A stretch of 32,994 nt of DNA from an uncultured Verrucomicrobiota bacterium. Lineage in GTDB: Bacteria > Verrucomicrobiota > Verrucomicrobiia > Opitutales > Intestinicryptomonadaceae. A program made the translations under genes and the position numbers. Below are positions 1-32,994 of the stretch, piece by piece; within the stretch, counting starts at the first letter, position 1, and each line of letters opens with the position of its first letter. The stretch is taken from NCBI GenBank assembly GCA_949287395.1, contig CASEFZ010000056.1, positions 1 through 32,994 of the forward strand, given 5' to 3'. The notes below the pieces were generated by a model that was not told the DNA's origin, searched no databases, and saw only the letters and a list, made by a program, of their open reading frames with translations.

Positions 1-432
1 GTCCTTGGCGTAAAAGAACGCCACGTGCCCGCGCAGGCCGAATATCTTTCCACCGCTGTCGACGCCGTTGACGCTCAAGGTGAGCCCGTCTATCCATATG
101 TTTTTATTCCACTTCTTCTCAAATGCGCCGCGGTTTATAAAGACGTGGTTGAAGGGACTCGGCTTGGCGACCTTCCTTATCACTACCCCCGCGCCAAACA
201 CGAGCTTCGTGTTGTCGTCCAAAAGTATGGAATCGTTGAGGTCGTAAGTTCCGGGCTTGGAAACGAGAATCGTCCCGCCGCCGTCAACCGCCCTTTGGAG
301 CGCCTTGACATTGTCGGCCGGCGCATTGCCAGGCAAAAACCCCAAAGCGCACGCATCCTTAAATTGCGCATCCAAGACGGACGTTCCCGCAAGCAGGACA
401 GCCAACAAAAACACCTTTACGAAAACCTTCAT
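1..432 (-). CDS. Secreted right-handed beta-helix enzyme (pectate-lyase-like / GH28-like), 5' part only
   Basis: The reading frame runs from an ATG at 432 to the window edge (144 codons seen), so only the N-terminus is present. It opens with a signal peptide (MKVFVKVFLLAVLLAGTSVL) and continues with features of the pectate-lyase superfamily N-cap: a stretch DNVKALQRAVDGGGTILV, then PGTYDLNDSILLDDNTKLV and GAGVVIRK. Proteins of this fold are exported and act on, or bind, polysaccharides; which chemistry applies cannot be told because the catalytic coils lie outside the window. A strong ribosome-binding site (GGGAGGGGGAG) precedes the ATG. It is divergent from the alpha-L-fucosidase, with about 120 bases between the two starts, which suggests a shared control region and a common role in glycan breakdown. 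Fold assignment is fairly firm; enzyme family is not. Confidence 0.65.
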   Translation of the reverse strand, partial: MKVFVKVFLLAVLLAGTSVLDAQFKDACALGFLPGNAPADNVKALQRAVDGGGTILVSKPGTYDLNDSILLDDNTKLVFGAGVVIRKVAKPSPFNHVFINRGAFEKKWNKNIWIDGLTLSVNGVDSGGKIFGLRGHVAFFYAKD

Positions 433-553
433 ACTCCCCCTCCCAAAAAAATTCCGCAGTTAGGATAAGAAAAGCCTCCACACCCGCGCAAGAAAAAAAT
501 TTCTGGCACTTTATTTGTTTGAAAAAGGAAGCCGAAACTTCAGAATCGGGCCC

Positions 554-1897
554 ATGAAGCGTTTTGCGTTGTATGTGGTGTCGGTATTGTTGCCGGCCGT
601 CTGCTTGGCGGACGGCGTTGTGGTTCCAAGCAAGGTTCAAGTGGAATGGGCCGACTGCGAAGTGGGCGCCCTTTTCCATATAGACATGTGCACTTTTAAG
701 CCGGATTTTGTGTGGAACAAGTCTCCTGAAGTTCCGCCTGCGGACACCTTTAATCCAGAGGAGCTCGACACCGACCAATGGATATTGGCCGCCAAAAATA
801 TTGGGGCAAAATACGCCGTCCTTGTTGCAAAACATTGCAGCGGATTCTCTCTCTGGCCGACAAAGGCGCACGAATACAGCGTAAAGAATTCCAAATGGAG
901 GAACGGCAAGGGCGACATTGTCCGCGATTTTATAGCCTCTTGCAAGAAGTACGGTGTTAAGCCGGGCATATACGCCAGCGCCAACGCCAACGCATATATG
1001 CGCGTTTACAACGGCAAGTACAACGGCGGCTCGCCCACAAAAGAGTACGGAGACATGGTAAATACCCAGCTTAGGGAATTGTGGTCGAACTACGGCCCGT
1101 TGTTTGAGATATGGTTCGACGGGGGCTCGCTTCCCGAGGAAATAGGCGGCAACAAAACGCTCCAGCTGCTTGAGGAGCTTCAACCCGACGCAATAGCCTT
1201 TCAAGGGCCGTCCAAATTCGCCAATTTGATAAGGTGGGTTGGCAACGAAAAGGGGACGGCCCCTTATCCCTCTTGGGGAACTGCGCAAAAAACCACGTCA
1301 TCCGACGGCACCGAAGTGATAAGAGACCTTTACGGAGACCCATTCGCCAAGCGCTGGTGCCCCGGGGAGTCAGATTTTCCCCTGCGCTGGAACAATTCCT
1401 TTCAGGGCGGCTGGTTCTGGAAGGACGGAGAGGACCACAAAATGTTTTCGGTGGACGAGCTGATGCAAAAATACGAAACAAGCGTAGGCAGAAACACGAA
1501 CATGCTTGTGGGCATAGTTGTGGATTCGCGCGGGCTTGTTCCAGAGGCCGACGTTAAAAGGCTTAAGGAGTGGGGCGCCCAAATACAAAAATTTTACGGT
1601 TCTCCATTAAAGGCCGAAACTGAATTTTCCGGAGAAGTTGCAACGGCCAAATTTGAATCTCCAAAAGTTGTCGACCGCGCTGTCATTCAAGAGGACATAG
1701 CTTTTGGAGAGCGCATTCTTGAGTACAAGCTTGAAGGGTTTTCCGACGGGAAATGGATTGAATTGGCAAAGGGGAGCTGCATAGGGCACAAGCGAATAGA
1801 AAAATTTGCTCCCGCAAAAATTTCCGCTATGCGCCTTACAGCCACAAAATCGAAGGCCCAGCCGAAGCTGAAGGCCCTGTTGGCTTTTGAAAAATAG
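554..1897 (+). CDS. Secreted alpha-L-fucosidase, GH29
   Basis: A 447-residue GH29-type alpha-L-fucosidase, which removes L-fucose from glycans by a retaining mechanism. The start at 554 is chosen because it gives a clean signal peptide (MKRFALYVVSVLLPAVCLADG); a TTG at 515 in the same frame would only add 13 polar residues. Family marks are the substrate-pocket motif AKHCSGFSLWPTKA (residues 92-105, equivalent to the usual KHHDGF-LW) and FEIWFDGG (184-191), whose Asp189 is the predicted nucleophile. The usual second His of the HH pair is Cys here (KHC), a small departure from the common form. The catalytic barrel occupies roughly residues 25-350 and a beta-sandwich follows (about 360-447). 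The enzyme probably works in the periplasm or at the surface together with the divergent beta-helix protein. No clear terminator follows. Confidence 0.9.
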   Translation: MKRFALYVVSVLLPAVCLADGVVVPSKVQVEWADCEVGALFHIDMCTFKPDFVWNKSPEVPPADTFNPEELDTDQWILAAKNIGAKYAVLVAKHCSGFSLWPTKAHEYSVKNSKWRNGKGDIVRDFIASCKKYGVKPGIYASANANAYMRVYNGKYNGGSPTKEYGDMVNTQLRELWSNYGPLFEIWFDGGSLPEEIGGNKTLQLLEELQPDAIAFQGPSKFANLIRWVGNEKGTAPYPSWGTAQKTTSSDGTEVIRDLYGDPFAKRWCPGESDFPLRWNNSFQGGWFWKDGEDHKMFSVDELMQKYETSVGRNTNMLVGIVVDSRGLVPEADVKRLKEWGAQIQKFYGSPLKAETEFSGEVATAKFESPKVVDRAVIQEDIAFGERILEYKLEGFSDGKWIELAKGSCIGHKRIEKFAPAKISAMRLTATKSKAQPKLKALLAFEK

Positions 1898-2513
1898 TGT
1901 ACCTTGAAATTTTATTTCTTGGGGAAGGTGTAGAATTCGGATCGGGAGCACTTTTCAGGAAACTTGTAATAATGATAGAATAATCGACCGTTTGAGAGAA
2001 TTACAAGGTGTTTGCGGGCGTGTTTAAATTGCCGTACAAAGTGTTTTGCAACTGTGAAGAAGTTTTCCAGCGACGGGGAACATTTGCAAACCCAGATAAT
2101 ATTTAGTGGCGCAGAGTGTGTTCCCTCCTGAATCCCACCATAGGTTGATATTCGACTTAACTAGGCAAGTCTCCATATTCAATCTATCCGGCCTTAAAAG
2201 CGTTGACACGCATCAACCTAAAATTTCCCTACACGCCCGACCCGCCTGTGGGAAACAGTATCTCGCAACTAACAGACGCCTACAAGCCGAGTACTGCAAA
2301 AGTCTTTGTATTTGCGATCAATTTAACTTTAATATTACATTTTCGCCGATTTAACAACGCTGCCCACCAACTATGGGCGCAAATTCACCCTTTAAGTATC
2401 AACCTATTAAACGCATACCGGTCTCCACTTATAATTTGGAGTTACAATTTAAAAATTTATCGTGCAGTGTTAGCCTATTTTATATTACGGCAAAGCCCAA
2501 CGTTAAAAAACTA
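1898..2513. other. Gene-poor AT-rich stretch between fucosidase and phosphonate operon
   Basis: About 600 bases with no convincing gene. An open frame on the plus strand (from about 2203) runs into the 3' end of the aminotransferase gene but has no ribosome-binding site and an implausible composition. The stretch holds one copy of a 14-base repeat (2199-2212) also found on the other side of the phosphonate operon, and a segment at about 1983-2036 that resembles 16943-16992. A short inverted repeat CTCCA/TGGAG lies at 2423-2441 without a T-run. Composition becomes AT-rich here and stays so up to about 7780. Confidence 0.5.
2199..2212 (+). repeat. Left copy of 14-base direct repeat flanking the phosphonate operon
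   Basis: AGCGTTGACACGCA here and AGCGTTGACACACA at 7339-7352 agree at 13 of 14 positions, in the same orientation, one on each side of the operon. They could be remnants of a target duplication or attachment sites, or chance; the flanking bases do not match further. Confidence 0.35.
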
Positions 2514-3653
2514 TCATAATTTATTCTCAATTTTATTTACGCCAATTTCTTTTAAGTAGAGACTTAAGGTTTCAAGGAAGGAGAAGACATCCGCCGGATA
2601 TAAATCTCCCAAGACCGATAATCTAAATGTATTGTACTTACTGATCTTTCCAGGGTAAATTGTATAACCACGCTCATATAAAAAGTCGTGCATTGACTTA
2701 AAGCTGTAACCCTTATTTATAGGTTCATTTATAGTAAGTAGAATATTTGAACGCAATTGGGCAGGCACAAGAAATGTAAATCCTAATTTTGCCAATCCAG
2801 ACTCCAGTATCCTAAAATTTTCTTCATATCTTTTTATTCTATTTTCAGCGCCCTCCTTGAAAAAGAGGTCTAAGGCCTTTTGCAATGCATAAACAATCTG
2901 AACTGGAGGCGTGAATTGCATTTGCCCACTCAAATTAAATCCAATATGCTGCGAGTATAAATCATGATAAAAAGAACGACGAACATTTTTTGAAGCTTTT
3001 AACAAATCGTTTCGCGTTATAACAAAACTTAATCCCGCCATTCCCTGTATACATTTATTTGAGGAAGATATAATGGCGCCCACCTTCCATTTTTTTAAGT
3101 CTATTTCCAACCCAGCATAAGAACTCATACAATCGACTATCAACTCAACGCCAAATTCAGATGCCATATCAGATATCTCTTGAATTGGATTTCTAATCCC
3201 GGTTGTTGTTTCATGGTCTATTATACCGATCCTAGATATCTTCGGGTCTCCCTTCAGCAGATTTCTGATTTCATCCAAATCCGGCACACTGGTATAGGGA
3301 ACTTTATAATGAACAACATCAATCCCATACGTTTGAGCTATCTCCAGCATTCTAGCCCCATACACGCCATTTTCTATGATTAGTATTTTTTCGCCTTTTG
3401 GGACCAGGGACGTAACCGCAGCTTCCACGCCACCCGTACCGGATGATGCAAAGAGTACCGCTGTATAATTATCTTGGCCATTTACGACTTTTACTAAATC
3501 TTTCTTTACACTATCCAAGACCCTGCAAAACTCTTCTTCGCGTGGACAAATATCGCTTTTGACCATCGCAAATTTCACTTCGTCGGAAGTTGTAGCAGGC
3601 CCTGGATTCAGCAGAATTTTTCTACTTGGAAATAATCCTTGGATAGATTTCAT
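2514..3653 (-). CDS. phnW: 2-Aminoethylphosphonate aminotransferase (class V, PLP)
   Basis: A 379-residue fold-type I PLP enzyme of the class V 2-aminoethylphosphonate:pyruvate/phosphonoacetaldehyde aminotransferase group. Visible marks: LLNPGPATTSDEVK (14-27), FASSGTGGVEAAV (68-80) for cofactor phosphate binding, DHETTTGIRNP (146-156), the PLP-ring aspartate in LIVDCMSSYAG (Asp174) and the Schiff-base lysine in SSSNKCIQG (Lys200). In this operon it most likely runs in the biosynthetic direction, aminating phosphonoacetaldehyde to 2-aminoethylphosphonate. The start at 3653 has an AAAGGG ribosome-binding site; an upstream ATG (3686) would overlap the preceding gene by 65 bases instead of 32. 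The overlap implies translational coupling to the nucleotidyltransferase. In other bacteria these two activities can be one fused protein, which supports the pairing. Substrate direction is inferred from context. Confidence 0.85.
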   Translation of the reverse strand: MKSIQGLFPSRKILLNPGPATTSDEVKFAMVKSDICPREEEFCRVLDSVKKDLVKVVNGQDNYTAVLFASSGTGGVEAAVTSLVPKGEKILIIENGVYGARMLEIAQTYGIDVVHYKVPYTSVPDLDEIRNLLKGDPKISRIGIIDHETTTGIRNPIQEISDMASEFGVELIVDCMSSYAGLEIDLKKWKVGAIISSSNKCIQGMAGLSFVITRNDLLKASKNVRRSFYHDLYSQHIGFNLSGQMQFTPPVQIVYALQKALDLFFKEGAENRIKRYEENFRILESGLAKLGFTFLVPAQLRSNILLTINEPINKGYSFKSMHDFLYERGYTIYPGKISKYNTFRLSVLGDLYPADVFSFLETLSLYLKEIGVNKIENKL

Positions 3654-4350
3654 TGATTGCCCTTTGGTAATGTTCAAGATTGTCAATTTCGCACCATGGC
3701 GTATCGCCTACATTTAAACAATAAAGCTTCTTCTCGTTTTTTGAAACCGCCATCATTGCAGATTCGTAATCCATTTTAGGATATTCTAACATGCAGGATT
3801 CGTAATAGCGACACATCATTTTATAAGTGTCCAAAGAAATCGCGCTGATTCCTATAAGTTCCCCATCTATGCGTTTCAAATCCTCTTTCCTCTTTGACAA
3901 AGCAACCAGATTGGAACTATCATCTGTCTCGATATATACTTCGTCCCCTGAATTCGTTTTGCCACTCATCAAAATGGCATCTTCTTTAGTGAGTTGCTGA
4001 AGGGTTTTTATTAAAGATGGATCGTAGAGCAGGTCAGATTCGAGAAGTATAAACGGAGAGTCAATATGTTCTCTCATATTATAAAGCGTATACATACTGC
4101 TAGTCTCATTGTACCTATAGCTTTTTACGCAAGAAATACTATTATTTTCAACCGCTAAGGCTTCATAAAATTCACTGTGGTGTCCAGTGCCTATAAGTAT
4201 GCGTTTTATACCGGCTGAAAGAAGCGCGTCTATCGAACGTTGAATTAAGGTTTTCCCGAAAATAGTTATAAAACCCTTGGGTTTCTCCTTCGTTTGAATT
4301 GAAAACCTAGAGCCCAACCCTGCCGCAACAAAAATTGCCGTATCGAACAT
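3622..4350 (-). CDS. pntC: PntC/LicC-like nucleotidyltransferase, probably CTP:aminoethylphosphonate cytidylyltransferase
   Basis: A 242-residue sugar-nucleotidyltransferase-fold protein. The nucleotide loop is intact: FVAAGLGSR (7-15) followed by EKPKG (22-26). Metal-binding aspartates are expected at Asp106 (LLESDLLYD) and Asp223 (CEIDNLEHY), and the segment RYNETSSMYTLYNM (79-92) resembles the phosphocholine/phosphonate cytidylyltransferases (LicC, PntC). Established knowledge: PntC activates 2-aminoethylphosphonate with CTP so that it can be transferred to lipids or glycans, and it often sits beside, or is fused to, the AEP aminotransferase. The gene lies 5 bases after the decarboxylase and overlaps the aminotransferase, so it belongs to the same transcript. 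Use of AEP rather than choline phosphate or a sugar phosphate is inferred from the operon. Confidence 0.8.
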   Translation of the reverse strand: MFDTAIFVAAGLGSRFSIQTKEKPKGFITIFGKTLIQRSIDALLSAGIKRILIGTGHHSEFYEALAVENNSISCVKSYRYNETSSMYTLYNMREHIDSPFILLESDLLYDPSLIKTLQQLTKEDAILMSGKTNSGDEVYIETDDSSNLVALSKRKEDLKRIDGELIGISAISLDTYKMMCRYYESCMLEYPKMDYESAMMAVSKNEKKLYCLNVGDTPWCEIDNLEHYQRAINEIYPRIISK

Positions 4351-4355
4351 ATATT

Positions 4356-5489
4356 CTATCCCAAATGTTTCATCAATCTTTCTTTAACCTCATATGGTTT
4401 TATAGAAGGACGGCCCAGACCATCTTTAGCTCCCTTTCTGGTTCGCAACCAAATAAAAGTTAACCCCCCGTCTTTCTTCCACCGCGCCACAGCCTTTGAA
4501 AAATCTTCAAGAGTGTTTGCACCAACAACATTTTCATAATTTGCAGCGGCCACAAGTTCATCAAACTTTACATTGCACGACGAACAGAACTGCCCTCCCG
4601 TTGAATCATGACAGTTATTATCTAATAGAATATGTAAAAGATTTTTGGGCGCATAGTAACCATTTGTTGCGATATTTCCCATACGCATGACCAAAGCACC
4701 GTCGCCATCTATAGCGATAATTTTTTTATCCGGTCTAGACAGAGCCAATCCCAAAGCTAAAGAACTTACGCATCCCATAGAGCCAACCATATACAGATTA
4801 TTGGGTGTATCGCCCAATTCGTAAAGTTCTCTGGATGAAAATCCAGTTGTGGATATATAAATTGGCTCATCGCCGGCGGCCTTTTTCAAAGCTTCTAATG
4901 CATTTATCCTCGAAGGAAGCTCGCCAGCAATATTAGGAATGGAAAACTCCCGCAACCCTTTTTGATGAGCATGCATCTCTCTTAGTTGAAGCGGAATTTT
5001 CTCAAATGTATTTTTCTTCACTATAAAAAAGAAAGCAGATCCTTTATCTATAATCTTATTGGCATTTTCTAATTGCTTTTGCGCTTCAACTTCATCCGGA
5101 GATAAAAATGCCCACGGGATTCTCATACAATCCAAAAGTTCAGTTGTAATTTGCCCCATTAGCTCGTGTTGAGGCTCGTCTGACAAGCCAACTTCGCCTC
5201 GAAGGCTAACAAAACCAAGCAGAGGAATCCTAAAACAGAACGTCAACGACGTCAGCGCTGAAACCGCATTTGCCAAACCCGAGTTTTGCATCAGAACAAC
5301 TGCCTTTCGACCACCGATATAAGCACCCGATGCTGTTGCCACAGCATCCGCTTCCGTTGGCGACATAATAAACTCACATTCGTTGAGCGCGTAATTAATC
5401 AACGGATTTAGGAAACTACATGGAACTCCCGCAAAAAAATCGAAACCCAGCAACTTTATTTTTTTACCGAAAGTGGACAAATCTAACAT
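4356..5489 (-). CDS. ppd: Phosphonopyruvate decarboxylase
   Basis: A 377-residue thiamine-diphosphate enzyme that decarboxylates phosphonopyruvate to phosphonoacetaldehyde, the step that pulls the unfavourable PEP mutase reaction forward. Seen in the protein: N-terminal pyrimidine-binding half with FFAGVPCSF (18-26) and SPTEADAVATASGAY (43-57; Glu46 is the expected cofactor-activating glutamate), and a C-terminal pyrophosphate-binding half with GSMGCVSSLALGLAL (236-250) and the GDG...NN motif (GDG 262-264, NN 291-292). Length and the two-half order match single-chain Ppd proteins. A GGGAG ribosome-binding site lies 9 bases before the ATG, inside the end of the mutase gene; 5 bases separate the two frames. 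Phosphonopyruvate rather than sulfopyruvate as substrate follows from the neighbouring PEP mutase. Confidence 0.9.
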   Translation of the reverse strand: MLDLSTFGKKIKLLGFDFFAGVPCSFLNPLINYALNECEFIMSPTEADAVATASGAYIGGRKAVVLMQNSGLANAVSALTSLTFCFRIPLLGFVSLRGEVGLSDEPQHELMGQITTELLDCMRIPWAFLSPDEVEAQKQLENANKIIDKGSAFFFIVKKNTFEKIPLQLREMHAHQKGLREFSIPNIAGELPSRINALEALKKAAGDEPIYISTTGFSSRELYELGDTPNNLYMVGSMGCVSSLALGLALSRPDKKIIAIDGDGALVMRMGNIATNGYYAPKNLLHILLDNNCHDSTGGQFCSSCNVKFDELVAAANYENVVGANTLEDFSKAVARWKKDGGLTFIWLRTRKGAKDGLGRPSIKPYEVKERLMKHLG

Positions 5490-5494
5490 AGAAA

Positions 5495-7087
5495 TTACTC
5501 CCTTGCCGATTGAAGATCAACAATTGTATCAATATCACTCCAAGATCCCGTAATAAATTTAACCTTTACCGGATTCTTCGCAGTGATCTCATTGAGGGCA
5601 TCGTTTATTGAAAGCTCTTTAAAATTAGGTCTTTTCGACATTTCAGCCATTTTATCTAACAGAATCTTTCCACCCTTTGCAGAGGTTTTTAAAATACCTA
5701 TAAATTCCCCTGTGGCACCCTTACTATCATAGGAGAGTCTTTTCAAAAAAGTAGGCTCGTCAAAAATATCCGTTTTGAACTTCTTATCGGTAACAATAAA
5801 GTCACGATTTTTATCATCACTTTTAGATATAATCGCATCGGCAACAATCACAATATCTGCGTCATCATTCATAAGTTCATTCAGGACATATCCTTTAAAC
5901 ACTATGTCCCCGAATGAAATTATTGTATTGTTTGCAATGCTTTCGCGTGCTAGCCACAGGGAATACAATTCTTTTGTATTCTTATAATCGTCGTTATCTG
6001 TATAAGATACATTTGTAAAAGTTATCTTTTCTTTCCCGAAACCTCTAACGACATTGATGAATTTTATACCGACACTATTAAAGAGCGATATCTGTCTACC
6101 AAGAATCGAGTTGCCATTTATTTGAAGCATTGTTTTGGGAGTATCCTTTGTAAGATCGCCCAGACTTCCTTGCGATGCCGCAAGAATTATAGCGTTCCAC
6201 TTTTTCCCCGATGCTGGTAAGTATTTCTTTTCGGCTTCTTTTAATTCGTCTGCCCCTTGCAATCTGAAAACTTCGCTTACTTTTACAATTTTATCTTCAA
6301 CATTAATTAAGCTTCTATCTTTGAAAATCCTTTCAGATGTCGTTTTCATAGCTTCGATAGCCGAACGGAGATTGTGGTTTGCCCAGATTATCAAGCTAAT
6401 GCCCAATTTTTCAAATTTTGCTGTTGGAACGGAATAATATTTTGTGGGAACAATTACAATGGGCTTGCGATTATCCCAACGTTCCATAAATGCCACTATA
6501 TCGGAATCAGTCGATTTCTTACTGTGTACAAGAATTGCATCAGCACCCGCATCAGCGTAAGCTTGCGCCCTGCGAATTGCTTCATCCACACCCCACCCAG
6601 CAATAAAAGCCTCAATTCTTGCAACTACTACAAAATCTGGATCAAGAGATGCCTGTTCGTCCTTTGCGGCCCTTATTTTACCACAAAACTCTTCCATATC
6701 CGCCAATGGTTGAGCTTCTCCGTCTATGAAAGAATTTGTTTTGGGGAACAGTTTATCTTCTATACAAACTCCGGCTATATTACGCTGTATCAATTTTTTT
6801 ATTAAACGGCGCATATTATTGAAATTGCCATATCCAGTATCGCCATCTAATAAAATCGGTATAGTTGAGGCATCGCTCATAAATTCCAGCACGTCTAAGA
6901 CTTGAGTCCAAGACGCTTCATTGTTATCCCTTACGCCTAACGATGCTGATATAGATAAACCACTTGCCCATATTCCCTCAAAGCCCGCTTCTTCTACGAT
7001 TTTTGCACTCAACCCGTTGTGGGCTTCCATAATAAACGACAAACCTTTTCGGTTTATCATATTGCGCAACATCGTTGATTTCTTCAT
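5495..7087 (-). CDS. pepM: Phosphoenolpyruvate mutase fused to a nucleotidyltransferase domain
   Basis: A 530-residue two-domain protein. Residues 1 to about 290 are an isocitrate-lyase-superfamily barrel with [15 protein letters not shown] (40-54), the metal site DGDTGYGN (81-88) and the PEP-mutase signature [10 protein letters not shown] (110-119), which separates true mutases from the lyases and hydrolases of the family. The mutase isomerises phosphoenolpyruvate to phosphonopyruvate and commits carbon to phosphonates. Residues from about 297 to 530 form a nucleotidyltransferase domain: [11 protein letters not shown] (301-311), [11 protein letters not shown] (316-326), SFGD and a late [11 protein letters not shown]. 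The glycine loop is not the usual GxGxR, so its activity is uncertain. The start has an excellent ribosome-binding site (AGGAGGT, 7 bases away) and is the first gene of the operon. Fusions of this order exist in other phosphonate clusters. Confidence 0.9.
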
Positions 7088-7106
7088 AAGTTTACCTCCT
7101 GCAAGC
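7081..7106 (-). promoter_or_regulatory. Strong ribosome-binding site and start of the phosphonate operon
   Basis: On the minus strand AGGAGGT stands 7 bases before the pepM ATG. This fixes the start at 7087 over the in-frame ATG at codon 6. I could not find a convincing -35/-10 pair in the 300 bases upstream. Confidence 0.75.
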
Positions 7107-7778
7107 GAATAAATTCAGGCTCTAAACATAAGTGAGCAAAGTCAACATTTTTCCACCGAAAATACATTCCTGCCTGACGGGAAACACATTTATAAAAAAA
7201 CTTATTAAAATATCTTGTATTTTTGTATCGCGTCGGTCGAACAATAATCGTGGCGCCCAAGTTTGTCCGCTGTACAGATTGGTAAATGCTGCTACATTCG
7301 CCCAGACTTTTGGCACCTCTAAAACAGAAAATGCCGTTAGCGTTGACACACAGTATGCATGACATGTGACACCATATATGCGCTGCTCATCCCTTTCTAT
7401 ATAAAAACTATTCGCCTACCTTCACGTCGGCGTTTTCAAACCTGACCTCTCCAACACCGCATAAGTAGCTTATTTACGGCGTTGAATAATCTTTGCTGTA
7501 ATTATAGCCAAAATTGACCAATCTTGGAAAAATTGATCACCTCAGTTATGCATATCGAAAAGGCGTCGCTTGGGGCGTAAACATAAACCTCGCTTGAATG
7601 GTGGATGCCAGCATACTTTAGCGTAGCTACCTCAAGAACTCCCTCTCTGGAAATAATTGCGATTGCGGTTTACAAGAAAGGCATCACGCCGTCTGTGCGG
7701 TATTTTTTACCCACAAAATAGAAAAACCTACACTGGTAAAAAATACTATCCCTTTAACCACACATAAAAACAAATACT
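7088..7778. other. Gene-poor AT-rich stretch upstream of the phosphonate operon
   Basis: Nearly 700 bases separate the operon start from the end of cstA. It must hold the operon promoter, but no clear one was recognised. It carries the right copy of the 14-base flanking repeat (7339-7352). A plus-strand frame at 7605-7721 would encode 38 residues (starting MPAYFSVATSRTPSLE) and reads like protein but has no ribosome-binding site; it may be a gene remnant. Overlapping frames on both strands at 7084-7365 are not convincing. Confidence 0.45.
7339..7352 (+). repeat. Right copy of 14-base direct repeat flanking the phosphonate operon
   Basis: AGCGTTGACACACA, 13 of 14 identical to 2199-2212 and in the same orientation. 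The copies are 5.1 kb apart and enclose the whole operon. Confidence 0.35.
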
Positions 7779-9239
7779 CTACTTTAGCCGACCTAACTTA
7801 TTTGAGCACGAACGGTCCACAACCATTGCCGTTAATATAAACGTCAGCAGCGCGGCCGCGCCGTGCGCCTGGCTTAGCGGCATTCCGAACCCAACTGGCC
7901 CCCCGTGTTCCGGCGATATCCACAAAATGTAGCACACCACAATATACGTCATGAACATTCCGGGAACCAGGGCCGCCATGACGTTTTTGCCGGACCTCCG
8001 CAGCCAAACCACCGCAGCCATGAGAGTAGAGGCCGCAAGCACTTGATTTCCCCACGCAAAGTAATTCCATAGCTGGTCGAAGGAGCGCTGGCTTGAATTC
8101 GACCAAGCCAACAGTAAGGACACCGCCACTATTAGCGGAACCACCACACCCAAACGCGCCGAAAATTTTGCCTGCTTAACGCCAAAAATTTCCGCTATGC
8201 TCAAGCGCAAGCTGCGCATGGCGGTGTCTCCGGAAGTTATGGCCAAAATTATCACCCCTATGACCGTTATGGAGCCAATCCATGGCCCCAAAAAGTGGGT
8301 TGTTATCTTGGATAGTACAAGCGGAGCCTTCTCGTCGAATTGCCCCGGAAATAGATTGTATATGGCCAATCCGCCGGCGGCCCAGACCATGGCTATAAAA
8401 CCCTCAACCACCATCATTCCGTAAAACGTCTGACGGCCCTGACGTTCCGAGCGCATTGTGCGCGCAACTATCGGCGATTGCGTCGCGTGGAACCCCGATA
8501 TTATCCCGCAGGCGATAGTCACAAACAACAGCGGAACTATCGGGTGCGAATTCGCCTCTGTCCACATCTTCGCCTTAAAAGCCTCCGACTCCGACAATAT
8601 TTCCGCAGATGTGAAGCCCTCCGCCATTAACGCCACAAATATTGCAACAGTTCCGACCACCAAAATCCCGCCGAAGACCGGATAAATTTTCCCTATAATT
8701 TTGTCTATGGGAAAGAGCGTCGCGGCTATATAGTAGATAAATATTGCAGCCACGGCCAGCCAGAATATGCCGTATTCCGGCACAAACGCGTCAATCAAGT
8801 TTGCCGGAATATTTATGAACACCGCCACCACAAGTAAAAGCAGCAGGCACATAAACACGCTGAAAACCGAGGAAAAACCCTTTCCCAGATTGCTCCGCAC
8901 TATGGCTGGAAGATTTGCCCCGTTGGCCCGTATGGACATCATTCCCGCAAGAAAATCGTGCGTGGCACCTGCTATTATATTTCCTATGGGTATTATCAAA
9001 AAAACTATCGCTCCAAATTTTACGCCTATAATTACGCCTATAACCGGCCCGACGCCCGCTATATTCAACAGCTGTATCAGCATATTCTTCCAATGCGGAA
9101 GAACCAAAAAATCTACGCCGTCTCTTTGCGAAACGGCCGGAGTAGGCCTGTCGTCCGGCCCTATCAGCCTTTCTATAAAGCGCCCGTAAACGAAATACCC
9201 GGCAATTAAAATCGCCATTCCTAAGATAAATAAAAGCAT
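7779..9239 (-). CDS. cstA: CstA-family carbon starvation protein (peptide/pyruvate transporter)
   Basis: A 486-residue, very hydrophobic inner-membrane protein with a dozen or more predicted membrane segments. It starts with a helix followed by YGRFIERLIGPDDRPTP and then QRDGVDFLVLPHWKN, a signature stretch of CstA; NIAGVGPVIG, GATHDFLAGMMSIR, SGFHATQSP and ITSGDTAMRS follow in the family order. CstA proteins take up peptides, and in some bacteria pyruvate, when carbon is scarce. It is shorter than the roughly 700-residue E. coli form and matches the compact bacterial CstA type. AGGAG lies 7 bases before the ATG. It appears to be a single-gene unit; the next gene upstream (crcB pair) is divergent, 514 bases away. 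The substrate cannot be read from the sequence. Confidence 0.88.
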   Translation of the reverse strand: MLLFILGMAILIAGYFVYGRFIERLIGPDDRPTPAVSQRDGVDFLVLPHWKNMLIQLLNIAGVGPVIGVIIGVKFGAIVFLIIPIGNIIAGATHDFLAGMMSIRANGANLPAIVRSNLGKGFSSVFSVFMCLLLLLVVAVFINIPANLIDAFVPEYGIFWLAVAAIFIYYIAATLFPIDKIIGKIYPVFGGILVVGTVAIFVALMAEGFTSAEILSESEAFKAKMWTEANSHPIVPLLFVTIACGIISGFHATQSPIVARTMRSERQGRQTFYGMMVVEGFIAMVWAAGGLAIYNLFPGQFDEKAPLVLSKITTHFLGPWIGSITVIGVIILAITSGDTAMRSLRLSIAEIFGVKQAKFSARLGVVVPLIVAVSLLLAWSNSSQRSFDQLWNYFAWGNQVLAASTLMAAVVWLRRSGKNVMAALVPGMFMTYIVVCYILWISPEHGGPVGFGMPLSQAHGAAALLTFILTAMVVDRSCSNKLGRLK

Positions 9240-9753
9240 TTTATACTCCTATAAAAACTCCCTGCGCAGCTGCCCGTTGCTGACATAACCCGCTAACGAA
9301 ACAACATTCGCGCACGCATGTCAACTTTTGAAACACAATTCTTCAATATTTTTACAGCCAAAGCCGGGGAAAAAACAACTTTCAACTTTGGGCGTGCGGC
9401 ATTCACGCGCCGCGTATGGCCTTGCATATTTACAGTGGAATATGTTCGGCTCTACATAGCCGCTTAAAGTCCAGGCCAAGTGTTTGAATTGCCCATCCGG
9501 CGCCCTCTTGGCTGGATTGCTTCCGGCGGATGGCAGCAGAAAGTATTTGCCACGCCAACAACGCCTTCTAATTCCTAAAATCTGCGGCGACGCGCATTTT
9601 TCAAACAATATGGATAGCCGCACAATAAAAAATCCCGCATATTTGTTGGGTGGTGCTGTCTTTACAAATATCAGCAAACGGCCAAATTCGCACAATAAAC
9701 TCGACACCAACCCAAAAAGTTGTAGCAACACCGTAATATGGTTAGCATAAGAA
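9240..9753. other. Intergenic region between divergent cstA and crcB genes
   Basis: A 514-base stretch that must carry both promoters. No plausible gene is seen: the long minus-strand frame covering it reads antisense through crcB1 and is a shadow. A fluoride riboswitch would be expected before crcB in many bacteria, but no GGCGATGG...CTGATG pattern is present in the 250 bases upstream. Confidence 0.45.
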
Positions 9754-10167
9754 ATGCCCACACTAAAAGACAAGCTGTTCGCGCATGCCCACGAATGTTT
9801 ATATGCAGCCCTTGGCGGAAGCATAGGCGCAGCAACCCGCGTGTGCGTATTCGCGGCGGTTTCAAACCACATATTATCAACGCTCCTGTGTAACGTGTTT
9901 GGGACATTTTTGCTGGCGTGCGTAATGCAGCTGGAAAACAGGATAAGCCCCCGGCTGCGCAATTCCATAACCGCGGGATTCTGCGGCGGATTGAGCATTT
10001 TTGCCAGTTTTTCAAAAGATTCCGTATTGGCGGTAAAAAATAAGGATTTTCTTCTGTTTTTTGCAAATTTCTTTGCAAATTTTTCGCTGTGCATAATCGC
10101 GGTATACGCGGCATTCGCACTTGTTAAATATGCCGGAAAGGTGCTTATAAGGAGGCGCGCCCTATGA
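9754..10167 (+). CDS. crcB1: CrcB/Fluc fluoride channel subunit 1
   Basis: A 137-residue membrane protein of the CrcB (Fluc) family, which exports fluoride as a dual-topology dimer. Four hydrophobic segments are seen, with the family marks GGSIGAATRV (21-30), LLCNVFGTFLLA and GFCGGLSIFASFSKDS. The usual TTFSTF phenylalanine box reads SIFASF, so one of the two Phe tracks is retained and neighbours differ. The N-terminus (MPTLKDKLFAHAHE) is longer than usual by about 15 residues. The stop overlaps the start of the second subunit in ATGA, the classic coupled layout for heterodimeric Fluc pairs. No strong ribosome-binding site precedes the ATG. Confidence 0.82.
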   Translation: MPTLKDKLFAHAHECLYAALGGSIGAATRVCVFAAVSNHILSTLLCNVFGTFLLACVMQLENRISPRLRNSITAGFCGGLSIFASFSKDSVLAVKNKDFLLFFANFFANFSLCIIAVYAAFALVKYAGKVLIRRRAL

Positions 10168-10538
10168 TTTTCGCCGTTGCATGCGCCGCCGTGGGAGGTT
10201 CCTTCGGGGCGGCTCTCAGAAGCCTTTTTTCCTCGCTTTTAAACGATGCGCGCGGAGGGTTCCCTTTTGGGACATTCGCATCAAATATGTTGTCCTCGTT
10301 CATTCTGGGAGCGCTAATGGCCTTTGACGATGCAGGTGTGTTAAACAAATACGCAGACATGTTGTTGGAAGCCGGTTTTTGCGCAACTTTGTCCACATTT
10401 TCATCATTGGCCTGGGAAATGGCCACAATGCTTCGGCGCGGGCATACGCTGCTGGCCGCAATTTATGCAATCTCCACATTTTGCGGAGGAATGGCGCTAT
10501 TTCTGGCGGCAAACCACTCGGTGGCGGGGCTGTATTAA
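10164..10538 (+). CDS. crcB2: CrcB/Fluc fluoride channel subunit 2
   Basis: A 124-residue partner of the preceding gene, overlapping it by 4 bases (ATGA) and preceded by an AGGAGG ribosome-binding site within it. Four membrane segments, GGSFGAALRSLF (11-22), FPFGTFASNMLSSFILG and GFCATLSTFSSLAWEMA are the family marks; here the STFSS box is nearer to the consensus than in subunit 1. Two unlike subunits encoded side by side normally assemble as an antiparallel heterodimer. No terminator is obvious after the stop. Confidence 0.85.
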   Translation: MIFAVACAAVGGSFGAALRSLFSSLLNDARGGFPFGTFASNMLSSFILGALMAFDDAGVLNKYADMLLEAGFCATLSTFSSLAWEMATMLRRGHTLLAAIYAISTFCGGMALFLAANHSVAGLY

Positions 10539-11002
10539 TTTGGGCAAATAAGAACGCCCACCCCAAGTAAGTTCAAACAGCCCTTGCAAATGCCGCAACT
10601 TTTCCGGCCCGCAACGCCTTATTCCCGTATCAACCATACAGTTCCGCATCCCACGCGCCGCACCCACCAAAAAAGCAGTTTTTTTGCGCATAAAATTTCA
10701 CCGCCAACCCCCTTACTATAAAATCTCTATGTGCAAACGCTCCGCTTGCAAGCGGAACATACGCGCGCAAACGGCAAAGCATGCCCACCCCCATTCCAAC
10801 TGCTACGAAAGCCTGCCGAACAAAACCCACATAAAACCACGCAAACAAAATGCAGCCATAATGTTTTTGTGCAAAATACCATTTTAAGCCTAAAAAGAAC
10901 AATGCTTTTTACGCAAAATTGCCGCATCCGCACGCGAAACAACTGCACCTTCAAGTGTAAATCCAATAATAAAATTACCAGCACCCCCACAATTAAACCA
11001 AT
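10539..11002. other. Intergenic stretch with a perfect 16-base palindrome
   Basis: About 460 bases without a believable gene. It contains the palindrome TCCGCTTGCAAGCGGA at 10741-10756 with no T-run after it, and the octamer GCAACTTT at 10595-10602 that recurs in other intergenic regions of the window. Confidence 0.5.
10741..10756. promoter_or_regulatory. Perfect 16-base palindrome
   Basis: TCCGCTTGCAAGCGGA is its own reverse complement over all 16 bases. It lies in noncoding DNA 200 bases after crcB2. It could be a dimeric-protein site or a short hairpin; nothing in the sequence decides between them. Confidence 0.35.
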
Positions 11003-11032
11003 AAAAAACGCCGCGCTAAAATTTGCGCGGCG
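11003..11032 (-). terminator. Rho-independent terminator of the pgi / coiled-coil operon
   Basis: Stem CGCCGCGC (11009-11016) with GCGCGGCG (11025-11032) around an 8-base loop; on the minus strand it is followed by six T (plus-strand A at 11003-11008). It lies 40 bases after the coiled-coil gene stop. Confidence 0.85.
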
Positions 11033-11071
11033 CTTTTGCAAAGGAACAATTCAATATACCCAATACCCGAC

Positions 11072-12058
11072 CTACGCTTCAGCCTCCGGAGCCTGGGGAG
11101 CCGAAGGAGCGGCAGGAGCCGAAGGCGCCGAGGGAGCCTGTTCAGCGTCCTTTGCGGGAACATCGCCTCCATTCTGAAGCTTCTCTATCGCAGGATTGCA
11201 CATCTCAAGGCTGTCGCCAACCTCTATCGTTTCCGGGATTGCCACAAGCCTGTTTATCATTCCCACTGACTTGTCGTCAGACAACTCCGCAATTTTAATT
11301 TCGGAAACGTCTTCGCCCTCGCGGCGCAAAACTATTACCTGGTCAAGCTTAACGCCGTTTTTCTGTCCGCGGTTTAACTCCACCAACTGGTTCTCATGGT
11401 CGACAGAAAGAACTGTTGCAATGTCGCCCTTAGGAATGTAGGGCACCTTTACTATCTGCTTGCGAACCTTCTGTCCCTCTTTGTTAGTCTCTATAACTTC
11501 TACTATCTCGGACATGTCCAAAATCTTGGTCTTTTTATCTGCTTCCAAGAAGGCCTTATGCTTGGCCTCCAGCTGGGACTCCAACGACGCAATTTTCTCC
11601 TTCAGGCCGTCGACAGTCTTGTCCTGCGTCACCATGGACTTCGCCTTCAAAACTTCCGCCTTCAGGCCTTCTATCATGCTGTCCTTCTCCGCCATGGACT
11701 TTTTGTTGGAAGTTATGGTCTGGTTCAAAGTGCGTATCTCTGAAGTTTTCTTAGCCAACTCCGCACTGGCCTTCAGGCTTTTCGAACGCTCCGACTCTAG
11801 CTCAGAATTCAAGCCGGACACCTTTGTGTCCAAACCTTTTATTCTTTCCCCGAGAGCGGAGATCTGCTTCTTCATGCCCGCATTATCGTCGAGAATGCCG
11901 GGCACCTTATCGGCCTTGTCCTGCAGCGATTCGCCCTCCACATTACTCATTTTGCCGAGAGCATACGACACCTTCTGGCGCGTATCCACCCACGCAAATA
12001 TGCAAAATGCGGCCGCCAAGAGCGCGACAACCCTCAATATTATAGACAGTGCTTTCAT
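11072..12058 (-). CDS. Membrane-anchored coiled-coil protein with C-terminal beta domain
   Basis: A 328-residue protein of unknown function. Residues 5-24 form a hydrophobic segment (signal anchor), followed by a long, Lys/Glu/Ser-rich coiled coil (about 45-180). A compact domain follows with GDIATVLSVDHENQLVELNR (211-230) and GVKLDQVIVLRR, a pattern (V-x-L-N-x-G...G-V) shared with small beta-barrel domains such as the FlgT C-terminus. The end (308-328) is an Ala/Pro/Ser low-complexity tail (APSAPSAP...). It starts 5 bases after the pgi stop, and its AAAGGAAA ribosome-binding site overlaps the end of pgi, so the two are co-transcribed. A periplasmic or envelope-spacing role is plausible, but no catalytic motif is visible. 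Confidence 0.75.
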   Translation of the reverse strand: MKALSIILRVVALLAAAFCIFAWVDTRQKVSYALGKMSNVEGESLQDKADKVPGILDDNAGMKKQISALGERIKGLDTKVSGLNSELESERSKSLKASAELAKKTSEIRTLNQTITSNKKSMAEKDSMIEGLKAEVLKAKSMVTQDKTVDGLKEKIASLESQLEAKHKAFLEADKKTKILDMSEIVEVIETNKEGQKVRKQIVKVPYIPKGDIATVLSVDHENQLVELNRGQKNGVKLDQVIVLRREGEDVSEIKIAELSDDKSVGMINRLVAIPETIEVGDSLEMCNPAIEKLQNGGDVPAKDAEQAPSAPSAPAAPSAPQAPEAEA

Positions 12059-12063
12059 TTTAA

Positions 12064-13638
12064 TTATTTTCCTTTTATAAACTTCGCGTCGAACCCGCTG
12101 CCTGAATGAACGGCGACACCGAATTGTTCGTTTGAGATGAGATGTGACAGTAGTTTAAATACTATTTGCTTGTCGTTTTCAAGCTTTATTTCTTCCGCTA
12201 TTTCATCTATCGACATGGCTCCGTTCGCCCTTTCCAAAACGGACAGTATTTTCGCGTTTATCGAAAGTATGGAACTGGCCGCCTTTTTCCCGGCCTCCAC
12301 GCCCGGCTGGTGATAGGCGTTTATGCCCACCAACGACGCATAAAAACCGACAGCGCGCTCGTAGAGGGCTATGAGCAAGCCCACCGAGTATGCGGAACAA
12401 TCCTTGACAGTTATGGTTATGCTCTCCCTGTTTTTCTCCGACAAAGCCTTGCGCGTGCCAAGCATGAAAGCGTGCAGATAATCGCCGCTAGTGGCCCCGT
12501 CGGAAACGTCAGGGCTAAAGCATTCGCGGTCTTTAAGCACCTCTATAAATGTCACAAAAAAGTTGTTTACGCCGTCGCGCAACTGCTGGACATACGCGTG
12601 CTGGTCGGTGGAACCCTTGTTGCCGAAAACCGATATTCCCTGCTCAACTCTTTCTCCTTTGAGATTGAGCTCCTTGCCCAAAGACTCCATTATCAACTGC
12701 TGCAAGTATCTTGAAAACAACAGCAACCTGTCTTTGTACGGAAGAATTACCATATCCTTAAGCCCCTTGCCCCCCGTACATTTGTACCACATCAGCGACA
12801 GCAGCGCCGAAGGATTGCCCAGCAGGCTTTCAACGCGCGTAGCCGCGTCCATTTCGGAAGCTCCGCGAAGTAGGGAATCTATGTCTATTCCCTGAAGCGC
12901 CGCCGGAAGAAGTCCCACCGCGGCAAACTCGCTGGTGCGGCCGCCCACCCAATCCCACATGGGAAATTCGTCTATAAAGCCCTTCTGTTTTGCAAAATTG
13001 TAGAGCTGGCTACCCTCGCCCGTTGTGGCAACAGCGTGTTTTGCAAAGTCCAACCCGGCGGCTTCCCAGCGCGAAATGGCTTCAACCATGGCATTCCTGG
13101 GCTCGGGAGTCCCGCCAGACTTCGACGTCACAATTGCCAAAGTTTTGCCGAGGCTGTCTCCAAGCTTGTCAAAAACCACATCGTAGCCGTCGGGATCGGT
13201 GTTGTCCAAAAAAAACACCTTCATCTTGTCGCTTTTCGGGGAACCGAGGGCCTCGCTTACGAACTGCGGCCCAAGCGCCGACCCACCTATTCCGATGCAC
13301 AAAAGATTTTCAAATTTCCCCGCAGAACCGCAAATCTCGCCGCTGTGGACCTTGCGCGCAAACTCCTTAATTTTTGACAAAGCCCCCTCTATCTGGCCCC
13401 TTATTTCCGGCGTGGGCGCAAGCGACGGCGTGCGCAACCAATAGTGCCCAACCATTCTATTTTCGTCAGGATTGGCAATCGCACCGGCTTCAAGAGCCTT
13501 CATCGAAGCGAAAGCCTCCCTCATTGGGGCCTCCATAGCGCCCAAAAAAGCTTCGTCGAAATCGACTCTGCTGACATCAATCGAAAAGCCGAGCCCCTCA
13601 AGCCCGACACAATATTTCTTAAACCTTTCCCAAGACAT
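12064..13638 (-). CDS. pgi: Glucose-6-phosphate isomerase with winged-helix-like C-terminus
   Basis: A 524-residue isomerase interconverting glucose 6-phosphate and fructose 6-phosphate. Active-site motifs in order: IGIGGSALGPQ (115-125), TSKSGGTPEPRN (171-182, phosphate loop), GGRTSEFAAVG (232-242), MESLGKELN with Glu318, GSTDQHAYVQQLRDG with His347, and YHQPGVEAGKK with the catalytic lysine (451 or 452). The start at 13638 (MSWERFKKY) is preferred: the longer frame up to 13701 adds a sequence unlike the family. Residues from about 456 onward (ILSVLERANGAMSIDEIAEE, then QIVFKLLSHLISN and a GVAV strand) look like a winged helix, an addition absent from the classical enzyme. It is the first gene of a two-gene operon with the coiled-coil protein. 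Confidence 0.93.
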   Translation of the reverse strand: MSWERFKKYCVGLEGLGFSIDVSRVDFDEAFLGAMEAPMREAFASMKALEAGAIANPDENRMVGHYWLRTPSLAPTPEIRGQIEGALSKIKEFARKVHSGEICGSAGKFENLLCIGIGGSALGPQFVSEALGSPKSDKMKVFFLDNTDPDGYDVVFDKLGDSLGKTLAIVTSKSGGTPEPRNAMVEAISRWEAAGLDFAKHAVATTGEGSQLYNFAKQKGFIDEFPMWDWVGGRTSEFAAVGLLPAALQGIDIDSLLRGASEMDAATRVESLLGNPSALLSLMWYKCTGGKGLKDMVILPYKDRLLLFSRYLQQLIMESLGKELNLKGERVEQGISVFGNKGSTDQHAYVQQLRDGVNNFFVTFIEVLKDRECFSPDVSDGATSGDYLHAFMLGTRKALSEKNRESITITVKDCSAYSVGLLIALYERAVGFYASLVGINAYHQPGVEAGKKAASSILSINAKILSVLERANGAMSIDEIAEEIKLENDKQIVFKLLSHLISNEQFGVAVHSGSGFDAKFIKGK

Positions 13639-13885
13639 AACCGATAAATTGACCCGCCAACATAAAAGCGCCTGTGCCCTTGTCAAAATAAAAAACGCCA
13701 ACCCAACGCGGCTTCGCTAAAAAAAGCCAGCTAAAAAGCGCTTCCTAATGCCATACGCCACTCTCCCGCCCCAACCTGCGTGGGCGCATGAAAAATGTCC
13801 TCAAAGTCTCCACCACACACCCAAAAGCCCGCAATCCACAAAATAAATTTGCCCCGAATCCAAACAGCCGCAAAGCAAACAAATC

Positions 13886-15472
13886 CTACTTGATGGCCTC
13901 TTTATTATAGTTTATGGACTGCCTCTGCCACAGATCCTCCAATACTTTCAAATTCTCCAGAAAGCGCCCGTAATCCCTTTCAACCGACCATACGGCTTCT
14001 GCATGCGCGGCCGTCCGCGGAAAGGCCCTGTCGTAAAACCTCTCAACGGTGTCGATTGGCTTAAACCACAGCTGGCAGCTTGAACCTAATATGTTAGAGG
14101 CTGAGTCCTCGTCCAAATCCGCCGGCACGGGATTAAAATCGTAAGCTTTTCTCAGGGAAATCGGCGCCATGCGCAAGTAGGAATCGTAGCCCTTGGTGGG
14201 GCCGTCAACTATCTTATCACCGTCAGGAGGAAGGTAGCTGCCCTCGTCCTTAGAATAGTAGTAATTGAAGTAGGTATAGCGGCAATCGGCATTGACAATC
14301 TGGTGCCCTTTCTTGGCTGCCGCTACCATGCCTGAAACATTGCCCGTCCAGAAGTGCATTATCATATTCTTGGAAATCTCCGCGCGAGAAGTCTTCATGC
14401 CTTTCTTTACCTCTTCAACCCCTTTGCCGAAAGATTCGTCCCAAGCCATCATTCTTCTGGCCTTGCCCTCAAGATAACGTCCCATCTCGTCCATATAGAA
14501 CACGTGCGCGTCAAGCAGAGTGCCCAAATTGTGCTCTTTCATGTACGAGCGCACTGAAGGATCTGCCCCCCAAATTTTGTAGTCAACCTCGTCTCCGGCA
14601 AGATGTATTATTCCCGAAGGGAAAAGCCCGGTAACCTCGTCTATTACATTTCTGAAAAATTCGCGCACCTCAGGCTTTCCCACGCTCACCCCGAAGCCGT
14701 CTCCCAAAAATGGATACGCCTTGACTGCGGCAGTGGCGTGGCTCAATATTTCTATTTCCGGAACAACAGTCATGTTGCGGGCCTTTGCGTATTCAACAAT
14801 CTCCCTAATATCGTCTTGGGTAAAGTAGCCGTTTTTCACATACGGGCACCATTTGGAGCCAACTTCCACAAGTTTGGGATACCTCTTTATTTCTATGCGC
14901 CATCCTTGATGGTCGGTAAGATGCAGATGCAACACGTTGAATTTCAGCAGGGCAAGCTGGTCTATGGTCTTAAATATAAACTCTTTGCCAAGAAAATTTC
15001 TGGCTACGTCTATCATGAAGCCCCTCCACGGAAAGGCCGGATAATCTTCAACCAAACACGCGGGTATGGTGAATCGGCCGTCGTTTTCGCGCTTGACCAA
15101 CTGGCGCAAAGTCTGCAAACCGTAAAAGGCCCCATTCCCCGACGAAGCCCACAATTTGAGCGACTTTGGCAATACCTCAAGCTTGTATTCCTCGCCGCCC
15201 AAACCCGGGTCTTCAAGAATGCACAGATGGGCGCCTTCGTCGGCTTTCTGAAACAGCAATCCGGTTTTGGAATCGGCGCACATCTTCGCCGAAGCGTCGA
15301 CCGCCCCGGCAAACTTTGGCGCGCTTGAAACCTTTAGCGCACCTGAAAATTCAAATGCCCCCTCCAGCGGCTTTAAGTTATTGGGATAGGGGACAACCGT
15401 ATACCGTTGCGAAAACGAAAAAAACGGGAAAAAAAACAGCAAACACAATATAAAACCTCTCGCCATCTTCAT
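13886..15472 (-). CDS. Secreted beta-N-acetylhexosaminidase, GH20
   Basis: A 528-residue exported GH20 enzyme that cleaves terminal N-acetylglucosamine or N-acetylgalactosamine by substrate-assisted catalysis. A signal peptide (MKMARGFILCLLFFFPFFSF, residues 1-20) is followed by the GH20b-type N-terminal alpha/beta domain (about 24-145) and the catalytic barrel, opening with WRGFMIDVARNF (149-160). Further marks are HLHLTDHQGWRIE (182-194), PEIEILSH (238-245) and HLAGDEV (290-296) with the catalytic pair Asp294-Glu295. The start is uncertain: ATGs at 15472 and 15466 both give the signal peptide, and 15514 would add a polar leader. It is divergent from the disordered-protein gene. Together with the GH29 and GH39-like enzymes it points to degradation of mucin-like or chitin-derived glycans. 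Confidence 0.9.
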   Translation of the reverse strand: MKMARGFILCLLFFFPFFSFSQRYTVVPYPNNLKPLEGAFEFSGALKVSSAPKFAGAVDASAKMCADSKTGLLFQKADEGAHLCILEDPGLGGEEYKLEVLPKSLKLWASSGNGAFYGLQTLRQLVKRENDGRFTIPACLVEDYPAFPWRGFMIDVARNFLGKEFIFKTIDQLALLKFNVLHLHLTDHQGWRIEIKRYPKLVEVGSKWCPYVKNGYFTQDDIREIVEYAKARNMTVVPEIEILSHATAAVKAYPFLGDGFGVSVGKPEVREFFRNVIDEVTGLFPSGIIHLAGDEVDYKIWGADPSVRSYMKEHNLGTLLDAHVFYMDEMGRYLEGKARRMMAWDESFGKGVEEVKKGMKTSRAEISKNMIMHFWTGNVSGMVAAAKKGHQIVNADCRYTYFNYYYSKDEGSYLPPDGDKIVDGPTKGYDSYLRMAPISLRKAYDFNPVPADLDEDSASNILGSSCQLWFKPIDTVERFYDRAFPRTAAHAEAVWSVERDYGRFLENLKVLEDLWQRQSINYNKEAIK

Positions 15473-15986
15473 CTTCCACAACCGCATATAGATATGCGTA
15501 AAATCTTCAAGCAAATCCAGTCCGTTTTATAATTTTATTGCATGCCAGGCCATTCGAGCACGCTTATAGCGCAATTGAACCCGCCTTAACTCCCAATTTT
15601 CGGCAGGATACTTTTGCGCTTTAATTATCCCGCCACCAGGCTTTCCATGAAATATCCACTCTGAGAAAATTGTGGGAACCTTTTGTGCGCCAATGCGCTC
15701 CATACATTTACAAGAACAATTTAACCATCAAAAAATTTCCCGATATAGGCGGTGTAGAGGCAAGTTGCAGGTATTTTTTTGGTTGAAATCCCTGAAGCTA
15801 TGTGCTCTCATGTTGAAAGCTGTGTTTTGCCTATTTGGAAATTGGATAGGCGGCATTTGTTTTTTGTCTGAGAAACAGACCTTAAGCGGCGGTATTTTTC
15901 GCGCACCGAGAGAGCCATCAATCTGCCGCCGCAAATGCTACATACAACCGAACATACACAATAATCTCTCGCTAAGATTAAACATC
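15473..15986. other. Intergenic region between divergent GH20 and disordered-protein genes
   Basis: About 510 bases. The plus-strand frame of the next gene stays open for 105 codons upstream of the chosen start, but the encoded stretch is Cys- and aromatic-rich and unlike the charged protein that follows, so it is taken as untranslated. Nothing else was recognised. Confidence 0.4.
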
Positions 15987-16838
15987 ATGGAAGACAACAA
16001 TAACATCGACGCCAACGCCGCGTCGACCTCCTGCGACGTCAGTACGGACGTCGAAGTACAGCCGAAAACGGCACCTGAGACGGCACCTGAGACTACACCT
16101 GAAACGGCACCCGAAACGGTTTCGCAACCTGAATGCGCCAGGCCCATCCATCGTAAGAACGGCAGAAACCGCTCCGCTTCGGGCGGAGCGCAACGCGCCA
16201 ATGCGGTTCGCGAAAATTGCGGCGAGATAAGCGACATATCCGCCTTTAAGGAAAAGTTGAGCGGTTCCAATGTTTCCGGCTACGGAAATTCGAGCCAAAC
16301 GGACGAAAAACCCGAGCGCAAGCGCCAGGGCGACCGCCGGGACCGATTCAGCCGCCGAGACAGAAAACAGGATTTCTCCGATGGGGAATCCTCCTCCACG
16401 GATCAGCCGTCGGAAGTTGCCCAGGCTGAAGGCCAGCACAACGGCCCTTCTTTTGAAACACAGGTTCAGAAAGATCGCCCCGTCGAGGTTCGCCTGCACG
16501 ACAGGCGTGTGCGCCCGCACGCGGCGGAAACAAAAATTGACGAAGGGGTAATATCCTATTCGGCAACGGAGTGTTCGTGTCCGCCTATTTCACTCTTTGC
16601 GCGCTTCAAGAATGCTGTGGCCGCCATATTTGGGAAAAAGGACTCCAAAAAGAAGAAGTTTAGCAATTCCAGAAAAGGCTTTAAGGGCAACAGGGACAAC
16701 AAGAAGTTCCGCGGCATGGATGGCAAGAGGCGCTTTGACAACAACAGGCGCGGGCATGGAAATTTCAACCCAAAAGGACGCAATTTCCACAAGCATGACG
16801 GCAACCGCGGCGGAAATTCAGCTCCAAAAGCAGATTAA
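15987..16838 (+). CDS. Low-complexity, basic, probably disordered protein (possible RNA binder)
   Basis: A 283-residue protein I do not recognise. The N-terminus (1-45) is acidic with four Thr-Ala-Pro-Glu-type repeats. The middle is rich in Arg, Asp, Ser and Gln (RKRQGDRRDRFSRRDRKQDF). One stretch looks folded or membrane-interacting: SCPPISLFARFKNAVAAIFG. The C-terminal 75 residues are strongly basic with Lys, Arg, Asn, Gly and Phe (KKKKFSNSRKGFKGNRDNKK, FDNNRRGHGNFNPKGRNF), resembling RGG/RGN RNA-binding tails. The start ATG at 15987 is chosen because composition changes sharply there. A terminator follows 20 bases after the stop, which supports a real transcript. Role in RNA metabolism is inference from composition only; the RRM protein at 26261 has a comparable tail. 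Confidence 0.65.
   Translation: MEDNNNIDANAASTSCDVSTDVEVQPKTAPETAPETTPETAPETVSQPECARPIHRKNGRNRSASGGAQRANAVRENCGEISDISAFKEKLSGSNVSGYGNSSQTDEKPERKRQGDRRDRFSRRDRKQDFSDGESSSTDQPSEVAQAEGQHNGPSFETQVQKDRPVEVRLHDRRVRPHAAETKIDEGVISYSATECSCPPISLFARFKNAVAAIFGKKDSKKKKFSNSRKGFKGNRDNKKFRGMDGKRRFDNNRRGHGNFNPKGRNFHKHDGNRGGNSAPKAD
16068..16118 (+). repeat. Four 12-base coding repeats (Thr-Ala-Pro-Glu)
   Basis: Units of the form ACGGCACCTGAG follow one another at 16068, 16080, 16092 and 16104 with a few substitutions, and encode the PET repeats in the acidic N-terminus of the disordered protein. Copy number could vary between strains. Confidence 0.8.
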
Positions 16839-16859
16839 TTCTCAAATTCATCGAATTGT

Positions 16860-16891
16860 CGCGCGTCCCTTCATGGGCGCGCGTTTTTTTT
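16860..16891 (+). terminator. Rho-independent terminator after the disordered-protein gene
   Basis: CGCGCGTCCC (16860-16869) pairs with GGGCGCGCG (16875-16883), leaving one bulged T and the loop TTCAT, then eight T. Confidence 0.85.
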
Positions 16892-17601
16892 GTTAGCCGC
16901 GCTCTAAGGGCAATGTATTGTGTATCGCGGCGCGAGGTTTGAGGGGAAAATCGAACGTTTGAGAAAGTGTGGGTAGGTTGCGGGCGCGTTCAAGTGCCCC
17001 CTCAATAACTTTTCCCGCGGCCGCAAAAAATTTTGCAGTACCGCGGGTATTTATAAGCCGCAACAATCTTTGACCGTACAAAGTAATATTGCGGGCAAGC
17101 TCCCCCCAACAAGCCGATTCTCTGCAAACTTAATTCCACAGGCGCCCTTTAAACCCCGCGTTTTTTACAAGGATATTTGGCCAATCTGCCAGAATCAAAA
17201 ATTAGGGGCACGCGGCAGGCACACATAAAAATTTTAAGAACGCGCAATTTCATCTTTTTTGTTAAAAGCGGCAAAACTTGTAGAAATATTGCCGTAAATC
17301 CTAAAGCCAACTTAAAGCAGCTGTAAAATTTCCCCTGCCCCAATGCCCCGGCAGAAGACGCAACTTTTACGACACAACTTTTACAAAACCCGCGCGCGGC
17401 GCAGATATACATGTCCATGGCGCAGACAAGTCTCATTTGTGCGCCCGGCCCAAAAGCCGCCAATGCCACCCCGATCTGTCCAATCCAATTTTTATTTGCG
17501 GCATCTGCATCCGCCAAATATTCCGGCAGACTGGCCTTTTAATGGCCGCTTCGGGCGGAGATGCCCCATCTTACGCGCAAAACTTTTTTACTCTGCAAGC
17601 C
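16892..17601. other. Long intergenic stretch without a recognised gene
   Basis: About 700 bases between the terminator and the end of truA. Minus-strand frame 16893-17081 (62 codons) reads fairly protein-like, but its span matches noncoding 1983-2036 at the DNA level, so it is more likely part of a dispersed repeat. GCAACTTT occurs at 17360-17367. Several GC-rich and A/T-run segments suggest decayed sequence. Confidence 0.45.
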
Positions 17602-18495
17602 CTACGTCAATTTTTTGCGTTTCGGCAAAGAATAAAAAACCCTGTTTAAAGACAAGCCCTTCGCCGGCGCCGCCTGAAAGAGATTTGACCTTTTTTTAGA
17701 GTCCAAGGCCGCTTTCAATTCCTCTTTTTTAAGCTTTCCCCGCCCTACGGAATACAGCGCCCCTACAATCAGCCGAACCATCCTGTATAAGAAGCCGGAA
17801 CCTTCCACAGATATTTTTAATTCTCTTCCTTTGCGCGATATTTTCAAGATGTCTATGCGCTTCATAGGGTCCACTTTGGAACCGTCTCCCCTGTTTGCCG
17901 AAAATGCCGTAAAATCGTGGAGTCCAAGGAATATTTCCGAGGCCTCGCGCATGGCCTGAACATCAAGGCGGATATTCCCCGTGGACCACCTGTAGCGCGT
18001 TAAGTTTGGCGGGGCATAGCCCTCGTATATCCTGTACACATAGCGCTTGGCCTTCACCCCAAAACGCGCATGAAAGTTTTTGGACACCCTCGAAAGAGAC
18101 CTTATCCTTATTGAATCGGGATATCCCGAGCGCATAGCCGCAAGCAAAGCCTCTGTGGAGTGCCGCCACTCTGCGTCGAAATGGAAAACTTGCGCATCGG
18201 AGTGCACCCCCGAGTCGGTTCTGCCGCTTCCAAAGATGCGAACGGGCCGCGCAAATATCTCTTGGAGCCTGCGTTCTATAAAATCCTGCACGGAGCCGCC
18301 GCCCGCCTGGCTCTGCCAGCCGCAATAGTCTGTGCCGTCGTAGGATACCACGCATTTAAAGCGCGCGGCCTCAGCGCGCGCGGGTCCGCTTTTGGGAAAT
18401 CCAAAATTTACATCGGCAGAAAGTCCGCAAAGGCTGGCCCCGCCGCCGCTCGGGTGCTTTAAAAGCTTGTCAGGTCTGTTCTCCAACTCCGGCAT
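17602..18495 (-). CDS. truA: tRNA pseudouridine38-40 synthase
   Basis: A 297-residue TruA, which isomerises uridines at positions 38-40 in the anticodon arm of tRNA. The family core begins near residue 46 with RFKCVVSYDGTDYCGWQSQ; the catalytic aspartate is Asp94 in GSGRTDSGVHS. KNFHARFGVKAKRYVYRI, GLHDFTAFSANRG and GSGFLYRMVRLIVGAL follow in the expected order. The first 45 residues are an extension not usual for TruA and have no ribosome-binding site, yet no internal start is available, so a non-ATG start cannot be excluded. It lies 37 bases after ruvX on the same strand and is probably co-transcribed. Confidence 0.9.
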   Translation of the reverse strand: MPELENRPDKLLKHPSGGGASLCGLSADVNFGFPKSGPARAEAARFKCVVSYDGTDYCGWQSQAGGGSVQDFIERRLQEIFARPVRIFGSGRTDSGVHSDAQVFHFDAEWRHSTEALLAAMRSGYPDSIRIRSLSRVSKNFHARFGVKAKRYVYRIYEGYAPPNLTRYRWSTGNIRLDVQAMREASEIFLGLHDFTAFSANRGDGSKVDPMKRIDILKISRKGRELKISVEGSGFLYRMVRLIVGALYSVGRGKLKKEELKAALDSKKRSNLFQAAPAKGLSLNRVFYSLPKRKKLT

Positions 18496-18532
18496 ATCGG
18501 GTAAAAATTTATCAGCAAGCGCCAGGGATATG

Positions 18533-18994
18533 CTAAAACTCCTTCTTGTCGGCGCGCATTCCGTTGTCTATGTAATCCTGCAAAACCAGCGCAATAGACC
18601 TTGAGTCTATATCCCCGCTGCGCCTGTACTTCTTGCGCGAAGCAACCGACCTTCCCCCTGCCCGTGGGCTTATCGCCCGCAAATCGCAGGCGGCCTGGAA
18701 AGAGCTCAGGCGCTCGTCGCACCTGTCCACGGGAATATTGAAGCGCTTTGAAATGTCGTCTATGAACGCGTCCACCCTCTTTGTCATTTCGCCTGCGGAG
18801 CCGTCCATGTTTAGGGGATACCCCACAACAATTTTATCTATCCTCCTGCGGCGAATTTCCGCCCCAATGTGCTCCAGCCTATCTTCAAGTTTGCCCTCAA
18901 CAGCCGCGGCAATGGGAACAGACACCCCCAAATCCGAATCGGCGTAGGCAAGCCCTATTCTCTTATCTCCGTAATCTATTCCCAAAAGATTCAC
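18533..18994 (-). CDS. ruvX: YqgF/RuvX-type RNase H-fold nuclease (Holliday junction resolvase-like, pre-16S rRNA processing)
   Basis: A 153-residue member of the YqgF family, known for 16S rRNA 5'-end maturation and annotated as a putative Holliday junction resolvase. The RNase H-like catalytic start LLGIDYGDKRIGLA contains Asp7; IDKIVVGYPLNMDGSAGEMT and the CDERLSS motif with Glu follow. The start is a GTG at 18994 with no clear ribosome-binding site, but the protein begins exactly where the family does. The tail (SVASRKKYRRSGDIDSRSIA) has the family's conserved Asp/Ser region. It is divergent from the zinc-ribbon gene, 99 bases apart, and upstream of truA. Confidence 0.9.
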   Translation of the reverse strand: MNLLGIDYGDKRIGLAYADSDLGVSVPIAAAVEGKLEDRLEHIGAEIRRRRIDKIVVGYPLNMDGSAGEMTKRVDAFIDDISKRFNIPVDRCDERLSSFQAACDLRAISPRAGGRSVASRKKYRRSGDIDSRSIALVLQDYIDNGMRADKKEF

Positions 18995-19093
18995 GCAAAG
19001 AGAATGCAGGTCGCGTGCGCAAAAAAAAAGAAAAAAATTCTCCGAGGCAAAAATAACGTTGCCAACCGCAGTGGTTAATTACTAAATCAAGCC

Positions 19094-19798
19094 GTGGACG
19101 AACGTATTAAACAACTCTTAAAACTGCAGCAAAAACACTCTGTTCTCATAGCGGCCGAAGCCGAATTGGCGCGCTTCCCGGCCGCTCTGGCAAGTTTCGC
19201 GGCCCAAAAGGCCGAAGCCCAGGGAATCTTCGAGACGGAAAAGGCGGAACTTGCCGCAATGAATTCAAAACGCTCGCAAATGAGGCTTGAAAGAAGGGCC
19301 CTTGAAGATCGCAGAAACAAGTGCAAAGTAAGGCTTGCGGAAGTGCGCAAAAACGACGAATACGCGCTCTTAAGCTCTGAAGTTGACCGGCTGTCGTCGC
19401 AAATATCGGATATGGAGGACGCGGAATTGCAGCTGCTGATGGACATAGATAAAAAGACGGAACTGGTGGGCATAGCCAAATCCGAATACGAAAGCCGCTT
19501 GGCGGAGATCTCTAAGAAGGAGGCCGAATGCGCGGCCATAAAGCCGTCTTTGGAGCAGGCTGTCAACTTGGCAAAAGCGGAGTTTGAAGATGCAAAATCT
19601 CTCGCCGATCCCGCCTTTGCGGCCGCCTATTTTAGCCTGTATTCGGGCGGAAAGAAATTGCCCATTGTAGTTCCCCTCGAGGGCGGAATATGTGGCGGTT
19701 GCTTTCTAAAAAACTCTTCAACTACCTCGGATTTAATAAGGAATGCAGCCTCAGGGCCCGTCTTTTGCGAACAATGCGGGCGCATTTTATACGTCTAA
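19094..19798 (+). CDS. Coiled-coil protein with C4 zinc ribbon (CT398-like)
   Basis: A 234-residue protein. Residues 1 to about 175 are a charged helical hairpin coiled coil; the C-terminus has a zinc ribbon with ligand pairs CGGC (in GGICGGCFLK) and CEQC (in VFCEQCGRILYV). This arrangement matches the zf-RING_7 / CT398 family widespread in bacteria and studied in Chlamydia. A binding role in regulation or secretion has been proposed for relatives, but no activity is established. The start is GTG at 19094 (MDERIKQLLKLQ), which fits the family's N-terminus. It faces away from ruvX and lies upstream of the dnaA region. Confidence 0.85.
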   Translation: MDERIKQLLKLQQKHSVLIAAEAELARFPAALASFAAQKAEAQGIFETEKAELAAMNSKRSQMRLERRALEDRRNKCKVRLAEVRKNDEYALLSSEVDRLSSQISDMEDAELQLLMDIDKKTELVGIAKSEYESRLAEISKKEAECAAIKPSLEQAVNLAKAEFEDAKSLADPAFAAAYFSLYSGGKKLPIVVPLEGGICGGCFLKNSSTTSDLIRNAASGPVFCEQCGRILYV

Positions 19799-20097
19799 AG
19801 CGGGGTTCCCGTTTGGATTGACCAGTAGGACTTGTTTACAAAAATTTTTTTCAAAAAAAATTTTTTATCTGCCAGAAAAACGCACCGCAAAGAGACGTTT
19901 TTTTTGCAAAACGGGACAGTTTTACTCCCGCTCTAAAATATATCTTACTATCAATAAGTATGATACCCCTAAATAAATAGTTTCAATCGGCTTATTTACT
20001 ACATTCAACCTGCAAGGTTTTTTGCCAATACCCTAAAAATGCCGCTTCAGGCCATGAAAGTTTCAACTCTCAAAAATCAAGGTTTTTATTCAAAAAG

Positions 20098-20106
20098 TTA
20101 TTCACA
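20098..20106 (+). promoter_or_regulatory. DnaA-box-like site
   Basis: TTATTCACA differs from the consensus TTATCCACA at one base. Its neighbour TGTGAACAA begins 7 bases later in opposite orientation. Confidence 0.55.
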
Positions 20107-20113
20107 GCCCCCA

Positions 20114-20122
20114 TGTGAACAA
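20114..20122 (-). promoter_or_regulatory. DnaA-box-like site, inverted
   Basis: TGTGAACAA, complement TTGTTCACA, differs from the consensus at two bases. It forms an inverted pair with 20098-20106. Confidence 0.45.
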
Positions 20123-20224
20123 GTTGTATAAAAGTTCTTCTTGCAACTTTGAGAAATAGTGGGAAGATATGCGCAAAAGGGAGGCGACAAGCAAGACACT
20201 TTCTTGTTTTGGGATTGGGCCCGA

Positions 20225-20238
20225 CGGGTTTAAACCCG
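20225..20238. promoter_or_regulatory. Perfect 14-base palindrome upstream of dnaA
   Basis: CGGGTTTAAACCCG is fully self-complementary. It lies between the DnaA-box-like pair and the small ORF, a place where an operator for dnaA control would fit. No T-run follows, so it is not a terminator. Confidence 0.4.
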
Positions 20239-20290
20239 CAAACCCGAAGATGTATCAACCAAAATACAAATAACTTAAGAATTTATATCC

Positions 20291-20413
20291 ATGTTATTTT
20301 TCACAATTTCACAGACGGCATATCCAACGAAACGGCGTCTTGCTGAGGAAGGACCGGCCCTTGAGAAAGTCGGTGTTTCGGAGCGCTGCAAAAAGTGCGG
20401 ATATTGTGAATAA
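20291..20413 (+). CDS. Small Cys-rich protein (40 aa) immediately upstream of dnaA
   Basis: An ATG at 20291 opens a 40-codon frame ending in TAA at 20411-20413. The product begins MLFFTISQTAYPTKRRLAEE and ends KVGVSERCKKCGYCE, with a C-x2-C-G-x-C arrangement like one half of a zinc ribbon. Its C-terminal half is charged and reads like real protein rather than intergenic noise. The stop lies 16 bases before the dnaA ATG, and the dnaA ribosome-binding site (AGGGA) falls in that gap, so the two frames are probably on one mRNA. The DnaA-box-like site 20405-20413 overlaps its last codons. There is no strong ribosome-binding site of its own. I do not recognise a family; three cysteines could bind metal in a dimer. 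It might instead be a leader peptide. Confidence 0.5.
   Translation: MLFFTISQTAYPTKRRLAEEGPALEKVGVSERCKKCGYCE
20405..20413 (-). promoter_or_regulatory. DnaA-box-like site next to the dnaA ribosome-binding site
   Basis: TGTGAATAA, complement TTATTCACA, 16 bases before the dnaA start. A bound DnaA would lie inside the transcript start region of dnaA, consistent with autoregulation. Confidence 0.45.
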
Positions 20414-20429
20414 TTAGGGAAATTTTGCT

Positions 20430-21824
20430 ATGGACGAACTAATCACAGCCCCGTCTGATATATGGCAAAAGGCCAAGACGGAAATACAAAATTCCGTCAC
20501 ACGCGATCTGTATTCGTCGTGGTTTGAACAGCTTGAGCTTGTCGGCGGCGACGCCGAAAAGCTGGTGCTGGGCGCCCACGGAGAATTTGCCGCAATATGG
20601 ATCCGCGACAACTTCACGGACATTTTGCTCACCCATGCGTCGCTTGCCGCCGGCAGGAACATGTCGGTTGAGATAGTTTCAACGGACACTTGTTTGGGTG
20701 CCCAACCGCAAAGCGGCGAATGTTCTGCCGAATCTGCGCGCGCGCCTGTGCGGGCGGCGGCCAGAATTTCCGGAAAAATTCCGCCTCTTGCGTCCATAAA
20801 GCCCTGCAACACTTTTGAGACCTTTGTTGTGGGGGAGAGCAACAGGTTTGCCCATGCGGCGGCGCTTGCGGTTGCCCAGAATGTGGGAACGGCATTCAAT
20901 CCGCTGTTCATATACGGTGCGACGGGCTTGGGAAAGACGCACCTGATGCACGCGATAGCGCACTTTGTAATGCGCAACAGCCCGGAGAAAAGAATAGTTT
21001 TCATATCCTCCGAGGCCTTTGTAAACGAATACATAGATGCAATCAGGGACAATAAAACCCTTGAATTTAGGCGCCACTACAGGAACGTTGATGTCCTCTT
21101 GATAGACGACGTGCAGTTCTTTGCCGGCAAGGAGCGTTGCCAGGAGGAATTTTTCCACACATTCAACGAACTTTTTAATTCCGGCAAACAGATAGTGTTG
21201 TCCTGCGACAAACCCATAAACGAGGTTGCCGACATAGAGCAAAGGCTTGTCTCGCGCTTTGGGTGGGGCGTATCGGTGGATATACAGGCGCCGGATTACG
21301 AGACGCGCCTTGCCATTTTGAGCAAGAAGGTTTCGGCGCTGAAGAGCCAGGCGCAAATATCGCCGGAAATAATAGAGATGCTTGCGAGGCGGTTTACAAA
21401 AAATGTCCGCAGAATGGAGGGCGCGTTAACAAACCTTGTAGCGTATGCGTCCCTCGTGGGCTCGAATGAGGCAATGTCGCTTGCCAAGGCCCAAGAGCTG
21501 CTTGCAGAAGCCTTCCTGCAGGAGGACGACAACCAGGTTGTGGATATCCAGATAATCCAGAAAAAGATCGCCGAGTACTACAAAGTTGACGAGGCAGAAA
21601 TTTCCGGCAAGCGCCGCACGGCAAACATAGCCATGGCCAGGCAGGTGGCCATGTTTATAGCAAGAAAGCTCACCACGCATTCGCTTCAGGAGATAGGCAA
21701 GCAGTTTGGCGGGCGCGACCACGGAACAGTCATGCACGCGATAAAAGTTGTCGATTCCGCCATGAACCAAAGCGACCAAATGCGCCGCAGCGTGGAATAT
21801 TTGTTAAATTCGCTGTCCTTTTAA
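20430..21824 (+). CDS. dnaA: Chromosomal replication initiator DnaA
   Basis: A 464-residue DnaA, the AAA+ ATPase that opens oriC and loads the replicative helicase. Domain I spans about 1-85 (DIWQKAKTEIQ, SSWFEQLELV), followed by a short linker to about 125. The AAA+ core has FNPLFIYGATGLGKTHLMHA with Walker A at 163-170, and Walker B LLIDDVQF (223-230). Arginine-finger region RLVSRFGWG follows. Domain IV carries the DnaA signature HSLQEIGKQFGGRDHGTVMH starting at residue 417, which reads the DnaA box. AGGGA lies 9 bases before the ATG. dnaN and recF are not adjacent, as is common in PVC genomes. A terminator stands 55 bases downstream. Regulation by DnaA itself is suggested by the box at 20405. 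Confidence 0.97.
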   Translation: MDELITAPSDIWQKAKTEIQNSVTRDLYSSWFEQLELVGGDAEKLVLGAHGEFAAIWIRDNFTDILLTHASLAAGRNMSVEIVSTDTCLGAQPQSGECSAESARAPVRAAARISGKIPPLASIKPCNTFETFVVGESNRFAHAAALAVAQNVGTAFNPLFIYGATGLGKTHLMHAIAHFVMRNSPEKRIVFISSEAFVNEYIDAIRDNKTLEFRRHYRNVDVLLIDDVQFFAGKERCQEEFFHTFNELFNSGKQIVLSCDKPINEVADIEQRLVSRFGWGVSVDIQAPDYETRLAILSKKVSALKSQAQISPEIIEMLARRFTKNVRRMEGALTNLVAYASLVGSNEAMSLAKAQELLAEAFLQEDDNQVVDIQIIQKKIAEYYKVDEAEISGKRRTANIAMARQVAMFIARKLTTHSLQEIGKQFGGRDHGTVMHAIKVVDSAMNQSDQMRRSVEYLLNSLSF

Positions 21825-21879
21825 TTGCGGTCGCCGCAAGCTGTTGGGCGCGTCGGCTCTGCTAAATGGCGTATTTTAC

Positions 21880-21903
21880 GGGGCGTTTCCAGCGCCCCTT
21901 TTT
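21880..21903 (+). terminator. Rho-independent terminator after dnaA
   Basis: GGGGCG (21880-21885) and CGCCCC (21893-21898) pair around a 7-base loop and are followed by five T. Confidence 0.8.
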
Positions 21904-22358
21904 ACTGCCCGAACCCAAAATTTTGGAAAATCGCGTTTAAAAATTCTGGGAGCGCGGCCGCTTTGGCGGATATGGGAAATTATTGAATTTATACCGACAG
22001 CAATAGAGCGCAGTTGCGGATTTGATTTTCTCCGGCGGATTGTCACACAAAATAGCCCAGCGCGATGACGAAAGCGCAATAAATTCGGGACATATTGCAA
22101 AAGGAAAATTTTGGTTTTGTCTAAAAAATTTTCCGGCAAATCCATCATACAGGAAAGTTTTTGCATTCACAAAAGCTGGAATTATTCCGCAGCAAATCCG
22201 CAGCAGCATCATGGCCTTGGAAACGCAAAAAGACGGACATCCCCGCCGGATTTTATTTTCATGGGAAAAAATTTCCGCCGCGCGCGCACTGCAGAGGATC
22301 CCATTTAGGGAACGAGCAAAATGCGGGCGACGGCGACAAGTTATGCAAAACCTTGCCT
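21904..22358. other. Intergenic region between dnaA and the convergent GH39-like gene
   Basis: About 450 bases in which frames are open on both strands, but none has a ribosome-binding site or a recognisable product. A plus-strand frame from 22022 runs antisense into the 3' end of the glycoside hydrolase gene. Nothing further is supported. Confidence 0.4.
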
Positions 22359-25300
22359 CTACAATAGCCTCAGCTGAAGCATCTGCATGGGATTGGGAAT
22401 ACCGTTGCCGAATTTGAGCATCTTTTTGGGAGTAAGCTTGTTTTTATCGTTTACGACCAGGGAAAAACCAATTACGGACCCTTTTTGCGGAACCTGTTCG
22501 GCGCCCATCAATTTCCACGGAACGCAAAATTCGTACACAGTTGTCTTATTTGCGTCGTCTCGGGCTATATTTAATTTCTGGCCAAACACCGGACCGGTGT
22601 TTCCCTTTACAAAATAGGCCTTGTAGCACCACCACTGCGTCTTGCCTGCCTCGGTGAGGGAAACGGCGTACTCGCTGACGCGGTGGCCGTTGTAGCCGAT
22701 ATTTACGTTGTTAAAGTCCCATTTCTTGCCTGAATCCATGTCGAAAATAAACTGGATTGAATCTTCCGAAGTCATATACGGCCAAGATTTTTTCTTTTGC
22801 ACGTGCTCTACGTCTTTTACCCTAACGCGGATATGGAGGCCGTCTTTGTTTGCAAACAGCTTCATATCCGCCGAAGCTGGGCTTAGCTGGATTTCCTTCA
22901 AATCCCCCGGGGCGCGCTGCCAACGCGAGAAATCAACCGCCTCAATTTCTTCCCAATCCGGAGAAGATGACGAATCCCTATCAAATCTCACCGAAATCGG
23001 GGTGACTTCAAACGGGACCCTGACCGAACGCCTTATGGGCGAGACAATTTCAAACAATCCGTCCCCCACTGTCCTACTCCCAGAGCGTGCCGGAATTTCC
23101 AGAAAAATTTCCGCGCTTGACGAAGGCTCTACATCAAATTTCACAACCGGCCCGCGCGCGTTTTTCACCGCCGCACGGGCCGCGCCGCTTATGCGCTTTG
23201 CGTACTTCGACTCCGCCTCAAAAACCACCCTCATGTTTTTCGATACTCCGTCCCACACGTATTCCTTAAAGCGCACGTCAACCGGCCGCTGCAGAATTGC
23301 GCGCTTTGCCGCATAAGCACCGTCTTTTTCCAAAATCAGCGTATATTCTCCCACCGGCGCGTTGGAATCCAGAGCGGCCAATTTGCCGTCTTTGGAAAAT
23401 GCAACCTGCCCCGCACACATAACTGGATTTCCGTCTATGGCTATAGGCTCGGACGGAAACAAACTTGCCGGTTCTTGGTCGGCCGATATGTTTGCAAGTT
23501 TGTCCGATTCAAATTCCAAATACCTCGGGCTGGGAGAAAGTTCGACAACCTTGTCCGCGGGCAGCTCCGCGCCCGTCATCGAGTGCACTGAAAGCGGCCT
23601 TTGCGGGAAAGTTATTTTCTCCGCCCCATTCATGGTCCATGCCGCTACAAGAGCCTTACCGTCTCTTTTAAAGAAACACATGTGCACATTTGGTGACAAC
23701 TGCAAATAAAGCCCCCCTCCCTTTACGGAGGACAACTCCCTTATTACGCCCGCGTATGCGGCAAGCGACGGCCATGGGGTGTCGTCGGCCTTAACCAGCC
23801 AATAGTGCTCAACCGGATCGTCCGAAAAATGCTTTCCCGCAAAATAAACCAGCCCGTCTATGTCTGCCGCCGTGCAAAGAATGAGCGATCTGGCGCAATA
23901 GCGCGCGCGCGTTATGGAATCGACAGCCTTTTGCCAACCGCGGTCGTCGCATGTCCAGCCAAACTCTGTGAAATATATTGGAAGCTTCCCGTATCCGGCC
24001 GCAGCAAGCTCTTTTTTAAGCCTCACTATATCTTTTATAAACTCCGCCTCAGGGGGTGTCCCATTGACATAGGGGTGCATATTTACAGCGTCTATGTCTT
24101 TTAGTATTCCCATTCGGACAAGCTCCATCAAAGAGTCAACATCGTTGTTGCAAAAGACTGGGGCGCTCAGCTTTTGCTGCGGGCGCTCCCTCTTGACGGC
24201 CGCCGCAAAAACATTGTGGAACCTGACAAGGTCCTCCTTAGAGCCCTTCCAAGCTCCATTAACCTCGTGGTAAGGCGCCAGGAACTCCGCAGGGTTGGGA
24301 TTGGTCTTAATCCACAAAGCAACAGCCTGCTCAAATTTTTCCCAATCCAACGGCGGGTATATATCCCCCCCTTTTGTCCTTGGATCTCTCAGCCAGTGGG
24401 GCAATCCGCCAACCATTCCCTCAAGCCTTATAAATGGAACTTTCCAAACTTTGTCCTTAAGGCTTGTGGAACTGACAAGTTTTCCGTCCGGGCCGGGATT
24501 TACCGCGTTCATATTAAACATTCCCGAAGTGTAATTTGCGCCAAGCTTCACCGCCATGTCAGAGCCCATGTGGTTTGTCAAAAGCCCGAAGCGCGAGTTC
24601 CGGCGCACCTGTTCAGGAATCGGCTCCCCAACCACGGCCGCGGTCGATAAACTCGTCAACACCCTTGCATCGTTGTAAAGCGCCTTGGCCTCTATATTGT
24701 AAAAGCCTTTTGAATCAAGCTCTACAATCGTTTCCTTTTCCCCTGCGCCAGCCTCTGCTTGCTTTATTTTGCGCCCCTCCTCATCGGTAATTAATACCCT
24801 GCCCGCCTTTAGGCTGCCGTGTTCGGCCCAAGACACCTTAATTTTCCCAGTCTCGCCAAAAAATATGTTTCCGAATGCCTCCGATGTGATCCTGTGGGAA
24901 ATTGTGCAAATTTCGTCCACGACAAGGGAATCTATCAAATACTCCCCCTTGCCGTCCAGCGCCTTAAAATCTATGTTCAAGCATATGCGCCTCTCTTGGC
25001 TTGTATGGCGTATCTGGCAGCCGACAGATTTGTTGTCCACCAATTCCCACTCCGAATTTTTTGCGCGCGGCGAATAGTATGCGCTTGTAAAATCCCTATT
25101 TCCGGCAATTCCGGGATATTTGTTCCCGTGCGGGGAAACCATGCAAATTCCCACGCTTCCGTCAACAAAGCCCGGCTGGCGCACCATCATTTTCAGCGAC
25201 AATATCCTGCGCGTCACGCTGTCCGAACATTTCGGAACCAAAAACTCCGGCCCTTTTACAACAAGCGGCTTGTCTATCGGCTTTAAAATCTTGAAGCTTA

Positions 25301-25502
25301 TCGCGTCTCTCCCGTTCCTCCCGCCGCCCTTGAGAAAGGATACTTTCACGCGCGACTCGTCGGGGCTTTTCCAGGCAGACGCTGACGCCTCGCTCACAGG
25401 CATATCATACACGCGCCTGCTCTCCGTCCACTTATCTTCGCCCGAAGATGAAAGACATGCCAAAAACACAAAAATTGCCGCCAAACGTTTAATTGTATCC
25501 AT
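22359..25502 (-). CDS. Large secreted multidomain glycoside hydrolase, GH39-like (clan A) with CBM9-like C-terminus
   Basis: A 1047-residue exported protein. The start at 25502 gives a signal peptide (MDTIKRLAAIFVFLACLSSS) and a GGAGGAATT ribosome-binding site. Predicted order: N-terminal beta-sandwich (about 30-200), Ig-like segment (205-290), a TIM barrel (300-600), a beta-sandwich (605-670), two further beta-rich segments, and a CBM9-like domain (about 855-1047; KLFANKDGLHIRVRVKDVEH, SEDSIQFIFDMD). In the barrel, LAPYHEVNGAW puts the acid/base at Glu413 and YFTEFGWTC the nucleophile at Glu513, in the clan GH-A spacing; AVNMHPYVNG fits too. Substrate is unknown; GH39/GH5-type glycosidases act on xylans, mannans or host glycans. 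It stands alone and converges on dnaA. Confidence 0.75.
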   Translation of the reverse strand: MDTIKRLAAIFVFLACLSSSGEDKWTESRRVYDMPVSEASASAWKSPDESRVKVSFLKGGGRNGRDAISFKILKPIDKPLVVKGPEFLVPKCSDSVTRRILSLKMMVRQPGFVDGSVGICMVSPHGNKYPGIAGNRDFTSAYYSPRAKNSEWELVDNKSVGCQIRHTSQERRICLNIDFKALDGKGEYLIDSLVVDEICTISHRITSEAFGNIFFGETGKIKVSWAEHGSLKAGRVLITDEEGRKIKQAEAGAGEKETIVELDSKGFYNIEAKALYNDARVLTSLSTAAVVGEPIPEQVRRNSRFGLLTNHMGSDMAVKLGANYTSGMFNMNAVNPGPDGKLVSSTSLKDKVWKVPFIRLEGMVGGLPHWLRDPRTKGGDIYPPLDWEKFEQAVALWIKTNPNPAEFLAPYHEVNGAWKGSKEDLVRFHNVFAAAVKRERPQQKLSAPVFCNNDVDSLMELVRMGILKDIDAVNMHPYVNGTPPEAEFIKDIVRLKKELAAAGYGKLPIYFTEFGWTCDDRGWQKAVDSITRARYCARSLILCTAADIDGLVYFAGKHFSDDPVEHYWLVKADDTPWPSLAAYAGVIRELSSVKGGGLYLQLSPNVHMCFFKRDGKALVAAWTMNGAEKITFPQRPLSVHSMTGAELPADKVVELSPSPRYLEFESDKLANISADQEPASLFPSEPIAIDGNPVMCAGQVAFSKDGKLAALDSNAPVGEYTLILEKDGAYAAKRAILQRPVDVRFKEYVWDGVSKNMRVVFEAESKYAKRISGAARAAVKNARGPVVKFDVEPSSSAEIFLEIPARSGSRTVGDGLFEIVSPIRRSVRVPFEVTPISVRFDRDSSSSPDWEEIEAVDFSRWQRAPGDLKEIQLSPASADMKLFANKDGLHIRVRVKDVEHVQKKKSWPYMTSEDSIQFIFDMDSGKKWDFNNVNIGYNGHRVSEYAVSLTEAGKTQWWCYKAYFVKGNTGPVFGQKLNIARDDANKTTVYEFCVPWKLMGAEQVPQKGSVIGFSLVVNDKNKLTPKKMLKFGNGIPNPMQMLQLRLL

Positions 25503-26133
25503 AAAAAATTCCTCCGCCACGCCTATTAGCACCGCATCTGTACGCGCAAGGAAGTTAAAATCCTACATTCCCCGCAAACAAACGCACAAAACGCCCCGAT
25601 TGTCTCCGCGCTTATGCCCGCTGTCAACATTATAATCCTTTACCTCCGCAAGCAAAACTTTCAAAATCTTAATTTTTGGCAAAATGCCCACACTAATTCC
25701 GCATTCAGCCTACGGCGCACATCACTTTGATACGCGATTATTTCCGCGCAAACGCTAAGGCCAGCCCCGTATGCCGCATAAAAAAATCTCCGGGAATGGT
25801 GTGGACGCCCTGCCACATTGCAACTTTCGCACCAGCTCTAAAATAGACCGTCCGCCTCCCGGTATATTCACCGCCCCTTGCGGCAAGCGCACTTCCGCTT
25901 GTAGCCAATTCCAAAAAGCAACACCTTCCGCCCAAGCCGCTAAAAAACGCTTTAATGCCCGTATATTCTTAGAAAAGTTTAAAATTTTCGCCTGCACGCG
26001 CAAAAGATTTTTTTTGAATCCGGCTCCGGCAGAGACTCGCATTTTACGGCACTTTTGAAAGACCGTTTTCCCGAATAGATGCGCCGCATTTTGCGGCAAT
26101 CACAACAGTTTGCCCCCAAGCGCGTTGTGGCAA
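25503..26133. other. Intergenic region upstream of the GH39-like gene
   Basis: About 630 bases. Open frames on both strands (for example 25771-26058 plus, 25755-26099 minus) overlap each other and look like chance. GCAACTTT is at 25820-25827. The promoter of the large hydrolase must lie near 25510-25620, but no clear hexamers were identified. Confidence 0.4.
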
Positions 26134-26161
26134 CAAAAAAAGGCGCGCGCCAAACGCGCGC
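26134..26161 (-). terminator. Rho-independent terminator of the RRM-protein gene
   Basis: GCGCGCG (26143-26149) pairs with CGCGCGC (26155-26161) around CCAAA; on the minus strand a run of seven T follows after the stem. It is about 100 bases after the gene's stop. Confidence 0.8.
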
Positions 26162-26260
26162 ACCAAATGCCGGCTCATCACTCCAAATGCCGAGCAAATC
26201 GCCAAGCCTCCACTAAAGGATTAAGGCGCCGCCAAAACCAAAGCGGGGCTTTTCACCGCT

Positions 26261-26830
26261 CTATTCGTCGGCGTCGAAGTCTCCGAAATTTTCGTCCCTT
26301 CGGAAATTTCTGCGAGGGCGGAAACTTCCGCGCGGGCGCGAATCCGACGGGAAATAGTCTCCGCCGCGCTTAAAATCGCCGCCGAAACGCCTGCCGCCCC
26401 TTCTCTCTGGCCTCTGGTAGTCGCCTTCGCCGTCCTGCCTTGCGGAGTCTGCAGACTTGTCGCGCCAAGCGCCCCTTCCGCGCGGGGCATTTCCCCTGGG
26501 CGCATCGCCGCGCGGACGCCCTGACCCGCGCTGGAAACCCTCCCCGCGGGGAGCATCATAAGCGCCGCCAAAACCGTTGTACCTGGGCGTGCGTTCCCTG
26601 GATCTATCCACGCGCATCGGCCGCCCTCCGAAATCCGAATTATTCAGCGCGTCTATCGCCGACTGGGCCTCCGCATCGTCGGGCATTACAACAAACGCTA
26701 TTCCCCTAAACCTTCCCGTAAATTTATCAGTGAGCATCTTTACGCTGTCCACTTTCCCGTGCGCCTTAAAGATGTCGCTAATTTCCTGCTCCGTGGCGGA
26801 GAAAGGCAAATTGCCTACAAAGAGTTCCAT
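26261..26830 (-). CDS. RRM RNA-binding protein with RGG-rich tail
   Basis: A 189-residue protein. The first 77 residues are a single RNA-recognition motif with RNP2 LFVGNL (3-8) and RNP1 FRGIAFVVM (41-49), the aromatic positions used to stack on RNA bases. The rest is disordered and rich in Arg, Gly and Asp (RGSGRPRGDAPRGNAPRGRG), ending in DENFGDFDADE. Such single-RRM proteins occur in cyanobacteria, Bacteroidota and PVC bacteria, where they are often linked to cold response or mRNA localisation. An AGGA element lies 8 bases before the ATG. It is monocistronic, with its own terminator, and divergent from rpmB by 485 bases. Confidence 0.88.
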   Translation of the reverse strand: MELFVGNLPFSATEQEISDIFKAHGKVDSVKMLTDKFTGRFRGIAFVVMPDDAEAQSAIDALNNSDFGGRPMRVDRSRERTPRYNGFGGAYDAPRGEGFQRGSGRPRGDAPRGNAPRGRGAWRDKSADSARQDGEGDYQRPERRGGRRFGGDFKRGGDYFPSDSRPRGSFRPRRNFRRDENFGDFDADE

Positions 26831-27315
26831 TTATATTCCTGTCATTATTTATTTGTTTGTCATATTTTTTGCCACCCAAAACGGCAAAAAGATATTCGAC
26901 TGCCCGCAGCCGGCAAGGGCGCAAACGCCCAAAAAAGCGACCAAACACTCCCAAACCGCAGCAACAACCGAGAAAAAATAAACGCACCCAAAAGATACCA
27001 TGCTAAACAATCTGCGTGCGCGGCACAACCGCGCTCCCAAAAAACATAAAAAACAAAGTCTCCAACGGACACTCCCCCATAAAATTCGCCCAAATTCAAG
27101 AATAATTACATTTCTTTGTCAAACCTATTAACTCTATTTTTACGCCTCAAGCCTACCGACACCCGCAATCCAAAAAAGTTCTCAACAGGCATAAAATTTC
27201 GCTGCATGTAAAATTTTTGTTGCCTTTTGTTCCACCTTCCTCTTTTATCGGGCGTTTAAAAGATTGCCTGTCGTCAGGCGAACATTTACACTTTATCAAG
27301 AACAAGGAAATTGCA
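26831..27315. other. Intergenic region between divergent RRM gene and rpmB
   Basis: A 485-base stretch holding both promoters. A minus-strand frame (26849-27040, TTG start) would encode a short peptide with a positive start, hydrophobic core and an LAGC lipobox, but it has no ribosome-binding site. A hairpin lies in the rpmB leader at 27266-27279. Confidence 0.4.
27266..27279 (+). promoter_or_regulatory. Hairpin in the rpmB leader
   Basis: GCCTG and CAGGC pair around TCGT, 36 bases before the rpmB start. It may be a translational control element, as ribosomal-protein leaders often are, but the stem is short. Confidence 0.3.
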
Positions 27316-27546
27316 ATGGCAAGAATATGCTCAGTCACAGGCAAGCGTCCCGTAAGCGGCCGCAAGATTATCCACAAGGGTCAAAGCAAGAAGAGCGGCG
27401 GTATAGGCCTCCAGCTGGTAAAGCAGGTTAAGCGCACTTTCAAACCCAATGTGCAACGCGTTCGCGTGCGCACAAGCAGCGGCGCGGTAAAGCGCGTTTG
27501 GGTGTCGGCGAAGGCTCTCAAGGCGGGTCTTGTTGAAAAGGCGTAA
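27316..27546 (+). CDS. rpmB: 50S ribosomal protein L28
   Basis: A 76-residue L28, part of the large ribosomal subunit. It begins MARICSVTGKRPVSGRK and contains FKPNVQRVRV and AKALKAGLVEKA in the usual order. It has a single cysteine, so it is the zinc-free form. The ATG at 27316 with AAGGAAA upstream is chosen; the open frame extends back to 27217 but that part is leader. The gene is monocistronic: a terminator follows 25 bases after the stop. Confidence 0.96.
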   Translation: MARICSVTGKRPVSGRKIIHKGQSKKSGGIGLQLVKQVKRTFKPNVQRVRVRTSSGAVKRVWVSAKALKAGLVEKA

Positions 27547-27570
27547 TTGCTTAAAAAAAATCTGTTTCAG

Positions 27571-27602
27571 GGCGTTTTGGGTTTCCAACGCGCCTTTTTT
27601 TG
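27571..27602 (+). terminator. Rho-independent terminator of rpmB
   Basis: GGCGTTTTGG and CCAACGCGCC pair with one mismatch and one wobble around GTTT, followed by seven T. Confidence 0.75.
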
Positions 27603-27865
27603 TTTTTGCGCAAATAAAAGGTCCAACTTTTTTTACCGACAAAACCCTCTTTAGCCTGCGTATAACCCATGGAGACTCAAAAAACTGAAGGCAACTTTAG
27701 GAAAGTTTCGCCCAGGTGTTTTTGGCCAAAGAGCACTTTTTTACACTTCCAAAAATTCACACATTAAAAGAAGAGCCCTGGATGCACAGCTAAAACTCCA
27801 CATCCAACTTTGGAAAGCAACAAAAAGTACAAGCATCCCTAAAGCGCCCTATGGCGTCTTTTTTT
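27603..27865 (+). ncRNA. Possible small RNA ending in its own terminator
   Basis: After the rpmB terminator there is no plus-strand gene, yet a second terminator-like hairpin stands at 27844-27865 (GCGCC, loop CTAT, GGCGT, then seven T after a C). In between lies a hairpin AACTTT-AGG-AAAGTT (27693-27707) and a 32-codon frame at 27669-27767. This suggests a short transcript, noncoding or encoding a small peptide. No promoter was recognised, and no RNA family matched by eye. Confidence 0.3.
27844..27865 (+). terminator. Terminator-like hairpin without an assigned gene
   Basis: A five-pair stem (one G-T wobble) with a 4-base loop and seven T. It is weaker than the rpmB terminator. Confidence 0.45.
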
Positions 27866-28079
27866 AATCAGCGCAGCTGTAACCTGCAAATTGCCACTTC
27901 CCCTTAACAAGTTTCAGTTCCCACCCCTGAGCAAGCTTTGTTCCATACGCCCATGTGGGCCGCTGGAGGAAGTAAAAGCAATGTGCGCAATAAAACAGGC
28001 TGCCGGCATGCGCACCCGACCGCCAATTAAGCCCCAGCGCTCTAAAAGAGAGTTCCTTTTGGCAAAGCACTGCAACCAA
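27864..28079 (-). other. Possible small gene or gene remnant after the Skp-like gene
   Basis: On the minus strand, just after the Skp-like stop, a frame reads like protein for about 70 codons (RALGLNWRSGAHAG, TWAYGTKLAQGWELKLVKGK) with four Trp and a C-x2-C pair, ending in TAA at 27864. Only TTG (28079) or GTG (28070) starts are available, without a ribosome-binding site. It may be a real small protein, the 3' part of a decayed gene, or chance. Confidence 0.25.
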
Positions 28080-28086
28080 AATTAAA

Positions 28087-28857
28087 TCACGGCAATTCAA
28101 AATCCGTATCGAGCATGCTTTCCTCTTCGGCATCTTCGGCGGATTCAGCAGGTTTTTGAGCGTCCGGAGCCGCAAGTTTTAGCGCTTCAGGCGCAGGCGG
28201 CTTGGGAGCCCCGGCATCCGGCGGCTTAGGAGCCCCCGGTACGGAAGGCTTGGGCGCTTCAGGCGGTTTAGGAGCTCCGCCATCGGGCGCTTTTTTTGCA
28301 TTTAACCTGCGTATTATTTCAGCGGAAATGTCCCTTGTTGGAATGCAAAACGGATTTGAACCCGAATCTAACACATAACTTGCCCTGCGCGCCACCGCAT
28401 AGCGGGCAATTTCTTCTTTTACCTCTTTTGTAAGCTTTTGGTTCTCCTCCTTCGCAAGCCTTGTCACACGCTGGCGGACTTCCGCGCTAAATTTCTTCGC
28501 CAATTCACGCTGGGCGGACAGCTCTTTGACCATTGGAAGAATTTCCGTATTGTTTATCCTGTACCTTTCGGTATCCGTAAGGGCCATTTTCAGGCTATCA
28601 TTGCGTTCCTTTATGCGCTTTTGCAGCTCATTTAACTGCTTATTCATCTGCGCCAGCTGCGCCGAAGCCCCGCTTATCATATCTTTTATGCGCTTGCTCG
28701 CCTCGGCGGTCTTGTAGTACTGCTTCTTTATCTGCTGGACGTCGGCCGAATATATGCGCGGGGCAAAAAGTTTGTATCCCACAAAACAGGCCGCAACCGA
28801 AGCGATGAAAGTCAGCGACATCGCCGCAAAAGTTATCAACACAAATTTAATTTTCAT
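28087..28857 (-). CDS. OmpH/Skp-like coiled-coil protein with proline-rich tail
   Basis: A 256-residue protein with an N-terminal hydrophobic segment (residues 4-31, signal peptide or anchor), a long charged helix pair (about 40-150) and the closing motif of the OmpH/Skp family: ASYVLDSGSNPFCIPTRDIS (159-178) followed by AEIIRRLNAKK. Skp is a periplasmic chaperone that cradles unfolded outer-membrane proteins. Unlike Skp, it continues with about 70 residues of Ala/Pro/Lys repeats (GAPKPPEAPKP-type) and an acidic end. The start at 28857 is chosen for the signal segment; the longer frame to 28989 lacks it. It follows the GspL/GspM-like pair on the same strand, 167 bases apart. The chaperone role is inferred from the fold only. 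Confidence 0.65.
   Translation of the reverse strand: MKIKFVLITFAAMSLTFIASVAACFVGYKLFAPRIYSADVQQIKKQYYKTAEASKRIKDMISGASAQLAQMNKQLNELQKRIKERNDSLKMALTDTERYRINNTEILPMVKELSAQRELAKKFSAEVRQRVTRLAKEENQKLTKEVKEEIARYAVARRASYVLDSGSNPFCIPTRDISAEIIRRLNAKKAPDGGAPKPPEAPKPSVPGAPKPPDAGAPKPPAPEALKLAAPDAQKPAESAEDAEEESMLDTDFELP
28182..28284 (-). repeat. Imperfect coding repeat (Gly-Ala-Pro-Lys-Pro-Pro)
   Basis: Repeated segments such as GGAGCC...GGCGGCTTAGGAGCCCC encode GAPKPP, EAPKP and PGAPKPPDA units in the tail of the Skp-like protein. Unit lengths vary, so it is not a simple tandem array. Confidence 0.55.
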
Positions 28858-29024
28858 GCCGCAAACAATGCTAGCTTTTTTTGCCGCAATCAAGCATTTT
28901 AATGGAACAGCCCCAACTGCGCCCCATTCCGCAAACCGCCGCAAGAACGGCCTGCACACGCCGCAAAGAAGCATGGAGCCTTCAGGCAAAAAAATTCCAA
29001 GCCCAAAAAGGCTCTATTGCGCTG

Positions 29025-29540
29025 CTATAAATTTATGGAAACAACCGTATATTTTACATCCAAGGCCCTTGAATTTGCATCGTAGGAAACTTTGTCCACA
29101 TACAGGTAGGGCTCATGCCGTTGCAACAATCCTTCAAATTTTGCGAGCGCTCCCAAATCCGCATTTCTGCAATTTAGGGTGAGGGCGTTTATTTTGTAGT
29201 TTTTTAAATCTTTAGTTGTCGTTGTGGAAAGCGCGTAAACCAAACCCGCCTCTGCGGCGCACTTCTCAACATTAAGCTGCAAATCGGCGGCAGATACAGT
29301 TTTTGAGGGATCAAAATTAGCCTTTACCCGGGCCAGGGCCTTCTTGACCCTGTCAGCCTGGTCCAATACCCCTTCCGCAACGGAAATCTGCGACGATATT
29401 GAATCAATCTGCCCATTCGCCTGCGATATCGCGCCGCATAAATCCATAAACCAGAACAGCGCTATCATCCACAAAACCGACACAAGCATGACGCGTTCGC
29501 GCGGCGTCTTCGATTTGTAAAAATTTACCAGCTTCTTCAT
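29025..29540 (-). CDS. GspM/PilO-like inner-membrane protein
   Basis: A 171-residue bitopic protein. A short cytoplasmic start (MKKLVNFYKSKTPRERVML) is followed by one membrane segment (about 17-38), a coiled coil (about 40-75) and a ferredoxin-like periplasmic domain (SAADLQLNVEKCAAEAGLVY, LGALAKFEGLLQRHEPYLYV). This is the layout of GspM of type II secretion and PilO of type IV pili. It starts 6 bases after the GspL/PilN-like gene and has no good ribosome-binding site, so translation is probably coupled. No other secretion or pilus gene lies in the window, which makes the pair an orphan. Which of the two systems it serves cannot be told. Confidence 0.6.
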   Translation of the reverse strand: MKKLVNFYKSKTPRERVMLVSVLWMIALFWFMDLCGAISQANGQIDSISSQISVAEGVLDQADRVKKALARVKANFDPSKTVSAADLQLNVEKCAAEAGLVYALSTTTTKDLKNYKINALTLNCRNADLGALAKFEGLLQRHEPYLYVDKVSYDANSRALDVKYTVVSINL

Positions 29541-29546
29541 CGGTTT

Positions 29547-30620
29547 TTACTTTTTCAGTTTGATTTTCATGGAAAATTTCGCCCCGGCAGCGGCTCTTTC
29601 GGTAGAGGGATCAACGGAAACAATCTCTTCCAAGGTGCGCAATTTTTTCGCGAAATCGTCCACCGCCGCAAGGTTTGGAGACTTTCCAAACAACTCCAAC
29701 TCGGCGGGGGAAGTCTGCAAAAAACGCACAAACGATATTTCGTCCGGCCTCATGCTATTGAGCCTTGCAAGAGTCTCCACACTGTGGATTTTGTCCGACG
29801 TAAATGTGGACAACCGCGCGCTTTCCTCGCTTATTTTTTCAATTTCCTTCGCCCGCGGCTGGAGCTGCCCCAACTGAGCCGAAAGCTTAACCACCGACGA
29901 ATTCAGCGACCACGCATAATACTGCCCCATAAACAGCAGCCCGAACGCCACCGCCACCGCCCTATAAGCCCACAATATCGCGGCTTCGCTGCGGCGCCTC
30001 TTAAGCGCCATGGCGTCAAAATCCTGTTCCCGAACGTCCGCAAACGCCGCGGCTTTCAGCGGCACTGAACGCTCCTCAGACTTCGAGTTCCCGCATTCCA
30101 AAACAAACTTCAACCGACGACCCGAAATTTTTGGAGACGAAATCTTAAACACCCCCGCCCCGCGCAAATTCTGCGGAATATCCACGTCGTCGTCGCCCGC
30201 CGCAGAAAGCAAATCTTCCCTCAAACAGTCAGAGCCGTCTTTTTCCGACTCCACCGACCAAAACCCCGCAAGCTTCCCGCCGTCAAACCAAAGCAGGCTA
30301 AGGCTACCCTCGCCCTTTAGAAAATAGAAACCGTCACCGGGCTTCGACAAAACAAAAAGCGCCAGCGACGGGCACACCAGCTCCACAGTTTTTGGAGGCT
30401 CTAGCTGGGGGAAAATTTTACTTCCAACCCCCACATAAACCGTCGCACACGAGTCCACAACAACAAAACCCCTGCGCAATTTATCCCTCGACACCGGGGC
30501 AAAGCCCTCCAAAGACGTGTCCACAAAATCTCCCTGATCGCGCGCGGATATACCCGCCGGCAGATCTATCGTCTTGACAACAAACGACGCGTCGGAAAGT
30601 AGCAAAATATCGCCCGCCAT
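29547..30620 (-). CDS. GspL/PilN-like inner-membrane protein
   Basis: A 357-residue protein with an N-terminal cytoplasmic region of about 210 residues (beta-rich, compatible with the actin-like fold of GspL or PilM), a single membrane helix (about 213-236, AILWAYRAVAVAFGLLFMGQ), a coiled coil (240-280) and a PilN-type periplasmic domain (SPAELELFGKSPNLAAVDDF, then KLRTLEEIVSV and AKFSMKIKLKK). In type II secretion GspL links the ATPase to the inner-membrane platform; in type IV pili PilM plus PilN do this. A GGGAGG element lies 12 bases before the ATG. It is the first gene of a probable three-gene unit with the GspM-like and Skp-like genes. Confidence 0.6.
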   Translation of the reverse strand: MAGDILLLSDASFVVKTIDLPAGISARDQGDFVDTSLEGFAPVSRDKLRRGFVVVDSCATVYVGVGSKIFPQLEPPKTVELVCPSLALFVLSKPGDGFYFLKGEGSLSLLWFDGGKLAGFWSVESEKDGSDCLREDLLSAAGDDDVDIPQNLRGAGVFKISSPKISGRRLKFVLECGNSKSEERSVPLKAAAFADVREQDFDAMALKRRRSEAAILWAYRAVAVAFGLLFMGQYYAWSLNSSVVKLSAQLGQLQPRAKEIEKISEESARLSTFTSDKIHSVETLARLNSMRPDEISFVRFLQTSPAELELFGKSPNLAAVDDFAKKLRTLEEIVSVDPSTERAAAGAKFSMKIKLKK

Positions 30621-31023
30621 CTAAAATAATCCTCCCCCTTAATAACGCCAATTAAAACACTTTGTTTCAATAAATCAATCCAAGATTCACCCCAAAACCG
30701 CAAATTATTAAATACTCGGCCACGGAAATTTTTCTGGAAATGCCCGGTTTGCATGCGAGGTTTTTCCCGCTAAACTCCAAACGCAACATGCCCTAAAAAA
30801 CATCTTAACCCGCCTAAAAGAATGCCAGCGCGCCGCAAATTTCTTTCCCATTCAACAGAAGCCAGCCCCGCGTAAAAATTGCCCAATCCAATTTCGCACA
30901 CACTAAAATTGCGCCGCCAACCAGCAAGAAGACGCCCCTGCCTCCGCGGGAAAACAATATCCACGCAAACCGCATTCCATTCAGGACAGCCCCCCCACCT
31001 GATTGGCCACAACCAAAACACCC
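30621..31023. other. Intergenic region upstream of the GspL-like gene
   Basis: About 400 bases without a plausible gene; short minus-strand frames overlap and lack starts. It must contain the promoter of the GspL/GspM unit. Nothing else recognised. Confidence 0.4.
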
Positions 31024-31051
31024 AAAAACCGCCCGCGCCATGAAGCGCGGG
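31024..31051 (-). terminator. Rho-independent terminator of the Na/Pi cotransporter gene
   Basis: CCCGCGC (31032-31038) pairs with GCGCGGG (31045-31051) around a 6-base loop; on the minus strand a five-T run follows after CGG. It is 40 bases after the gene's stop. Confidence 0.75.
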
Positions 31052-31090
31052 AAATACCTATTTTTTGGGAGAACCCATCGGAAAAGCGCG

Positions 31091-32851
31091 CTAATCCAAG
31101 TCTGCGCTCTTTGGATTCATCGCCTCCAATATGTTCATCGCGTGCGAATTTACGCGCTCGCAAGCCGACAATATTTCTATAAACAAAATTCCACCTCGCG
31201 TCACACCCGTGGACTCCATCTGCGCTATGGCTTCTCTTCTGAGGGCCTTGCGCACGTGGTCAAGCCTCTCGCGCATCTTCAGCGACGTATCCAAAATTTC
31301 CTGGGTCACCACCTTGTTGTGGAGCAAATTCGTCTCTGAGAAATCCACGAATTTTCCCATCTGGGCGCAGAACTCCTTAAAAGCCGTCGACTGCCATATC
31401 TGCTCCAAAAACTGCCTGCGATAACGCTTGCGCGCCAATGTTATAAGCCTGTAGCAACTGTCGCACATCTCTTCCAACTCCGGAACTATTATCAAGTTGC
31501 GCGTAATCATTTTCAGGCTGGCCTGGCTTAAATCGTGCGACGAACACTGCACAAAAAAGTTTGTCAGCGCCACCGAGAGTTTGTCGGACTCCTGTTCTAA
31601 ATCGCGCAACCGCCCAACCTCTTCGCTCAAATCTTTGTCCGGATTCTGTATCACATGCACAAACCCGTTAAACATCTCCCCCGAAAGTTCCGAAAGCTTA
31701 ACCAATTCCTTCTGGCCCTCCACCAGCGCCAGCTCTCCCATATCCGAAAGGTTTGTCGTCAGATACGCCAGCCGCTGCACGGACGTCCTCCTCTTGCGGT
31801 CAACAGAATCTTTCAATATCCAGCAGGAAATCTTCTCTATTTGCGGAATAAACCATATCAGCAAACATATGTTCAGGAAATTAAACATTGTGTGGAACAG
31901 GGCCAATCTGTCGGGAATGGCCGCCCGCGTAAGAAGCGCGCTATACTGCTCGGAACTGAGCGAAGCCGGATCTGACACCCCAAGCGCGGCCAACATTTGC
32001 GGGGTCAGGGAATCCGGAAGGGGCATTAGCCAATATATAAAATCCACAAACCAGTAAAAGAGCACCAATGCCCAAACCGCGCCTATGACGTTGAACATAA
32101 AATGCGCTATCGCCGCCCTCTTGGCGCTCCAACTTGCCTGGAGCGCCGCCAAATTCGCAGTTATGGTTGTGCCTATGTTTTCCCCGAGGACAATCGCTGC
32201 GGCCAGGTCAAAAGTAATCAACCCCTTTGCCGCCATAGTGATGGTCACCGCCATCGCAACAGAAGACGACTGCACCACAAGCGTAAGAGCCACGCCTATG
32301 AGCATAAATATCAACACCGACCCGAACCCGAGTTTGGAGAAATCCTGCACCCAGGCCATCCACTCCGGGTGGGATTGTATGTCCGGCACCGCGTTTTTCA
32401 GGAAGTCCAGCCCCATGAAAAGTAGGGCAAAACCAACAAGGAACTCCCCGAAATCTTTCAGCGACGGCTTTCGCATGAAGCTGAATATAACCCCTATGCC
32501 CACAATGGGCAGCGCTATGTCCGCCAACGAAAACCTAAAGCCCAAAAACGCTATTATCCAAGCCGTTGTGGTTGTTCCCAAATTTGCGCCCATTATGACG
32601 CCTATAGCCTCGCGAAGTGTCAGCAAACTGGCGTTTACAAAACCCACAACCATGACCGTGGTCACGGATGAAGACTGCACAACCGTCGTAATCAAAGTTC
32701 CCGATATCACGCCTTTGACCCTGTTTCCGGTCATTGTGCGCATTATGGAGCGCAATTTGTCCCCTGAAATTTTCTGCAAGCCGTCGCCCATCAGCTTCAT
32801 GCCGAAAAGGAAGAGCCCCAAGCTGCCAAGTATTTGAAACGCCGTATTCAT
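31091..32851 (-). CDS. Na/Pi cotransporter family protein with PhoU-like domain
   Basis: A 586-residue membrane protein of the NptA / PF02690 family. It starts MNTAFQILGSLGLFLFGMKL, exactly where the family begins, so ATG 32851 is preferred over the in-frame ATG at 32923. The two inverted repeats each have the QSSS signature (QSSSVTTVMV, Gln59; QSSSVAMAVT, Gln194) thought to form the substrate site. About eight to ten membrane segments reach residue 380; the rest (about 395-575) is a helical PhoU-like domain. Such proteins take up or export phosphate with sodium; the PhoU part is probably regulatory. It may be relevant that the window also makes phosphonates, but this gene is far from that operon. 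It is divergent from the QueC-like gene, 66 bases between starts. Confidence 0.9.
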   Translation of the reverse strand: MNTAFQILGSLGLFLFGMKLMGDGLQKISGDKLRSIMRTMTGNRVKGVISGTLITTVVQSSSVTTVMVVGFVNASLLTLREAIGVIMGANLGTTTTAWIIAFLGFRFSLADIALPIVGIGVIFSFMRKPSLKDFGEFLVGFALLFMGLDFLKNAVPDIQSHPEWMAWVQDFSKLGFGSVLIFMLIGVALTLVVQSSSVAMAVTITMAAKGLITFDLAAAIVLGENIGTTITANLAALQASWSAKRAAIAHFMFNVIGAVWALVLFYWFVDFIYWLMPLPDSLTPQMLAALGVSDPASLSSEQYSALLTRAAIPDRLALFHTMFNFLNICLLIWFIPQIEKISCWILKDSVDRKRRTSVQRLAYLTTNLSDMGELALVEGQKELVKLSELSGEMFNGFVHVIQNPDKDLSEEVGRLRDLEQESDKLSVALTNFFVQCSSHDLSQASLKMITRNLIIVPELEEMCDSCYRLITLARKRYRRQFLEQIWQSTAFKEFCAQMGKFVDFSETNLLHNKVVTQEILDTSLKMRERLDHVRKALRREAIAQMESTGVTRGGILFIEILSACERVNSHAMNILEAMNPKSADLD

Positions 32852-32917
32852 CGGTGGTAATATTTGGGGTTGAAAGTGGCAAAAAACGCCATACAATGCA
32901 ACCCATATTTTTTTCAG

Positions 32918-32994
32918 ATGCAAAAAGCCCGCTCAACATTGGCCGTATATTCGGGAGGTTTGGACTCCACCGTCATGCTCCACAAACTGGCAAA
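32918..32994 (+). CDS. queC: QueC-like 7-cyano-7-deazaguanine synthase, 5' end only
   Basis: Only 25 codons are in the window: MQKARSTLAVYSGGLDSTVM then LHKLA. SGGLDS is the PP-loop of ATP pyrophosphatases and the spacing from the start fits QueC, which makes preQ0 for queuosine. Other PP-loop enzymes (ThiI-, TilS-, GuaA- or ExsB-type) also carry SGGxDS, so the name is provisional until the rest is seen. Confidence 0.6.
   Translation, partial: MQKARSTLAVYSGGLDSTVMLHKLA

Follow-up and report, generated by a model that had tools for sequence, protein, structure and literature searches.

Directly upstream of dnaA in a genome of the order Opitutales (Verrucomicrobiota) lies a 40-codon open reading frame (ORF; positions 20291 to 20413, plus strand), which we tentatively read as part of a DnaA-box-bearing dnaA leader whose short ORF may be kept for its translation and not for its peptide. 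Nearly as probable is a chance ORF, that is, an untranslated frame lying over ordinary autoregulatory DNA upstream of dnaA. All positions refer to the window, the whole stretch of DNA that was analyzed (32,994 nt). The level of DnaA helps determine the timing of bacterial replication start, and to our knowledge, the translational control of DnaA is understood in few species.

Genomes and open-frame tests

The family of the window's genome (f1) was searched in 19 genomes, of which two (G004 and G018) gave no dnaA match, and 17 upstream regions were read. G004 (same genus as the window, one contig) had neither a dnaA nor a dnaN match; its sequence seems unreadable rather than dnaA-less. The order set consisted of 119 genomes, some of which were taken from the genus and family searches; of 177 genomes searched, 170 had a dnaA match, and not all of these were used. 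Two other Opitutales families are designated f21 and f8; in the DnaA tree, f1, f8, and f21 fail to group as a single clade. Counts of open frames were compared with those in shuffled sequence. Because the first shuffles mixed AT-rich with GC-richer parts, the test was repeated with only the bases behind the ATG shuffled (first ATG within −165 to −95, counted from dnaA; open for at least 25 codons; Poisson-binomial p values).

Results

The ORF starts with ATG, translates to MLFFTISQTAYPTKRRLAEEGPALEKVGVSERCKKCGYCE followed by a stop (40 residues; C-terminus, CKKCGYCE), and ends 16 bases before the start of dnaA (20430 to 21824, plus strand; Pfam Bac_DnaA, Bac_DnaA_C, and DnaA_N; TIGR00362 above cut-off). 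Translation and Pfam/NCBIfam searches show that a first-pass annotation of this DNA had the frame, its ending, and its distance from dnaA exactly right. The peptide had no Pfam match up to an E value of 1, no NCBIfam match, and no second copy in its genome. A Shine-Dalgarno word is absent before its ATG; among 11 other ORFs in the window that begin with ATG and were examined, 7 have one. When the sequence behind the ATG was shuffled, at least 25 codons stayed open in 44% of shuffles; a single frame of 40 codons is ordinary by chance, and a nonrandom signal is visible only across relatives.

The same annotation had noted an overlap of the ORF with a DnaA-box-like site, and this overlap is real. 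A DnaA box without mismatch (TTATTCACA, 20405 to 20413, minus strand; mismatches counted against the DnaA-box consensus) coincides with the codons TGT GAA TAA that end the ORF. In reverse complement, TGT GAA TAA gives TTATTCACA; the closing C and E are therefore what a conserved DNA site yields when translated, and 5 of 12 family ORFs share this ending (CE plus stop). Conserved boxes stand just before dnaA, with TGTGAATAA at most 50 bases from dnaA in 14 of the 17 family genomes with a readable upstream region and TGTGAAYAA within the same distance in 102/119 order genomes (0.2% in shuffles). Judged from the sequence, the overlap of ORF and box is solid, and it is ordinary. A further DnaA-box-like site with one mismatch lies within the ORF (TTTTTCACA, 20297 to 20305, plus strand), and conservation of this site was not seen.

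Farther upstream, a distal box (TTATTCACA, 20098 to 20106, plus strand) is followed by a second, inverted relative to it and with one mismatch (TTGTTCACA, 20114 to 20122, minus strand); a box variant occupies the distal place in 94/118 genomes. Both lie in a conserved DNA block (20078 to 20150) that was matched in 6 of 18 other family genomes searched. The distal site (about 310 bases before dnaA) and the proximal site (about 25 bases before) thus both recur across the order. Autoregulation through DnaA boxes is established for dnaA genes, such as at the Escherichia coli dnaA promoters, and because the two sites are also conserved here, DnaA probably regulates its own gene through them.

Boxes at both ends would also suit a region belonging to the chromosomal origin, in which the DnaA sites flank an AT-rich unwinding element and the ORF is a by-product, and the center is indeed AT rich (78% AT at −160 to −140 in f1). 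This is an improbable reading, against which stand the GC skew, without a lasting sign change at dnaA in the window, and the location of dnaN, which is not adjacent to dnaA but on a different contig (G000, contig C88); both observations are still compatible with an origin.

A metal-binding micro-protein, as proposed in the first-pass annotation, fares worse. The window's own frame does carry a CxxC plus a third cysteine. In 12 of the 17 family genomes, an ATG within −165 to −60 opens a frame of at least 25 codons (five have no such ORF), and CxxC occurs in 1 of these 12 ORFs, that of the window itself, whose last cysteine is part of the DnaA box. The nearest relative (G008) has 78 to 79% DNA identity around the two DnaA sites, but its ORF encodes an unrelated peptide and crosses the box in another reading frame than the window ORF does. 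The comparison of frame and cysteines among relatives, which that annotation had itself suggested, therefore tells against the claim. Since neither the peptide nor the CxxC nor the frame in which the box is read is conserved, the micro-protein reading is unsupported. A metal-binding or conserved peptide was rejected as a candidate (no conservation, no family match), and a functional micro-protein of any kind, perhaps young or fast evolving, is very improbable.

Substitution patterns were examined in gapless genus sets from f21 (three genomes with 33-codon frames) and f8 (five genomes of equal ATG-to-box length and one close pair). The substitutions are spread across all three codon positions, and in the two closest pairs, synonymous and nonsynonymous codons number 0 and 4 in one and 2 and 1 in the other. 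Together with the unrelated peptides of f1, these f21 and f8 changes give no sign of purifying selection on amino acids. The length from ATG to box is equal within genera despite many substitutions (3/3, 5/5, and 2/2), which could alternatively reflect the spacing of DNA sites. Of 11 family ORFs, 5 have a codon usage that favors their own frame. The window ORF does not, and its codons match dnaA usage better in another frame; codon usage gives no support for a product.

As a separate observation, one f21 genus (g51; G097, G155, G183, and G184) has a short conserved ATTGATA stretch (GTTGATA in G183) at about −100 from dnaA in otherwise diverged leader ORFs. In three of these four genomes, the stretch can be translated as IIDxEA; it may be a DNA element or a peptide.

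The recurring element is an open frame of varying sequence. At the same place in other genomes, with no sequence similarity, an ATG is followed by 26 to 45 open codons. Such a frame was found in 12/17 f1 genomes, against 5.05 ± 1.79 expected (2,000 shuffles), and across the order, ATG frames of at least 25 codons were present in 49/108 genomes against 28.9 ± 4.4 in shuffles, counts in which genomes of one genus are not independent. No excess was seen in the controls, neither on the antisense strand (18 against 25.3 expected) nor at three upstream shifts (at or below expectation). The excess came from three families (f1, 12/17; f21, 10/12; f8, 5/5), and the 74 genomes outside them showed none (22 versus 19.0). 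The distance from ORF stop to dnaA start is 9 to 47 bases in 11 of the 12 family ORFs; in G017, which counts as an f1 hit, the frame extends into dnaA and the DnaA box is missing.

With only the bases behind the ATG shuffled, the frame was open in 11/15 f1 genomes against 5.4 expected (p = 0.0017; two further genomes had no ATG there), in 12/13 f21 genomes against 6.3 (p = 0.0007), and in 7/7 f8 genomes against 3.3 (p = 0.014 for the 5 distinct f8 genomes), with both the interval and the three families noted after the data had been seen. The remaining genomes gave 19/44 against 18.3. When interval and threshold were varied, the effect was weaker yet kept in most settings; with an interval from −200, it was lost in f1 (7/15 versus 4.7; p = 0.15).

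A chance ORF would end where it does because two of the three frames meet a stop codon in the DnaA box TGTGAATAA, and it would start after an AT-rich stretch that is itself full of stops. The 44% of shuffles that stay open behind the window's ATG fit this explanation, as do the lack of peptide conservation and of a codon-usage signal, the absence of an excess in most families, and the dependence of the effect on the interval. Against it, the excess in f1, f21, and f8 survives when only the bases behind the ATG are shuffled, and the other strand and the upstream controls have no excess. The earlier suggestion of a leader ORF in the dnaA transcript may hold as regards the ORF, with moderate support from sequence comparison, since open frames that begin with ATG and vary in sequence are found here repeatedly; as regards a conserved leader peptide, it did not hold.

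The leader itself would begin at a sigma-70-like distal promoter (TTGCAA-16-GAAGAT; 20141 to 20168, plus strand) that lies 3' of the distal DnaA boxes and was derived from an alignment of relatives. A generic promoter scan did not call it, and we therefore treat it as inferred. The TTGCAA hexamer is present in 67/119 genomes, and the second hexamer is nearer to TATAAT than in shuffles (3.16 versus 2.53 matches). A proximal promoter overlapping the DnaA box was considered and rejected: some genomes of the family have TTGAC there, yet over 91 genomes it was no commoner than in shuffles.

The putative 5' leader RNA (20177 to 20290, plus strand) is predicted to fold at its 5' end (z = −1.66 in the window; mean, −1.87 for 14 family genomes). 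With a fixed length of 95 bases, the mean z in 15 family genomes was −1.93, compared with −0.56 upstream and −0.44 in the ORF; the reverse complement of the family leader also reaches −1.1. The family leader folds better than shuffles, though its sequence is unlike between genomes. A folded leader is not an order-wide feature (mean z, −0.65 versus −0.50 upstream; 80/119 genomes; a small effect). Within the family, AU-rich and mostly unpaired RNA precedes the ATG (in the window, AATAACTTAAGA, 20269 to 20280, plus strand, a motif defined after looking); the strict pattern AWAAYTTAVAA had no match in the window. Terminator-like hairpins in the ORF were noticed by eye in G008 and G012, and a scan found none in the window. 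No known RNA family was found in the dnaA leader; the sole Rfam match up to an E value of 1 was a subthreshold hit to AsdA, an antisense RNA of dnaA mRNA, inside dnaA (20913 to 20977, minus strand; 23.5 bits; gathering threshold, 52), which is probably chance or coding similarity.

Elsewhere in the window, phosphonate-synthesis genes occupy 2514 to 7087 (minus strand). They include a phosphoenolpyruvate mutase with a C-terminal nucleotidyltransferase part (5495 to 7087, minus strand), a phosphonopyruvate decarboxylase (4356 to 5489, minus strand), a nucleotidyltransferase, and a class V aminotransferase. The GC content of this stretch is 39 to 42%, against about 50% in most of the remaining window.

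Discussion

On the reading of a short ORF kept for translation, the distal promoter beside the first DnaA site would yield a dnaA mRNA whose leader, about 250 bases long, would in the window's family be folded at its 5' end and continue into an AU-rich stretch with the AUG. Ribosomes would initiate at this AUG and reach the DnaA box after translating some 26 to 42 codons; the start and the openness of the frame would be kept, and the peptide would not. If the ORF is translated, its use would lie in translation itself, because the product cannot matter much: translation of the leader may guard the RNA from premature (e.g., Rho-dependent) termination or decay, or it may pass ribosomes on to dnaA. 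DnaA bound at the boxes would repress its own gene.

A wider version of this proposal is possible, though we hold it with more reserve. In several Opitutales lineages, the start and openness of the leader ORF would be under selection while the peptide drifts; its stop would often lie within the DnaA box, and ribosome traffic and DnaA binding at the same site would jointly set the amount of the initiator.

If the ORF is indeed kept solely for translation, DnaA autoregulation in this order would gain a translational input, and the case would explain how some functional small ORFs escape tests based on conservation. If the ORF is due to chance, it is a caution that a conserved DNA site read as codons can mimic a conserved cysteine motif.

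A partial search of the literature returned nothing on leader ORFs preceding dnaA. As in the DnaA-autoregulated dnaA promoters of E. coli, the window has DnaA boxes directly upstream of dnaA; unlike in those promoters, its proximal box doubles as the end of an open frame, and autoregulation here is predicted from sequence. In Bordetella, CruR is a copper-responsive upstream ORF with a CxxC that couples its translation to downstream Rho-dependent termination (PMC9426467), and so it works in the way that the first-pass annotation imagined for the window. CruR belongs to a conserved family, DUF2946, whose CxxC and RAPP motifs are also conserved; neither the sequence nor the CxxC of the window ORF is conserved, and with no Pfam match up to an E value of 1 and CxxC in 1/12 family ORFs, the window ORF is not a member. 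In Caulobacter, the nutrient control of dnaA resides in the N-terminal codons of DnaA itself and does not need the 5' leader; nowhere in the available portion of that article does the term "upstream open reading" occur (PMC8443254). This differs from what is proposed here. The likeness lies in the Caulobacter leader, described there as long, structured, and with no obvious Shine-Dalgarno sequence, at a dnaA gene under translational control (PMC8443254).
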